Below, piece by piece: positions 1-64,000 of a DNA stretch of 64,000 bases. The notes under the pieces were generated by a model. It worked only from the letters and a program-made list of their open reading frames with translations, did not search any database and was not told where the DNA came from. The stretch's first letter is position 1. Every line of letters starts with the position of its first letter. Both the position numbers and the translations under genes were made by a program. The DNA is taken from contig NZ_BJXV01000008.1 of assembly GCF_007991175.1 (NCBI RefSeq), forward strand, positions 1 to 64,000, read 5' to 3'. The stretch comes from Halovibrio variabilis. Its GTDB lineage: Bacteria > Pseudomonadota > Gammaproteobacteria > Pseudomonadales > Halomonadaceae.

Positions 1-22
1 GTGGAAAAGGGTCAAAAAAACT

Positions 23-1222
23 TCAACTAAGCGTCACACGGGCGTAACGTTTCTTGCCCGCCTGAATGACATAGCTCTTACCCGTCGCCAGCATGGTGTC
101 TTTGGCGACGACTTCGCCGTCGACTTTAACGCGGCCATTCCCCAACATATCTTTGGCTTGGGCGCTGTTGTTGGTAAGCTCTGCCCTATTAAGCACTGCG
201 GCAATAGGCGCTTGCTCGCTGCCTTCAAAGTCCACCGTGACTTCCGGCAGGTCTTCCGGCAGTTCGCCATCGGCCAGCTGATTACCCGCCGACTTATGCG
301 CATTGGCAGCGGCTTCGTCTCCGTGGTAACGGGCAATCAGCTCTCGCGCCAGCTCCATTTTAACATCACGTGGGTTGGCACCATTGGCGACATCCTGCTT
401 GAGCGCTTCGATCTCTTCATTGGATTTCAAAGAGAGCAACTCAAAGTAGCGCCACATTAAGCTGTCCGGCATGGAGACCAGCTTGTTGAACATCGAGCCC
501 GGCGCTTCATCGACACCAATGTAGTTGCCCAGCGACTTTGACATCTTCTGCACGCCGTCTAACCCTTCCAGCAGCGGCATGGTGATGACCACCTGGGGCT
601 CCTGGCCGAAGTGCTTTTGTATCTCGCGCCCCATCAACAGGTTGAACTTCTGGTCGGTGCCGCCCAGCTCAACATCGGCCTCAAGCGCTACCGAGTCGTA
701 GCCTTGTACCAGCGGGTAGAGAAATTCGTGGATGGCAATCGACTGATTGGCGTTGTAACGCTTTTCAAAGTCGTCCCGCTCCAGCATGCGGGCGACGGTG
801 CTTTGGGCGGCCAGCTCAATCATTTTGGCAGCGGAGAGCTCGCTAAACCATTCGGCGTTAAAACGCACCTCGGTTTTCTCAGGGTCGAGGATTTTAAACA
901 CCTGCTCCCTATAAGTATCGGCGTTGGCTTTAACATCTTCTTCGGTAAGCGGTTTACGGGTCACGTTTTTGCCGGTTGGGTCACCAATACGCCCGGTAAA
1001 ATCCCCGATTAAAAAGATAACCGTGTGCCCCAAGTCCTGGAACTGGCGCATTTTGGTTAGCAATACGCTGTGTCCCAAGTGAAGGTCAGGGGCTGTAGGA
1101 TCAAAACCCGCTTTGATACGCAGTTTGCGGCCTGAAGCCAGCTTCTTTCTTAACTCATCCTCTACCAGGATTTCATGCGTACCCCGCGACAACAGCGCTA
1201 AAGCCTGATCCACCTCACTCAT
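23..1222 (-). CDS. tyrS: Tyrosyl-tRNA synthetase
   Basis: Attaches tyrosine to tRNA(Tyr) in the cytoplasm; class I aminoacyl-tRNA synthetase. The 399-residue product shows the HIGH-type motif as HLGH (48-51), an exact KMSKS loop (226-230), the tyrosine-pocket segment around GGTDQKFN (187-194) and a C-terminal S4-like RNA-binding domain from about residue 335. It is shorter than the 424-aa E. coli enzyme and resembles the TyrZ branch common in pseudomonads (inference from length and motif spacing). The ATG start at 1222 is preceded by GGAGAGAGG. It is transcribed away from anmK, an arrangement also known in Pseudomonas. The stop lies only 22 bp from the window edge, so the downstream neighbour is not visible. 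Confidence 0.97.
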
Positions 1223-1361
1223 TGCCTCTCTCCACTATAAAGAACCGTCCACACCGGGCTCAGGTGATAAATAGCCGACGATGTTACCATGCTCGTTCGC
1301 CTTGGTTGAGCCCTGGTTTAGCCTTAGCTTAGTTTTAGCCCCGCTTGGTACGAGTTCGCTG

Positions 1362-2501
1362 ATGAAAATGCCTACCGCTTCGCCGCTTTACTATATTGGC
1401 CTGATGTCCGGCACTAGCCTGGACGGTATTGATGCTGCATTGATCGCCATCGAGACTGACTCGCCGCCGCGCCTGCTGGCGACCCACGCCGAACCGATGC
1501 CAGATGAGCTGCATCGCCTGCTGCTCATGCTATGCCATGCGGAGCAGGTGGGCTTTGCTCAACTGGCGGCGGCAGAGCATGCTTTCTGCCAGTGCCAGGC
1601 CCAGGCCGTCCAGCAACTCTTAGCGCCAATCTCTATAAAGCCTGAACAGATCAGCGCCATCGGCAGCCACGGCCAAACGATTGAACATGCGCCCGTAGGG
1701 CATAGCGGTGGCCCGGCCTATACGCTACAGCTGGATAATCCCAGCCTGTTGGCAGAACTCACCGGCTGCACGGTCGTTGCTGATTTCCGCCGCCGCGACT
1801 TAGCCGCCGGTGGCCAGGCCGCACCGCTGGCACCGGCGTTTCATCAGGCGCTATTTGGTAGATCAGGCGCGCATCAGTTGGTGCTTAACCTGGGCGGCTT
1901 TGCCAATCTGACCTGGCTTTCCAGCCAGCCAACCGATCCCGTGATTGGTTTTGATACCGGGCCCGCGAATGTTTTATTGGATGGCTGGTTTGCCTGGCAC
2001 CAAGGCGGCCGCTTTGATCAAGATGGCGCTTGGGCCGCGAGCGGCAAGGTAGATGAAGCGCTGTTAGCTCGGCTGCTATCGGAACCGTTTTTCCAACAGC
2101 CGCCGCCGAGAAGCACTGGGCGTGAGCTGTTTCATCTGGATTGGCTACGCCAACATCTTAGCGGGCAGGAAGCTGCCGCCGATGTGCAGGCCACGCTGGC
2201 CGAACTCACCGCGGCTAGTGTCGCCCAGGGCATTGAACAACTACAGATCAAAGATGGCCCACTTACGCTGATCACCGCTGGCGGCGGCGCTCATAACGGC
2301 TACCTGATGCAGCGCCTTGCCTATTATCTCCCTCGCGCTACGCTCACTTCGCCAGCGGCCTACGGCTGGCCTGAAGACTGGATCGAAGCCGGCGCCTTTG
2401 CCTGGCTGGCCCACCAACGCCTGCACCACCTGCCAGGCAACTTACCCTCGGTCACCGGCGCGCAGGGGCCGCGGGTGCTGGGCGGGGTTTATGCTGCGTA
2501 G
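1362..2501 (+). CDS. anmK: Anhydro-N-acetylmuramic acid kinase
   Basis: Phosphorylates 1,6-anhydro-N-acetylmuramic acid released by peptidoglycan turnover, with ring opening to MurNAc-6-phosphate; cytoplasmic cell-wall recycling. The signature GLMSGTSLDG is at residues 13-22 and the family motif DFRRRDLAAGGQ lies near residue 140, followed by conserved glycine-rich stretches (NLGGFANL, GFDTGPAN). With this start the protein is 379 aa, normal for the family (about 370). The frame stays open upstream to an ATG at 1281, but that adds 27 hydrophobic residues not seen in the family, so ATG 1362 is preferred; 1368 is also possible. It is divergent from tyrS and convergent with pilU. Confidence 0.95.
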   Translation: MKMPTASPLYYIGLMSGTSLDGIDAALIAIETDSPPRLLATHAEPMPDELHRLLLMLCHAEQVGFAQLAAAEHAFCQCQAQAVQQLLAPISIKPEQISAIGSHGQTIEHAPVGHSGGPAYTLQLDNPSLLAELTGCTVVADFRRRDLAAGGQAAPLAPAFHQALFGRSGAHQLVLNLGGFANLTWLSSQPTDPVIGFDTGPANVLLDGWFAWHQGGRFDQDGAWAASGKVDEALLARLLSEPFFQQPPPRSTGRELFHLDWLRQHLSGQEAAADVQATLAELTAASVAQGIEQLQIKDGPLTLITAGGGAHNGYLMQRLAYYLPRATLTSPAAYGWPEDWIEAGAFAWLAHQRLHHLPGNLPSVTGAQGPRVLGGVYAA

Positions 2502-2522
2502 TTTCTGCAGCGTAGTTAACGC

Positions 2523-3686
2523 TCAGTAATCATCGCCATCGCGCAGGCCTAAATGACTAGGCACTTGCTCATCCAAAGAGAGATTGCGCGCCTTGGCATC
2601 GCTGGCGTTGAGCAGCATGCGCAGATCGTTGGCCGAGTCGGCGTGGGCCATGGCCACCTCTCTACTTATATGCCCGGCCTGATGCAGGTCATGCAGCGCC
2701 TGGTCAAAGGTCTGCATCCCGGCATCCTGGGACTTGGCCATCGCCGCTTTAATCTCACTAACGTCGCCTTTGCGGATCAAATCGGCAACACGTGGCGACT
2801 GCAGCATGATCTCGATCGCCGCACGGCGCCCGCCCGCTAACGTGGGCAGCAGTTGCTGAGCGACGACCGCGCGCAGATTCAGCGAAAGGTCCATCCAGAT
2901 CTGCTCATGACGCTCATGGGGAAAGAAGTGAATGATGCGCTCCAACGCCTGGTTGGCGTTATTGGCATGCAGCGTCGCCAAACACAGGTGACCGGTTTCA
3001 GCAAAGGTGAGCGCGTGCTCCATGGTTTCCCTAGTGCGGATTTCACCAATCAGGATTACATCGGGCGCCTGGCGCAGGGTGTTTTTTAGCGCCACCTCAA
3101 ACGACTCGGTATCAATCCCTACTTCACGCTGATTCACAATCGCGCGCTTATGGGGATGCAGGTACTCGATGGGGTCTTCGATGCTGATGATATGGCCGCC
3201 AACGGTCTCGTTGCGCTGCTGAATCATCGCCGCGAGGGTCGTCGATTTACCGGTTCCCGTACCGCCCACTACTAAAACGAGCCCACGCTTGGCCTGGGCT
3301 AATTTCGCCAACTGCTCCGGCACGCCCAGCGCTTCCAGGCGAGGAATCTCAATGGCGATGCTGCGCACCACCATGGCCATCTGATTGCGCTGCTGAAAGG
3401 CGCTGACCCGAAAACGCCCTTTGCCCTCGCGGCTTAAAGCGAAATTTGCTTCACGCTCGCTGGCAAACCGCTCACGCAGCCCTTCCGGCAGCGTATGGGT
3501 AACCAGTTCATTGACCTGATGGGTGGTTAAGCGCTGCTGCCCCAGCGGCACCAGCCCATCGGGCATTTTCAAGCTTGGCGGCGCGCCCACGGAAATGAGC
3601 AGATCGGATGCGTGCTGCTCGACCATAATATCGAGCAGTTGGTGTAGCCATTGCGTGGGCGAAAGTTCTACAGGCGGCGCTTGCAT
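2523..3686 (-). CDS. pilU: Type IV pilus retraction ATPase PilU
   Basis: Accessory retraction motor of type IV pili. It works with PilT at the cytoplasmic base to depolymerise pilin and drive twitching motility. The GspE/PilT ATPase fold is clear: Walker A GGTGTGKST (141-149), the Asp box SIEDPIEYLH, Walker B LIGEIRTRETM and the His box ATLHANNA. The product is 387 aa. I chose ATG 3686 because AAGGAG sits 6 nt upstream; an in-frame ATG at 3704 would overlap pilT by 8 bp. Immediately downstream of pilT, with which it surely forms an operon, as in Pseudomonas aeruginosa. Confidence 0.93.
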   Translation of the reverse strand: MQAPPVELSPTQWLHQLLDIMVEQHASDLLISVGAPPSLKMPDGLVPLGQQRLTTHQVNELVTHTLPEGLRERFASEREANFALSREGKGRFRVSAFQQRNQMAMVVRSIAIEIPRLEALGVPEQLAKLAQAKRGLVLVVGGTGTGKSTTLAAMIQQRNETVGGHIISIEDPIEYLHPHKRAIVNQREVGIDTESFEVALKNTLRQAPDVILIGEIRTRETMEHALTFAETGHLCLATLHANNANQALERIIHFFPHERHEQIWMDLSLNLRAVVAQQLLPTLAGGRRAAIEIMLQSPRVADLIRKGDVSEIKAAMAKSQDAGMQTFDQALHDLHQAGHISREVAMAHADSANDLRMLLNASDAKARNLSLDEQVPSHLGLRDGDDY

Positions 3687-3696
3687 GGCGGGCTCC

Positions 3697-4740
3697 TTAT
3701 TCATCCTTTATCGCCAGCGTTCCCTTGGCGCTCATTTGCGCCTCCTGCAAACTGACCGCGCCCTCTTTAACGAGCTGAGACAGCGCAGCATCCAGGGTTT
3801 GCATGCCCAGGCTACCGCCGGTTTGGATGGCCGAGTACATCTGTGCCACTTTGTCTTCGCGAATCAAATTACGTACCGCCGAGGTGGCAATCAGCACTTC
3901 ATGGGCCGCCACCCTACCGCCGCCCTGGCGTTTAAGCAGCGATTGCGACACCACCGCCTGGAGTGATTCCGACAGCATCGAGCGCACCATGGCTTTCTCT
4001 TCGCCGGGGAAAACATCGATAATCCGATCAATCGTTTTCGCCGCCGAGGTCGTGTGCAGCGTCCCCAGTACCAAGTGGCCGGTTTCAGCCGCGGTCAGTG
4101 CTAAGCGGATGGTTTCCAGATCACGCAGTTCACCGACCAGAATCACATCCGGGTCTTCACGTAGCGCGCTGCGCAGCGCATCGGCAAAGCTATGGGTATC
4201 GCGGTGCACTTCACGCTGGTTAATCAAGCAGCGCTTGCTGGCGTGAACAAACTCGACAGGGTCTTCAATGGTGAGAATATGCTCGTATCGATGGTCGTTG
4301 ATGTAATCAATCATCGCCGCAAGCGTCGTACTTTTGCCCGACCCTGTTGGCCCGGTTACTAATACCAGGCCACGCGGCAGCATCGCTAAGCGCTCAAACA
4401 CCTCACCCAGCCCCAGGGTTTGCATGGAGAGCACTTGATTGGGAATAGTGCGGAATACCGCCCCCGCGCCGCGGCCGTGGGTAAAGGCATTAACGCGAAA
4501 GCGCGCCACGCCCGGCACTTCAAAAGAAAAGTCGATTTCCAGACGCTCTTCGTAGTCGCGCCGCTGGCGATCATTCATGATGTCATAGATCAATTTACGC
4601 ACATCGCTATTATCGATAGCGGGCACATTGAGCCGACGAATGTCGCCATCAACACGTATCATAGGCGGCAAACCGGCTGAAAGGTGCAAGTCAGAGGCAT
4701 TCTGCTTTGCCGAGAATGCTAGCAGTTCGGTAATATCCAT
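3697..4740 (-). CDS. pilT: Type IV pilus retraction ATPase PilT
   Basis: Hexameric ATPase that powers type IV pilus retraction (twitching motility, DNA uptake, surface sensing). The 347-aa length is typical. Visible motifs: Walker A GPTGSGKST (130-138), Asp box TIEDPVEFVH, Walker B ILVGELRDLETI, His box GTLHTTSAAKT, and the C-terminal AIRNLIRE-like motif, here AVRNLIRED, which is needed for retraction in characterised PilT proteins. The ATG at 4740 follows GGGAAGAGAG. Upstream partner of pilU in one operon; divergent from the yggS-proC row, matching the Pseudomonas arrangement. The pilus structural genes are not in this window. Confidence 0.96.
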   Translation of the reverse strand: MDITELLAFSAKQNASDLHLSAGLPPMIRVDGDIRRLNVPAIDNSDVRKLIYDIMNDRQRRDYEERLEIDFSFEVPGVARFRVNAFTHGRGAGAVFRTIPNQVLSMQTLGLGEVFERLAMLPRGLVLVTGPTGSGKSTTLAAMIDYINDHRYEHILTIEDPVEFVHASKRCLINQREVHRDTHSFADALRSALREDPDVILVGELRDLETIRLALTAAETGHLVLGTLHTTSAAKTIDRIIDVFPGEEKAMVRSMLSESLQAVVSQSLLKRQGGGRVAAHEVLIATSAVRNLIREDKVAQMYSAIQTGGSLGMQTLDAALSQLVKEGAVSLQEAQMSAKGTLAIKDE

Positions 4741-4772
4741 CTCTCTTCCCAGCTGCGGTAAGGTGCTTGAGT

Positions 4773-5489
4773 ATGACAGACATCGCGCTTAACGAGTCAC
4801 TCGGCCATGCATACGATCAGGCACGTACACGCCTGCGTAACGCCTTAGCAGACGCGGGGCGCACTCAGGACGCGACCGAGCTACTCGCAGTCAGTAAAAC
4901 CAAGCCCGCGGCGATGATTCGTCAGGCTTGGCAGCTTGGCCAGCGTCAATTCGGTGAAAACTATCTGCAAGAAGCGCTCGAAAAGCAGACTGAACTGGCG
5001 GATCTTGACGACATTGTATGGCATTTCATTGGGCCGCTGCAGTCCAATAAAACCCGCGCGGTGGCCGAGTATTTTGACTGGGTGCATAGTGTCGACCGGT
5101 TAAAAATTGCCCAACGCCTTAGCGAACAGCGCCCAGCCCACCTTGCGCCACTGAATATTTGCCTGCAGGTTAATATCAGCCGCGAAGAGAGCAAAGCCGG
5201 TGTGCTGCCCGAGGCGTTAGAGGAATTGGCCAAAGACGTTGCCGCGCTGCCTCACCTGCGCTTGCGCGGTTTGATGGCGATTCCCGCCCCGGCAGAAGGG
5301 CTCGATGCACAGCGCCAGCCGCTGGCGGCACTGCGCGAGGCCTTAACAGCGCTGCAAAACGCCCTGCCAGAGGCGCCCCTGGATACGCTCTCAATGGGCA
5401 TGAGCGATGATTTAGAAGCCGCCGTGCTGGAGGGCGCCACGCTGGTTCGCTTAGGCACCGCGATTTTTGGCGCCCGCCAGTCAACTTAG
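4773..5489 (+). CDS. yggS: PLP homeostasis protein YggS
   Basis: Pyridoxal-5'-phosphate-binding protein of the PLPBP/YggS family. It has an alanine-racemase-like barrel fold, no known catalytic activity, and a role in vitamin B6 and amino-acid homeostasis. The PLP lysine is K42 in LLAVSKTKP; the family stretch FGENYLQEA and the phosphate-binding region SMGMSDDLEAAV are present. The product is 238 aa. An in-frame TTG at 4767 exists, but ATG 4773 is better spaced from GGTAAGG (4757-4763). First gene of the row yggS-proC-yggT-metX-metW; the pairing of yggS with proC is widespread. Confidence 0.93.
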   Translation: MTDIALNESLGHAYDQARTRLRNALADAGRTQDATELLAVSKTKPAAMIRQAWQLGQRQFGENYLQEALEKQTELADLDDIVWHFIGPLQSNKTRAVAEYFDWVHSVDRLKIAQRLSEQRPAHLAPLNICLQVNISREESKAGVLPEALEELAKDVAALPHLRLRGLMAIPAPAEGLDAQRQPLAALREALTALQNALPEAPLDTLSMGMSDDLEAAVLEGATLVRLGTAIFGARQST

Positions 5490-5546
5490 GCGAATAGCAA
5501 CCGACCACTTTCTCACTGAGCATACTTTCACAAAAGGACATCTACC

Positions 5547-6371
5547 ATGGCGAGTAACATTACCTTCATTGGGGCCGGCAATATGGCCAGCGCCATTATC
5601 GGCGGCCTCATCGACAGCGGCGTCGCGCCTGCTACTATTACCGCCACCGCGCCGAGCGATAGCGAACTGGCACCGGTTAAACAACGCTTAGGCATCAACA
5701 CCCACACCGACAACAACGCGGCGGTGGCTAATGCCGACGTGGTGGTACTCGCGGTGAAACCGCAAATCATGCGCAACGTATGCGAAGCGCTGCGCGACAG
5801 CGTTCAGCGCCAGCAGCCGCTGGTGATCTCGATTGCGGCAGGCCTGGATGCTGACACTATTGACCAATGGCTAGGCGGTAATAACGCCCTGGTACGCTGC
5901 ATGCCCAACACGCCCTCGCTAGTCGGCATTGGCGCCAGCGGCCTCTACGCCAATGCCAAGGTCAGCGATGCCCAGCGCGACGTGGCCACCCAGCTAATGG
6001 AAGCGGTGGGCATTGTCGAGTGGGTCGAAGAGGAAGCGCTGTTAGACGCAGTGACCGCCGTTTCGGGCAGTGCCCCGGCCTACTTCTTTTTGATGTTTGA
6101 AGCCATGGAAGACGCTGCAGTCAAGCTCGGCTTACCTGCCGCCACTGCGCGCCGCTTAGCCATTCAAACAGCGCTGGGCGCCGCCACCATGGCGCAGCAA
6201 AGTGATAAAGACCCTGCCACGCTAAAACAGAACGTCATGTCGCCGGGCGGCACCACCGAGCGTGCCATTCAGCACATGGAAGAGGCACAATTGCGCACCA
6301 CCATTGCCGACGCCATGCAGGCCTGCGCCGATCGCGCCCAGGCCATGGCCACGGAACTGAGCGGCAGCTAA
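5547..6371 (+). CDS. proC: Pyrroline-5-carboxylate reductase
   Basis: Last step of proline synthesis: NAD(P)H-dependent reduction of 1-pyrroline-5-carboxylate to L-proline. The 274-aa protein begins with the Rossmann motif GAGNMA (9-14). It contains VLAVKPQ, the CMPNTPSLVG segment and the C-terminal dimerisation/active-site signature beginning at VMSPGGTT. ATG 5547 is preceded by AAAAGGACA. It lies between yggS and yggT in the same orientation with gaps under 80 bp, so co-transcription is likely. Confidence 0.96.
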   Translation: MASNITFIGAGNMASAIIGGLIDSGVAPATITATAPSDSELAPVKQRLGINTHTDNNAAVANADVVVLAVKPQIMRNVCEALRDSVQRQQPLVISIAAGLDADTIDQWLGGNNALVRCMPNTPSLVGIGASGLYANAKVSDAQRDVATQLMEAVGIVEWVEEEALLDAVTAVSGSAPAYFFLMFEAMEDAAVKLGLPAATARRLAIQTALGAATMAQQSDKDPATLKQNVMSPGGTTERAIQHMEEAQLRTTIADAMQACADRAQAMATELSGS

Positions 6372-6444
6372 TACAGCCTTTCGACTAGCGCAATCGTTCG
6401 GCTAAAACAGCCGTTCAGCAACGGATCATCAAGGAGACACACTA

Positions 6445-7026
6445 ATGGGCAATGCAGGGTTAATGCTGATCAATACGCTGATCAATATTTATCTATTTTT
6501 ACTGATGCTGCGTTTTCTGCTGCAAGCGTCAAGGGCGGATTACTACAACCCGTTAAGCCAGTCGGTGGTCAAAATCACACAGCCGGTGGTGGGGCTGTTC
6601 CAAAGCTTTTTAGGCCCCGTTGCTGGCCGCTTTGACCTCGCCACGTTAGCGGCAGGCTTTGTACTCAAGGTCGCCAGCATTATTGCTATCTTCATGATCT
6701 CTGGTTACGGCATGCCGCCCATTCCGGGGTTACTCATCGCTGGCGTGGCCGCTTTGGCGAGTGCGATTTTAAAGATCTACTTCTTCGCCCTGATTGTGAT
6801 GATCATTTTGAGCTGGGTCGCGCCCAATGCCAGCCACCCAGGCGCGCTGCTGGTGATGCAACTGGTAGAACCGATCATGGCCCCGGTCAGAAAAGTCATT
6901 CCCCCGCTGGGTATGATTGACCTGTCGCCCATCGTGGTATTTATTGCCATTAATCTGCTTGATGGCTTGGTGGTCGGCGCATTGATTCGTGCGTCAGGAT
7001 TTCCCGAGGCATTAATCGGATTGTGA
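6445..7026 (+). CDS. yggT: YggT family integral membrane protein
   Basis: Small inner-membrane protein of the YGGT family, function not firmly established; links to osmotic tolerance and membrane-protein biogenesis have been proposed for relatives. The 193 residues contain two YGGT repeats, each with paired hydrophobic helices. The first repeat lies at about 5-75 (with SQSVVKITQPVVGLF) and the second at about 95-185 (with VMQLVEPIMAPVRKVIPP). The start at 6445 has AAGGAGACAC upstream. It follows proC, as in Pseudomonas. Confidence 0.9.
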   Translation: MGNAGLMLINTLINIYLFLLMLRFLLQASRADYYNPLSQSVVKITQPVVGLFQSFLGPVAGRFDLATLAAGFVLKVASIIAIFMISGYGMPPIPGLLIAGVAALASAILKIYFFALIVMIILSWVAPNASHPGALLVMQLVEPIMAPVRKVIPPLGMIDLSPIVVFIAINLLDGLVVGALIRASGFPEALIGL

Positions 7027-7053
7027 CGGCGGCTGACTGCCAGCTCTTTATTT

Positions 7054-7079
7054 AATGAATCTATTCGAATCGATTCATT
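7054..7079. promoter_or_regulatory. Inverted repeat upstream of metX
   Basis: AATGAATC (7054-7061) and GATTCATT (7072-7079) form a perfect 8-bp inverted repeat around a 10-bp spacer that itself contains ATTCGAAT. It sits 33 bp before the metX start in the only sizeable gap of the yggT-metX row. No T tract follows on the plus strand beyond ATTT, so an operator is more likely than a terminator. The regulator is unknown; control of methionine synthesis is an inference from position only. Confidence 0.4.
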
Positions 7080-7112
7080 TAGTTGCACTTTTCAGCAGGA
7101 TTAGCGCCTTCA

Positions 7113-8324
7113 ATGCCTGATACAGATACGCTTGCGTTTGCAGACCGGCCGACGGACTCCGTCGGCCTGATCACTCCGCGCGTGGCACGCTTCGACACAC
7201 CGCTTTCCCTTGCCTGCGGTAAAGTGCTGCCTGCCTACGAACTGATTTACGAAACTTACGGTACCTTGAACGTTGACCGCAGTAACGCGGTGCTGATTTG
7301 CCATGCGCTCTCGGGCCACCACCATGCCGCGGGCTATCACAGCGAGGAAGACCGCAAACCCGGCTGGTGGGATGCCCATATCGGCCCCGGCAAAGCGATC
7401 GACACCAACCGTTTTTTTGTGGTGTCGCTGAACAATCTGGGCGGCTGCCACGGCAGTACCGGCCCGATTAGCCACAACCCTGACACCGGGCGCCAGTGGG
7501 GCCCCGATTTTCCCATGGTGACCGTCAGCGACTGGGTAGCCAGCCAAGCGCGGCTTGCCGACCACCTGGGGATTGAACGCTGGGCCGCGGCCGTAGGCGG
7601 CAGCCTCGGCGGGATGCAGGTAATGCAGTGGACGATGACCTACCCGGAGCGGGTCGCCAACGCGGTGGTGATTGCCGCCACCCCGCGGCTCTCGGCGCAA
7701 AATATCGCCTTTAACGAAGTGGCCCGTCAGGCGATTCGCTCCGACCCTGAGTTCTTCGACGGCTGGTACGCCGAGCACGACACCTTGCCCAAGCGCGGGC
7801 TAAAGCTGGCCCGCATGGTGGGGCATATTACCTACCTTTCAGAAGACGCCATGGGCAGCAAATTTGGCCGCGACCTGCGTAGCAACGACCTCAACTTCGG
7901 CTTCGACGTTGAGTTCCAGGTGGAGTCCTACCTGCGCTACCAGGGCGACACGTTCTCCACCGCGTTTGATGCCAATACCTACCTGCTGATGACCAAGGCG
8001 CTGGACTACTTTGACCCAGCAGCTACTCAAGGCGGCGACTTTGCCAAAGCCTTGGCGCCAGCCGAGTGCCCTTTCTTGATCGTTAGCTTCACTACTGATT
8101 GGCGCTTCCCGCCTTCCCGTTCGCGGGAGCTCGTTGATGCGCTCACCCGTGCAGGCAAGTCGGTCAGCTACGCCAATATCGACTCCCCCCATGGGCATGA
8201 TGCTTTCCTACTCTCGAACCCACGCTACGATGCCATCGTCAGCGCCTTTATGAATCGCGCTGCCCGCGAGCTGAATCTCGCCGAACCGGCCGAATATGAA
8301 ACGAACGGGGAGGGGACGCCATGA
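7113..8324 (+). CDS. metX: Homoserine O-acyltransferase MetX
   Basis: Acylates L-homoserine (with acetyl- or succinyl-CoA) in the first committed step of methionine synthesis. It is an alpha/beta-hydrolase fold enzyme. The nucleophile elbow VGGSLGGMQ gives Ser164; the catalytic His lies in the C-terminal [11 protein letters not shown] stretch, and an Asp lies near [11 protein letters not shown]. MetX proteins of gammaproteobacteria include both acetyl and succinyl types, so the acyl donor cannot be called from this reading. The product is 403 aa from ATG 7113; an in-frame TTG at 7083 is possible but less likely. Its stop overlaps the metW start, indicating translational coupling. Confidence 0.93.
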
Positions 8325-8917
8325 TGCGCGCCGATCTTGACCTGATTTATGACTGGGTGCCCGAAAGGTCGCATATACTCGACCTCGCCTGTGGCAATGG
8401 AGAACTGCTTGAGACGCTGGGTCGCCATAAAGGTGTGACCGGTTACGGCCTGGAAATTGACCATGATGGCATCAATGCCTGCGTCGCCCGTGGCGTCAAC
8501 GTCATTGAACACAATCTGGACGACGGCCTGGGCAGCTTCTGCGACAACAGCTACGATCAGGTGATTATGACCCAGGCGCTGCAGGCGCTGCGCCGCCCCG
8601 ACAAAATGCTTGATGAAATGCTGCGCGTCGCCGAAGAAGGGATTATCACTTTCCCCAACTTCGCCTACTGGCGCCACCGCGTGCATTTGGGTCTGCGCGG
8701 CTATATGCCGGTGTCTAAATCGCTGCCCCACGCTTGGTACGATACGCCCAACATCCACCTCTCGACGTTCAACGATTTTGAACATCTATGCCGTGAAAAA
8801 GGCTTGGTAATTGTTGATCGCGCAGTGGGTGTGGGCGATCATCAGGGCCACTGGAAATCGCGGCTGTGGCCCAATCTGTTTGGTGAAATTGCCATTTTCC
8901 GCGTTCGCCGCCGTTAG
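8321..8917 (+). CDS. metW: Methionine biosynthesis methyltransferase-like protein MetW
   Basis: Class I SAM-dependent methyltransferase-fold protein almost always paired with metX and needed for homoserine acylation in several bacteria; the exact reaction is unresolved. The 198-aa product has the SAM motif [11 protein letters not shown] (20-29), the acidic motif [11 protein letters not shown], and the family stretch [10 protein letters not shown]. The ATG overlaps the metX stop (ATGATG), so the two are translated together. A second Met follows directly, so the start could be 8324. Confidence 0.93.
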
Positions 8918-8956
8918 CTTTGCATCGTGTTTAACCATTATCCAAGGAGCCAAGCC

Positions 8957-9406
8957 ATGCTACGCCGATTAATGATCAGCGCCGCCCTTGTTGGCACGCT
9001 ACTCGCCTCTGCTGCTGCCAACGCAGAGCAGTTCGACCGGGTTGGCGATTACGAGATTCACTACAGCGCGGTGAACAGCAGCTTTTTGACCCCAGAGGTG
9101 GCTCAAGCGAACAACCTTCAGCGCAGCGCCAACCGCGGGCTGGTCAATGTGAGCGTGCGCGAACGCCAGGAGGATGGCAGCACGCGCCCTGTTAACGCCA
9201 GCGTGCAGGGCCACGTCAGCGGCTTAACCGGCGCTCAGGAATCGCTCAGCTTTCGCACCGTGCACGACGGCGATGCCACCTACCACTTAGCGCCCTTTAC
9301 CCTGCGCGACGATGAAGCCATGCGCTTTGAGTTAAGCGTGCGCTACGACCGCAACGCCGCCCCCGAGCCGGTGAATTTTATTCAGCGTTTTTATATTGAT
9401 CGCTAG
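8957..9406 (+). CDS. Exported DUF4426 protein
   Basis: Small secreted or periplasmic protein of the DUF4426 family, function unknown. The 149 residues begin with a clear signal peptide: positively charged MLRRLM, a hydrophobic core, and cleavage expected after ANA near residue 23. The rest is a beta-rich domain. AAGGAG (8943-8948) supports ATG 8957 over an in-frame GTG at 8927. It is the terminal gene of the metX-metW row, a position the family also occupies in Pseudomonas. It is convergent with sfsA, with only 5 bp between stop codons. Confidence 0.85.
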   Translation: MLRRLMISAALVGTLLASAAANAEQFDRVGDYEIHYSAVNSSFLTPEVAQANNLQRSANRGLVNVSVRERQEDGSTRPVNASVQGHVSGLTGAQESLSFRTVHDGDATYHLAPFTLRDDEAMRFELSVRYDRNAAPEPVNFIQRFYIDR

Positions 9407-9411
9407 CGGCT

Positions 9412-10137
9412 TTAAAGCCGTACAGGCAGGCGGCGGGTTAACCCCACTTCGATGGGGCGCCCCTGCTCTCGTGCCACGTCAATGCCATAGGCCAGCACTT
9501 CCACCCCGCTGGCAGCGGCCTGTGCCAGGGCGGCTGCATAAGTCGCGTCAATATGGGCAGCGGCGGCTACGTCAGCAATGCCTTCGTGGGCGACACAAAA
9601 CAGCAGCACTGCCCGTTCGCCCTGCTCTGCTAATACCCGCAGCGAATGCAAATGCTTAGTGCCACGCACGCTTACCGAGTCTGGAAAGTAGCCGTGGCCG
9701 TCCTGCTCTTTGAGGGTGACCTGTTTCACCTCGATATACGCCCGCCCTCGTTCTGGGTCATCCAGCATAAAATCGAGCCGCGCATCGGCAACTGTTACCT
9801 CCCGGTGCAAGCTGACATAGCCCGCCAACGGCGCCAACGCCCCCGCCTCCAGCGCCGCTTCCACGATGCGGTTAGCGCGGCCGGTATGCACCGAGGCGAT
9901 CGCTACCTGCCCATTGGCTTGCGGCAACTCGATAAACTCCCAGGTCCAGGCAAGCTTGCGCTTAGGGTTATCGCTGGGTGACAGCCACACCCGACACCCC
10001 GGCACGTTCACCGCCTTCATTGAGCCGGTATTAGGGCAGTGAGCCACCACCTCGCGGCCATCGTCCAAGCGCACATCGGCTAAAAAGCGCTTGTAGCGCT
10101 TGAGCAGCGTGCCTGGCACAAGCGCCGGATACGCCAT
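9412..10137 (-). CDS. sfsA: Sugar fermentation stimulation protein SfsA
   Basis: SfsA family, first linked to maltose metabolism in E. coli. The family has a nuclease-like fold (a PD-(D/E)XK-type core with an N-terminal OB fold) and its biological substrate is uncertain. The 241-aa product contains the characteristic DVRLDDGREVVAHCPNTGSM region (about 20-39) and the putative catalytic run RLDFMLDD...YIEVKQVTL. The ATG at 10137 overlaps the aminotransferase stop by one base; GTG 10140 is an alternative. It is downstream of, and probably co-transcribed with, the aminotransferase gene. Confidence 0.92.
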   Translation of the reverse strand: MAYPALVPGTLLKRYKRFLADVRLDDGREVVAHCPNTGSMKAVNVPGCRVWLSPSDNPKRKLAWTWEFIELPQANGQVAIASVHTGRANRIVEAALEAGALAPLAGYVSLHREVTVADARLDFMLDDPERGRAYIEVKQVTLKEQDGHGYFPDSVSVRGTKHLHSLRVLAEQGERAVLLFCVAHEGIADVAAAAHIDATYAAALAQAAASGVEVLAYGIDVAREQGRPIEVGLTRRLPVRL

Positions 10138-11297
10138 CACAGCCTGCCCACAAAGCGGGCAATCCGCGCCACCGCCTCTTCCAGGCGGGCAACATCATTG
10201 GTGAAGGCGATGCGCACATGGTGCTCACCGCCGCGCACGGCAAAATCAATACCGGGGGTAATCGCCACGTTCTCTTCCTGCAACAAGCGCTCGCAGAAGG
10301 CCTGGCTATCGCAGCTGTAGCGGGAGATATCCAGCCACAGGTAGAACGCCCCCTGGGGCGGCAAATCCGGCGCCAGGCCCAGGCCCGCCAGGCCCTCCAA
10401 CAGCACCTGACGGCGCTTTTTCAGCGTTTCGCGGCGGTGTTCCAGAATACGCCGACACTCAGGCGTAAACGCCGCCAACGCCGCATGCTGCGAAGGAGTT
10501 GGCGCGGCAAGAAACATATTCTGCGCCAGCCGCGTTAACGGCTCCACGGCATGCTCAGGGGCAACCAGCCAACCCAAGCGCCAGCCGGTCATGCCAAAAT
10601 ATTTTGAGAAGCTGTTGACCACAAAGGCGTTGGCCGAAAGCGAGGTGGCCGAGAGCGGCGCATCGTCATAGTTAAGGCCCTGATAAATCTCATCGACGAT
10701 GACCTCACCCTCGCGCTCGGCGACCGCTGCCAGCACCGCCGAGAGTTGCTGTGCGCTCAACGTATGGCCGGTCGGGTTAGCGGGCGACGCCAGCATCGCA
10801 AGGCTCGTATCCTCGTGCCAATGCTGCGCTACCAGGGCAGCGTCCAGCTGCCAGCCGCTATCACGCCCTACCGAGACCGCATCGATCTCAGCGCCCGCCA
10901 AGGCCATAAAGTGGCGGTTACAGGGGTAGTTCGGGTCGGCCATCAGCACCCGTGAACCGGTTTCGACCAATAGCTGGCTGGCCAGCAGCAGCGCCCCCGA
11001 CGCCCCCGGCGTTACCAAAATGCGCGCCGGATCCACCGTGGCATTAAAGTGCTCAGCGTAGTGCCCTGCGATTGCCTCGCGCAGCGCGGGTAAGCCCGCG
11101 GCGGGCGTATAACGCGTATGGCCGCTGGCCAGCGCCTGCTGCCCGGCTGCGATAATGGGCTCAGGGGTCGCAAAATCCGGCTCGCCTACTTCCAGATGAA
11201 TCACATCAAAGCCGGCGGCTTCCCGCGCCTGGGCCATCTCCAGTAGATGCATGACCCGAAAAGGGGCAACGTGATCAACACGCGAATTCCAGGCCAT
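10137..11297 (-). CDS. PLP-dependent aminotransferase, class I/II
   Basis: Fold-type I aminotransferase of the aspartate-aminotransferase superfamily, cytoplasmic; the substrate pair cannot be assigned from sequence alone. PLP-binding elements are clear: the PLP lysine K232 in NSFSKYFGMTGWR, the SPANPTG loop (171-177), and VDEIYQGL. The product is 386 aa from an ATG with TAGGAG upstream. A homologous gene stands next to dksA in Pseudomonas, so the position is conserved and hints at a core amino-acid role. It is divergent from dksA. Confidence 0.9.
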   Translation of the reverse strand: MAWNSRVDHVAPFRVMHLLEMAQAREAAGFDVIHLEVGEPDFATPEPIIAAGQQALASGHTRYTPAAGLPALREAIAGHYAEHFNATVDPARILVTPGASGALLLASQLLVETGSRVLMADPNYPCNRHFMALAGAEIDAVSVGRDSGWQLDAALVAQHWHEDTSLAMLASPANPTGHTLSAQQLSAVLAAVAEREGEVIVDEIYQGLNYDDAPLSATSLSANAFVVNSFSKYFGMTGWRLGWLVAPEHAVEPLTRLAQNMFLAAPTPSQHAALAAFTPECRRILEHRRETLKKRRQVLLEGLAGLGLAPDLPPQGAFYLWLDISRYSCDSQAFCERLLQEENVAITPGIDFAVRGGEHHVRIAFTNDVARLEEAVARIARFVGRL

Positions 11298-11513
11298 AAC
11301 GGCTCCTATACCTAATCATTTTTTGAAACAGGGGTCATTATTAAAAACTAACTAAAACATGGCGCTAGTCATATTTAAGGCCAAACAAGCGTAGAAAGGT
11401 CGCCATTATACTTGCAACCCAATCATTTTTCAGATAAACAAGCATCCCTTTGGCGTGAGATCGTGACAATCGTTCATGGTCGATCAGTAGTCACATATGT
11501 AAGGGGCAGTCCC

Positions 11514-11951
11514 ATGCCAGTAGCAGAAAAGAAACCGGAAGCGTCCAAGTCCTTCACCCCGTATGAGCCAGCACCGGGTGAAGAGTATATGAACGAGCAG
11601 CAGCTAGCGCACTTCCGACAGCTGCTGCTGGACTGGAAACAGGATCTCATGGAAGAGGTGGACCGTACCGTGCGCCACCTGCAGGAAGATGCAAACAACT
11701 ACGCCGACCCCGCCGACCGAGCTACTCAGGAAGAGGGCTTCAGCCTGGAACTGCGTACCCGTGATCGGGAGCGTAAGTTGCTCAAAAAAATTAACGAAAC
11801 CATCGATAAAATCGATGATGATGACTATGGTTTCTGCGAAGCCTGCGGCGTTGAGATCGGCATCCGTCGCTTAGAAGCTCGCCCCACTGCCACGCTCTGC
11901 GTGGATTGCAAAACCTTAGCAGAACTTAAAGAGAAACAGCTCGGCGGCTAA
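11514..11951 (+). CDS. dksA: RNA polymerase-binding transcription factor DksA
   Basis: Binds in the RNA polymerase secondary channel and, with ppGpp, represses rRNA promoters and activates amino-acid promoters. The 145-aa product has the coiled coil, the tip residues D65, D68 and A70 in ADPADRA, and a complete zinc finger, C108-x2-C111-x17-C129-x2-C132, ending in the C-terminal helix. ATG 11514 is supported by AAGGGGCAG. The frame is open upstream to 11412, but that would add a 34-residue tail alien to the family. It has its own intrinsic terminator, then gluQ. Confidence 0.97.
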   Translation: MPVAEKKPEASKSFTPYEPAPGEEYMNEQQLAHFRQLLLDWKQDLMEEVDRTVRHLQEDANNYADPADRATQEEGFSLELRTRDRERKLLKKINETIDKIDDDDYGFCEACGVEIGIRRLEARPTATLCVDCKTLAELKEKQLGG

Positions 11952-11978
11952 GCGCTAAAACAACGTTCTAATTGAACG

Positions 11979-12003
11979 CGGGCACCTTAGGGTGCCCGTT
12001 TTT
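11979..12003 (+). terminator. Intrinsic terminator of dksA
   Basis: An 8-bp GC-rich stem (CGGGCACC, 11979-11986, with GGTGCCCG, 11991-11998), a TTAG loop and a run of five T. It lies 27 bp after the dksA stop and before gluQ. Confidence 0.9.
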
Positions 12004-12043
12004 GTTGGCAGCGCTTGCCTGAATCACCGAGGACGACGCTACA

Positions 12044-12967
12044 ATGAATGATTTTGTTGGCTACCGAGGCCGCTTTGCACCTACGCCCTCTGGCCCACTG
12101 CACTTTGGCTCTTTGGTCGCCGCCTTGGGCAGCTATTTAGACGCCCGTGCCGCTCATGGACAGTGGTTGGTGCGCATCGAAGATATTGACCCACCCCGCT
12201 GCCCCGAAGGCGCGGCGAGCACTATCCTGCGCCAGCTGGAAACCTTCGGCATGGAGTGGGACGAAGCGGTGATGTGGCAGCACACTCGTAATGACGCTTA
12301 CCAACACGCCTTGGACCGACTCATCCAACGCGACCTTGCCTACCCCTGCAGCTGCTCCCGTAAGCAGTGGCAGGGGCTTGATATCTACCCCGGCTGGTGC
12401 CGCGAAGGCGTTTGCGATCCCACCAAACCAGTGGCCTGGCGGCTACGCAGCGACCTTGGCGAGCGCCCTATTCACTGGCAAGACCGGCTGTTCGGCGAAC
12501 AGCAATTCGACCCCGCCAAGCTAGGCGATGTGGTGTTAAAGCGCAAAGATGGCCTGTGGGCGTATCAACTTGCGGTGGTCGTCGACGATGCCGAGCAGCA
12601 GATTAGCGACGTCGTTAGGGGCGTCGATTTACTCGACAATACCCCCTGGCAGCGCCAGTTACAGATCGCGCTTGGGCTACCCCAACCGCGCTACCTGCAC
12701 TTGCCGCTCATCGTCACCGCCGAAGGCCAGAAGCTATCTAAGCAGAACCTGGCGCCGGCCCTGGCGGAGGATAAGCAAGGAGTACGCCAGCAGCTCTTTC
12801 AGGCGCTGACAGCGCTTGACCAAGCACCGCCTCAGGCGCTTGCTACTGAGCCCCCGGCGACTCAGCTACACTGGGCGGTAGCCAACTGGTCAGTTGCTCA
12901 CCTGCACCCCACGGAGCACCGTTCAGTGCCGCTTTCCATGCGACCTTCTACACCACCAGGAGATTGA
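12044..12967 (+). CDS. gluQ: Glutamyl-queuosine tRNA(Asp) synthetase
   Basis: Truncated glutamyl-tRNA synthetase paralogue that activates glutamate and attaches it to queuosine at position 34 of tRNA(Asp). The 307-aa product keeps the catalytic domain with a HIGH-like motif HFGS (20-23), the zinc ligands C102, C104, Y115 and C119, and a KMSKS-like KLSKQ. It lacks the anticodon-binding domain of GltX. It is downstream of dksA, as in most gammaproteobacteria, and directly precedes the 58-aa membrane protein and cbrA. Confidence 0.95.
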   Translation: MNDFVGYRGRFAPTPSGPLHFGSLVAALGSYLDARAAHGQWLVRIEDIDPPRCPEGAASTILRQLETFGMEWDEAVMWQHTRNDAYQHALDRLIQRDLAYPCSCSRKQWQGLDIYPGWCREGVCDPTKPVAWRLRSDLGERPIHWQDRLFGEQQFDPAKLGDVVLKRKDGLWAYQLAVVVDDAEQQISDVVRGVDLLDNTPWQRQLQIALGLPQPRYLHLPLIVTAEGQKLSKQNLAPALAEDKQGVRQQLFQALTALDQAPPQALATEPPATQLHWAVANWSVAHLHPTEHRSVPLSMRPSTPPGD

Positions 12968-12968
12968 T

Positions 12969-13145
12969 ATGTACGTTTATCGCATCATGCTGTTTCTGGT
13001 GTTCGGCGGCTACCTGCTCTCTCCGCTACTGATGAACGGTTGGAGCGACCCCGATGCTGCCTGGTACCGGCCGTTTGCTATTTGGGGCGGATTGATTGCG
13101 TTAACTCTCTGGCTGGAGCAGAAGAGGAAGCTTGATGAGCGTTGA
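12969..13145 (+). CDS. 58-aa two-helix membrane protein upstream of cbrA
   Basis: Small hydrophobic protein with two predicted membrane helices (about 4-20 and 38-54) separated by a short Trp/Asp-rich loop, GWSDPDAAWYRPF. ATG 12969 has AGGAG 7 nt upstream; an upstream in-frame ATG at 12894 lies inside gluQ and is not favoured. Its 3' end overlaps the cbrA start by 11 bp, which suggests translational coupling. A similarly sized unnamed gene occupies this place in Pseudomonas. A role as a CbrA accessory subunit is inference only. Confidence 0.8.
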   Translation: MYVYRIMLFLVFGGYLLSPLLMNGWSDPDAAWYRPFAIWGGLIALTLWLEQKRKLDER

Positions 13146-16080
13146 GATGCACGTTGAGATAGTCGGCGTCCTACTGCTGGGGCTGGGCTACTTAGCACTG
13201 CTGTTTGGCTGCGGTTTTGCGGTAGAGCGCGGTTGGGTGCCGGTGCGCATTACCCGTCACCCGATTGTGTATACCCTTGCCCTGGGTGTTTATGCCAGCG
13301 CTTGGGCGATTTACGGCAGCGTGGAAATGGCTGCCCACGCAGGGTTTGGCTACCTCGCCTACTACCTGGGCGCAGCAGGAGCCTTTTTGCTCGCTCCCGT
13401 GCTGCTGGTGCCGATCCAGCGTATTACCCGCACCTATCAGCTAACCTCACTGGCGGACCTGTTTGCCTTTCGCTTCCGTTCCCGTTGGGCAGGCACGCTG
13501 GTGACTCTGGTCAGCCTGTTGGCGGTATTGCCGCTGCTTGGCATCCAGGTAAAAACCCTGAGCGAAGCGATCAATATCATCACCGACAGCCAAGCGGGGG
13601 CCAGCGTTGCACTCGTTTTTTGCGTGGTGATTGCCGCCTTTGCCGTCATTTTCGGTGCCCGCCATAGCCAGTCTCTTGGTCGCCACGACACTCTGCTCAG
13701 CGCCATTGCGTTTGAATCTATCGTCAAGCTGCTGGCCATGCTGGGGCTGGGGGCGGTTGCCATGTGGATGGTGTTTGACGGCCCCGGTGACTTACAGCTT
13801 TGGCTGGAGGGTCCCGGCGCGGCCCTCCAGCAGCAGACACCAAAGCTTGAACCCGCCCAGTGGCGAACCCTGCTGCTGCTGTTTTTCGCCGCCGCCTTTA
13901 TGATGCCGCATCTGTTTCATATTAGTTTCGCGGAAAGCCTGTCGCGGCATACGTTGCTGCAAGCCAGCTGGACGCTGCCGCTGTTTCTGTTGTTGATGGC
14001 GCTTCCCGTGCCGTTGATTTGGTGGGCGGCTCAATCCACCGCGCCGGATGTTCCCCTTACGGCTTATGCCGCCTACCTAATGACCGAACACTGGTGGGTA
14101 GGGGCGCTGGCGTTTATCGGTGGGCTAGCCGCCGCCAGCGGCACCATGATTATGATTGCACTGGCGCTCTCGGGCATGGTGCTCAACCACATTGTGCTGG
14201 TCGCAAGGCCCCCCGAGGCACGCAGCGACCTTTATGGCTGGTTACTCTGGCTGCGCCGTGGCTTGGTGGTCGCGGTGATTATCGGCGGCTGGCTATTTTA
14301 CCAGTGGATAGGCCGCCACCACGGGCTTATCGGCTTGGGGTTGGCCGCGTTTGTGGGTATGGCCCAGTGCCTGCCCGGCATGCTGGCGCTGCTCTACTGG
14401 CCCGGTGCTAACCGTAAAGGCATGATTGTGGGCCTGGTAGCGGGTGTCAGCGTGTGGCTGTGGGGCTTATGGCTGCCGCTGATGTTCTCGCTACCCGTGC
14501 CGCAACTGCCCTTTACTCCGCTAACCGACAGCGGTGCGCCCGTGTGGTACAACGTTACGCTGCTGTCGTTAGCGGTCAATATCCTGCTGCTGATTGTGAT
14601 ATCGCTGTTTACGCGTATCTCCGAGGGCGAACAATCCGCCGCAGAAGCCTGCTCAGTGGATGCGGTTATCCGCTCCAAGCGTTTCCCGCTAGAAGCCGCC
14701 ACGGCGAATGATTTTTCTAACCACTTAGCCCACGCTCTCGGCGATGAAGCGGCCAGCCGAGAGGTGAACCGGGCCCTGCAAGCACTCAACTTAACGCCCC
14801 AGGAGCGACGCCCCTACGCGCTACGCAGGCTGCGCGACCGTATCCAGGCAAATTTATCCGGCTTAATGGGGCCATCGGTAGCGCGGGATATCGTTGACCG
14901 CTACCTGCCCTACCGCCACGACGACACCCCCGAAACCGACGATATTCACTTTGTTGAAAGTCGCCTGGAAGCCTACCGCTCACGGCTAACGGGGCTGGCC
15001 CGGGAACTCGATGGCCTGCGCCGCCACCACCGCCAAACGCTGGCCTATTTGCCGGTGGGGCTATGCGTACTCGGCGATGACGATGAGCTCTTGATGTGGA
15101 ATCAGGCGCTCTCGCAGCTCTCGGGGATTAGCGGTGACAGCGTGATCGGCTCGCGCCGCGACAGCCTGCCCGCCCCCTGGCCAAGCCTACTGGGCAGTGT
15201 GCTAGACGCCACGTCTGGCCCGCTCTACAAGCAGGCGGTGTCGCTGCACGGCAAGGACTACTTTCTGACCCTGCACAAAGCCATTCTCAGCGGTAATGAC
15301 AGCCGGGGCGGCAGCGTGATTTTGATTGAAGACCACACCGAAATGAAATGGCTGGAAGACGAACTGGTGCATGCGGCACGCCTGGCCTCCATCGGCCAGC
15401 TAGCGGCAGGGGTCGCCCACGAAATCGGCAATCCGATAACCGGCATCTCGTCGCTGGCGCAAAACCTGCGCTACGACACCAACGACCCCACGCTGCTGGA
15501 GACCGCCGATCAGATCCAGCAGTTGACCCAGCGGGTAACTAAAATCGTCAATTCATTGGTCGGCTTTGCCCACGGCGGACGCCAGACGGTGCCGCTGCCG
15601 ACCTCCCCCGTGTCGCTTTCGGCGATTAGCGAAGACGCGCTGGACTTGATCCATCTAGCCCGCTCGGGTGAGGATGTTAACTTAACCAACGCAGTGCCCG
15701 CCGACCTGACCGTTCGCGGCGACGCCCAGCGGCTAACCCAAGTGATGGTCAACCTGCTGAGCAATGCCCGCGACGCCTGCGACCAGGGCGGGCAAGTTGA
15801 AATTAGCGCAGGGTGTCACGGGCAGCTTGCCTGGTGGCGAATAAGCGATGATGGCCCCGGCATTGATCCTCGGGTGCGCGACCACTTATTCGAGCCCTTT
15901 ACCACCACCAAGCCCGCAGGCGAAGGTACGGGTTTAGGCCTTTCGCTAGCCTATCAGATTATCAATGAGCATCAGGGCAAAATAGACGTGGCCTCACCAC
16001 CGCCCGGACAGCCCCGCGGCACCGCCATTACCCTCTGGCTGCCGCTTTACCAACAGGATGATCAGCCACCTTATGCCTAG
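13135..16080 (+). CDS. cbrA: Sensor histidine kinase CbrA with SLC5-like transporter domain
   Basis: Membrane sensor kinase of the CbrAB system that controls the carbon/nitrogen balance. The 981-aa product has an N-terminal sodium/solute symporter-like domain of about 13 helices (residues about 5-500), a linker with coiled-coil character, a PAS domain (about 625-740), HisKA with phospho-acceptor H762 in GVAHEIGNP, and HATPase with the N box [10 protein letters not shown] at about 872 plus G boxes DDGPGID and [10 protein letters not shown]. Size and order match Pseudomonas CbrA (about 983 aa). ATG 13135 follows GAGGAAG; TTG 13132 is possible. The 3' end overlaps cbrB. In characterised relatives the transporter domain takes up histidine; whether that holds here is not known. 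Confidence 0.95.
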
Positions 16081-17464
16081 CATTCTGATTGTTGAAGACG
16101 AAACGATTATTCGTAGCGCCTTAAAGCGCCTACTCGAGCGCCACGACTACGCGGTCAGCGAAGCCGCCAGCGCGGAAGAGGCCTCCCAGTTGGAACTCAA
16201 AGGGTTCGACCTGATCATTAGCGACCTGCGCCTGCCGGGTGAGCCGGGTACGGCGCTGATCGCTGCTGCAGCGCCTGTGCCGGTATTGATCATGACCAGC
16301 TACGCGAGCATGCGCTCCGCGGTGGAATCGCTCAAGCAGGGCGCGGTGGACTATGTCGCCAAGCCCTTCGACCACGCCGAGCTACTCGAAACCGTTGAGC
16401 ACATCCTGCACAAACAGATGACGACGCCAAGCCCGCCGCCGGATATCACCGATGCCGGTGGCAGCCGACAAACCATGATCGGTAACTGCACTGCCATGCA
16501 GCAGGTTTACACCCGCCTTCGCAAAACCGCGCCAGCGGATGTCACCGTACTGGTGCTGGGCGAGTCGGGCACCGGCAAAGAGCTGGTAGCGCGTGCTATT
16601 CACCAGCAGAGCAAGCGCGCCAACGCACCGCTGATCTGCGTTAACTGTGCGGCGATTCCCGAAACGCTGATCGAATCCGAGCTGTTTGGCCATGAGAAAG
16701 GCGCCTTTACCGGCGCCAGCGCTGCACGCACCGGCTTAGTCGAAGCTGCCGACGGCGGCACGCTGTTTTTGGATGAGATTGGCGAACTGCCGCTGGATGC
16801 CCAGGCACGTTTATTGCGCGTTCTCCAAGAGGGTGAAATCCGTAAAATTGGCTCAGTAGAAACCCGCCACGTTAACGTGCGTTTAATCGCCGCCACCCAC
16901 CGAGACCTGCGCGCGCTATCCAAAACCGGCGAGTTCCGCCTCGACCTTTACTACCGCTTAAACGTCATGCAGATCGAACTGCCGCCACTGCGCGAGCGCG
17001 AAGATGACGTGCTTGAAATCGCCGACATTCTGCTCGACAAGGCGTGTAAACGCCACGAGCGACCGGGTCTTCGCCTCTCCCGGGCGGCCCGCCAAGAGCT
17101 GCGCGACTACCCTTGGCCGGGCAACGTGCGTGAGCTGGAAAATGCACTGGAGCGCGGCGTCATTCTTGCCGAAGGGCATTTGATCCACCCGGATGATTTA
17201 GGCTTAGCGCCCACGCCCGCGCGTACCCATGCGGCACCCACCGCGAATACGCCAGCGGCCAGTACCAGCCTGGATAAAGGCGCTGAAGAGAGTGACGACG
17301 ACCTCTCATTAGAAGATTACTTTCAGCACTTTGTGCTTGAGCACCAAGACCAAATGAGCGAGACCGAGCTGGCCCAAAAACTCGGCATTAGCCGTAAAAA
17401 TCTTTGGGAGCGGCGCCAGCGCCTGGGCATCCCGCGTAAGAAAACGGCCCGGCGCCCAGGTTAG
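16073..17464 (+). CDS. cbrB: Sigma-54-dependent response regulator CbrB
   Basis: NtrC-family activator phosphorylated by CbrA. In pseudomonads it switches on catabolic genes and the crcZ RNA. The 463-aa protein has a receiver domain with phospho-acceptor D51, a AAA+ domain with Walker A GESGTGKE and the sigma-54 contact loop GAFTGA, Walker [12 protein letters not shown], and a C-terminal Fis-type helix-turn-helix ([20 protein letters not shown]). I chose ATG 16073 by alignment to known CbrB N-termini; ATG 16058 is the alternative, and neither has a strong ribosome site. It overlaps cbrA by 8 bp, so expression is coupled. Confidence 0.95.
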
Positions 17465-17571
17465 GCGTCTGGGCACGTCTCGCCGTTAGGCCTATCGCCC
17501 GCACTCTCTACGACCATTGTCCAATACACTGATTTAAATAAGAAATACTCCACCTTCCGCCACCCATGCAC

Positions 17572-17622
17572 TGTTACCTTCCCACACAAGCAAGCGCACA
17601 ATCAGGCGAAAAAGAGGTAACA
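17572..17622 (+). promoter_or_regulatory. Candidate CbrB upstream activating site
   Basis: TGTTAC (17572-17577) and its inverse GTAACA (17617-17622) lie 39 bp apart, about 75-125 bp upstream of the sigma-54 promoter. TGTTAC/GTAACA half-sites resemble the CbrB recognition sequence described in Pseudomonas; the spacing here is longer than I would expect, so the pair may represent two separate half-sites. Confidence 0.5.
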
Positions 17623-17695
17623 CTTTTTGCAATGCCAAGTTCCTTCACGGCGTTAAAAACGCCAACCATCTGAAATTTATAAATTATCGAATAGA

Positions 17696-17711
17696 TGGCA
17701 CAGCGTCTGCA
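17696..17711 (+). promoter_or_regulatory. Sigma-54 promoter of the CrcZ-like RNA
   Basis: TGGCACAGCGTCTGCA keeps the invariant GG (17697-17698) and GC (17709-17710) with exactly ten bases between them. It differs from the consensus TGGCACR-N4-TTGCW at one position. A transcript would begin near 17722. There is no gene just downstream, only the CA-motif region. Confidence 0.85.
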
Positions 17712-17721
17712 GTATTACTGG

Positions 17722-18186
17722 GTAAGAAAAACAAAATGGGCATAGCGGTAGGTCACCAACAAAAACAACACGACCTCACCCCCCACCTGAGCCACAACAA
17801 AAACAACAGGGCCAGGTAGAGACAACGAGACTAATAACAACAACAGGCTTGAGTCTCATGACTTGCTTGCGCAAGCAGTACAGGCGCAGTCAACAATAAT
17901 AAAACAAGCAAGTAGCCCAAAAGGACGCGACGTACGCCAGTAGCTTTGCATCCTAATAACAACAATAGCAGTCAGCGTGTACACCCCGGCGCCAATAATA
18001 ATTCCCCGGGGGAGAAAAAGTTCGCGGTTGGATTATTGTTTTGAATACGAGGCGGTCGGAACTATCTTGATCCTTACGCCTACCGACTGCGGTGCGTATT
18101 CAGGGCGATGTGCCATCATGAAGAAAAATAGCAGCACGGACGCTGATTTATTGCTTTATAGGGGAGGCTCTCTTAGCCTCCCCTTT
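17722..18186 (+). ncRNA. crcZ: CrcZ-like Hfq-sequestering small RNA
   Basis: Gene-free segment between cbrB and pcnB, the position of crcZ in Pseudomonas. It starts after a sigma-54 promoter and ends in an intrinsic terminator, giving a transcript of about 465 nt. Seven A-rich AANAANAA-type motifs are spread along it: 17724-17736, 17758-17770, 17794-17808, 17833-17845, 17892-17907, 17955-17967 and 17994-18002. Such motifs bind Hfq/Crc in pseudomonads, and the RNA titrates that complex to relieve catabolite repression. Function here is inferred from position, promoter type and motifs; hfq and crc are not in the window. The small reading frame at 17977-18204 has no support as a gene. Confidence 0.82.
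18161..18186 (+). terminator. Intrinsic terminator of the CrcZ-like RNA
   Basis: Eight-bp stem GGGGAGGC (18161-18168) with GCCTCCCC (18176-18183), a 7-nt loop and TTT. It stands 176 bp before pcnB, so it closes a transcript that contains no coding gene. Confidence 0.85.
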
Positions 18187-18362
18187 CCGTGTTTGGTCAC
18201 TTGAGTTCGCGCAAACCAGCGGCAAACGCTTTGCAAGCCTTAGGGTGTCGGATACACTCAGGTATTAACTGTCCATGTTAGGTAAACAGTTGACCTGTTT
18301 TTACATAGACACGTTACCTATTTATAGACTTTTTTATGTACCCTGCGAGTTGAAATCGTCGC

Positions 18363-19751
18363 ATGTTTAAAGGATTTACCCGTTTCCTACATAGCCCGGG
18401 AGAGCAATTGAAAACTTTGCTCGATCCCCAAGAGAGTACCACCAGCGCCCTCTCTCCGCGTAACATCCCTCGGTCAGAGCACCCTGTTTCTCGCCAGCAT
18501 ATTAGCGATGCCGCGCTTAAAGTGCTTTATCGCCTTAGCGGCGCAGGCTATGACGCCTATTTGGTGGGTGGCTGTATCCGTGATGCGCTGCTGGGCAAAA
18601 TGCCCAAAGACTTCGATGTGGCCACCGACGCTACTCCCGAGCAGGTACGCGATCTATTTCGTAATTCGCGTCTAATCGGCCGCCGTTTTCGGATTGTCCA
18701 CGTGCGCTTTGGCCGCGAGGTCATTGAGGTCACCACCTTCCGTGGCAAACCCCAAGACGAGCATGGCGATCATATTGCCCATCAGTCCGACGCCGGGTTA
18801 CTGCTTCGCGATAATGTATGGGGCAAAATTGAAGAGGACGCGCTGCGGCGCGACTTCACCGTTAATGCGCTTTACTACAATATCGCCGACTTCAGCATCA
18901 CCGACTTTGCCAATGGCGCCCGCGATATCCAGACCCGTACGCTGCGCCTGATCGGTGACCCGGCCACGCGTTACCGTGAAGACCCGGTGAGGATGCTGCG
19001 GGCGGTGCGCTTTGCAGCCAAACTCGACTTCACCTTAGACCCGGCCACCGAAGCACCGATGTACGATCAAGCCCCGCTGCTGCTGCAGATTCCGCCGGCG
19101 CGGCTGTTCGATGAGGTGTTAAAGCTGTTTATGTCGGGTTATGGTTTGGTCACCTTCCGGCTGCTCAGCCACTACGGCCTGTTCGGCATGCTGTTCCCCG
19201 AGGCCGAAGAAGCCATGGCCGACGCGGCCTGGGCCGAAGAGCTAATCGAGCAAGCGCTGACCAATACCGACAAGCGTATCGCCGAAGAGCGCCCAGTCAC
19301 CCCGGCCTTTCTGCTGGCAGCGTTTTTATGGGCGCCGGTCAAACAGCGCCAGGAAGTGCTCGAACAGGAAGGCATGCCGCCCATTCCCGCTCTGCAAGCA
19401 GCCGCCCAAGAGGTGGTTTCGCGCCAGCTAGAGCACACCTCAATTCCCAAACGCTTTGGTATCCCCATGCGCGAAATTTGGGAACTCCAGCAGCGCCTGC
19501 CCCAGCGACGCGGTAAAAAAGCCTTTCAAACCCGCGAACATTCGCGTTTCAGGGCGGGCTATGACCTGCTGCTGCTGCGTGAACAGGCGGGCGAAATACC
19601 GCGAGGATTAGGCGACTGGTGGACCGCGTTTCAGCGCGGCGATGAACATGAACAGCGGCGTCTGCTGCAAAAAGTAGGCGGCGATCCCGCCAGCCAGGGC
19701 GATCGTCGTCGCAAACGGCAGCGTAAACCACGCAGCCCTGATTCAGAGTAG
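18363..19751 (+). CDS. pcnB: Poly(A) polymerase I
   Basis: Adds poly(A) tails to RNA 3' ends, marking them for decay. It is a class II nucleotidyltransferase related to CCA-adding enzymes. The 462-aa product has the G-[SG]-type signature LVGGCIRDALLGK (68-80), the metal-binding DFD (83-85), the RRDFTVNALYYN motif, and a basic C-terminal tail (RRRKRQRKPR) typical of PcnB. The start is ATG 18363. The gap 18187-18362 upstream holds no gene and presumably its promoter. It is first in a pcnB-folK row, in the same order as Pseudomonas. Confidence 0.95.
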   Translation: MFKGFTRFLHSPGEQLKTLLDPQESTTSALSPRNIPRSEHPVSRQHISDAALKVLYRLSGAGYDAYLVGGCIRDALLGKMPKDFDVATDATPEQVRDLFRNSRLIGRRFRIVHVRFGREVIEVTTFRGKPQDEHGDHIAHQSDAGLLLRDNVWGKIEEDALRRDFTVNALYYNIADFSITDFANGARDIQTRTLRLIGDPATRYREDPVRMLRAVRFAAKLDFTLDPATEAPMYDQAPLLLQIPPARLFDEVLKLFMSGYGLVTFRLLSHYGLFGMLFPEAEEAMADAAWAEELIEQALTNTDKRIAEERPVTPAFLLAAFLWAPVKQRQEVLEQEGMPPIPALQAAAQEVVSRQLEHTSIPKRFGIPMREIWELQQRLPQRRGKKAFQTREHSRFRAGYDLLLLREQAGEIPRGLGDWWTAFQRGDEHEQRRLLQKVGGDPASQGDRRRKRQRKPRSPDSE

Positions 19752-19757
19752 TCTGTC

Positions 19758-20249
19758 ATGCCGGTTCAACTTGCCTATATTGGCCTGGGCAGTAACCTTG
19801 CCTCGCCTATTGAGCAGGTTCGAGAGGCCCTTGATGAACTGGCAACGCTGCCCCTGAGTCGATTGGTAGCTGCTTCATCGCTCTACACCAGCCACCCGGT
19901 GGGCCCGCAGGATCAGCCGGACTTCGTCAACGCCGTGGCGGCGCTGGAAACACGCCTTTCGCCGCTGGCGCTGCTTGACCAGCTTCAGGCGTTAGAGCAG
20001 CAGCACCGCCGCCGCCGCCAGCGCCACTGGGGGCCACGCACGCTCGATCTGGACCTGCTGCTCTACGCCAACGACCGCATCGATTCAAAGCGCTTACGCG
20101 TACCGCACCCACAAATAACCGCCCGGGCGTTTGTGCTGGTACCGCTTGCCGAGCTAGCTCCCTCACTTGAACTCCATCAGCGGCCGCTATCAGCGTGGCT
20201 TGAACATAGCGATTCGCAACACCCTGACCAGGGCTTAAAAAAGCTTTAA
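19758..20249 (+). CDS. folK: 6-hydroxymethyl-7,8-dihydropterin pyrophosphokinase
   Basis: Transfers pyrophosphate from ATP to 6-hydroxymethyl-dihydropterin, the step before dihydropteroate synthase in folate synthesis. The 163-aa protein shows the family motifs: GLGSNLASP near the N terminus, PDFVNAVAALET, and the signature RHWGPRTLDLDLLLY with its Mg-binding aspartates. It starts 6 bp after pcnB, so it is co-transcribed. The partner folP lies at 37.6 kb in this window. Confidence 0.95.
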   Translation: MPVQLAYIGLGSNLASPIEQVREALDELATLPLSRLVAASSLYTSHPVGPQDQPDFVNAVAALETRLSPLALLDQLQALEQQHRRRRQRHWGPRTLDLDLLLYANDRIDSKRLRVPHPQITARAFVLVPLAELAPSLELHQRPLSAWLEHSDSQHPDQGLKKL

Positions 20250-20351
20250 GCACCTACTGGGCGACGAACGTTACCTGCTGACACACATCTCGACACCGAC
20301 CCTCCATTAGGTAACAATCAGCATTTCTCACGTAAAATACGAGAGTACGCC

Positions 20352-21143
20352 ATGAAAACCGTCACCCTAAGCACGCTGCAGGCCTATAAGCAGGCTGGCG
20401 AGACGTTCAGTTGCCTAACCGCTTACGATGCCTCCTTTGCCCATGCGGCCAGCCAGGCAGGTATTGATGTTCTGCTGGTCGGTGACTCGCTAGGCATGGT
20501 GCTGCAAGGCCATAACAGCACCTTACCGGTCACCATTGACGACATCCTCTACCACACCCGCTGCGCCGCGCGGGGTAAAGGCCATAGCCTGCTAATGGTG
20601 GATCTGCCGTTTATGAGCAACGCCACCACCGAGCGCCTGCTGGAAGACGCCGCTGCCGTGATGCGCGCAGGGGCGGAACTGGTCAAGTTGGAAGGTGAAG
20701 CCTGGATGGCCGATGGCATCCGTGAACTGACCCGTCGCGGCGTGCCAGTCTGTGCGCACCTGGGACTAACCCCACAAACCGTGCATCAGTTGGGCGGCTA
20801 CAAAGTGCAAGGACGCGACGCCGCCCAGGCAGAGCGCATCATTAACGATGCGAAAATTCTTGTCGAGGCGGGCGCCTCGGTAATCCTGCTTGAGTGCGTG
20901 CCCGCCAGCCTTGGCAAAGCAGTGACTGAGGCGCTGGATGTGCCGGTGATTGGTATTGGTGCTGGCCCCGACACCGATGGGCAGATTCTGGTGATGCACG
21001 ATGTGCTCGGCGTTACCCATGGCCGTACACCGCGCTTTGTGAAAAACTTTATGGTCGACGCTGACAGCATTCAAAGCGCCTTCCAGCGCTACCATGAAGC
21101 CGTTAAAACCCGCGCCTTCCCGGCTCAAGAGCACTGTTTTTAA
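20352..21143 (+). CDS. panB: Ketopantoate hydroxymethyltransferase
   Basis: Adds a hydroxymethyl group from methylene-tetrahydrofolate to 2-ketoisovalerate to make ketopantoate, the first step of pantothenate synthesis. The 263-aa TIM-barrel protein has the conserved LLVGDSLGMVLQGH (about 42-55), the metal aspartates, VPVCAHLGLTPQ and the ECVPA catalytic-glutamate region. It follows folK and precedes panC and panD; unlike panC-panD it is separated from panC by a 334-bp non-coding stretch with REP-like repeats. Confidence 0.97.
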   Translation: MKTVTLSTLQAYKQAGETFSCLTAYDASFAHAASQAGIDVLLVGDSLGMVLQGHNSTLPVTIDDILYHTRCAARGKGHSLLMVDLPFMSNATTERLLEDAAAVMRAGAELVKLEGEAWMADGIRELTRRGVPVCAHLGLTPQTVHQLGGYKVQGRDAAQAERIINDAKILVEAGASVILLECVPASLGKAVTEALDVPVIGIGAGPDTDGQILVMHDVLGVTHGRTPRFVKNFMVDADSIQSAFQRYHEAVKTRAFPAQEHCF

Positions 21144-21477
21144 GTGGCTTTTCGTCGCTCAGTGTGGAATTAACTCTGCCAGCATGAGGGTAGCTCCCGT
21201 GGGAGGGAGCTTCAGCTCGCGAATGTTTGGGCTATTAGCATGATGAAACCAAGGGGGTGCCTACGGCACCCTTCGCCGAAGTGTCGGACCACGCTGAAGC
21301 GGCCTCCCACAACAGATAGCTGGCTTAGTGATTGCGATCTGAATCGTGAGATACAAAATAGCCAACCAATCTTAAATCTACATTAGATGACGAATAGCCT
21401 TTTAATCACTGTTTTTAAAAACCGTTTTTGAAAGACGCCTTAACTATCGCCCACTTTGTGACTAACGCGAAACGACT
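21144..21477. repeat. REP-like inverted pair in the panB-panC gap
   Basis: Non-coding. A GTGGGAGGGAGCTTCAGC element (21199-21216, extended by CTCGCGAA) faces an inverted partner, GCTGAAGCGGCCTCCCAC (21293-21310). Between them is a 7-bp hairpin, GGGTGCC (21255-21261) with GGCACCC (21265-21271), followed by a second small hairpin, CTTCGCCGAAG. This looks like a paired REP/BIME-type extragenic palindrome and may also end the panB transcript. The rest (21311-21477) is AT-rich and presumably holds the panC promoter; I see no gene. Confidence 0.6.
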
Positions 21478-22350
21478 ATGCGCACTTTGCGAGACATTGA
21501 TCAGCTACGCAGCACCCTGCGGGAGCACCGCCAACGCGGCCAGCGTATTGTCCTGGTGCCTACGATGGGTAACCTGCATGAGGGGCATTTAGCGCTGGTC
21601 GACAGCGCCCGCCAGCACGCCGATATCGTGGTGGCCAGCCTGTTTGTCAATCCAATGCAGTTTGGCCCTGGCGAAGATTTAGATGGCTACCCACGCACAT
21701 TTAGCGCCGACCAAGCACAGCTGGTTGAGGCTGGTTGCGATGTGCTGTTTGCGCCCACGGTAAGCACGCTCTATCCCAGCGGCTTAGACGCCCAGACCCG
21801 CGTGCATGTCCCCGTGGTCGGCGAGGGGCTGTGTGGCGGCTCCCGCCCTGGGCATTTTGACGGGGTTTCCACCGTGGTTAGTATGCTGTTTAACCTGGTG
21901 CAGCCAGACACCGCCTGCTTTGGCGAAAAGGATTACCAGCAGCTCGCCCTCATTCGCAAGCTGGTGGGCGACCTGCACCTGCCGATTGAGATTATCGGCG
22001 TGCCGATCGTGCGCGCAGAAGATGGCTTGGCACTGTCATCGCGCAATGGCTATTTAAGTCGCGAAGAGCGCGCCACTGCCCCTGCGCTCTACCGCACGCT
22101 GTGTGCGTTGCGCGATGCCCTAGAGCGCGGCGAAGCTATCGAAAAGGTACTACAACAGGGCAAAACCGCGCTGTATGATGCAGGCTTTACGCTGGATTAC
22201 CTGGAGTTACGCGATGCCACGCTCGCCTCAGTGACTCCAGAGACGCGCCAGGCGGTACTGCTGGCCGCCGTCAAGCTAGGTCCGGCGCGGTTAATTGACA
22301 ACCTCAGTGTGCAACTACCGGAAGGTGCCTCACCCGGCACTCCCCTATAA
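21478..22350 (+). CDS. panC: Pantothenate synthetase
   Basis: Condenses pantoate with beta-alanine in an ATP-dependent reaction to give pantothenate. The 290-aa protein has the nucleotidyl-transferase motif TMGNLHEGH (29-37), FVNPMQF, FGEKDYQQ and the KMSKS-like loop ALSSRNGYL. ATG 21478 lacks an obvious Shine-Dalgarno sequence. panD follows after 24 bp, so the two form an operon. Confidence 0.96.
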   Translation: MRTLRDIDQLRSTLREHRQRGQRIVLVPTMGNLHEGHLALVDSARQHADIVVASLFVNPMQFGPGEDLDGYPRTFSADQAQLVEAGCDVLFAPTVSTLYPSGLDAQTRVHVPVVGEGLCGGSRPGHFDGVSTVVSMLFNLVQPDTACFGEKDYQQLALIRKLVGDLHLPIEIIGVPIVRAEDGLALSSRNGYLSREERATAPALYRTLCALRDALERGEAIEKVLQQGKTALYDAGFTLDYLELRDATLASVTPETRQAVLLAAVKLGPARLIDNLSVQLPEGASPGTPL

Positions 22351-22374
22351 ACAGAGGGTTATAAAGGAACTAAC

Positions 22375-22755
22375 ATGCATACCATTATGCTCAAAGCCAA
22401 GCTGCACATGGCTCGCGTCACTCACGCGGTACTCAACTACGAAGGCTCCTGCGCCATCGACGGCGACCTGCTGGATATGGCGGGCATTCGCGAAAATGAG
22501 CAGATTCAGATCTATAACGTCGAGAACGGCGAACGCTTCACTACCTACGCCATTCGCGGCGAGGAAGGCTCCCAGTTAATCTCAATCAACGGCGCGGCGG
22601 CGCACCTGGCCGCGCCGGGCCACCGCATCATTATCTGCAGCTACGCCCACTACTCAGAAGCCGAACTGGACAACCACCAGCCCGCGCTGGTGTACCTGCA
22701 AGAAGGCAACCACGTTAGCCACACCAGCAACATTATCCCGGTTCAGCTGGCTTAG
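22375..22755 (+). CDS. panD: Aspartate 1-decarboxylase
   Basis: Pyruvoyl enzyme that decarboxylates L-aspartate to beta-alanine for PanC. The 126-aa proenzyme has the self-cleavage site G24-S25 in YEGSCAID, which generates the pyruvoyl group, and the [11 protein letters not shown] motif. AAAGGAAC precedes the ATG. Together with panB and panC it completes pantothenate synthesis apart from ketopantoate reduction (panE/ilvC, not present here). Confidence 0.96.
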
Positions 22756-22785
22756 ACTGAGTCCGCCTTGCCACTTTTTTCGCTA

Positions 22786-22806
22786 ACGGGCCATTAGATG
22801 GCCCGT
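22786..22806 (+). terminator. Hairpin after panD
   Basis: Perfect 8-bp stem ACGGGCCA (22786-22793) with TGGCCCGT (22799-22806) and a TTAGA loop, 31 bp after panD. The T tract behind it is interrupted (GTCTATTTG), so termination strength is uncertain. Confidence 0.6.
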
Positions 22807-22890
22807 GTCTATTTGCCTATAAAGGTTTATTGCCGTAAAGCACTACCATCCCCTATGCTGAAGAGACAGCTGACAGAGCACGAATAAAAG

Positions 22891-22926
22891 AGTACGGCTG
22901 AACAGAGTACGGCTGAACAGAGTACG
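22891..22926 (+). repeat. 15-bp tandem repeat upstream of the thiolase
   Basis: AGTACGGCTGAACAG occurs twice head to tail (22891-22905, 22906-22920) followed by a partial third copy AGTACG (22921-22926). It lies 54-90 bp before the thiolase start. Confidence 0.85.
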
Positions 22927-22979
22927 CCTATCGGGCATCTGCCATCAGGCTGTCTGTTAATCACTTCAGGAGTCATTTT

Positions 22980-24158
22980 ATGCAAGAAGTAGTCATTGTT
23001 GCAGCACGCCGCACCGCTGTGGGCGCTTTTGGCGGTTCCCTGGCAGGCATTCCAGCGAGCGACCTCGGCGCCTTGGTGATCAAGGACATTCTCGCCTCCA
23101 CCGGCGTTGCCGCCGACCAAGTTGACGAAGTACTGCTGGGCCAGGTGCTCACCGCAGGCGTTGGCCAGAACCCGGCGCGTCAGGCATCGATCAAGGCAGG
23201 CCTGCCGGAAGCGGTACCGGCCATGACCATCAACAAAGTGTGTGGTTCCGGCCTTAAGGCGCTGCACCTTGCCACCCAGGCGATTCGCTGCGGCGATGCC
23301 GAGCTGATTCTGGCCGGTGGTCAGGAAAATATGTCCGCCTCTCCCCACGTGCTGCCCAACTCGCGTAACGGCCAGCGCATGGGCGACTGGAAAGCGATTG
23401 ACTCGATGGTGCACGACGGCCTGTGGGATGCCTTCAATAACTACCACATGGGCATTACCGCCGAGAACTTAGCCGAGAAGTACACCATTACCCGCGAAGA
23501 AATGGATGAATTTGCCGCCGCGTCGCAGCAAAAAGCCGCCGCGGCGATTAAAGAGGGCAAGTTCAAAAGCCAGATCGTGCCGGTGGAAGTACCCCAGCGT
23601 AAAGGCGACCCGGTAGTGTTCGACACCGACGAAAACCCCCGCGAAGTGACGGCAGAAAAACTCGGCGGCATGCGCCCCGCGTTCAAGAAAGATGGTGCCG
23701 TTACTGCCGGTAACGCCTCGGGTCTCAACGATGGCGCCGCCGTGGTGATGATCTGCTCGGCAGAAAAGGCCAAGCAGCTCGGCCTAGCGCCGCTGGCTCG
23801 CATTGCTGGCTACGCCAATGCCGGCGTTGACCCGGCGATCATGGGCATTGGCCCTGCTCCGGCCACCCGCCGCTGCCTGGAAAAAGCCGGCTGGAGCCTG
23901 GATGACCTGGACTTGGTGGAAGCCAACGAAGCCTTCGCTGCCCAGGCCCTATCGGTCAATAAAGAGCTTGGCTGGGATGTCAGCAAGGTCAATGTCAACG
24001 GCGGCGCGATCGCCCTTGGTCACCCCATCGGCGCCTCTGGCTGTCGCGTGTTCGTAACGCTGCTGCATGAAATGATCGCCCGCGACTCGAAGAAAGGCTT
24101 GGCCACACTGTGTATCGGTGGCGGCCAGGGGGTAGCGCTAGCGATTGAACGCCCTTAA
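22980..24158 (+). CDS. Acetyl-CoA C-acetyltransferase (thiolase)
   Basis: Biosynthetic-type thiolase that condenses two acetyl-CoA to acetoacetyl-CoA (AtoB/PhaA class). The 392-aa length and motifs fit: nucleophile C88 in [18 protein letters not shown], the catalytic His in GHPIGASG and the second cysteine in [13 protein letters not shown] lies 9 nt upstream. It stands alone, with no phaB or HMG-CoA genes beside it, so whether it serves polyhydroxyalkanoate synthesis (common in Halomonas) or fatty-acid or amino-acid breakdown is open. Confidence 0.93.
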
Positions 24159-24192
24159 GACCCTGCTCAGGTAAGCTAGCAGCCAATGCCCC

Positions 24193-24222
24193 AATGCCCC
24201 CCTATTAACGGGGGCATTTTTT
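24193..24222 (+). terminator. Intrinsic terminator of the thiolase gene
   Basis: Nine-bp stem AATGCCCCC (24193-24201) with GGGGGCATT (24210-24218), an 8-nt loop and a six-T tract. It sits between the convergent thiolase and MFS genes. Confidence 0.9.
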
Positions 24223-24233
24223 ATCGTGCCTCA

Positions 24234-25403
24234 TCAGCGAGACGTCTCCCCCACAATGCGCGATGGCGTGTTCAATACCAACAGCATTCCCATCAGAAAT
24301 AGCCCCGAGGCGGCCCACATGGCGATGGGTAGGCTGGTGCCATCGACGATACGCCCACCGACCATTGCGCCCAGGCCAATCGACATATTGAAGGTAAACG
24401 CCATCAAGGCCGTGGCGGCTTCGGTATTGGGCGCGGTGCGCAAAATCCAGGTTTGAATACTCACCGAGACGCTGCCGAACACGGCACCCCACGCCATTAG
24501 CAACATGACGCCGCTGCTCGGTTGAACGCCCAACAGCGGGAACACCGCCACAACGATAAGCAGCAGGCTGGGAATCACCAGCACCGCGCGGTAGGGGTGC
24601 CGCCCGGCGAACATACCCGCCGCGATATTGCCCACAATGCCCGCCGCGCCGTAAAGCAGCAGTAAGCTGCCCACATGGCGCTGGGAAATACCGCTAATCT
24701 CCTGCAGGATGGGGCTAATAAAGGTATAGGCGGCAAAGTGCCCCACCACGACAAAAGCGGTGGTTAACACCGCCACTCGCACCCCACGATTGCTAAATTG
24801 CTGCGCCAAGACGCGCAGACGCACCGGTTCCCGTGGCGGTAAAGGCGGTAGCCAACGCCACAGCGCCACCGCCGTTAATAGGCTAAAGCCGCCCAGCGCC
24901 CCAAAGGCGACCCGCCAGTTGCTGAAATCCCCCAATAGCGTTCCCAGCGGCACACCCAGCACCGAGGCCGCCGCGACGCCGCCAAAAATCATCGTCATCG
25001 CTTTCGGCACCTGGGCCTCGGGCACTAGCCGCGGCGCAATACTCCCCGCCACCGCCCAGAAACCGCCAATGGAGAGCCCCACCAGCACACGAGAGGCCAG
25101 CAACAGCGCAAAGCTGCCGGCCATTGCCGTGAATACGCTCCCGGCCACCATGACGGCCATCAATACCGTGAGCATGATGCGTCGATCCAATCGCCCCACG
25201 GCAACCGGTAACAACGGTGCCGAAAACGCCGCTACCACCCCTGGCACGGTGACCATTAAGCCTGCCATGCCGGGCGTCACACCCATGCTTGAGGCCACCT
25301 GAGACAGCAGCCCAATGGGCAGCTGCTCCGCGGTCACCAACAAAAAAATGCCGATCATCACGGCGACTACCGCCCACCAGCGCGGCGCTTGTTGCTGCTC
25401 CAT
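24234..25403 (-). CDS. MFS transporter (sugar-efflux/arabinose-type exporter family)
   Basis: Major facilitator superfamily inner-membrane protein with about 12 hydrophobic helices over 389 residues, probably an exporter driven by the proton gradient. Start-region features typical of the YdhP/AraJ-like group are present: TAEQLPIGLLSQVASSMGV in helix 1-2 and a motif A-like stretch VGRLDRRIML. The preferred ATG (25403) follows AGGGAG; an in-frame ATG at 25445 would add 14 residues. It is convergent with the thiolase gene. The substrate cannot be predicted from this reading. Confidence 0.88.
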   Translation of the reverse strand: MEQQQAPRWWAVVAVMIGIFLLVTAEQLPIGLLSQVASSMGVTPGMAGLMVTVPGVVAAFSAPLLPVAVGRLDRRIMLTVLMAVMVAGSVFTAMAGSFALLLASRVLVGLSIGGFWAVAGSIAPRLVPEAQVPKAMTMIFGGVAAASVLGVPLGTLLGDFSNWRVAFGALGGFSLLTAVALWRWLPPLPPREPVRLRVLAQQFSNRGVRVAVLTTAFVVVGHFAAYTFISPILQEISGISQRHVGSLLLLYGAAGIVGNIAAGMFAGRHPYRAVLVIPSLLLIVVAVFPLLGVQPSSGVMLLMAWGAVFGSVSVSIQTWILRTAPNTEAATALMAFTFNMSIGLGAMVGGRIVDGTSLPIAMWAASGLFLMGMLLVLNTPSRIVGETSR

Positions 25404-25457
25404 AACGGTTTGCTCCCTGATTATCTCTAAGCCGCTGACAATCAAACCCAGTAAACA

Positions 25458-25494
25458 ACACCGCCCCCGCAGCCGGGGGCTACGAGGGCGGTGT
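25458..25494 (-). terminator. Probable terminator of pnp
   Basis: Nine-bp outer stem ACACCGCCC (25458-25466) with GGGCGGTGT (25486-25494) and additional G/C pairing inside. On the minus strand it is followed by a T-rich run. It is placed 46 bp after the pnp stop. Confidence 0.65.
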
Positions 25495-25539
25495 CAGCAA
25501 CCTAACGAGCGATTTACATCACTCTCTTTAAATCGCGCT

Positions 25540-27690
25540 TTAAAGCGTCGCTTCGGTTTCAGCTTCTTCTGCGACGAAAGCGGCTTTCTCTTCTTCAGTG
25601 ATCTCTTTCATCGACAGCTTCACGCGGTTGCGGTTATCGATATCGAGTACTTTAACGATCACGTCATCGCCTTCGTTCAAGAAGTCGCGCACGTTGTTAA
25701 CGCGCTCGGCAACGATCTGCGAGATGTGCACCAAGCCATCGGTACCCGGCATGATGTTAACGAAAGCGCCGAAGTCGGCAATCCGCACGACCTTGCCTTT
25801 GTAGAGCTTGCCAATTTCCGCTTCTGCAGTAATCGCAAGCACCGTATCGATGGCGCGTTTGGCGGCGGCTTTATCTTCCGCGTAGATGCGCACGGTGCCG
25901 TCGTCATCAAGATCGATAGAAGCGCCGGTGTCTTCGCAAATTTTACGAATCGTCGCACCGCCTTTACCAATCACGTCACGAATTTTGTCAGAGTCGATTT
26001 TGATGGTTGCCATCGACGGCGCATTGTCGGAGACATCGCTGCGGCTCTGGCTGATCACGACATTCATCTGCTCAAGAATACTCAGACGCGCGGTCAAGGC
26101 TTGCTGCAGCGCGAGCTCCATAATCTCTTCGTTGATGCCTTCGATCTTGATGTCCATCTGTAGGGCAGTGATACCCTCATTTGAACCGGCGACTTTAAAG
26201 TCCATATCGCCAAGGTGGTCTTCGTCACCCAGGATATCGGTCAGTACCGCAAAGCCGTCTTCATCTTTTACCAACCCCATGGCAATACCCGCCACCGGCG
26301 CTTTTAGCGGTACGCCCGCGTCCATCAAAGCAAGTGAAGAGCCACACACAGAGGCCATTGAGCTTGAGCCGTTGGATTCGGTGATTTCCGAGACCACGCG
26401 AATGGTGTACGGGAAAGCATCCTCGGACGGCAGCATGGCCTGGATGCCACGACGCGCTAAGCGGCCGTGGCCGATTTCGCGACGCTTAGGGCCACCCATA
26501 AAGCCAGCTTCGCCGACTGAATAGGGGGGGAAGTTGTAGTGCAGCATAAAGCGGTCTTTACGCTCGCCTTCCAGCGATTCGATGAGCTGAGAATCGCGCA
26601 GGGTACCCAAGGTTGCTACCGCTATCGCCTGGGTCTCACCACGCGTGAAGATAGCAGAACCGTGCGCTTTGGGCAGCACACCCACTTCGATAGCCAGCGG
26701 ACGCACGGTTTGATTATCACGGCCATCAATACGCGGCTCGCCTTTTACAACGCGTGAGCGAACGACACGTTTTTCCAAACCGGCAAAGGCGCTTTTCACG
26801 TCATCGCGGCTGAATTTATCGTCTGACGTTTCACCTTCAACGGCGGCCAGCTGTGCAATCGCCTGGTCTTTTAACTCAGCCAGTGCATCCTGACGTTGCA
26901 TCTTATCGGTGATGCGATAGGCATCGCCAACCTTGGCTTCAAAAGCGTCGGCCATGGCAGCTTTTAGCGCCTGATTCTCTTCAGCGGCCTGCCATTCCCA
27001 ACGCGGCTTGCCCGCTTCAGCGACCAGTTCATTAATCGCGCTGATCGCGACCTGCATCTCTTCGTGCGCGAACAGCACGGCGCCGAGCATTTCGTCTTCG
27101 AGCAGTTCTTTGGCTTCGGACTCGACCATCAGCACGGCTTTTTCAGTACCGGCCACTACCATGTTCAGCTCAGAGCTTGCGAGCTCTTCCACGGTGGGGT
27201 TGAGGAAGTAGCCCTTCTCTTCGTTAAAACCAACGCGGGCCGCGCCAATCGGGCCACTAAACGGCACGCCAGAGATGCTTAACGCCGCGGAAGTGCCGAG
27301 CAGTGCGGCGATATCCGGATCGTGGTTACGGTCGGTAGAAAGAACGGTACACACAACCTGTACTTCGTTCATAAAGCCCTTGGGAAAGAGCGGACGAATC
27401 GGGCGGTCAATCAGCCGCGAGGTCAGCGTTTCTTTCTCAGTGGGGCGCCCTTCGCGCTTGAAGAAGCCGCCGGGAATCTTGCCGACTGCGTAGGTTTTCT
27501 CTTGGTAGTGCACCGAGAGGGGGAAAAAGGGTTGGCTCGGGTTCGCCTCTTTACGAGCCACCACGGTACACAGCACAACGGTGTCATCCATTGTAACCAT
27601 GACAGCGCCAGTGGCCTGGCGAGCAATACGCCCGGTTTCGAGCGTGACGGTGCTACGACCGTACTGGAACGTTTTCTTTACCGGATTCAC
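25540..27690 (-). CDS. pnp: Polynucleotide phosphorylase
   Basis: Phosphorolytic 3'-5' exoribonuclease, core of the RNA degradosome. The 716-aa protein has two RNase PH domains (about 10-220 and 315-545) joined by an alpha-helical linker, the FFKREGRP loop, a KH domain with [12 protein letters not shown] near residue 560, and an S1 domain to about 690 with an acidic tail. I chose GTG at 27690 ([11 protein letters not shown]) because AAGGAAG is 7 nt upstream and it matches the N terminus of known PNPases; an ATG at 27714 is in frame. It follows rpsO with a terminator-like hairpin between, as in E. coli. Confidence 0.97.
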
Positions 27691-27816
27691 AGCGACTTCC
27701 TTCAGCATTTTCAATATCTACTTGTCTATTCGTTTAGGTCGTTTTGACTCCTTACCATTCTAGGCGCTGGAGCGCGATAGGGCTACCAGTTCCCTCTTGC
27801 CGTGAACATGCAGCAT

Positions 27817-27853
27817 AAAAAAAACGGGCAACCCCCAAGGGGCTGCCCGTTTT
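27817..27853 (-). terminator. Intrinsic terminator between rpsO and pnp
   Basis: Stem AAACGGGCA (27822-27830) with TGCCCGTTT (27844-27852) extended by CCCC/GGGG across one mismatch; on the minus strand it is followed by eight T. It lies 20 bp after the rpsO stop and should limit read-through into pnp. Confidence 0.9.
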
Positions 27854-27872
27854 ACATCGTTGCCGCTAACGC

Positions 27873-28142
27873 TTAGCGACGCAGACTTAAACGCTGGATC
27901 AAGGACTGATAGCGTTCGAAATCTTTACGCTTTAGGTAATCCAGCAGTTTACGACGCTGGTTAACCATGCGGATCAGACCACGACGCGAGTGGTGATCCT
28001 GCTTGTTGGTCTTGAAGTGGTCCTGCAGGCCATTGATGTTGGCGCTCAGCAGGGCAACCTGCACTTCAGGGGAACCGGTATCGTTATCGCCGCGGCCGTA
28101 TTCGGTGACGATCTCGGCCTTCTTCTCAGCGGTTAAAGCCAT
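27873..28142 (-). CDS. rpsO: 30S ribosomal protein S15
   Basis: Primary 16S rRNA-binding protein of the 30S platform. The 89-aa length is standard, with the family signature running from [14 protein letters not shown] through [22 protein letters not shown]. It is located between truB and pnp as in most gammaproteobacteria. S15 represses its own translation in several bacteria; the upstream leader here carries unusual tandem repeats. Confidence 0.98.
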
Positions 28143-28212
28143 CTGTATCTCCAGTAAGCAATATGCCTAAAAATGAATGGGTGAGACCACGCATATTTGC
28201 AGTCTCAAGCTG

Positions 28213-28253
28213 CTACTTTCTACTAGCTACTTTCTACTAGCTATCTTCTACTG
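28213..28253 (-). repeat. 14-bp tandem repeat in the rpsO leader
   Basis: CTACTTTCTACTAG occurs twice head to tail on the plus strand (28213-28226, 28227-28240) with a third, degenerate copy (28241-28253). The array fills about a quarter of the truB-rpsO gap, 71-111 bp upstream of the rpsO start on the minus strand. Confidence 0.85.
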
Positions 28254-28292
28254 ACGATTTTCGCGCAGACGGCTGCTTCCTTGCAACGGGTC

Positions 28293-29213
28293 TCACGAGA
28301 TAGCGACGGTACTTAACAGCCGCTTAGGCGCCACTTCCTGGGCACCTGTTACTACGCCAAGACCGATAAACGACTCGGCGTAGTAAAGTCTGGCTAGCTC
28401 ATCCGGCGCTAACGTGCCGGTGGCTAGCTGGGCAGGCTGGCCATGGGCCAAACGGGCATGGGCGGTGTCGTCTACCGTCAGTAACGGCAAATGATCCACC
28501 AGCACATCCACGGGCATTAGCTCAGCTTCCAGTGCCGCTTGGTCGGCCAATGCTTCCAAGGCCTCTAGCGTCCACATCGCGTCGGCTAAAAAAGGCCCTG
28601 TTTTGAGCCTTCTTAGCTGACTGATGTGCGCACCACAGCCCAACGCTTGCCCCATATCTTCGGCTAACGTGCGAATGTAAGTGCCTTTACTGCAGCTTAC
28701 TTCCAGCTCAAAAGCGGTGCCATCAAATGCCAGCAGGCGCGCATCATACACGCTTACCCGCCGCGCTGCACGCTCTACGTGTTTGCCTTCGCGGGCCAAT
28801 TCGTAAAGTTTTTTGCCCTGATGCTTCAAAGCCGAATACATGGGCGGCACTTGGTCAATCTCACCGCGAAAGCGGGTGATCACAGCTTCCACATCATCGA
28901 CGCTTAGGCTGGGAACCTCATGCTGCTCAATTATCGAGCCTTCTGCATCGCCGGTATCAGTCATCACACCCAGCTCTACGCGGGTGCGATACACCTTGTC
29001 GGCTTCCAGCAAGTGCGACGAGAACTTAGTCGCTTCCCCCAGGCAGATCGGCAATAAGCCGGTCGCCATGGGGTCGAGCGTGCCGGTGTGCCCCGCTTTT
29101 TGGGCCTGGAACAAGCGGCGGACACGCTGTAGCGCATGGTTGCTGGAAACGCCCTTGGGCTTATCCAGCAGCAGCACACCATTAACCGGCAAACCACGAC
29201 GTTGACGCGCCAC
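28293..29213 (-). CDS. truB: tRNA pseudouridine-55 synthase
   Basis: Makes pseudouridine 55 in the T loop of nearly all tRNAs. The 306-aa protein has the catalytic D47 in GHTGTLDPMATG, the KPKGVSSN motif near the N terminus and a C-terminal PUA-like region. The start is GTG at 29213, sharing one base with the rbfA stop (TAGTG), so translation is coupled. Part of the rimP-nusA-infB-rbfA-truB operon. Confidence 0.96.
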   Translation of the reverse strand: MARQRRGLPVNGVLLLDKPKGVSSNHALQRVRRLFQAQKAGHTGTLDPMATGLLPICLGEATKFSSHLLEADKVYRTRVELGVMTDTGDAEGSIIEQHEVPSLSVDDVEAVITRFRGEIDQVPPMYSALKHQGKKLYELAREGKHVERAARRVSVYDARLLAFDGTAFELEVSCSKGTYIRTLAEDMGQALGCGAHISQLRRLKTGPFLADAMWTLEALEALADQAALEAELMPVDVLVDHLPLLTVDDTAHARLAHGQPAQLATGTLAPDELARLYYAESFIGLGVVTGAQEVAPKRLLSTVAIS

Positions 29214-29635
29214 TAGCGAGTTTCCTCACTTTGCTCAGTGTCGGTGTCTTGGTCATCGCCTTCGTCTTGATAGCGCGCGCGATCGGTCGTCACCGCTTCA
29301 TCGATCAGCGACGAAAGCTGCTGACCGCGCACTACGCTTTCATCGAAATGAAAGCGTAGTTCTGGTACGTGGCGAAGCTTGATGCGCTTAGCAATCTGGC
29401 TTCTTAGAAAACCGGAAGAGCGCTTGAGCACCTGCAGGTTTTCTTTAATACGCTCGGGCTCTTGCTCACCCAACAAGGTGACGTACACGTCGGAGTAGCC
29501 AAGGTCACGGCTAACGGTGACGCCGCTGACCGTGACCATGCCCAACCGCGGGTCTTTCACTTCTCGTTGGATCAACACCGCCAGCTCCTTTTGGAGCTGG
29601 TCGGCTACCCGGTCGGTACGCTTAAATTCGCGCAT
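29213..29635 (-). CDS. rbfA: Ribosome-binding factor A
   Basis: KH-fold factor for 30S subunit maturation that acts on the 5' end of 16S rRNA and in cold adaptation. The 140-aa product includes the family motifs RVADQLQKELA, VKDPRLGMVTVSGV and PELRFHFDES. The C-terminal tail is very acidic (DEGDDQDTDTEQSEE). It lies between infB and truB with almost no spacing. Confidence 0.96.
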   Translation of the reverse strand: MREFKRTDRVADQLQKELAVLIQREVKDPRLGMVTVSGVTVSRDLGYSDVYVTLLGEQEPERIKENLQVLKRSSGFLRSQIAKRIKLRHVPELRFHFDESVVRGQQLSSLIDEAVTTDRARYQDEGDDQDTDTEQSEETR

Positions 29636-29653
29636 GTCTGTCTCCTCGCGGCC

Positions 29654-32242
29654 TTAAAGGCTACGCTCGACCTTCACTTGGTCGAAGACTTCAATCTTGT
29701 CGCCGACTTGAACATCGGTGTAGTTCTTCACGCCGATGCCACACTCCATGCCGTTGCGCACTTCTTGCACATCGTCTTTGAAGCGGCGCAGCGATTCGAG
29801 ATCACCTTCGTAGACCACTACATTATCGCGCAACACACGAATCTTCTTATTACGATGCACGCTGCCTTCAATCACCATACAACCGGCGATGGCGCCAATC
29901 TTCGGTGCCCGGAAGACGTCACGAACCTCGGCAACACCCACGATCTCTTCTTTCCACTCGGGGGCGAGCATACCGCTCATCGCCTGCTTGACCTCGTCGA
30001 TCAAGTGGTAGATGACGCTGTAGTAGCGCAGATCCAAGCCTTCACGCTCAATAATCTCACGGGCAGCGGCGTCGGCACGCACGTTAAAGCCGACCACGAT
30101 GGCTTCAGAAGCAAGCGCCAGGTTGGCATCGGTACCGGTGATACCACCGACACCCGAGGAAACCACGGCGACTTCCACTTCATCGGTGGAGAGCTCTTCC
30201 AGGGCGCCTTTGATCGCTTCCAGCGAGCCTTGCACGTCGGCTTTGAGGACGATGTTGACCTTGGCCACTTCGTCTTGGCCCATCTGGCTGAACATGTTCT
30301 CCAGCTTGGCCTTCTGCTGACGTGCCAGGCGCACTTCGCGGTATTTGCCTTGACGGAAGTTAGCCACTTCGCGGGCTTTCTTCTCGTCGGCTACGACCAT
30401 GAAGTCGTCACCGGCATCCGGCGTTCCGCCCAGGCCTTGGATCTCGACCGGCATGGCCGGGCCAACCGCATCGACTTGCTGGGCAAGTTCGTTGGTCAGC
30501 GCACGCACGCGACCGTAGTGCAGACCGGCCAGGACGATATCGCCCTTTTTCAGCGTACCGTTCTGAACCAGTACGGTTGCGACCGGACCACGACCTTTAT
30601 CAAGACGCGATTCAACCACAACGCCTTTACCCGGCGCGGAAGGCACGGCTTTCAGCTCAAGCACTTCAGAGACCAGCTGGATTGCTTCCAGCAGCTCTTC
30701 GATACCTTCACCGGTCTTGGCAGACACATGAACGAACTGGGTGTCACCGCCCCACTCTTCGGAGATGACGCCGTGCTGGGAAAGCTCGTTTTTGAGTCGG
30801 TCAAGGTCGATACCATCTTTATCGATCTTATTGACCGCCACGACCATCGGCACTTCAGCGGCTTTGGAGTGTTCGATTGCCTCAACGGTCTGCGGCATCA
30901 CGCCGTCGTCCGCTGCGACGACCAGAATCACCACGTCTGTCGCCTTGGCACCACGGGCACGCATAGCGGTAAACGCTGCGTGGCCTGGGGTATCCAGGAA
31001 GGTGACACCACCGTGGTTATCTTCCACGTGGTACGCACCGATATGCTGGGTGATACCGCCGGCTTCACCGGTCGCTACTTTGGCTTTACGGATGTAATCC
31101 AGCAGCGAGGTTTTACCGTGGTCAACGTGACCCATGACGGTTACCACGGGCGAACGGGTAATCTCGTCACCTTCGTAGGAAATACCTTCGAGCATTTCCG
31201 TTTCCAGCGCGTCGTCTTTCACCAGCTTGGCCGTATGGCCCATCTCTTCCACCACGACCGCAGCCGTATCCTGATCGATGGTTTGGTTGATGGTAACCGC
31301 CGCGCCCATGTTAAACATGGCCTTGATCACTTCGTTGGCTTTGATCGACATTTTGTCGGCCAATTCCGCCACGCTGATCGACTCAGGGATCGACACTTCA
31401 CGCACGATCGGCTGGGTCGGCTTCTGGAAAGCGTGCTTGCCGTTGCCGGTCTGGCTGCCACCGCGGCGACCACCGCGACGCTGCTCGGCACGTTTGACCT
31501 TCTTGCCGCCATTGCCACGTTTGCGCTCTTCGCGATCGCCACGATCTTCGTCGTCACGCCGCCCTTTGGCCTTCGCCGCCACCTTTTTAGGCGGTGCGGT
31601 ACGACGGTCAGTGCGGCCTTCTTTCGGCGGCGCTGGCGGCAGTTCATCACCTGAAGGTGCTTCTGCAACGTCAAGATTGGGCACTTCAAGGTTCGGCTTA
31701 GCCGGCGCTTTCGGGGTTGAAGGCGCTTTCGGCTTGGCTTCAGCTTCTTGCTTGTTAGCCGCCTCTTTCTTGCTGGCTGCTTCCTCAGCTGCTTTAGCCG
31801 CTTGCGCTTTCTGCGCGGCGGCTTTCTCTTCGGCTTCACGCGCATCCGACACTTTACGCTCAGCTTCCGCTTCCGCCATATCGCCGACTAGCTGACGCGG
31901 GCCTGTGTAGCTAGGCTCGGGCGCTTTGGGCTTCTGATCTTCGGCGCTTTTGACGTACGTTTTTTTCTTACGCACCTGCACTTCGATCGTTTTGCCGCGC
32001 TCGCCGGTGTTGATACGGCTGCGGGTTTTGCGCGTCAGCGTGATGCGGTTTTTGCCCGCCTCAGCTGTTTCGCTACCGCCGTGACTCTTCTTGAGGAAAC
32101 TCAGCAGCGTCTGCTTGTCTTCTTCAGACACCACATCGCTTTCAGACGCGTGCTTTAAGCCCGCTTCTTTCATTTGCTCCAATAGGCGAGGCGTATCACG
32201 GCCCACCTTTACTGCGAAATCTTTAACTGTCATATCTGACAT
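29654..32242 (-). CDS. infB: Translation initiation factor IF-2
   Basis: GTPase that brings fMet-tRNA to the 30S initiation complex and promotes subunit joining. The 862-aa protein has an N-terminal IF2_N domain, a long charged Lys/Glu/Ala-rich linker (about 95-270) with a GGRRGG segment, a second IF2_N domain near 280, the G domain with G1 GHVDHGKTS from residue 371, and the C-terminal domains ending in KVERSL. GGAGG precedes ATG 32242. The linker's repetitive composition produces long but spurious open frames on the other strand. Confidence 0.98.
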
Positions 32243-32269
32243 ATTGACCCTCCTCAGCCCGTGACCTGT

Positions 32270-33784
32270 TTACTGTGTGTTTGAATCCGGTACGTCTTCG
32301 TCTTCAAACCAGGGCGCACGGGCAGTCATGATCAGTGCCGCTGCGCGCGCTTCGTCCAACTCCTCGATATCGACCAGATCGTCGACAGACTGCTCGGCGA
32401 GATCTTCCATAGTGACAATGCCGCGACTGGCCAGAATGAAGGCCAGGTGCCGCTCCATGCCATCCATCTCCAGCAGATCAGCGGCTGGCTGGGCACCGTC
32501 TAGCGCTTCTTCCGAGGCAATGGCCATCGTCAGCAGCTCGTCTTTCGCACGTGCGCGTAGCTGCTCTACCAAATCTTCATCAAACTCTTCGATTTCGAGC
32601 ATTTCCTCCATCGGCACGTAGGCGACTTCTTCCAGGGTTGTGAACCCTTCATCCACCAACAGGCGGGCAACATCTTCATCCACTTCAAGGTGCTGGATGA
32701 AAGAGTCCACCAGGCTATCAATTTCTTGGTCGCGCTTGGACTCGGCTTCCTCTTCGGTCATGACGTTAATCCGCCAGCCGGTGAGTTCCGAGGCCAAACG
32801 CACGTTCTGGCCGCTTCGGCCAATGGCCTGCGCCAAGTTATCTTGCGCCACCGCCACATCCATCGCGTGGGCGTCTTCGTCCACTAGGATAGACCCTACA
32901 TCGGCAGGTGCCATGGCGTTAATCACCAGCTGGGCAGGATTGTCGTCCCACAACACGATATCAACACGTTCGTTTTGCAGCTCCGAAGAGACCGCTTGAA
33001 CGCGCGAACCGCGCATGCCCACACAGGCGCCCACAGGATCGATACGGCGATCGTTGGTTTTTACCGCAATTTTAGCCCGCGAACCGGGGTCCCGGGCAGC
33101 ACCTTTAATCTCAATCAACTGCTCAGCGATTTCCGGCACTTCGATTTTGAACAGCTCAATGATCAGCTCGGGACAGGTCCGCGATAGCTGAAGCTGGGCA
33201 CCACGTGCGTCTGGATCCACTTTAACCAACAGAGCACGTACCCGTTCGTTCATGCGGTAACGCTCGCCGTGAATCATTTCATTGCGCGGCAAAAACGCTT
33301 CCGCGTTGTCGCCAAGGTCAATGATCAGGCCGTCGCGGGTGGTCTTTTTAACGATACCCGCCACCAGCTCGCCTTCGCGATCGGCATATTGACGCACGAC
33401 TTCAGCCCGCTCAGCCTCGCGTACTTTTTGCACGATAACTTGCTTGGCGGTTTGTGCGGCAATACGACCAAACGAGGCATTTTCAATGCGTGTTTCCACC
33501 ACATCGCCCAGCTTCAAAGGCGGGTCACGCTGCTCGGCGATGCTCTGTTTAATTTCATAATCTGGCGTTTCGAATTCGTCATCTTCTACGACTGTCCAGA
33601 AGCGGAAGGTTTCGTATTCGCCAGTGCGGCGGTCAATATGCACGCGCACATTGGCTTCTTCTTGTTCAAAACGCTTGCGTGACGCGCTCGCCAGAGCGGC
33701 TTCAACCGCCTCGAAGATGACATCCCGGGGGACACCCTTCTCATTGGAGATCGCGTCAACGACCATTAATATTTCTTTACTCAT
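32270..33784 (-). CDS. nusA: Transcription termination/antitermination factor NusA
   Basis: RNA polymerase-associated factor in pausing, intrinsic termination and rRNA antitermination. The 504 residues comprise the N-terminal polymerase-binding domain, an S1 domain (about 135-200), two KH domains (with [12 protein letters not shown] and [12 protein letters not shown]) and two acidic C-terminal repeats (about 360-490) as in gammaproteobacterial NusA. It is between rimP and infB in the usual order. Confidence 0.97.
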
Positions 33785-33856
33785 GCGTATGCCTCGCCAG
33801 AAAACCTATCCTTATGTGCATCACCCCGGCAGCCTGCCGGCAGCGCCGCTACCCGG

Positions 33857-34318
33857 TTACTCGTCGAAATGCGGTACGATATGGGCAGAATCAATGCTCT
33901 CTATGGGAAAGCAGTACTCTTCGCCATCCATTTGTAGCAGCACCTCATCCCCCTCAACACCGGCCAGGAGCCCTTGGTACTTGCGCCGCCCGTCAAAGGC
34001 AGTGCGCAGCTTGAGCGCAACGTGATGACCTTGAAAGCGGGTAAACTGATCCAGGGAATACAAAGGGCGCGCCATGCCTGGTGAGGAGACTTCCAAGCGA
34101 TATTCACCGGCAATGGGATCTTCTACATCCATAACAGCACTAACTTGGCGGCTAATATCTGCGCAGTCTTCCACGTTGACACCACTTTCGCGCTCAATAT
34201 AGATCACCAGCCGCGAATTTTTGCCCTGGGAAAGATGATCGATGCCCCATAGCTCAAAACCCATGGAGGCAACGATAGGTTCGATCAGCGCGTGAAGCGC
34301 AGCGTGTTTTGTGGCCAC
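33857..34318 (-). CDS. rimP: Ribosome maturation factor RimP
   Basis: Needed for late 30S assembly. The 153-aa protein has the RimP N-terminal domain (with GFELWGIDHL, RLVIYIE and VEDCADISRQVSAVMDVED) and an SH3-like C-terminal domain (VLLQMDGEEYCFPIE). The start is GTG at 34318, with AGGAG 8 nt upstream; an ATG at 34429 would add 37 residues with no family similarity. First coding gene of the nusA-infB operon. Confidence 0.93.
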   Translation of the reverse strand: MATKHAALHALIEPIVASMGFELWGIDHLSQGKNSRLVIYIERESGVNVEDCADISRQVSAVMDVEDPIAGEYRLEVSSPGMARPLYSLDQFTRFQGHHVALKLRTAFDGRRKYQGLLAGVEGDEVLLQMDGEEYCFPIESIDSAHIVPHFDE

Positions 34319-34500
34319 AGACAAAGCTCCTATAGCCGTTGCATCAGGCACCTGGCCAGGAGTCATTAGTAAAGCTAGGTGGCTGATTGGCGTTACTCGG
34401 GAATGTGCCTCCGGTTTTCCGGTCGGCATCCGCTATGTAGATATTTGCATTAGCTAAAAGCAGGCATTACACAGGCTCATGCTAACCAAAAGCTGCTAAC

Positions 34501-34530
34501 AAAAAGCCCCTTCACTGGAAGGGGCTTTTT
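34501..34530. terminator. Strong bidirectional terminator after the tRNA-fMet gene
   Basis: Perfect 13-bp stem, AAAAAGCCCCTTC (34501-34513) with GAAGGGGCTTTTT (34518-34530), 4-nt loop, T tracts on both strands. It lies between the tRNA-fMet gene and rimP and should separate the tRNA transcript from the rimP-nusA-infB operon. The stretch 34531-34664 holds no recognisable feature. Confidence 0.92.
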
Positions 34531-34664
34531 GAGATAAACCTTGAGTACCGACTATCTTCAAGTACTTACTCTATCCTAACAACACGTAATGGGCTTAACT
34601 GAGACAAGCCGTTATTTTCAATTTAATTAACTAGAAAACAACGCTATTACATGCTTACAAAAAA

Positions 34665-34741
<77 letters not shown>

Positions 34742-34757
34742 TCAATCTAGGTCGACG

Positions 34758-34786
34758 ATAATAGACTCTTAAGCCGCTTACGTCAA
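34758..34786 (-). promoter_or_regulatory. Sigma-70 promoter of the initiator tRNA gene
   Basis: On the minus strand TTGACG (34786-34781), 17-bp spacer, TATTAT (34763-34758), with the tRNA 5' end 17 bp beyond the -10 element. Five of six -35 bases and five of six -10 bases match consensus. Confidence 0.85.
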
Positions 34787-34888
34787 CAACTACTTACATC
34801 ATACTGTCTTTTTTATCTCAACCGCTACGTTTAAGCAGCTTAGAAACTCTAAAGACATCCTGGAAAGCTGGCGAGCCAGCAAAACAGA

Positions 34889-34975
34889 TGGTGCCGAAGG
34901 CGGGACTTGAACCCGCACGACCATACGGTCACTACCCCCTCAAGATAGCGTGTCTACCAATTCCACCACTTCGGC
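34889..34975 (-). tRNA. leuU: tRNA-Leu (anticodon GAG)
   Basis: An 87-nt class II tRNA with a long variable arm. The anticodon GAG is at 34939-34941 (minus strand), the acceptor stem is GCCGAAG/CTTCGGC, the discriminator A73 is present as required for leucine identity, and CCA is encoded. It lies between secG and the initiator tRNA, the same place as E. coli leuU. Confidence 0.96.
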
Positions 34976-35017
34976 ATCAGGGGAGGCTAAAAAATCACAG
35001 CGTTTGAATCCAACCAC

Positions 35018-35377
35018 TTAGTCGCTGTTTTCTTCTAGCACTGGCGCGGCATTATCCACGTCTGCTGGGCCGTCGTCAAGCGTTGGGACACTTTGCTGCT
35101 GTTCGATCAGGCGCGAGTCGGGAATACCCGCTTCGGGGGCTTGGCCAGCCTGGGTGGCAAAGTAAGCCAATGCCATTGAGGTGGCGAAGAAGCACGCTGC
35201 CAAAATAGCCGTAGTACGCGACAGAAAGTTACCGCTGCCTCGCGACCCAAACACCGTTTGCGAGGCACCGCCGCCGAAAGCCGCACCGGCCTCGGCACCC
35301 TTACCCTGCTGAAGCAGAATGAGTACCACCAGGGCGATCGCAATCACCACGTGAATCATAAGAATTGCAACTTGCAT
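35018..35377 (-). CDS. secG: Preprotein translocase subunit SecG
   Basis: Small inner-membrane subunit of the SecYEG channel. The 119 residues have two hydrophobic helices (about 3-20 and 55-75) joined by the family loop LLQQGKGAEAGAAFGGGASQ. The tail is acidic and longer than in E. coli SecG. ATG 35377 has AGGA upstream; an in-frame ATG at 35416 overlaps tpiA and is not favoured. Between tpiA and tRNA-Leu. Confidence 0.94.
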   Translation of the reverse strand: MQVAILMIHVVIAIALVVLILLQQGKGAEAGAAFGGGASQTVFGSRGSGNFLSRTTAILAACFFATSMALAYFATQAGQAPEAGIPDSRLIEQQQSVPTLDDGPADVDNAAPVLEENSD

Positions 35378-35381
35378 GGCG

Positions 35382-36131
35382 TTATCCTGCTGACTGACAA
35401 ATGGTATAAAAATCATCGATCTTGAGTGAGGCTCCGCCCACTAGACCGCCGTCGATATCCGGCTGAGCGAGCAGCTCAGCCGCATTGCTTGCATTCATAC
35501 TGCCGCCGTAAAGCAAACGCAGCTTTTCGGCGAGCTGTTTATCAAAGCCCGCCTGATAGGCACGAATACCGGCCATCACCTCTTGGGCCTGCTCAGGGCT
35601 AGCCGTGCGTCCTGTGCCAATCGCCCATACCGGCTCGTAGGCAATCACCACCTGCTGGCGCTGGTCTGGCTCCAAACGAGACATCACATAGCCCACTTGG
35701 CGAAGCACCACTTCCATGGTGCGGCCTGCATCTCGCTCCTCTAGCGACTCGCCCACGCACAGAATCGGCTTGATCTCGACACTCAGGGCTGCCAAAAGAC
35801 GCGCGAAGATCTGTTCATCGCTCTCGTTATACAGCTGACGCCGCTCCGAGTGACCCACTAAGACGTGGGAAACCGCAAACTCTTTAAGCATGCGGCCACT
35901 GACTTCACCGGTATGCGCGCCGGAGTGAATGGGGTTCAGCGTTTGCGCACCGAGTGACAGCACGGTTCCTTCAAACGCTTGGCACGCCGCATCCAGATAG
36001 GGAAACGGGGGGATAATAACCACTTCCACACTGGTTGGCGATACGGCAGCCGCGAACGCCTGACCGAAATCATTAATCAACGCTACGGAACCGTTCATTT
36101 TCCAGTTGCCAGCAATTAAAGGCGTGCGCAT
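35382..36131 (-). CDS. tpiA: Triosephosphate isomerase
   Basis: Interconverts dihydroxyacetone phosphate and glyceraldehyde-3-phosphate. The 249-aa TIM barrel has the catalytic K in GNWKMNG, the His in LVGHSERR, the Glu in AYEPVWAIGTG, and the phosphate-binding GGS and LVGGASL motifs. It is followed by secG after 4 bp, so the two are co-transcribed. Confidence 0.97.
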   Translation of the reverse strand: MRTPLIAGNWKMNGSVALINDFGQAFAAAVSPTSVEVVIIPPFPYLDAACQAFEGTVLSLGAQTLNPIHSGAHTGEVSGRMLKEFAVSHVLVGHSERRQLYNESDEQIFARLLAALSVEIKPILCVGESLEERDAGRTMEVVLRQVGYVMSRLEPDQRQQVVIAYEPVWAIGTGRTASPEQAQEVMAGIRAYQAGFDKQLAEKLRLLYGGSMNASNAAELLAQPDIDGGLVGGASLKIDDFYTICQSAG

Positions 36132-36226
36132 CGACTGTCCTCACTCAAGGTGGAGCGAAATGGTATAGGAGCGGCCTTGTCAAGACAACCGCTGTTGTAA
36201 ACACAGTTCTGGTTTGTTGAGCAAGC

Positions 36227-37576
36227 CTAGCTGAGCAGGGTAGTCACCTGCGCCGCCAAGGTACGCGCCAATTGATCCACGTCCAAATGGGCGCGCCCTT
36301 CCACCATCACTCTAATTAACGGCTCGGTGCCCGACGGCCTTAACAGTACTCGCCCCTCACCGCCTAGTTCATGCTCCAAAGCCGCCACGGCTTTTTTGAG
36401 CGGCGCGGATTCCATCAACTCTTTGGCATTGGCGCCAGCGGGCAATCGCACGTTGATAAGCACCTGCGGCACTTTTTCAAGCTCTTTAAGCAGGGTCGGC
36501 AGGCTTTTCTGCTCACGCATCATCAAGGCGAGTACCTGTAACGCCGAAACGATCCCGTCACCGGTGCTCTGAACGTGACCGCACACAATATGCCCAGACG
36601 ACTCACCGCCCAGCTCCCAACCATTGGCGGCCATACGTTCAATCACAAAGCGGTCCCCCACTTTGACTCGCTCAAAGGGGATACCCAGCTTATCAAGTCC
36701 CATGGCAAGACCCAAATTGGACATAACGGTGCCCACTACGCCGCCTTCAAGCAAACCGCGTTCGCGGCGATCACGGGCAATCAAATAGAGGATGTCATCG
36801 CCATCCACCTCACGGCCATCGCCATCCACCATCAACACGCGATCACCATCGCCGTCGAAGGCAATGCCTAAATCGGCTTTTTGCTGAATCACGGCAGCGC
36901 GCAGCGCAGCAGGATGCGTTGAACCTACCTCCTGGTTAATGTTTAGCCCATCGGGAGAAGAGCCAAGCGTCGTGACGTAAGCGCCCAGTTCGCGAAATAC
37001 GTTAGGCGCAATATGGTAGGTGGCGCCATGCGCACAATCCAACACGATGTTGAGGCCGTGCAGGCTAAGCCGATCAGGCAGGGTCGATTTACAAAACTCG
37101 ATATAACGGCCGGCGGCGTCATCGATGCGAGTCGCTTTACCCAACTGCGCGGCTTCCGCCGTGGTTAGCGGCGCGTCTAGCATCGCCTCGATACGGTCTT
37201 CGATCTCGTCGGGCAGCTTTTTGCCTTCGGCGGAGAAGAACTTAATGCCATTATCGTCATACGGGTTATGCGACGCCGAAATAACGATACCCGCATCGGC
37301 ACGAAACGTGCGCGTCAGATAGGCAATCCCTGGGGTCGGCATCGGCCCGAGCAGCGACACATCGACGCCCGCTGCCGACAGCCCTGCCTCTAAAGCGGAT
37401 TCAAACATATAGCCGGAGATGCGCGTATCTTTGCCGATCAGCACCCGCGTTCGGCCTCGATCGCGGCGCAACACTTGCCCTGCCGCCCAGCCCAATTTGA
37501 GCATAAAATCGGCGGTAATCGGTGACTGGCCGACCGTTCCACGAATACCATCCGTCCCAAAATAGCGCCTTGTCAT
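36227..37576 (-). CDS. glmM: Phosphoglucosamine mutase
   Basis: Converts glucosamine-6-phosphate to glucosamine-1-phosphate for UDP-GlcNAc and cell-wall synthesis. The 449-aa protein has the phospho-acceptor S102 in [12 protein letters not shown], the metal site DGDGDR and the sugar loop GGESSGH, with [12 protein letters not shown] at the C terminus. ATG 37576 follows AAGGAG at 8 nt; a GTG 9 bp upstream is less likely. Directly after folP, the usual folP-glmM pair. Confidence 0.97.
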
Positions 37577-37588
37577 GCACCTCACTCC

Positions 37589-38488
37589 TTAATGTAGCGG
37601 CGGCTCGCCACCTTCTTGTAGTACTGCCCAGGTCATATTGACGGCATCAACCGTTGCCGCGACATCGTGCACGCGCAAAATATTCGCCCCTCGCTCCACC
37701 GCCATCGCGGTGAGCGCTAACCCCCCTGGGAGACGCTCTTCCACCGGGCGACCCAACACTTTACCAATCATACTCTTGCGTGACATACCCACCAGCAGCG
37801 GTAGCGCCAGCGTTTGTAGCGACTGCATATACTTTAGTAAGCGTAGGTTGTGTTCGACGCTTTTGCCGAAACCAAAGCCAGGATCAATCAATAACCGGTT
37901 CCGGCGTAGCCCCGCGGCTTCACACGCGGCAACTCGACGGGCTAAATAGTCAGCCACCACCTCTTCAACAGGTTGCTGATAGCTAGGCGCCTGCTGCATA
38001 TTTTGAGGTTCACCCTGGCGATGCATCAAGCAGACGGGCAGGCCACTACCGGCCGCTGCCAGCAATGCCCCTTCGCGCTCTAAAGCGCGCACATCGTTAA
38101 TCATGCCTGCCCCTAGCTCACCCGCCTCGCGCATGACCGCCGGGCAGCTGGTATCCACCGAGACCAGCGCATCCAGCTCGCGTACCAAGGCTTCCACGAC
38201 GGGCGCCACTCGATCCAGCTCCTCTTGCGGGCTGACCGGCAACGCGCCAGGGCGTGTCGACTCGCCGCCCACATCAATGATGGCCGCGCCCTCGGCCAGC
38301 ATGCGCTCGGCATGACGCAACGCGTCATCTAACGCCACGTGCTGGCCACCATCAGAAAAGGAGTCGGGGGTAACGTTTAAGACCCCCATAACGCGGGGGA
38401 AGGATAAGTCTAGCAGGTGCCGTCCACAACGCAGCTGGAAAGCGTTCTCAGCGGCCTGCGTAGAAGAAGTGTCCAGAAGTGATTTCAT
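37589..38488 (-). CDS. folP: Dihydropteroate synthase
   Basis: Condenses p-aminobenzoate with dihydropterin pyrophosphate; the sulfonamide target. The 299-aa barrel shows GVLNVTPDSFSDGG (35-48), DVGGESTRPGA and the pterin-binding regions INDVRAL and LIDPGFGFGKS. It is separated from ftsH by an intrinsic terminator, so folP-glmM probably has its own promoter in 38489-38555. It works downstream of FolK (19.8 kb). Confidence 0.96.
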   Translation of the reverse strand: MKSLLDTSSTQAAENAFQLRCGRHLLDLSFPRVMGVLNVTPDSFSDGGQHVALDDALRHAERMLAEGAAIIDVGGESTRPGALPVSPQEELDRVAPVVEALVRELDALVSVDTSCPAVMREAGELGAGMINDVRALEREGALLAAAGSGLPVCLMHRQGEPQNMQQAPSYQQPVEEVVADYLARRVAACEAAGLRRNRLLIDPGFGFGKSVEHNLRLLKYMQSLQTLALPLLVGMSRKSMIGKVLGRPVEERLPGGLALTAMAVERGANILRVHDVAATVDAVNMTWAVLQEGGEPPLH

Positions 38489-38555
38489 GCTGCTGCCTGG
38501 TCAAAAAAGAAACATCGCCGTGGTAGGTACACAGCAGTTGGTACACAGCATAACA

Positions 38556-38582
38556 AAAAGGCGCCCCGTGATGGGGCGCCTT
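38556..38582 (-). terminator. Intrinsic terminator of ftsH
   Basis: Stem AAGGCGCCCC (38558-38567) with GGGGCGCCTT (38573-38582), a 5-nt loop and five T on the minus strand, 24 bp after the ftsH stop. Confidence 0.9.
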
Positions 38583-38605
38583 AGGCTCATGCGTGGGTTA
38601 ACGCC

Positions 38606-40579
38606 CTAGGGGCCTGCCGGACCACCCAGTGGGTCCGAAGGGCGCCGACGCGGCTCATCATCCTCTTCATCGCCTTTTTCATCGCCTTTAGCCTGCGGCG
38701 CTTCGTCGCCAACGGGCGTACCGCCGCCGGATGAGTCGCCATCGTTCCAGCCTTCCGGCGGACGTGGCTCGCGTCCGGCCATGATGTCCTTCAACTGGCT
38801 GGCATCAATGGTTTCGTACTTCATCAACGCCTCAGCCATCGCATCAAGCTTATCGCGATTGTCGGTCAGAATCTGACGCGCTTGCTCGTAACAACCGTCG
38901 ATGATCTTGCGCACTTCTTTATCCAGACGCGTCGTCGTTTCGCCCGACTTCATCTTGCCGCCACTTTGACCCGGGCCGCCAAGGAACTGATGCGACTCGT
39001 CCTCGTCGTACATGATCGGGCCCATTTCGTCTGACAGGCCCCATTTAGCGACCATGTTATGAGCAAGCTCAGTGGCGCGCTTAATGTCGTTGGAGGCACC
39101 GGTGGTCACACCGTTAGGGCCTAACGTCATCTCTTCAGCAATACGGCCGCCAAACAGCGAGCAGATTTGGCCGATGATTTGCTGACGCGAGAGGCTGTAG
39201 CGATCCTCTTCCGGCAGGAACATGGTCACACCCAGCGCCCGACCGCGCGGAATGATAGTGACTTTGTAAACCGGGTCATGGGAAGGCACCACGAGACCAA
39301 TAATAGCGTGGCCCGATTCATGGTAAGCCGTGTTGAGCTTCTCTTTATCGGTCATCACCATGGATTTACGCTCAGCGCCCATCATGATTTTGTCCTTGGC
39401 AAGATCAAGCTCTTCCATGCTGACCAAGCGCTTGTTACGGCGCGCAGCAAAGAGGGCGGCTTCGTTGACCAAGTTGGCCAAATCGGCGCCGGAGAACCCT
39501 GGCGTACCACGCGCAATCAACTGCGGCTTCACGTCATCCGCCAGCGGCACTTTGCGCAGGTGAACGCCCATAATGTGCTCACGACCACGGATATCGGGCA
39601 ATCCAACGGTTACCTGACGGTCAAAGCGGCCCGGACGCATCAGCGCCGGATCAAGTACGTCAGGACGGTTGGTTGCGGCAATCACGATAACGCCTTCGTT
39701 CTCTTCAAAACCGTCCATCTCGACCAGCAGCTGGTTCAGCGTCTGCTCGCGCTCATCGTTGCCGCCGCCCATGCCAGCACCGCGCGAACGACCAACCGCG
39801 TCGATCTCGTCAATGAAGATAATGCAGGGGGCCTGCTTCTTGGCCTGTTCAAACATGTCGCGCACACGAGACGCACCGACACCCACAAACATTTCCACAA
39901 AGTCAGAACCGGAAATCGAGAAGAACGGCACCTTCGCTTCGCCTGCAATCGACTTGGCTAACAGCGTTTTACCCGTACCCGGCGGGCCCACCATCAATAC
40001 ACCGCGCGGGATGGTGCCACCCAAGCGCTGGAATTTAGTCGGGTCGCGCAGGAAGTCGACCAGCTCTTCTACTTCTTCCTTCGCCTCATCACACCCGGCC
40101 ACGTCGGCAAAGGTCGTTTTGATTTGATCTTGAGAGAGCAGCTTGGCTTTCGACTTGCCGAAGCTCATTGGGCCGCCTTTACCGCCGCCGGAACCGCCCT
40201 GCATCTGACGCATGAAGAACATAAAGATGCCCAGGATCAGCAAAATCGGGAAGCTGGCGATCAACAGCCGCGTCCAGATACTTTGCTGCTCCGGCTCTTT
40301 ACCCACCACCGTCACGTCGTTGCTCAACAGGTCATCCATCAGCTTCGGATCTTCCGCCGAGGGGCGAATGGTCTGAAACTGAGAACCGTCCGTGCGTTCA
40401 CCAGTGATGGTGTAACCATCAATCGTGACGCTACGTACCTGCTGATTTTGCACCTGCTCCACAAACTGGGAATAGTTAGTGGTTTGCGGTGCGCTTTCAG
40501 TACTGAAGTTGTTGAACACTGTCAGTAGGACGGCCGCGATGACCAACCACAGAATCAGGTTCTTCGCCATATCGTTCAA
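38606..40579 (-). CDS. ftsH: ATP-dependent zinc metalloprotease FtsH
   Basis: Membrane-anchored AAA+ protease that degrades misfolded membrane proteins and regulators such as LpxC and sigma-32. The 657-aa product has two N-terminal membrane helices (about 8-24 and 105-123) flanking a periplasmic domain, Walker A GPPGTGKT (198-205), the SRH region and the zinc site HESGH (420-424). The tail is rich in acidic and Gly/Pro residues. I take the TTG at 40579 (about 6 nt after GGGTAG), giving MNDMAKN; ATG 40570 is the alternative. Confidence 0.96.
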
Positions 40580-40648
40580 GGGGCTACCCTCATTACAAGA
40601 ATCCGTCAGTTAAATCCTGATGCTTCATAAAGCCTGCTACTAATACAC

Positions 40649-40677
40649 TTAGCATTCAGACATTACACCAGCATCAA
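40649..40677 (-). promoter_or_regulatory. Candidate sigma-70 promoter of ftsH
   Basis: On the minus strand TTGATG (40677-40672), 17-bp spacer, TGCTAA (40654-40649), 70 bp before the ftsH start. The 257-bp gap between rlmE and ftsH holds no gene. Confidence 0.45.
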
Positions 40678-40719
40678 GCGTTCAACCATTGCCAAAGCGT
40701 CTTAATGCCTCGGGCCATC

Positions 40720-40755
40720 TGTGTCACGCGCACTTATTGCGTCTAATGTGACACA
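40720..40755. repeat. Inverted repeat between rlmE and ftsH
   Basis: TGTGTCAC (40720-40727) and GTGACACA (40748-40755) form a perfect 8-bp inverted repeat with a 20-bp spacer; a small inner CGCA/TGCG stem is possible. It lies upstream of the candidate ftsH promoter. There is no T tract, so an operator or mRNA hairpin is more likely than a terminator. Confidence 0.5.
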
Positions 40756-40836
40756 CGTTGCGCTTGCCTGTCTGGCAATCGCGCTGATAAATCTTGACTA
40801 TGAACCACACGAGCAGTGTCTCATGTTTAAGGACAG

Positions 40837-41484
40837 TTACCCGCGGAATCCTTCGGCCAGGAAGTAGACTTCACGCGAGCGAGCCCGCGATGCATCCGGC
40901 TTCCGAGTGACTACTTTACTAAAGCTGCCACGCAGCTCTTTCAAGTAGGCATCGAACCCTTCGCCTTGGAATACCTTAGCTAAAAATCGACCACCCGGCG
41001 ACAATGTATCGCGCGCTAATTCTAACGCTAACTCCACTAAGTACATCGCCTGTGGTTGATCAATCGCCGCCATACCACTCATATTGGGGGCCATATCCGA
41101 CATCACAAGGTCAACACGACGATTATCCAGGCGTTTTAGTATCGCCTCAAGCACCGCCTCCTCGGTGAAATCACCTTGGATAAAGTCCACCCCGGCCAGC
41201 GCATCCATCTCCAGAATATCGGAGGCAATGACCACGCCCTCAGGCCCTACCTTTTCTGCGGCAATTTGACTCCAGCCACCGGGGGCGGCGCCTAGATCAA
41301 TCACCGTCATACCGGGACGCAGCAGTTTATCCTTTTCATCCAACTCGATCAGCTTGTAGCTGGCACGGGAGCGGTAGCCATCTTGCCAGCTCTGCTTCAC
41401 GTACTGGTCGTCAAAATGCTCCTTCTTCCAATTACTGCTGGTCTTACTGACTGAATGTTTACGGTTTGGAGGCTTTTGCTGCAT
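40837..41484 (-). CDS. rlmE: 23S rRNA 2'-O-methyltransferase RlmE
   Basis: Methylates the 2'-OH of U2552 in the 23S rRNA A loop (FtsJ/RrmJ). The 215-aa protein has the SAM motif [13 protein letters not shown] and the K-D-K-E catalytic tetrad context ([31 protein letters not shown]). It precedes ftsH on the same strand, the classic rrmJ-ftsH order, and diverges from yhbY. Confidence 0.96.
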
Positions 41485-41598
41485 GTGGGAATCTAACGCT
41501 GGAATAAGAGATGGGCGCTTTCACGCGAGTGCTTTCACTCGGTGACGTTTCACCGTAAGATGGAGCGTTAAGCGCTAACCGGGATACCGCAAGATACC

Positions 41599-41925
41599 AT
41601 GAGCTTGTCACAGGCACAAAAGAAAGCATTTCGTAGCATTGGCCACCATCTTAACCCAGTGGTCACCGTTTCTGAGAACGGCGTCTCCGAAAATTTGCTC
41701 GCAGAACTTAACCGCGCGCTCACTGATCACGAACTGATCAAAGTGAAGCTCGCCATTCCTGAGCGTGATGATCGCGCTGCCATCATCGCCGAACTGACTG
41801 CCAACAGCCGTGCCGACCTGGTGCAAACCATTGGCAAAATGGCGTTGCTGTATCGCAGAAACCCGCAGGTGAACCCGAAGCTTTCTAATGTTACCCGCTT
41901 TGAGAACCACCACGGCCGGCATTAA
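41599..41925 (+). CDS. yhbY: CRM-domain RNA-binding protein YhbY
   Basis: Ribosome-associated CRM-fold protein linked to 50S assembly. The 108-aa product contains the family motifs LRSIGHHLNPVV-like (FRSIGHHLNPVV), GVSENLLAELNRAL, HELIKVKL and the GxxG-type loop IGKMALLYR. It is divergent from rlmE, as in E. coli, and convergent with greA across a bidirectional terminator. Confidence 0.94.
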   Translation: MSLSQAQKKAFRSIGHHLNPVVTVSENGVSENLLAELNRALTDHELIKVKLAIPERDDRAAIIAELTANSRADLVQTIGKMALLYRRNPQVNPKLSNVTRFENHHGRH

Positions 41926-41974
41926 CCGCTCGATGTAAGGCTAAGGCACGTTCTCAACCGTTCGCTGCCGTACT

Positions 41975-42024
41975 AAAACGCCCCTTCAACCGACCTAATG
42001 CAGGTCAATTGAAGGGGCGTTTTT
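41975..42024. terminator. Bidirectional terminator between yhbY and greA
   Basis: Stem AAAACGCCCCTTCAA (41975-41989) with TTGAAGGGGCGTTTT (42009-42023) plus an inner GACCT/AGGTC stem. It is flanked by A and T runs, so it can serve both convergent genes. Confidence 0.92.
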
Positions 42025-42026
42025 GC

Positions 42027-42503
42027 TTACACGTACTCGACGCTACCTATTTCGTACTCGACGTCACCGCCGGGGGTTTTGACCACCACGACATCGCCTT
42101 CTTCCTTGCCGATCATGGCACGGGCGATTGGTGAGGTAACCGAGATACGCCCGGACTTAATCTCCGCCTCATCTTCACCGACGATGCGATAGGTGACTTC
42201 CTCATCGGTATCCAGATTCAGCAACGATACGGTGACCCCGAAAATCACTTTACCGGTATTAGGTAGCTTAGTGACATCAATCACCTGGGCGACGGAGAGC
42301 TTGCCTTCGATCTCCTGAATACGCCCTTCGATAAACCCCTGCTGCTCGCGGGCGGCGTGATACTCGGCATTCTCTTTCAAATCGCCGTGCTCACGCGCCT
42401 CAGCGATGGCCGCGATCACCTGCGGACGCGCTTCGCTTTTAAGGTGGTCGAGCTCTTCACGAAGGCTTCTTTCTCCCGCGACTGTCATCGGGACCTTGTT
42501 CAT
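42027..42503 (-). CDS. greA: Transcript cleavage factor GreA
   Basis: Rescues backtracked RNA polymerase by stimulating transcript cleavage. The 158-aa protein has the N-terminal coiled coil with the acidic tip ([17 protein letters not shown]) and the C-terminal FKBP-like domain ([14 protein letters not shown]). The ATG overlaps the carB stop (ATGA), so it is the last gene of carA-carB-greA. Confidence 0.97.
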
Positions 42504-45500
42504 TGACTTGCTCCTGCATGCAGATCCTGAAGGCGCCGCACCGTAATCTCCCTACCGTACTCAAGCGCCATGCAAACAGCATTAGCGCCCGCCAAGGTGG
42601 TCGCATAGGGCACCTTGCGCGAAAGAGCAGTACGGCGAATGACCGACGAGTCGTTAATAGCCTGGCGACCCTCGGTAGTGTTCACAATGTAGGCGATTTC
42701 GTCGTTCTTAAGCAGATCGACGATATGGGGACGACCTTCGTAGACTTTATTGACGTGCTCCACGGCAAGCCCGGCGGCCTCCAAAGCAGCCGCCGTTCCC
42801 CGTGTGGCACATAGCGTAAAGCCTAATGTTAGCAGAGAACGGCCCACTTCGATAATCCCTGCCTTGTCCGGTTCACGCACAGACAGGAAGGCTTTACGCT
42901 CGCCGGCCAGCGCAGGAATCGCCTCGCCCGCGCCTAGCTGCGCCTTGAAGAAGGCTTCGGCAAAGGTATCGCCCGACCCCATCACTTCACCGGTGGACTT
43001 CATTTCCGGCGACAGGATCGGGTCGACACCGGGGAATTTATTGAACGGGAAGACCGCCTCTTTGACACTGTAGAAGTGCGGCACTATCTCCTTCTCAAAA
43101 CCCTGTTCAGCCAGGGTTTTACCGGCCATGCAGCGAGCAGCGATTTGCGCCAGCGAGATACCAATGCACTTGGACACAAAGGGCACGGTACGCGAAGCGC
43201 GGGGATTGACCTCAATCACGTAGATCTCGCCGTCCTGCCAGGCGAGCTGCACGTTCATCAAGCCTTTGACGCCCAGCTCAACCGCCATCTGCTTGACCTG
43301 CTTACGCATCTCGTCCTGCACATCGGCCGGTAGCGAGTAAGGCGGCAACGCGCAGGCAGAATCACCGGAGTGAACGCCCGCTTGCTCGACGTGCTGCATA
43401 ATGCCGCCGATCACTACCTGCTGACCGTCTGAGACCGCATCGATATCGATCTCAATCGCCGCACTCAGGAAATGGTCAAGCAGCACCGGCGAGTCGTTGG
43501 AGACCTTCACCGCGTGGGTCATGTAATTCTCAAGCTCAGCGGCGTCGTAAACGATCTCCATGGCCCGGCCACCCAGCACGTAACTGGGGCGTACCACCAG
43601 CGGGTAGCCAATCGCTTCGGCCTTATCGAAGGCCTCGGCAAAGCTGCGCGCCGTGGCATTGGGCGGCTGCTTCAGGCCCAGCTTTTCGATCATCACCTGG
43701 AAGCGTTCGCGGTCTTCGGCGCGGTCGATAGCGTCCGGCGTGGTGCCAATAATCGGCACACCGGCCGCCTCTAGCTCGCGGGCCAGCTTTAGCGGGGTTT
43801 GGCCGCCGAACTGAACGATCACGCCCACAGGCTTCTCTTTATCGGCGATTTCGAGCACGTCTTCCAGCGTCACCGGTTCAAAGTAAAGGCGATCAGAGGT
43901 GTCGTAGTCGGTGGAGACGGTTTCCGGGTTGCAGTTGACCATGATGGTTTCATAGCCGTCGTCGTGCATGGCAAACGCCGCGTGAACGCAGCAGTAGTCA
44001 AATTCGATGCCCTGGCCGATACGGTTGGGCCCACCGCCCAACACCATAATTTTCTGACGGTCAGAGACATCCGCCTCGCACTCCTCTTCATAGGTGGAGT
44101 ACATATAGGCGGTGTCTGAGGCAAACTCCGCCGCACAGGTATCGACGCGCTTATAGACCGGGCGAATACCCGCCGCTTGACGGTTTTTGCGGAACGCTTT
44201 TTCAGTCACGCCCAGCAGCTTGGCCAAGCGCGCATCGCCGAAGCCCTTACGCTTGAGCTGATAGATCTCACGGGCCGAGAAGTCAGCCAAGGAGCGCTTG
44301 GCGACGGCGTTTTCAGTCAGCACCAGGTCTTCCAGCTGGACCAGGAACCAAGGGTCGATATTGGTCAGCGCAAACACGTCATCGACGCTCATGCCTGAAC
44401 GCATGGCATCCGCCACGTAGAAAATCCGCTCGGCACCGGCGGCCTGCAGCTCGCCCTGGATGATCGCCATGTTGTCAGGCGTAAAGTCGGTAATGATTGG
44501 ATCAAGTCCGTCGTTGCCGGTTTCCAGGCCGCGCAACGCTTTCTGCAGCGACTCCTGGAAGGTGCGGCCAATGGCCATCACCTCGCCCACCGACTTCATC
44601 TGTGTGGTCAGACGGTCGTTGGCCTGAGGGAATTTCTCGAAAGTGAACCGCGGAATCTTGGTAACCACGTAGTCAATAGACGGCTCAAACGACGCTGGGG
44701 TGCGGCCACCGGTAATATCGTTCTGTAGCTCATCCAGGGTGTAGCCAACCGCCAGCTTGGCGGCGATCTTGGCAATCGGGAAACCGGTCGCCTTGGAGGC
44801 CAGCGCCGAGGAGCGCGACACCCGCGGGTTCATTTCGATCACCACCAAGCGCCCGGTCTTGGGGTCCATACCGAACTGGACGTTGGAGCCACCGGTTTCT
44901 ACGCCAATCTCGCGCAGTACCGCGAGGCTGGCGTCACGCATGATCTGATACTCTTTGTCGGTCAGCGTTTGCGCCGGGGCCACGGTAATGGAGTCGCCGG
45001 TGTGCACACCCATGGGGTCGAAGTTCTCAATCGCGCAGACGATAATGCAGTTATCGTTCTTATCGCGTACAACCTCCATCTCGTATTCTTTCCACCCCAG
45101 CAGCGACTCATCAATGAGCAGCTCGTGGTTGTTGGAAAGCTCGAAACCGCGCGTACAGATCTCTTCAAACTCTTCCTTGTTATACGCCACGCCGCCGCCG
45201 GAGCCGCCCATGGTGTAGGAAGGGCGAATAATGGTCGGGAAACCCAGTTCGGCCTGAATCTCCCAGGCCTCGTCCATGGCGTGGGCAACTTTGGCTTTCG
45301 GGCACTCTAAACCAATGCGTTTCATGGCCTGATCAAACAGATCGCGGTCTTCGGCCATGTTAATCGCATCGGCGTTGGCACCGATCATCTCCACGCCGAA
45401 CTTCTCCAGCACGCCGTGCTTTTCAAGCTCAAGGGCGCAGTTCAGCGCGGTCTGACCACCCATGGTGGGCAGAATCGCATCCGGGCGCTCGGCCTCGATG

Positions 45501-45730
45501 ATTTTTTCCACCGTCTGCCAGGTAATCGGCTCAATGTAGGTGGCATCGGCCATGGCCGGGTCGGTCATGATGGTGGCGGGGTTGGAGTTAACCAAAACAA
45601 CCCGGTAACCCTCCTCGCGCAGCGCTTTACACGCCTGGGCGCCGGAGTAGTCGAATTCGCAGGCCTGGCCGATCACAATCGGGCCAGCGCCAATGATTAA
45701 AATAGTCTTGATGTCGGTACGCTTAGGCAT
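42500..45730 (-). CDS. carB: Carbamoyl-phosphate synthase large subunit
   Basis: Makes carbamoyl phosphate from bicarbonate, ATP and ammonia supplied by CarA, feeding arginine and pyrimidine synthesis. The 1076-aa protein has two homologous ATP-grasp halves (about 1-400 and 550-935), the oligomerisation domain between them and a C-terminal MGS-like allosteric domain (about 935-1076). Motifs include [17 protein letters not shown] at the N terminus and [16 protein letters not shown] at mid-length. It lies 102 bp after carA, with a short tandem repeat in the gap. Confidence 0.98.
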
Positions 45731-45789
45731 AACGGTTCCCGCAAAAAATGGTGACGATGAGCAACAAAAGGCGGCGATACCACAGGGCT

Positions 45790-45828
45790 GGGCTTAAGTG
45801 CCGGGCTTAAGCACCGGGCTTAAGTGTC
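45790..45828. repeat. 13-bp tandem repeat in the carA-carB gap
   Basis: Three head-to-tail copies of GGGCTTAAG followed by TGCC, CACC or TGTC (45790-45802, 45803-45815, 45816-45828), starting just after the carA stop. Each copy contains the palindrome CTTAAG. No known element is recognised. Confidence 0.85.
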
Positions 45829-45832
45829 GTAC

Positions 45833-47005
45833 TTAGCGGCGCGCCTGCATCATCGCGATAAAGCGATCAAACAGCGGCGCCACATCACGCGGCCCTGGGC
45901 TTGCTTCCGGGTGGCCTTGAAAGCTGAATGCCGGTCGGTCGGTGAGCTCAATGCCTTGCAAGGTGCCGTCGAACAGCGAACGGTGCGTGGCGCGCACGTT
46001 GGCAGGCAGCGTCGCTTCATCGGCGGCAAAGCCGTGGTTTTGGCTGGTGATCATTACCGTGCCGCTATCAACATCCTGCACTGGATGATTAGCGCCATGG
46101 TGGCCGTGGCTCATTTTGACCGTCTTCGCCCCTGCCGCCAGCGCCAGCAGCTGGTGGCCCAGGCAGATACCAAAGACAGGGGTATCGGTTTCCAGCACGT
46201 CCTGGATCGCTTTGATGGCGTAATCGCAAGGCGCCGGGTCGCCCGGGCCGTTGGCTAAAAAAACGCCATCCGGGTTCATCGCCAACACGTCAGCAGCGCT
46301 CGTTTGCGCGGGCACCACGGTCAAGCGACAGCCGCGAGCGGCCAGCAGGCGCAGGATGTTGAATTTAACCCCGTAGTCGTACGCCACCACATGATAAGGG
46401 CGCTCAGCCTTTCCATCAGGGCCAGCGGCATCCGCATAGCCTTCACCCAGCGTCCACTCACCTTGCGACCACTCGTAGGCTTCTTTGCACGATACTTCCT
46501 TGGCCAAATCCATGCCCTTCAGGCCGGGGAATGCCTTGGCGGCTTCCAGCGCGCGCGTCACCGCATCGTCGCCCTCAGCGTCAGCACCGGCCAGAATCGC
46601 GCCCTTCTGGGCACCTTTGTCGCGTAAAATACGCGTCAGGCGGCGGGTGTCGATATCGGCAATGCCCAGTACGTTTTGGCTTTTCAGGTAGTCCGACAAC
46701 GACTGTTCAGAACGGAAGCTGCTGGCCATGAGTGGCAAATCACGAATCACCAAGCCCGCCGCGGCAATTGAGGCGGATTCAACGTCTTCGCTGTTAACGC
46801 CGGTATTGCCAATATGGGGGTAGGTGAGGGTAACGATTTGGCGGGTATAGGAGGGGTCAGTGAGGATTTCTTGATAGCCGGTCATGGCCGTATTGAACAC
46901 CACTTCGCCGCTTGTAAGTCCGTCCGCGCCAATCGCGGTGCCGTGGAACACGCTGCCATCTTCCAGGGCCAATATCGCGGGTTTGCTCAATGCGGGGTTA
47001 TTCAA
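45833..47005 (-). CDS. carA: Carbamoyl-phosphate synthase small subunit
   Basis: Glutaminase subunit that hydrolyses glutamine and channels ammonia to CarB. The 390-aa protein has the CPSase small-chain N-terminal domain ([13 protein letters not shown]) and a class I glutamine amidotransferase domain with the nucleophile cysteine in VFGICLGHQ and His/Glu in [11 protein letters not shown] chose TTG 47005 since AGGA-containing GGAGG (47018-47014) lies 8 nt upstream and the family N terminus begins there. A GTG/ATG start near 47089 would add 28 residues. Confidence 0.93.
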
Positions 47006-47014
47006 AACAAGATC

Positions 47015-47050
47015 CTCCCATGCTGGTGGGAGCCTGTGGGGCGCAGGCTC
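47015..47050 (-). promoter_or_regulatory. Alternative hairpins over the carA ribosome binding site
   Basis: In the carA leader RNA, hairpin A pairs GAGCCTG (47050-47044) with CAGGCTC (47036-47030). Hairpin B pairs CTCCCA (47032-47027) with TGGGAG (47020-47015), which contains most of the Shine-Dalgarno GGAGG. The two share bases 47032-47030 and cannot form fully together, so A would leave the ribosome site open and B would mask it. The sequence may derive from a REP-like element; a regulatory role is inference. Confidence 0.5.
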
Positions 47051-47122
47051 AGCAATTTCTTTATCGTTCACGGCGCGTAGAACCATCACTCATAAAGCAG
47101 TTGTGATAAAAACCAGGGCCGT

Positions 47123-47169
47123 AAAAAAGCGGGACGAAGCCGATAAAAAGAATCGGTTTCATCCCGCTT
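47123..47169 (-). terminator. Terminator or attenuator upstream of carA
   Basis: On the minus strand AAGCGGGA (47169-47162) pairs with TCCCGCTT (47134-47127); the stem extends through TGAA/TTCG and CCGAT/ATCGG to a T-rich loop, and six T follow. It lies 118 bp before the carA start and 196 bp after dapB. It either ends the dapB transcript or acts as an attenuator in a carAB leader. The 47170-47364 stretch shows no gene. Confidence 0.85.
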
Positions 47170-47364
47170 GTTGTTTGATGCCCGTCAGAGCCGTTTAGCG
47201 TATTAACTTAATAACAGCAAACTCAGGGGGCAGGCTTTGGGCTGACCAACGCAACAAGCGCGCCTTTTTAAATGCCACCCGGCCAAAATTTTTGAAATGT
47301 TACAGGAATTCTGGACCTAAGACTACCCCTTTATGATGGGGCTGTTCTAGCATTGGCAATGCGC

Positions 47365-48219
<855 letters not shown>

Positions 48220-48351
48220 TCAAAATCTGCCGCGATTATAGCAGACGCACCGGCGCCCGCCTTTTATCGCCTCAGGGCAATCGCAGATTATCGATAATAC
48301 CCATTTTATAGTCTGTTAGGCTCGACAAAGGCTAACCTAGCCAAGAGTTGC

Positions 48352-48633
48352 TCAGTTCTCCCATACAATCACCAGCTCCTCATCACCCGCCATGCGAATC
48401 AAGTGGCGCTCAATCACGCCTTCGAGCTCATCTAAATGCGCCTCTTCAAGGGCCTCGATGGCAACCACCAACATATTGGGCGCAGCGCTCATTAAACAAG
48501 CGCCCGTCGCAAAGTTAATTTTGGTTTGCTGGTTTGCTTGCTCAACTTCCAGCTTATGCGCCCAATGCTTGCTTAGACGGTTGATCAAACTCTCAGCCGC
48601 GGGGGTGGCAATTTCAGCGCGGGATAAAGGCAT
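48352..48633 (-). CDS. DUF2218 family protein
   Basis: Small cytoplasmic protein (93 aa) of the DUF2218 family, function unknown. The family core is visible: INRLSKHWAHK, FATGACLMSA and the C-terminal HLIRMAGDEELVIVW. It diverges from an iron-chelate-type ABC operon and shares its upstream region. DUF2218 genes are often found near siderophore transport or siderophore-reduction genes, which supports a link to iron (inference). Confidence 0.85.
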   Translation of the reverse strand: MPLSRAEIATPAAESLINRLSKHWAHKLEVEQANQQTKINFATGACLMSAAPNMLVVAIEALEEAHLDELEGVIERHLIRMAGDEELVIVWEN

Positions 48634-48809
48634 CAGGCTTCTCCATTATGTAAGTACCTACTAACCACAATAGCTTAATTAACGTACCCCTATTTAAGCA
48701 AATAACGGCTGAGCGCTCGGCCGCTGATCGTGACCAAAACGCCCGGGAGCACCTCTATCGGCGAACGGAACTGCAGCGTCATACGGCTATTCCGCCAAAC
48801 GGTAATCAG

Positions 48810-48838
48810 TTACAATAGCAATCGCATTAAGATGCTAT
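48810..48838 (+). promoter_or_regulatory. Candidate promoter with Fur-like box for the ABC operon
   Basis: TTACAA (48810-48815), 17-bp spacer, TGCTAT (48833-48838), 55 bp before the substrate-binding-protein start. The spacer region around TACAATAGCAATCGCATTA matches about half of the 19-bp Fur consensus. This is suggestive, not decisive; fur itself is at 58.8 kb. Confidence 0.35.
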
Positions 48839-48892
48839 CAAACGGTTGCGGTGCACTATCGGCGCCCTCCAGACGTTTAACCAATATCGACT

Positions 48893-50038
48893 ATGGGTCT
48901 CAAAATGCTCAACTCTCTGCGTGTAAAATGCCTGCTTGGCACTATCGTTATGTTTAGCAGCTGCGCCGCAGCCATGGCGGACGCTATCACCATCACCGAT
49001 ATCGCCGGCCGTGAAGTCACCCTGGATGCCCCCGCCGAGCGGGTTATTTTGGGTGAGGGCCGTCAAATCTACCTGTTGGGGCTGCTCGAGCCGCAAGACC
49101 CATTTGCCCATGTGGTCGGCTGGCGTGAAGACTTTTCGCAGGCAGATCCCGATAACTATGCCCGCTACGCCGAACGCTTCCCAGAAATGGAAACAATCCC
49201 CACCTTCGGCGGCTTTAAAGACGGCACTTTCGATGTTGAGCAGGCCGCCTCGCTTAACCCCGACGTTGTGCTGATGAACCTTGAAGCGAAAGCCGCCACC
49301 GAAGACGCTGCCTACGACGATAAACTGGCACAGCTTGGCATTCCCATCGTCTATGTGGATTTCCGTGAAGATCCGCTTGAGAACACCATTCCCTCTATGC
49401 GCATTATCGGCCAGATCATGGACGATGAAGAGAGAGCCGAAGCGTTTATCGAGTTCGCCGAGGCGCAGTTGGCACGGGTAACCGATGTCATTGCCGACCA
49501 AGACCCCGAGCGCCCGAGCGTGTTTATCGACCGCGCAGGCGGTTACACCGACGAGTGCTGCATGAGCTTTGGCCCTGCCAACTTTGGCGAATACGTAACC
49601 TTAGCGGGCGGCATCAATATCGCTGAAGGCATTATTCCCAACAGCTTCGGCAACCTGAACCCTGAACAGATTATTGCTGCCAACCCTGACCATGTGGTTG
49701 TTACCGGCGGCAACTGGGATGCCTATGTGCCCGGCGGCAACTGGGTCGGCGTGGGCCCTGGTGCAGATATGCAGCGCGCTCGCGCTAAGCTTGAAGCGCT
49801 CACCGAACGCACCGCAATGACCGGCATCGAAGCGGTGGAGACCGGCAACGTGCACGCTATCTGGCACCAGTTCTACAACAGCCCCTACTTTTTCGTCGCT
49901 ATCCAGCAGCTAGCTAAGTGGCTGCACCCCGAGCTCTTTGAAGACCTGGACCCGGAAGCCACCATGGAAGAACTGCACGAGCGTTTCTTGCCTGTGGATT
50001 ATGCGCCCGGCTACTGGATCTCCCTCCATGACGACTAA
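48893..50038 (+). CDS. Iron-chelate ABC transporter substrate-binding protein
   Basis: Periplasmic binding protein of the FecB/BtuF (TroA-like) class that delivers a metal chelate, most likely ferric siderophore, to the permease. The 381-aa precursor has a signal peptide ending about AMADA (residue 31) and the class motif ITITDIAGREVTLDAPAERV; no lipobox is seen, so it is soluble. The start is ATG 48893 or 48905; neither has a strong ribosome site. Its stop overlaps the permease start, giving a three-gene operon. The exact ligand is not predictable. Confidence 0.88.
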   Translation: MGLKMLNSLRVKCLLGTIVMFSSCAAAMADAITITDIAGREVTLDAPAERVILGEGRQIYLLGLLEPQDPFAHVVGWREDFSQADPDNYARYAERFPEMETIPTFGGFKDGTFDVEQAASLNPDVVLMNLEAKAATEDAAYDDKLAQLGIPIVYVDFREDPLENTIPSMRIIGQIMDDEERAEAFIEFAEAQLARVTDVIADQDPERPSVFIDRAGGYTDECCMSFGPANFGEYVTLAGGINIAEGIIPNSFGNLNPEQIIAANPDHVVVTGGNWDAYVPGGNWVGVGPGADMQRARAKLEALTERTAMTGIEAVETGNVHAIWHQFYNSPYFFVAIQQLAKWLHPELFEDLDPEATMEELHERFLPVDYAPGYWISLHDD

Positions 50039-51098
50039 GAGCGTTGCGACGAAAGGCGATTCTCAGGGTCGTGCCTTCTATCGCACTCAGGTGTTTCGCC
50101 GCCAGATGATTTTGCTGGCCCTGGCGATCGCCCTGCTCTTTAGCCTGTGTGTCGACCTGGCACTCGGCCCGGCGCGCTATAGCCTGGGCGAAGTAATAGC
50201 GGCGCTACTCCACCCTCAGGATGTCAGCTTACAGATGCGTGTTGTGCTGTGGGAGATCCGCATGCCGGTGGCACTGATGGCACTGGTGGTGGGGGCCAGC
50301 CTCTCGGTGGCCGGGGCACAAATGCAAACCATACTGAGCAACCCGCTGGCCAGCCCGTTTACGCTGGGAATTTCCGCCGGGGCCAGTTTTGGTGCGGCAT
50401 TAGGGCTTGCCTTTGGCGTGGCACTCGTCCCAGCGGCCATTGAGTTTGTGGTGCCCATTAATGCCTTTGTGATGGCCATGTTCACTGCGTTCTTGATTCA
50501 TGCCTTGAGCCTTAAGCGCGGCGTGACGGTGGAGACCATTGTGCTGCTCGGCATCGCCATGGTGTTCATCTTCAACTCACTGCTGGCGCTGATTCAGTTC
50601 TTTGCCAGCCAGGAGGCGGTATCCGCCGTGGTCTTCTGGACCATGGGTAGCTTAACCAAAGCCACTTGGCCCAAATTCTGGATCGCGCTTAGCATTCTCG
50701 CGCTATCAATGCCGCTACTGGCCCGGCATGGCTGGGCGCTGACCGCCATGCGTTTAGGCGATGCCAAAGCCGAGAGTATGGGCGTCAACCCCCGCGCGCT
50801 GCGTTTAGAAGTGTTGGTACTGGTCTCGCTGCTGGCCGCCATCGCGGTGGCGTTCGTGGGCACCATTGGGTTTATTGGCCTGGTGGGCCCGCATATTGCG
50901 CGTATTCTACTTGGCGAGGATCAGCGCTTCTTCCTGCCCGGCTCGGCCCTGTGCGGCGCGCTGATTCTCTCCGTCGGCTCGGTCATCTCAAAAATCATTA
51001 TCCCCGGCACGATTATACCCATCGGCATTATCACCTCGCTGGTGGGTATTCCTTTCTTCTTATTTCTGGTGCTTAACCACAAGAAGGCCGCATGGTAA
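50028..51098 (+). CDS. Iron-chelate ABC transporter permease (FecCD family)
   Basis: Inner-membrane channel subunit with about 9-10 helices in 356 residues. Family motifs include RMPVALMALVVGASLSVAGA near residue 80, NPLASPFTLGISAGASFGAA, and the C-terminal GFIGLVGPHIAR coupling motif that contacts the ATPase. ATG 50028 overlaps the binding-protein gene by 11 bp; upstream in-frame Met codons lie within that gene and are not used. It overlaps the ATPase gene by 7 bp. Confidence 0.92.
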   Translation: MTTKSVATKGDSQGRAFYRTQVFRRQMILLALAIALLFSLCVDLALGPARYSLGEVIAALLHPQDVSLQMRVVLWEIRMPVALMALVVGASLSVAGAQMQTILSNPLASPFTLGISAGASFGAALGLAFGVALVPAAIEFVVPINAFVMAMFTAFLIHALSLKRGVTVETIVLLGIAMVFIFNSLLALIQFFASQEAVSAVVFWTMGSLTKATWPKFWIALSILALSMPLLARHGWALTAMRLGDAKAESMGVNPRALRLEVLVLVSLLAAIAVAFVGTIGFIGLVGPHIARILLGEDQRFFLPGSALCGALILSVGSVISKIIIPGTIIPIGIITSLVGIPFFLFLVLNHKKAAW

Positions 51099-51841
51099 CC
51101 CTACAGTTAAACGCCGTGTCTGCCCGCTATGGGCGGCGGCAAATTCTAGACGAAATCACCACGCCCGGCTTCTCGGGCGGCGAGATAGTGGCGTTGCTTG
51201 GCCCTAACGCAGCAGGCAAATCAACCCTTTTTCGGCGCATTTTAGGGCTGTTAAAAGGCGAGGGCGACGTCATTATCAACGGCACGACTGCCGAGCGACC
51301 GATCGCCTATATGCCCCAGGATACCGGCGCTAGAGCGGTACTCTCGGTTTATGAGTCGGTGCTTTTGGCGCGTATGCAGGGGCGTGGGCTAAAAGTACAG
51401 TCAGAGGATCTCACCCAGGTCGACAAAGCCCTGGCGGAGCTCAATATCAGTAGCCTTGGCGAGCGTGATCTCGGCGACCTTAGCGGTGGGCAGCGCCAGT
51501 TGGTCAGCGCTGCCCAAGCCCTGGTGCAAGAGCCCGAGATTTTAATGCTGGACGAGCCCACCTCGGCACTCGATCTTAACCGCCAAATTAGCCTGTTGAC
51601 GGTGCTGCGCCGGTTGGCCGACGAGCGCCAGATGCTGATTTTGGTGGCTCTCCACGATTTGGGCCATGCGCTGCGTTTCGCCGACGCGGCCATGCTGCTT
51701 GAAAACGGCCACTTGATCGCCTGCGGCCCCACCGCCGAGGTGATTACTCCGGCGCTATTACGTCAGGTCTATCAAGTTGCCGCGCGCATTGAGCCCTGCT
51801 CGAAAGGTCAGCCGCAGCTTATCGTCGAAGCAGCCCTTTAA
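51092..51841 (+). CDS. Iron-chelate ABC transporter ATP-binding protein
   Basis: Cytoplasmic ATPase of the FepC/FecE type. The 249 residues show Walker A GPNAAGKST (37-45), the Q loop in AYMPQDTG, signature LSGGQRQ (130-136), Walker B ILMLDEP (150-156) and the switch His in VALHDLGHAL. It is the third gene of the importer operon. Its 3' end overlaps the convergent EamA gene by 23 bp. Confidence 0.94.
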   Translation: MVTLQLNAVSARYGRRQILDEITTPGFSGGEIVALLGPNAAGKSTLFRRILGLLKGEGDVIINGTTAERPIAYMPQDTGARAVLSVYESVLLARMQGRGLKVQSEDLTQVDKALAELNISSLGERDLGDLSGGQRQLVSAAQALVQEPEILMLDEPTSALDLNRQISLLTVLRRLADERQMLILVALHDLGHALRFADAAMLLENGHLIACGPTAEVITPALLRQVYQVAARIEPCSKGQPQLIVEAAL

Positions 51842-52718
51842 GCCGTCGCCCTTCCATGGCCGCTAGTGCTACCCCGCTTAACATCAGCGGTAGCGCTAGC
51901 AAAAAGCCGCTGGACACCGGAATGCCAAACAGCACCCAATCAGCTAGCACGGGCCATACCAGGGCAATATATTCGAAAGGCGCCAAACGCGACGCCTCCG
52001 CGTAGCGCAGGGCAAGCGTCATCGCAATATGCGCAGCGCCGCCAAACAGGCCCGATAGCACCAACAGCGCAAACTCCCCTTGGGTAAGCGCCGCCCAACC
52101 CAGCGGAAGCGTTGCCAGCCCGGCCAGCGCTGCCACCAAAATAAAGTAAAAGGCGATTGAAGCCGCCGTTTCCGTTCGCGAAATACGCCTGACGGTGAGT
52201 AGCGCCCCGGCGGTTAACAGCGCACTCAGCGCCCCTAACGCGTATCCGGTCAATTGGCCACTGTTTGAACTGGCATTAAGCCCCGGCAAAATCAGCACCG
52301 CCACCCCGGCAAGCGCCAGCACGACGCCGCCCGCGCGATAAAGCGAGAAGCGCTCCCCCAGTAGCAGCACGCCCCCCAGCGCCATAAAAACCGGCGTCAG
52401 CTGGGCAAGCAGGGTCGCCTCGGCCACGGGCAATAGCGCCACCGCGGCAAAGGAGGCAAACATCGCCGCCGCCCCCAACCCAGAACGCAGCGCATGGCCC
52501 AGCGGACGGCGCGTGGCCAACCCCTGAGGAAACTCCCGCCGCAGCACCAGAAAAATCACGATAGGCAGCAGTGCAAACAGCGAGCGGAAAAACACCGACT
52601 GCCCCACTGGCACTTCGTCACTCACGGCTTTAATGCACACCAGCATGCCCGTAAACAGAGCGCCTGACAGCACGCGTAACCAAATACCTAAGCCAGGCCG
52701 TTCGTCGCCACCCACCAT
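51819..52718 (-). CDS. EamA/DMT-family transporter
   Basis: Inner-membrane protein with ten predicted helices in 299 residues, made of two EamA repeats (about 15-145 and 155-290), typical of drug/metabolite exporters such as RhaT/YdcZ relatives. Motifs: FFRSLFALLPIV and LAQLTPVFMALGGVLLLGERFS in repeat one, and PFEYIALVWPVLADWVLFG in repeat two. Its substrate is unknown. The start ATG 52718 follows AAGGGAAT. It is read in the same direction as dnaJ but is separated from it by a terminator. Confidence 0.9.
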   Translation of the reverse strand: MVGGDERPGLGIWLRVLSGALFTGMLVCIKAVSDEVPVGQSVFFRSLFALLPIVIFLVLRREFPQGLATRRPLGHALRSGLGAAAMFASFAAVALLPVAEATLLAQLTPVFMALGGVLLLGERFSLYRAGGVVLALAGVAVLILPGLNASSNSGQLTGYALGALSALLTAGALLTVRRISRTETAASIAFYFILVAALAGLATLPLGWAALTQGEFALLVLSGLFGGAAHIAMTLALRYAEASRLAPFEYIALVWPVLADWVLFGIPVSSGFLLALPLMLSGVALAAMEGRRLKGLLRR

Positions 52719-52736
52719 TGCGTCTTATTCCCTTAT

Positions 52737-52770
52737 AAAAAAATAACCCCTTACAGAGCAAGGGGTTATT
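52737..52770 (-). terminator. Intrinsic terminator of dnaJ
   Basis: Eleven-bp stem AATAACCCCTT (52742-52752) with AAGGGGTTATT (52760-52770), a 7-nt loop and seven T on the minus strand, 53 bp after the dnaJ stop. Confidence 0.92.
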
Positions 52771-52822
52771 ATCAACCTACAGGTAATAGAATACCACTGG
52801 CAGCATCCTTTAAAGCGCTATG

Positions 52823-53980
52823 TTACGGCTTTATATCTTCAAAGAAGCTCTTCACGCTATCGAAGAAGCCGGTTTTCTTCGGCGAGTGACTATGGCTATT
52901 ACTGTCGTCGAAGCTCTTTTGCAGCTGGCGCAGCAAGTCGCGCTGCTCGTCGTTAAGCTTCACCGGTGTTTCCACGACCACTTTACATAGCAGGTCACCC
53001 GGCATACCGCCGCGCACTGGCTTCACGCCTTTGCCGCGCAGACGGAACAGCCTGCCGGTTTGCGTTTCCGGCGGAATTTTCAGCTTCACACGGCCATCAA
53101 GTGTCGGCACTTCAAGCTCGCCACCTAGCGCGGCATCGACAAAGTTGATCGGCACTTCACACTGCAGGTGCCGACCGTCGCGCTCAAAGATGTGGTGCGG
53201 CTTAATCGCCACCTGTACGTAAAGATCACCGGGCGGGCCACCGTTAACGCCGCTTTCACCTTCGGCGTTCAGGCGGATACGGTCACCGGTGTCCACACCG
53301 GGCGGAATCTTAACGGAAAGCGTCCGCGTTTCACGTACACGCCCATCGCCGTTGCACTTGTGGCACGGCACCTTGATTTGCACACCGGTACCGTGGCAAG
53401 TGGGACAGGCCTGCTGCACCGCAAAAAAGCCTTGCTGCATGCGTACTTGGCCGTGGCCGTGGCACGTGGGGCAGACTTCTTTTGTGGTGCCAGGCTCGGC
53501 GCCATCGCCATCGCAACGGTCACACTCGATATGCCGCGGCACGCGAATATCCACCGTGGTGCCTGAAACGGCGTTCTCTAAATCCAGCTCTAGGTTGTAG
53601 CGCAGATCGGAGCCACGCGCCGGGGCATTAGGCCCACGACGGCGGCCACCGCCTCCGCCAAAAATATCGCCAAACACATCGCCGAAAATATCGCTGAAAT
53701 CACCGGCACCAGCGCCACCGAAACCACCACCGCCAGCGCCGCCGCCACCTTGGCCATCAACGCCTGCATGGCCAAACTGGTCATAGGCAGCACGCTTTTC
53801 GCCGTCGCTCAGCACTTCGTAGGCTTCAGACACTTCGCGGAATTTTTCCGCTGAGGTTTTATCGTCCGGGTTTCGGTCAGGGTGGAATTTTTGCGCCAGA
53901 CGGCGATAGGCCTTTTTGATCTCTTTCTGATCGGCCCCTTTTTCGACACCCAGGACTTCGTAATAATCGCGTTTGGACAT
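52823..53980 (-). CDS. dnaJ: Chaperone DnaJ (Hsp40)
   Basis: Co-chaperone that delivers substrates to DnaK and stimulates its ATPase. The 385-aa protein has the J domain with HPD (33-35), a Gly/Phe-rich linker, four CxxCxGxG zinc repeats ([32 protein letters not shown]) and the C-terminal substrate-binding domains. It is downstream of dnaK with a small hairpin in the gap. Confidence 0.97.
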
Positions 53981-54043
53981 AGGTCCTACGCCTCCTGGTT
54001 AGCTATGCATTCAACTTTAGGCGTCTCGGACGCGGAAACAGCA

Positions 54044-54065
54044 ACGCGGGAGTTAGCTCCCGCGT
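54044..54065. other. Hairpin in the dnaK-dnaJ gap
   Basis: Perfect 9-bp stem ACGCGGGAG (54044-54052) with CTCCCGCGT (54057-54065) and a TTAG loop. There is no T tract on either strand, so it is more likely an mRNA processing or stability element, or a partial terminator, lowering dnaJ expression relative to dnaK. Confidence 0.6.
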
Positions 54066-54094
54066 CACCACTTTCCTTGGCAGAAAGAGGTTAA

Positions 54095-56029
54095 TTACTG
54101 CTTTTTCTGATCGTCGTTGACTTCTTCGTACTCGGCGTCAACCACGTCATCTTCCGGCTTGGAGCTTGTGCCTTCAGCACCTTCACCGCCCTCTTGCTGC
54201 GCTGCTTCCGCCTGCTCGGCGTACATTTTCTGAGCTAGCTGACCTGAGGCTTCGGTTAGCGCATCCAGTTTCTTCTGGATATCGTCGGCATCGTCACTCT
54301 TCACTGCTTCTTCCAGCTCGGTGATGGCCGTTTCGATCGCCTGCTTTTCATCGTCAGTGGCTTTGTCGCCCGCTTCTTCAACCGTTTTGCGCGTGGCGTG
54401 AATCATGCCATCGGCTTGGTTGCGCAGCTGAACCAGCGCTTCGAACTTTTTGTCCTCTTCGGCGTGAGTTTCGGCGTCGCGCACCATCTGCTCAACCTCT
54501 TCCTCGGAAAGACCGCTAGACGCCTTAATGACAATCGACTGCTCTTTGCCAGTGGCCTTGTCTTTCGCCGAGACGTTCAGGATACCGTTGGCATCCAGGT
54601 CAAAGGCGACTTCGATCTGCGGCACGCCGCGCGGTGCAGGCGGAATGTCGGCGAGATCAAAACGACCCAACGACTTGTTCTGCGATACCTGCTTACGCTC
54701 ACCCTGTACGGCGTGAATAGTCACTGCCGTTTGGTTGTCATCCGCGGTTGAGAAGGTTTGTGTCTTCTTGGTCGGGATGGTGGTGTTCTTTTCGATCAGC
54801 GGCGTCATCACGCCACCCAGGGTTTCAATGCCCAGGGTGAGCGGGGTAACGTCGAGCAGCAGTACGTCTTTAACGTCGCCGCCGAGCACGCCGCCCTGAA
54901 TCGCAGCACCCACGGCGACTGCTTCGTCCGGGTTAACGTCTTTGCGCGCTTCTTTGCCGAAGAAGTCCGCGGCATTCTTCTGCACCATCGGCATGCGTGT
55001 CTGACCACCGACCAAGATCACATCGTCGATTTCAGACGCGGACAGGCCAGCGTCTTTCAGCGCCATTTTGCACGGCTCAAGCGAGCGTTGAATCAGGTCT
55101 TCAACCAGCGATTCCAACTTGGCACGGGTCACCTTCACGTTCAGGTGTTTCGGGCCAGTGTTATCGGCAGTGATATACGGCAGATTCACATCGGTCTGCT
55201 GGGCGCTAGACAGCTCAATCTTGGCTTTCTCAGCGGCTTCTTTAAGACGCTGCATCGCCAGATTGTCGCCCGACAGGTCAATACCGCTGTCAGACTTGAA
55301 CTGGTCAACCAGGTAGTTGATCAGCGCCAGATCGAAATCTTCACCGCCCAGGAAGGTGTCGCCGTTAGTGGCCAACACTTCAAACTGGGTTTCGCCGTCA
55401 ACATCGGCAATTTCGATAATCGAGATATCGAAGGTACCGCCACCCAGGTCGTAAACCGCAATGGTTTTGTCGCCGCGGGTTTTATCCATACCGTAGGCCA
55501 GTGCGGCAGCGGTCGGCTCATTGATAATGCGCTTAACTTCAAGCCCCGCGATGCGACCCGCATCTTTTGTCGCCTGACGCTGGCTGTCGTTGAAGTAGGC
55601 CGGCACGGTAATCACGGCGTCGGTCACTTCTTCACCGAGGTAGTCTTCGGCGGTCTTCTTCATTTTCTTCAGCACTTCCGCACTCACCTGCGGCGGCGCC
55701 ATTTTCTTGCCTTTTACTTCGACCCAGGCATCGCCGTTGTCGGCTTCGCTGATCTTGTACGGCACCATTTTAATGTCTTTCTGGACAACGTCGTCTTTAA
55801 AACGACGGCCGATTAGACGCTTGATGGCGTAAAGCGTGTTTTCGGGATTGGTCACCGCTTGGCGCTTGGCCGCCTGACCCACCAGCGTTTCACCATCATC
55901 GGTGTAAGCGATGATGGACGGCGTGGTACGGCCGCCTTCGGCGTTTTCAATCACCTTAGCGCTGTCTCCATCGAGCACGGCCACACAAGAGTTAGTGGTG
56001 CCCAAATCGATACCAATAATACGTCCCAT
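54095..56029 (-). CDS. dnaK: Chaperone DnaK (Hsp70)
   Basis: Main Hsp70 chaperone. The 644-aa protein has the ATPase domain ([14 protein letters not shown] at the start, [19 protein letters not shown]), the substrate-binding domain from about 390 ([17 protein letters not shown]) and a C-terminal lid with an acidic EEV-like end ([10 protein letters not shown]). A sigma-32-type promoter lies upstream in the gap to grpE. Confidence 0.98.
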
Positions 56030-56115
56030 TGCAAATACCTCGAATTCGGTTGTTACAAAACTGAAAATTTAGCTTTTAAAGCTTTTTTGCGGGATATCCC
56101 GCAGGGTTACCCCTT

Positions 56116-56143
56116 ATTTGGGGGCCGCTGCTGGCTTTTCAAG
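56116..56143 (-). promoter_or_regulatory. Sigma-32-type promoter of dnaK
   Basis: On the minus strand CTTGAA (56143-56138), 14-bp spacer, CCCCAAAT (56123-56116). It matches the heat-shock consensus CTTGAA-N13/15-CCCCATNT closely and is located 87 bp upstream of dnaK. Confidence 0.85.
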
Positions 56144-56174
56144 GCTTTTTTTCACACCTTGTGTTGCCATTGGC

Positions 56175-56816
56175 TTAACTGGCTTTCTGGCTCACCACCA
56201 CCATGGCCGGGCGCACCAAGCGTCCATTGAGCAAGTAACCTTTCTGCATCACTTCCATGACAGTGTTCGGTTCGAGGTCAGGGTTGGGCACCATGGTCAT
56301 GGCTTCATGCACCTGAGGGTCGAACGGCTCGCCATGGGGCTCAATGCTTTCAACCCCAAACTTATTGAGGACATCCAGCTGCATCTTCAAGGTCATGGAG
56401 ACACCTTCACGATGGACCTCGGAGGCGCCCTCCTGCATGGTCTCAAGCGCTTTTTCCAAACTATCCACCACGGGCAACAGCTCTTTAACAAACTTTTCTA
56501 ACGCAAACTTGCGCGCTTTTTCGGCGTCTTGTTCGGCACGACGGCGCACGTTTTGCGCTTCAGCGGCGGCGCGCAACGCCTGATCTTTGGCTTCAGCCAA
56601 GCTTTGCTCCAACTCTTCGACCTTTTCGGCCAGCACTTCCGCTTCGGGGTTATCAACGCTGCCTTCTAGCGGCTCTTCGTCATTGATCAAGCCTTCCAGC
56701 TCACCTTCTGCCAAGCGCTCTTCAGCGGCTTGCTCTGCCGCCTGCTCGGCGCCATCGGCTTCTTGCTCTTGGCGGGCCAGCTCGTCATCCAACGGGGTTT
56801 GCGGTTCTTTGGCCAT
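56175..56816 (-). CDS. grpE: Nucleotide exchange factor GrpE
   Basis: Releases ADP from DnaK and acts as a thermosensor. The 213-aa product has a long acidic, Ala/Glu-rich N-terminal region with coiled-coil helices (about 20-110), the core motif [20 protein letters not shown], and the C-terminal beta domain with [17 protein letters not shown] and [19 protein letters not shown]. First gene of the grpE-dnaK-dnaJ cluster. Confidence 0.97.
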
Positions 56817-56893
56817 GTTGTGCTCCTAAAAAGTAAGGCGCTGCCACACCGGGCTAGGCGCAAAAAGTAAGGCTTTAGCTAACTATCCACGCT

Positions 56894-56921
56894 ATATGGG
56901 GGCCATAAATGTCATCTCAAG
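56894..56921 (-). promoter_or_regulatory. Sigma-32-type promoter of grpE
   Basis: On the minus strand CTTGAG (56921-56916), 14-bp spacer, CCCCATAT (56901-56894), 78 bp upstream of grpE. The -10 element is a full match to CCCCATNT. The 198-bp gap to the divergent recN contains no gene. Confidence 0.85.
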
Positions 56922-57014
56922 AGGGTGCATTGAAGTGAGTTATTAACTACTGTATAAAACAACAACTATTGGATAAGTATCCAGCTTCTGTGCCATACCG
57001 CCTCAGGAGGCGCC

Positions 57015-58688
57015 ATGCTCACTCAGCTCGCTATTCAAGATTTCGCCATCGTCGATCACTTAGAACTCGACTTAACCGGTGGCATGACCGCGATTACCGG
57101 GGAAACCGGGGCGGGAAAATCCATCCTGCTGGGCGCCCTTGGGCTCTGCCTGGGCGAACGCGCCGAGGCTGGCAGCGTGCGCCACGGCCGCGAACGCACG
57201 GATCTCTCCGCACGTTTCGATATCCAGCACCTGCCGGCCGCCGTCGAATGGTTAGCGGCTCGCGAGCTCCCTGCTGAGGAGTGCTTGCTGCGCCGTGTCG
57301 TCACTGCTAACGGCCGCTCCAAGGCGTGGATTAACGGCCACCCGGCGACTATTTCGGATCTCAAGTCCCTCGGCGAGCAGCTGATTCAGGTTCATGGGCA
57401 ACATGCCCATCACGCCTTGATGCGCGAAGAGACCCATCTGGCGCTGCTTGACGATTACGCCGGGCTTGGCGATAGCGCGATGCAATTAGCCGAGACATTT
57501 CGCCAGTGGCGCAAGGCGCGCCGTCAATTGAAGAAGCTGAGCGAAGAAGGCAGCGAAGTAGACGCCAAGCGCCAGCTATTGCGCTACCAGGTTGAAGAAC
57601 TCGACCAGCTCGGCTTGGCAGAAGGCGAACTGGCCACCCTGGAAGAAGAGCAGCACACGCTTGCCCATGCCGAAGAGACGCTACGCGAAACTCAGTTTGC
57701 CGCCGACTGCTGCGCTGGCGATGAGGGCGGTGCGCTTTCGTTACTCAACCAGGCTTTCACCCACCTAAGCGCCCTGCCAGGTAGTGACAAAGGCACCCTG
57801 GCGAACACACTGGCCATGTTGGGTGATGCGCGCATCCAAGTCGAAGAGGCTTCCAGCGAGCTTAACCGCCTCGCCAGCACTACCGAATTAGACCCTGAGC
57901 GGCTGGCCTGGGTGGAAGAGCGCATGACCGATGTGCATCGGATTGCCCGCAAGCATCATGTTGCCCCCGAAGAACTCTGCGCTCTGCATGCCAATTTACA
58001 GCGGGAAGTCGCACAGCTCGAAGAGGGGGGCAATGACCTTGAAGCACTCAGTGCCCAAGTGGTCGAGTACCGCGAGCGCTACCGCCAAGACGCTAAGAAA
58101 CTCAGCGATAAGCGCCAAAAAGCCGCGCTACGCCTGGGCAAAGAGGTACAGCAGCAGCTGGGCTATTTAGCCATGGGCAAAGCACGCTTTGAAGTGGAGG
58201 TTAGCGCGAAAGACGCGCCTTCTGCGGAAGGGCTTGATCGCGTGCAGTTTTTGATTAGCGCCAACCCCGGGCAACCCGCGCGCCCGCTGACCAAAGTCGC
58301 TTCCGGCGGCGAACTGTCGCGGATCAGCCTAGCGATTCAAGTTGTCGCGGCGACGCACTCGACGGTGCCCAGCCTGGTGTTTGACGAAGTGGACGTAGGT
58401 ATCTCAGGCGCCACCGCCGAAATAGTCGGGCAGCTGCTGCGCAAGCTGGGCGAAAACGGCCAGGTCATGACCGTGACCCACCTGCCCCAGGTGGCCGCAC
58501 AGGCGCACCAGCACTTACATATCGAGAAACAGGCGAAACGCGATACCACGCTGACGCAAATGGCACTGCTCAACGAGCAAGGCCGCATCAGCGAGCTTGC
58601 TCGCATGCTGGGCGGTGTAACGCTTTCTGACCAAACGCTCGCCCACGCCCGTGAGATGCTGCACGCTAGCCAGCGCCCACCGCACTAA
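57015..58688 (+). CDS. recN: DNA repair protein RecN
   Basis: SMC-like ATPase acting early in double-strand-break repair. The 557-aa protein has Walker A GETGAGKS (29-36), two coiled-coil arms (about 150-370), the ABC-type signature ASGGELSRISLA, Walker B SLVFDEVDVGISG and the TVTHLPQVAAQAHQH motif. AGGAGG precedes the ATG. It is divergent from grpE, an order seen in many gammaproteobacteria. I do not recognise a clear LexA box in the upstream region. Confidence 0.96.
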   Translation: MLTQLAIQDFAIVDHLELDLTGGMTAITGETGAGKSILLGALGLCLGERAEAGSVRHGRERTDLSARFDIQHLPAAVEWLAARELPAEECLLRRVVTANGRSKAWINGHPATISDLKSLGEQLIQVHGQHAHHALMREETHLALLDDYAGLGDSAMQLAETFRQWRKARRQLKKLSEEGSEVDAKRQLLRYQVEELDQLGLAEGELATLEEEQHTLAHAEETLRETQFAADCCAGDEGGALSLLNQAFTHLSALPGSDKGTLANTLAMLGDARIQVEEASSELNRLASTTELDPERLAWVEERMTDVHRIARKHHVAPEELCALHANLQREVAQLEEGGNDLEALSAQVVEYRERYRQDAKKLSDKRQKAALRLGKEVQQQLGYLAMGKARFEVEVSAKDAPSAEGLDRVQFLISANPGQPARPLTKVASGGELSRISLAIQVVAATHSTVPSLVFDEVDVGISGATAEIVGQLLRKLGENGQVMTVTHLPQVAAQAHQHLHIEKQAKRDTTLTQMALLNEQGRISELARMLGGVTLSDQTLAHAREMLHASQRPPH

Positions 58689-58755
58689 TGGGAGAGCGCC
58701 TCTCAGCGCCTCCCCATCGCTATACGTAAAAACCAAAAGTCATGCCTAGAAACAA

Positions 58756-58821
58756 CAAAAACGCTCCTGCCTACTTAGCCAATTTCACCGGTAATGAAAT
58801 TGACTAGGCAGGGCAGGAGCG
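58756..58821. terminator. Large inverted repeat between recN and fur
   Basis: CGCTCCTGCC (58762-58771) pairs with GGCAGGAGCG (58812-58821), and inside it CAATTTCA pairs with TGAAATTG. On the minus strand five T follow, making it the fur terminator; for the convergent recN it is a hairpin without a good T tract. Confidence 0.8.
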
Positions 58822-58843
58822 CTCTCTGTTGCGACCCACGAAT

Positions 58844-59296
58844 TTACTTCTTATTCGTAGGCCCGCTGTCTTGGCGGGTTATCTCAGACCCACGTGGACG
58901 GACGTAAAGCACCAAAGCATGATCGACTAATTCGTAGCCATGCTCTTCAGCGATTTCTTGCTGACGTCGTTCAATGATTTCATCGACAAACTCAATGATT
59001 TCACCGCTTTCAAGGCACACCATGTGGTCATGGTGATCCTCTTGGGTCATCTCAAATACCGCATGGCCACCGTCAAAATTATGACGTATGACCAAGCCAG
59101 CCGACTCGAATTGAGTCAGCACGCGGTAAACAGTCGCCAGGCCAACATCTTCGCCCGCGTCAATCAGTGTTTTATACACTTCTTCCGCGCTTAAGTGGTG
59201 CTGGCCCGAAACATTTTCGAGAATCTGAAGTATCTTGACGCGCGGCAGGGTCACTTTTAGACCGGCTTTGCGTAATTCATGGTTCTGATCGGCCAT
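58844..59296 (-). CDS. fur: Ferric uptake regulator Fur
   Basis: Iron-responsive repressor of uptake genes, binding DNA as an Fe2+ dimer. The 150-aa protein has the winged helix (VTLPRVKILQILE, LATVYRVLTQFESAGLV) and the metal-binding HHDHMVCLESGEIIEF region. ATG 59296 is certain from homology. The frame remains open far upstream, to 59821, but only across bamE and without family similarity. It is divergent from bamE, as in pseudomonads, and could control the ABC importer at 48.9 kb. Confidence 0.97.
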   Translation of the reverse strand: MADQNHELRKAGLKVTLPRVKILQILENVSGQHHLSAEEVYKTLIDAGEDVGLATVYRVLTQFESAGLVIRHNFDGGHAVFEMTQEDHHDHMVCLESGEIIEFVDEIIERRQQEIAEEHGYELVDHALVLYVRPRGSEITRQDSGPTNKK

Positions 59297-59368
59297 GGTC
59301 GCTCTTCGCAGTAACTGGTTAGGTCGGGTATGATCAACCGAAACCACGATAGTGAAGAATAGGCCCAA

Positions 59369-59827
59369 ATGCAAAAATTGACTCAAATCATCACGCTCTC
59401 CGTTGCCCTTACCGTTGTTAGCGGCTGTAGTTACGTTGGCGTGTACAAGCGCGACATTCCTCAAGGCAACCTTGTCACTCAAGAAATGGTCAGCCAGCTT
59501 GAACCTGGCATGAGCCAGGAACAGGTCACCTATGTGATGGGTAAGCCATTGTTGGAAGCGCCCTTTGACGCCAGCCAGTGGGACTATGTGTTCCGTCTCG
59601 ACCAGGCGTATGGCGATGTGGAGCAGCGGCGCGTCACGCTTACTTTCGACCCCCAAGGGCGCTTGGCGAACATCGAACAAGAAGGCGATTTTTCCGCACC
59701 GCTTTTGCTCGATGGCGAGAGCAGCATAGGGCCAGCAGCTGAAGGAATTGATCCCCTCGATGCGCTGCCTGAAGAAAGCACACAGACGCCTATACCGCCA
59801 AGTGAGCAGCCCGTTTCGCAACCGTAA
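59369..59827 (+). CDS. bamE: Outer membrane assembly lipoprotein BamE
   Basis: Lipoprotein of the BAM complex that inserts beta-barrel proteins in the outer membrane (SmpA/OmlA). The 152-aa precursor has a lipobox VVSGC (16-20) with C20 as the lipidated residue. The core is TQEMVSQLEPGMSQEQV with the GKP and LTFD motifs. The C-terminal tail rich in Pro/Gln/Glu is longer than in E. coli BamE. It overlaps the shared fur regulatory region (fur-omlA arrangement). Confidence 0.95.
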   Translation: MQKLTQIITLSVALTVVSGCSYVGVYKRDIPQGNLVTQEMVSQLEPGMSQEQVTYVMGKPLLEAPFDASQWDYVFRLDQAYGDVEQRRVTLTFDPQGRLANIEQEGDFSAPLLLDGESSIGPAAEGIDPLDALPEESTQTPIPPSEQPVSQP

Positions 59828-59845
59828 GCGGTTTTAGAATCGCTT

Positions 59846-60163
59846 TTAGCGCTCCTGGTCGCTTGCTTGACGCTTTGCACGTGCTAAGCGAGCGACCTTA
59901 GGGTCGACGGCCAGCGGTCGGTATACCTCGACTCGATCGCCATCACGTAATGCATGTGCCTCGGGGTTGCGTAGCGCTTTCCCGAAGACACCCAGCGGCG
60001 CCTGTGTAAACGTGTCACTGGGCAGTTCGGGAAACAGCGCAGGTAAATCGGCCGACGCCACGGCTTGGCGCGCAGTAGTGCCCTCAGGCACCCTCAGCGC
60101 CACTATGCGCTGTTTGTGCGGGAGTGCGTAGGCAACCTCGACAGCGAGCCTTTCAGCGGCCAT
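59846..60163 (-). CDS. RnfH family ubiquitin-like protein
   Basis: Small protein (105 aa) of the RnfH/UPF0125 family with a predicted beta-grasp fold; also called RatB when next to ratA, but its function is unclear. Visible: VEVAYALPHKQRIVALRVPEGTTA-type first strands (about 7-30) and the conserved GVFGKALRNPEAHALRDGDRVEVYRPL stretch (about 58-84). ATG 60163 overlaps the ratA 3' end by 11 bp; a start at 60193 would overlap more. Confidence 0.9.
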   Translation of the reverse strand: MAAERLAVEVAYALPHKQRIVALRVPEGTTARQAVASADLPALFPELPSDTFTQAPLGVFGKALRNPEAHALRDGDRVEVYRPLAVDPKVARLARAKRQASDQER

Positions 60164-60587
60164 ACAGCTCGTTGGCGCGCTTCGTGAAGGCATCGACTAA
60201 CTGCCCGGCTATTTGCTGAAAGAGCTTTCCGAAGGCCATGCCAAGCAGGCGATTGGCAAATTCAAATTCCATTTCCAAACTGACTTTGCAAGACCCCTCT
60301 CCCATGGGGATAAACAGCCAGCGTCCTTTGAGTCGCTTGAAGGGTCCTTTGACTAGCGACATTTCAATGCGCTCGGGTGCGAAAAGGTCATTGCGAGTGG
60401 TAATGGTTTGCTCGACCCCGGCGCGCCCCAAGGTCATTTCACCAATGAGATGGGCTTCGTCATGTTCGAGCAAACGCGCATGACGGCAGCCGGGCAGGAA
60501 TTCCGGGTAGCGTTCGAAGTCGTTGACCAAATCGAACATTTTCTGGGGGGTGTGCCGCACTAAGGCGGAACGATTGACGGTTGGCAT
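60153..60587 (-). CDS. ratA: RatA/coenzyme Q-binding START-domain protein
   Basis: Polyketide-cyclase/START-fold protein similar to E. coli RatA and yeast Coq10. It has been implicated in ribosome-subunit association control and in quinone function, and the true role is debated. The 144-aa product shows SALVRHTPQKMFDLVNDFERYPEFLPGC at the N terminus and a GMAFGKLFQQIAGQLVDAF helix at the C terminus. ATG 60587 is preceded by GGAGAGG. It is divergent from smpB and paired with rnfH, the usual neighbourhood. Confidence 0.92.
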   Translation of the reverse strand: MPTVNRSALVRHTPQKMFDLVNDFERYPEFLPGCRHARLLEHDEAHLIGEMTLGRAGVEQTITTRNDLFAPERIEMSLVKGPFKRLKGRWLFIPMGEGSCKVSLEMEFEFANRLLGMAFGKLFQQIAGQLVDAFTKRANELYGR

Positions 60588-60712
60588 TGACCTCTCCGCT
60601 GACTTCACAGTGCCCAAAGCGTATCATGGGAAACAATTTTTAGACCTTAAATGGTATCACGCCTCCCCAAATAACGAAGGGGATGCCACTGACAGATTAA
60701 TGATGAGGTTCC

Positions 60713-61204
60713 ATGGCCACAAAGAAAGGTAAAAGTAAGGGTCCCGGCAGCAGCGTTATCGCCCAGAATAAAAAGGCGCGGTTCGAGTACCACATTGACG
60801 AAACCTTCGAGGCTGGGTTATCACTCGCTGGCTGGGAAGTGAAAAGCTTGCGCGCCGGCAAAGCGCAGCTCACCGATACCTATATTCTAGTACGCAACGG
60901 CGAAGCGTTTCTGCTGGGCAGCCATATCATGCCGCTGAACACGGCGAGCACCCATGAGATTGCTGACCCGACGCGCACTCGCAAATTGCTGCTGCATCGT
61001 AAAGAGATCGCCAGAATCTTTTCGATTACCCAGGACAAAGGTCACACCTGCGTGCCCCTCAAGCTTTACTGGAAACGCAATAAAGTGAAGTGCGAACTGG
61101 CGCTAGTGACCGGCAAACAGCAGCATGACAAGCGCGCAACAGAAAAAGATCGCGACTGGAGCCGCCAAAAAGGTCGAATTATGCGGGAACATAACAAGGC
61201 ATAA
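60713..61204 (+). CDS. smpB: tmRNA-binding protein SmpB
   Basis: Partner of tmRNA in ribosome rescue; it mimics the missing anticodon arm and positions the tag reading frame. The 163-aa protein has the OB-fold core ([38 protein letters not shown]) and the basic C-terminal tail needed in the decoding channel ([10 protein letters not shown]...[10 protein letters not shown]). It lies 45 bp upstream of ssrA. Confidence 0.97.
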
Positions 61205-61205
61205 C

Positions 61206-61234
61206 TGGTCAATCAGTTGTGAGCACGTTAGAAT
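61206..61234 (+). promoter_or_regulatory. Candidate promoter of ssrA
   Basis: TAGAAT (61229-61234) is a good -10 element placed 15 bp before the tmRNA 5' end; the -35 candidate TGGTCA (61206-61211, 17-bp spacing) matches four of six consensus bases. Confidence 0.5.
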
Positions 61235-61249
61235 ACGTACTTGTAATAA

Positions 61250-61629
61250 GGGGGCGACATGGTTTCGACGCCGGTAACAACCCTTGCGGTGCATGCCGAG
61301 AGCGTGATGTATCTCGTAAATCCCACATCACGAAAAATAGTCGCAAATGACGAAAACTATGCTCAAGGCGCGCTAGCAGCTTAAACACTGTTAGCTTCTT
61401 GTCTGGCCCCAAGGTGATGTGCCTATTCATCACTGAGGGGATACGAGCTAAAGCTGATAGGATCGCGATTGGTGGTGTCTTCTCACCAGTCGTTAAACTT
61501 TAGAAGACTCGCGGGACTGAATCCTGACCGTCGGAGTCAGTTCCGCTAAATCAAATGACGGAATCTAAGCATGTAGAGCCAATAGGCGCGTGCTGGCGGA
61601 CGCGGGTTCAATTCCCGCCGCCTCCACCA
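61250..61629 (+). ncRNA. ssrA: Transfer-messenger RNA
   Basis: Rescues stalled ribosomes by trans-translation. The 380-nt mature RNA has the tRNA-like ends: acceptor stem GGGGGCG (61250-61256) pairs with CGCCTCC, the T arm is GGTTCAATTCC and CCA is encoded at 61627-61629. The tag frame starts at the resume codon GCA (61343) and ends at TAA (61382-61384), encoding ANDENYAQGALAA. It is downstream of smpB. Its 3' end is a well-known integration site for islands, and the sequence character changes right after it. Confidence 0.98.
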
Positions 61630-61646
61630 CCTTACTATAAAAATCA

Positions 61647-61668
61647 AGCACCTACGGGTGCTTTTTTT
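61647..61668 (+). terminator. Intrinsic terminator of ssrA
   Basis: AGCACC (61647-61652) pairs with GGTGCT (61657-61662), TACG tetraloop, seven T, 18 bp after the tmRNA CCA. Confidence 0.9.
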
Positions 61669-61901
61669 GTGCCTGTGGGCTCAAAAAGGCCTGTTTAGGC
61701 ATAGCTATGTCAACATTTGAGTCAACGTTTTTATTGGTCTCTTCATTTACGCAGGACTAGCCAGTTCGTTGCCCCCCTTCTACCGGCCTATTGGCCTCAG
61801 TGCTTATGACCAATGTCGTTTTCGATGACGTGTGCGAAGCTCAGCTGCTGTACTTTTTCAACGGCTGAAATCGGCCAGAAGCGGTCTTTAAGACGATGCT
61901 T
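61669..61901. other. Non-coding junction between ssrA and accessory DNA
   Basis: I see no convincing gene, integrase or transposon end here, and no repeat of the ssrA 3' end within the window. A short minus-strand reading frame (61797-61940) crosses its right part and is described separately. Confidence 0.5.
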
Positions 61902-61940
61902 ATGAGACACCTTGCTAAGAGGTGAGCGAACGTGTGCCAT
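61797..61940 (-). CDS. Possible 47-aa protein or gene stump
   Basis: Open frame of 47 codons on the strand of the accessory genes, product basic and His-rich (SHKHRLKDRFWPIS, ending DIGHKH). Its first 11 or so codons lie within the attC-like structure, so translation from this ATG would start in recombination-site DNA; the remainder might be the 3' stump of an older gene cut by cassette insertion. No ribosome site is evident and I recognise no family. Confidence 0.25.
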   Translation of the reverse strand: MAHVRSPLSKVSHKHRLKDRFWPISAVEKVQQLSFAHVIENDIGHKH

Positions 61941-61999
61941 ACTTGAGCGAAACGGATATGGCACACTTTTAGGAATCCATCTTAAGCAATATGTTATGC
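61902..61999 (-). other. attC-like site with decayed R' box, after the DUF4062 gene
   Basis: Read on the minus strand: R'' GCATAAC (61999-61993, overlapping the gene's stop codon), 3-nt spacer, L'' TTGCTTAAGA (61989-61980), a perfect 10-bp inner stem GTGTGCCATA (61966-61957) with TATGGCACAC (61941-61932), L' TCTTAGCAA (61920-61912), 3-nt spacer, then GTCTCAT (61908-61902) where R' should be. L'' carries one base more than L', the extrahelical-base feature of attC. The R' box keeps only its first GT of GTTRRRY, so it is probably inactive. Confidence 0.5.
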
Positions 62000-62995
62000 T
62001 TCCTTGCTGACGACTCTATGTTTCAGCATTGTTTGCATACCTAAATCTGTGAGAAGCCACTGAGCTTGCGGATGTTCATTATCAATGTTAATTAACCGTA
62101 AAGCTAAGAATTGAATTCTAATTGTATATAAATCTTGATCATCTACGGCTAATGATGTCATTTGGAAATTATTACTATCTGTCTTACTAAATTGCCGTGC
62201 AGTAAAATTATTTACATCACTGTCAAAAGCTTTGTCAGCTATAAAAGGTGATATTGCACCAAAAATTTCGCTCCAGGACACTGAATTATGCCATTTACAA
62301 TATTGAGTTTGTTGTCCCATAGACCTCGCATATAAGCTATATGTTCCATGTATATCGATTACACTATCCCAGTCAGCTAACTCCTCTCTTGGAATCACTG
62401 GCTGAGAAACCTGACTCTCTTGGAGTTGCAATTTCAGTTCATCGTTACGTTTTCGTAGATCATTAATTTCAAGGAGTAACTCTGGAGATGCTGCTGAGTC
62501 TGCTCTAATCCAACCAACAGCAGGGAATAATCTCATCGTTTTATTTAGACTAAGCGATACTTCTCCTGGCAACTGAGCAGCATTGTCCCAAAATCTGACC
62601 AATCGACCATCACTAACCTTTTCCCTAAAGCTCTGGAGTTTTTGATAAATTTCATCTTCAATTTCAGTTTTTGATCGGGGCAGTTCGTCTGGAGATTTAT
62701 GCAATAAGGCAATTATTTTGATACCTTTGCTAACAGCGTAATCAAACTCTTTTTCAGTATAGCTAAGCCCATCATCAGCTGTTGAACCATATCGACCACC
62801 AATGATGAGCAAATAATAGTCACAATCGTCGATTATTCTTTTGATAAATTCCCATTGCTCCTCATCTGCAGCCGGAAACAGCTCCATACCAGCAGGAATA
62901 CAGTCCATTTCCATTAACGTTTGTAAAACACTTTGCCTTTCTTCCTGAAGATCAACATAAGTAGAACTTATAAAAACTTGATAGCGTTTATCCAT
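61994..62995 (-). CDS. DUF4062 protein with coiled coil and C-terminal domain
   Basis: The 333-aa product begins with a DUF4062 domain (about 4-100). Its marks are [16 protein letters not shown] (5-20), the GMELFPA strand (36-42), [10 protein letters not shown] (62-71) and [10 protein letters not shown] (78-87). Then come a helical linker with a short coiled coil (about 172-196) and a C-terminal domain (about 205-333) of unknown family with a winged-helix-like end ([12 protein letters not shown]). DUF4062 is found at the N terminus of several NTPase and repeat proteins, including suspected immune proteins. The ATG has GGAA at 6 nt. The gene is AT-rich compared with the core genome and flanked by attC-like sites, so it is probably an integron cassette. 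Function unknown; a defence role is inference. Confidence 0.8.
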
Positions 62996-63039
62996 ATATT
63001 TTCCATATTAATTTGATAAAATGACGTGGCCGGTTGAGG

Positions 63040-63111
63040 GCATAACGCTTCACTCACCGGAATTTTGGGAGCGAAGCGAGTAAAATTTCCGCGTGCAGTG
63101 ACTTGTTATAC
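63040..63111 (-). other. Integron attC recombination site
   Basis: A 72-bp imperfect palindrome between two same-strand genes. Minus strand order: R'' GTATAAC (63111-63105), AAG, L'' TCACTGCA, stem GGAAATTTT, terminal loop region, stem AAAATTCC, L' TGAGTGA, AGC, R' GTTATGC (63046-63040). The arms pair from R to the inner stem with one extra base in L'', which on the plus (bottom) strand is an extrahelical G, as in known attC sites. R' fits GTTRRRY except at one position. The crossover would fall between 63046 and 63045. Orientation agrees with both neighbouring genes. Confidence 0.82.
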
Positions 63112-63132
63112 GCTTTCGTAAGCATGGCTCAA

Positions 63133-64000
63133 TCACAACACTTGATACTTCTTTAATGATTTTTCAGAAACAAAATACAAATTTCCTTTTGCTCTGGTGC
63201 ACGCCACATAAAGCTTGTTCTTTGTAGTTGGATTAAGCTGGTCTAGATCAGCGTTATCAAAAGCTTTTAGGGTTGTCGGGTTTAGCACTACACATACATC
63301 TTGGAAGTGATCTAATCCTTTTATATTTCCCCAGTTAGCAGTGTTTCCTGCATAACTATCACTTTTTTGATAAAAAAGCTTAACAACTGAGTCGTTATTG
63401 AAAATTGAATCAATCTCACCAACATTATTAACATATCCTACCACGACCTCATCTTCTCGATGAGATAAAATCTTAATCCCGATATTTTCAGATACAAAAG
63501 CACAAACACTAGGACTGCAGCGATAACTGTTTGATAGCGATGTTAAATCTATATCAAAGCCTGCTTTTTCTAGTTTATTGCAGTATTTATCAAAACATTC
63601 ATGCAATGATTTCTGAGTATTTCCATCACGACTGGTGTCGAAAGTATGCTGATAAAAATCGCCTACCAATCGAATGTCTACATTTGCTTTTGCTAAGGCG
63701 CAGATTAGGTTGAAATCGTTTGCGGCGAAATCTTGCACTTCGTCAATAAACACTGAGTCATAGAACTTTTCAATTCTTTGTATTAAGTCAGGAATAACAT
63801 CAAATTCAATTAGTAGTTTAGCTATACGATTTGAGTACAGCCGTCCACTCTTATCAATATAATGCTCTCTCGTATCCTTTTTTGAGCGTTGAGCGTACTG
63901 AGGTAAAGGGAAATTGAAGTTAATCCCCTTAGTTTTCAGCTCATATCCGCATATGGGTCTGAAGCAAAATGAGTATAAAAATGTAAAGTAGCTATATATT
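63133..64000 (-). CDS. Superfamily 1 (UvrD-like) helicase, 3' part
   Basis: Partial gene; the frame is open to the window edge, so its start and the Walker A motif lie outside. The 288 visible C-terminal residues contain motif II VFIDEVQDF, motif III VGDFYQHTFD, the arginine motif LSNSYRCSPS and motif VI KLYVACTRAKGNLYFV. The spacing between motifs is short, so the usual large 2B domain seems absent. Compact UvrD-like helicases of this kind occur in anti-phage systems such as Gabija (with an OLD-family nuclease), but no partner is visible and other roles are possible. An attC site begins 22 bp after its stop, which suggests it is a cassette gene. AT-rich like the DUF4062 gene. Confidence 0.82.
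   Translation of the reverse strand, partial: IYSYFTFLYSFCFRPICGYELKTKGINFNFPLPQYAQRSKKDTREHYIDKSGRLYSNRIAKLLIEFDVIPDLIQRIEKFYDSVFIDEVQDFAANDFNLICALAKANVDIRLVGDFYQHTFDTSRDGNTQKSLHECFDKYCNKLEKAGFDIDLTSLSNSYRCSPSVCAFVSENIGIKILSHREDEVVVGYVNNVGEIDSIFNNDSVVKLFYQKSDSYAGNTANWGNIKGLDHFQDVCVVLNPTTLKAFDNADLDQLNPTTKNKLYVACTRAKGNLYFVSEKSLKKYQVL

Follow-up and report, generated by a model that had tools for sequence, protein, structure and literature searches.

Integron integrases (IntI) recombine the folded bottom strand of an attC site with attI and thereby place cassettes next to attI, and clusters of attC sites that lack an integron integrase are termed CALINs (PMC9024848). Degradation of integrons has been proposed as the origin of intI-less attC arrays; for integrons other than class 1, the authors of IntegronFinder call attI sites poorly described and undetected by their program (PMC9024848). 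A CALIN is already recorded for Halomonas sulfidaeris SST4 in a table in PMC10295459. Treponema also carries intI-less arrays or remnants, for which the accessible portion of the report mentions no separate attI (PMC3607928). Here we describe a cassette array in Halovibrio variabilis that resembles a CALIN and appears to be headed by an attI of its own.

The window analysed spans positions 1 to 64000 of contig C8, a 289372-base contig of the H. variabilis assembly, and reading was continued rightward from it along the contig. An attC site, recognized by covariance model and fold, lies on the minus strand at 63040-63111, where it ends a GajA-GajB cassette. It consists of R'' (GTATAAC), spacer AAG and L'' (TCACTGCAC), followed by L' (GTGAGTGA), spacer AGC and R' (GTTATGC); L'' has an additional G relative to L'. 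The boxes, 3-nt spacers and single extrahelical base are present on this strand just as the initial annotation had described them. The site thus has the attC architecture of an imperfect R''-L''/L'-R' inverted repeat with an AAC/GTT core and an extrahelical base, and in the DNA fold of the 72 bases R''/R' and L''/L' are paired and the extrahelical base is present.

Searching the window with Rfam at gathering thresholds produced four matches, none at 63040-63111; covariance and sequence models were therefore built for this analysis. The attC covariance model, R2, was made from 17 attC sites of other genomes with the H. variabilis sites excluded (an alignment containing the latter, A2, was kept out of the model), and it scored 63040-63111 at 36.8 bits with E=1.7e-7, the sole hit at E<=1 within the 64-kb window. 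Pair counts on a further alignment, A4, are not independent, its sites having been selected by pairing. A scan of 120 kb for the attC geometry ranked 63040-63111 first of three hits with a score of 14.0, against a maximum of 13.5 across ten random first-order Markov sequences of equal length. Fold energy, which is weak evidence for an attC, was dropped as a criterion: z was -1.55 on the minus and -1.97 on the plus strand, 15/200 and 10/200 shuffles, respectively, folded as well, and with 10 bases added on each side the best structure differed from the attC fold (z=-1.10). This unremarkable energy is what a chance inverted repeat or terminator would show, but the E value of 1.7e-7 comes from a model trained on other genomes, a second attC lies on the same strand, an attI heads the array and no T run follows the stem on either strand, and we give that reading practically no credence. 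The initial annotation had likewise set the site apart from an ordinary terminator, and of the two observations it named as telling against an attC, a low covariance score and a lack of other attC sites nearby, neither was made. Thus, 63040-63111 is a genuine integron attC and a cassette joint.

Read along the minus strand, the array runs from an orphan attI through a HEPN cassette with its attC, a gajA-gajB cassette with its attC and a DUF4062 cassette to ssrA. The attI (66602-66715, minus strand) is 2.6 kb beyond the window and lies in a repeated unit of about 178 bp (66603-66780, minus strand). It is followed, still beyond the window and on the minus strand, by a HEPN_RiboL-PSP gene (65822-66583; PF18735, 4.4e-10), whose cassette is ended by the second attC (contig 65768-65827; R2 28.2 bits, E=1e-5), and by the gajA gene (64155-65720; GajA, 1.2e-113). 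The GajB-like helicase gene (63133-64170, of which the window holds the part up to 64000; minus strand) matches PADLOC GajB at 1.6e-56 and, over the whole ORF, Pfam UvrD-helicase at 3.7e-9. The two good attC sites bracket GajA and GajB, which form one two-gene cassette, and GajA, an OLD-like ATPase with TOPRIM, beside GajB, a UvrD helicase, is the gene pair of Gabija. Next towards ssrA is the DUF4062 gene (61994-62995, minus strand; Pfam PF13271, 6.8e-31), which starts 44 bases past the R' box of attC 63040-63111. The attC is thus flanked by two accessory genes, those for GajB and DUF4062, on its own strand and in an orientation that fits its own, as had been claimed.

The array ends at ssrA, the neighbouring chromosomal gene for tmRNA (61250-61629, plus strand; ARAGORN and Rfam RF00023). 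The search with R2 for the second and third attC covered a 20-kb stretch starting at contig position 60001, and its third-best hit, which is not significant (9.5 bits, E=0.95), is read tentatively as a decayed attC-like site terminating the DUF4062 cassette, at 61898-61999 on the minus strand; its fold has z=-3.64, its R'' overlaps the DUF4062 stop codon and its R' reads GTCTCAT against GTTRRRY (by eye). In two relatives (L027 and L028), sequence from about 137 bp after ssrA onward matches the contig from 68261 onward, which makes the segment between a variable one. To the right of the array an AbiD/Abi_2 gene (67116-68096, beyond the window) lies on the opposite, plus strand, and with this gene just outside the array the ssrA-side segment looks like a small defence island. 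The sequence adjoining the attI unit at 66824-67026 of contig C8 matches several genomes of the genus (up to 85%) independently of the unit. At five other loci (L010, L013, L014, L019 and L024) the ssrA end or the sequence just downstream matches without the remaining ssrA; such partial matches may be left by elements integrating into ssrA.

Two attC sites 2.7 kb apart with no intI over the cut-off give the array the make-up of a CALIN. The integrase profile TIGR02249 found no match over its 265-bit cut-off in the H. variabilis genome, the best reaching 77.1 bits; matches to the profile at E<=0.001 were present in all 14 control genomes. The assembly is a draft of 48 contigs with completeness given as 100%, and an intI in a gap may remain. 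Measured against a complete integron, the draft has no intI gene and does have, as judged by sequence only, an attI adjoining the first cassette. A sigma-70 promoter scan of the attI unit (L006 6560-6900) found no consensus of that type. The initial annotation, which placed the end of the array near ssrA and its continuation past 64000, therefore holds for the attC and for the extent of the array (the second attC being at 65768-65827) and fails for the intI it expected further right: the genome has none over the family cut-off, and the array starts at the orphan attI instead.

To recognize this attI we relied on relatives that carry intI. A core, GTCTAATACCTGTTR, is common to the head of the H. 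variabilis array and to the gap between intI and cassettes at L042, L045, L047, L051 and L052. These sites entered a sequence-only attI model of 18 sequences, R1; the score of the H. variabilis site (102.6 bits) is accordingly non-independent, the site being within the training set. Among intI loci outside the training set, 10/15 had an R1 hit (E<=0.01) at most about 180 bp from intI and in the right orientation (73,850 bases searched, positions compared by eye), one of them strong (44.9 bits, at L043) and the other nine weak (12.8-18.9 bits). R1 had no hit near intI at L055, L057, L058 and L059 or on the intI-bearing stretch of G051, and its hit at L041 was about 900 bp off; these cases indicate that the genus also has integrases with different attI sites. 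Among the copies listed, nine other copies of the unit each abut a different sequence directly after GTTA or GTTG (by eye). We read the unit as attI since its core adjoins intI in relatives and its cassette-side edge coincides with the G|TT crossover; the same two features led us to reject the end of a mobile element as its identity. The repeated unit at the array head is thus predicted to contain the attI.

Sites of this kind are widespread in the genus. R1 at E<=1e-4 found attI-like sites in 72/82 genomes (219 matches, up to 11 per genome), while intI over the cut-off is present in 19/82, three of these with internal stops, and any intI match at E<=1e-40 in 24/82. Among the 58 genomes without such a match, a count that takes in genomes with short intI fragments missed at this limit (L106 and L107 come from genomes scored intI-less), attI-like sites occur in 49, and in 36 of these there is more than one. 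The 58 include nine genomes listed as single-contig assemblies, each with 1 to 4 attI-like sites, and assembly gaps are therefore not the explanation for the pattern. Directly beside attI, 30 R1 loci showed a full-length intI match in three, a fragment in two and neither in 25; the corresponding numbers in 26 named stretches were three, five and 18, the last including one (L130) too close to the end of its locus to judge. These 26 stretches were retrieved from a named genome collection with the exact attI-core pattern, and all of them lie in records titled Halomonas, Vreelandella or Bisbaumannia. A search of a family sample at E<=1e-6 matched 90/201 genomes, and a class-wide control, with 20 candidates scored per genome against 45 in the genus search, matched 1/185, H. 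variabilis itself. Plasmid and phage records gave no match to the unit at blastn sensitivity. A tally of 68/82 genomes obtained with a 511-base query includes another repeated stretch and was not used as a count of the unit.

Cassette joints are found on the expected side of these sites. In 20 loci chosen for their attI unit from the matches to the 511-base query, 51/51 attC hits (R2, E<=0.1) were on the same strand as the unit and downstream of it, however far away in the locus they lay; roughly a dozen of these hits are in the R2 training set, and attC sites of the same array are not independent. At least one such hit was present at 15/20 loci, and none at this threshold at L063, L065, L068, L077 and L078. 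At L076 (G029:C1:818000-837000), a stretch of about 12 kb contains four attI cores on the same strand, with attC hits in between; these look like stacked integron platforms.

These data bear on whether the array is an ordinary CALIN, in which circular cassettes had inserted at a non-specific attG near ssrA with no attI involved. AttC clusters without intI are common (PMC9024848, accessible text), attG insertion has been described (as cited in PMC12444791, accessible text) and H. variabilis has no intI over the cut-off, but the array is headed by the 178-bp unit, the core of which lies beside intI in relatives, and in the class-wide sample this unit occurred only in H. variabilis (1/185); we consider such an origin very improbable. 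We had first considered random insertion of the attG type next to ssrA, and abandoned it once the head of the array turned out to be a repeated unit carrying an attI core.

The unit itself has sharp edges. In 33 distinct, near-full-length intI-less copies, mean column identity in ten-base blocks was 0.65-0.96 within positions 1-180 and 0.34-0.56 outside, and the motif ACCTGTT was invariant. When the query reached 330 bases past the unit, many of the best matches ended at its far edge anyway. Copies in unlike flanks remain close to one another, with 93.3% identity between H. variabilis and G030 and 95.0% between two copies within G022; flanks of these two pairs score 8 to 12 and those of the other pairs listed 8 to 11, figures that come with no formal null. 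Four classes of far flank can be distinguished by eye among the R1 loci: the type seen at the ssrA place, the 3' end of one recurrent gene (7/30 loci), intI or what is left of it, and a small recombinase gene. The orphan form of attI is thus a sharp-edged unit of about 178 bp in unlike flanks.

The small recombinase raises the question of what handles the unit. It is a tyrosine recombinase of 213 aa with a catalytic domain only, which matches Pfam Phage_integrase at 6.4e-20 and falls below every NCBIfam cut-off. Examples at 5241-5882 of L072 and 7861-8502 of L076 are divergent from an orphan attI and occupy the position where intI is expected, and among the matches listed the gene lies divergently at 128-136 bp from at least ten attI places (by eye, one extrapolated from a partial match). 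This spacing and the Phage_integrase domain would suit a protein that handles or moves the attI unit. At E<=1e-30, however, the gene is found in 28/82 genomes of the genus, with several copies partial or containing stops, and is absent from the other 54, H. variabilis included, whereas R1 sites occur in 72/82. We regard its involvement as improbable.

A stronger competitor is decay in place: the intI of a once complete integron would have degenerated and left attI and cassettes behind, with no dispersal of attI. The intI fragments beside attI in 2/30 R1 loci and 5/26 named stretches are what such decay would produce. On the other hand, the H. variabilis copy and most of the copies fetched have no intI-side sequence in their far part (by eye), the intI-less form recurs in unlike flanks in both the H. 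variabilis/G030 and the G022 pair (93.3% and 95.0%), and the 3' end of the same recurrent gene forms the far flank in 7/30 R1 loci (by eye). Decay in place thus deserves consideration, though we judge it unlikely. A more general model, plausible in our view but put forward tentatively, is that attI in the Halomonadaceae may be a mobile, discrete module of about 178 bp that is copied within genomes, each copy founding an array. Genomes would then carry a distributed integron of up to 11 platforms that depends on an integrase only from time to time and in trans, or that is served by the small single-domain tyrosine recombinase at the intI position.

For the H. variabilis locus, we conclude with high confidence that attC 63040-63111 belongs to a small cassette array with its own attI and without an integrase gene, the cassettes of which were most likely inserted at attI by IntI. 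We observed directly the att sites and how they are ordered and oriented, the lack of any recognizable intI, and the presence of the attI core and of a gajAB cassette beside intI in relatives. By the proposed mechanism, IntI would have acted on the folded bottom strand of attC, cut at G|TT and inserted the cassettes at attI. We infer this recombination, and the integrase may have been encoded beside the H. variabilis attI and later lost, or may have been encoded elsewhere and acted in trans; any expression of the cassette genes and any defence against phages are likewise predictions. Because no IntI was found, the array is probably immobile at present, frozen until an IntI arrives.

Relatives suggest how the contents of such arrays change. 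A tmRNA gene and an R1 attI are both present in the corresponding stretch of four other genomes (G077, G046, G015 and G076). In G077, eight attC hits and other genes lie between the two, and the flank common to H. variabilis and G077 ends 6 bp from the last attC in the former (the tentative site) and 17 bp from it in the latter (E=0.0049). G041 has, at the ssrA place, a tmRNA gene and only the far part of the unit, with no R1 hit; L064 (G068:C27:77000-86000) has the post-ssrA sequence, the attI unit and attC hits, and an ARAGORN search for a tmRNA in that stretch was negative. GajA homologues occur in 3/82 genomes of the genus, H. variabilis included. In G051 a homologous gajAB (GajA 58%) is the first cassette beside an intI ORF of 338 aa, with an attC of 45.4 bits after gajB, and G080 has, in different surroundings and with an attC scoring 40 bits, a copy very like that of G051 (by eye). 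Cassettes thus appear to differ between genomes and to move.

H. variabilis has two further intI-less attC arrays, L120 (G000:C16:48000-67900) and L121 (G000:C29:4000-19738), with weak attI-like sites. The site on C16 stands at the array head (R1 21.8 bits, E=5.9e-4 genome-wide); that on C29 lies inside the array, not at its head, and at 16.9 bits is absent from the genome-wide search listing. Genes of these two arrays match SIR2-type, AbiJ-type and CBASS-cyclase models. Integrons carry phage-defence genes, and across the three H. variabilis arrays cassettes match models for Gabija, SIR2-type, AbiJ-type and CBASS-cyclase defence.

The literature consulted, mostly outside subscription journals and in its accessible text, yielded no description of dispersed attI sites without intI. 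Here, a sequence model locates attI sites that head arrays lacking intI, and does so in many genomes of a single genus. Such sites, if usable, would allow a single integrase to supply numerous chromosomal arrays, and they would open the origin of some CALINs to direct test.

Several described systems share features with this array. Like a sedentary chromosomal integron, it has an attI followed by same-strand attC cassettes, and the attI core lies beside intI in some relatives; it differs in that H. variabilis has no intI over the cut-off and many relatives have several attI sites per genome. The Xanthomonas CALINs away from ilvD are also intI-less arrays at conserved chromosomal loci, but a separate attI is not mentioned in the accessible text of that study (PMC12444791). 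Delta-attI cassettes of class 1 and 2 integrons are comparable as extra attI copies outside the usual place; there, according to the accessible text, an attI piece replaces the attC of a cassette within the integron (PMC12901181), whereas here a unit of about 178 bp heads separate arrays. The gajA-gajB cassette resembles Gabija in its adjacent genes for an OLD-like ATPase with TOPRIM and a UvrD-like helicase, and differs in being a single cassette ended by an attC and in having a GajB of the short kind (345 aa), its Gabija function being predicted from the genes. In anatomy, as far as the DNA sequence indicates, the H. variabilis array is a CALIN headed by its own attI: it shares with CALINs the two or more attC sites and the lack of intI, and is set apart from them by an identifiable attI at its head, within a unit that is shared by the majority of genomes in the genus, usually with no intI adjoining it.
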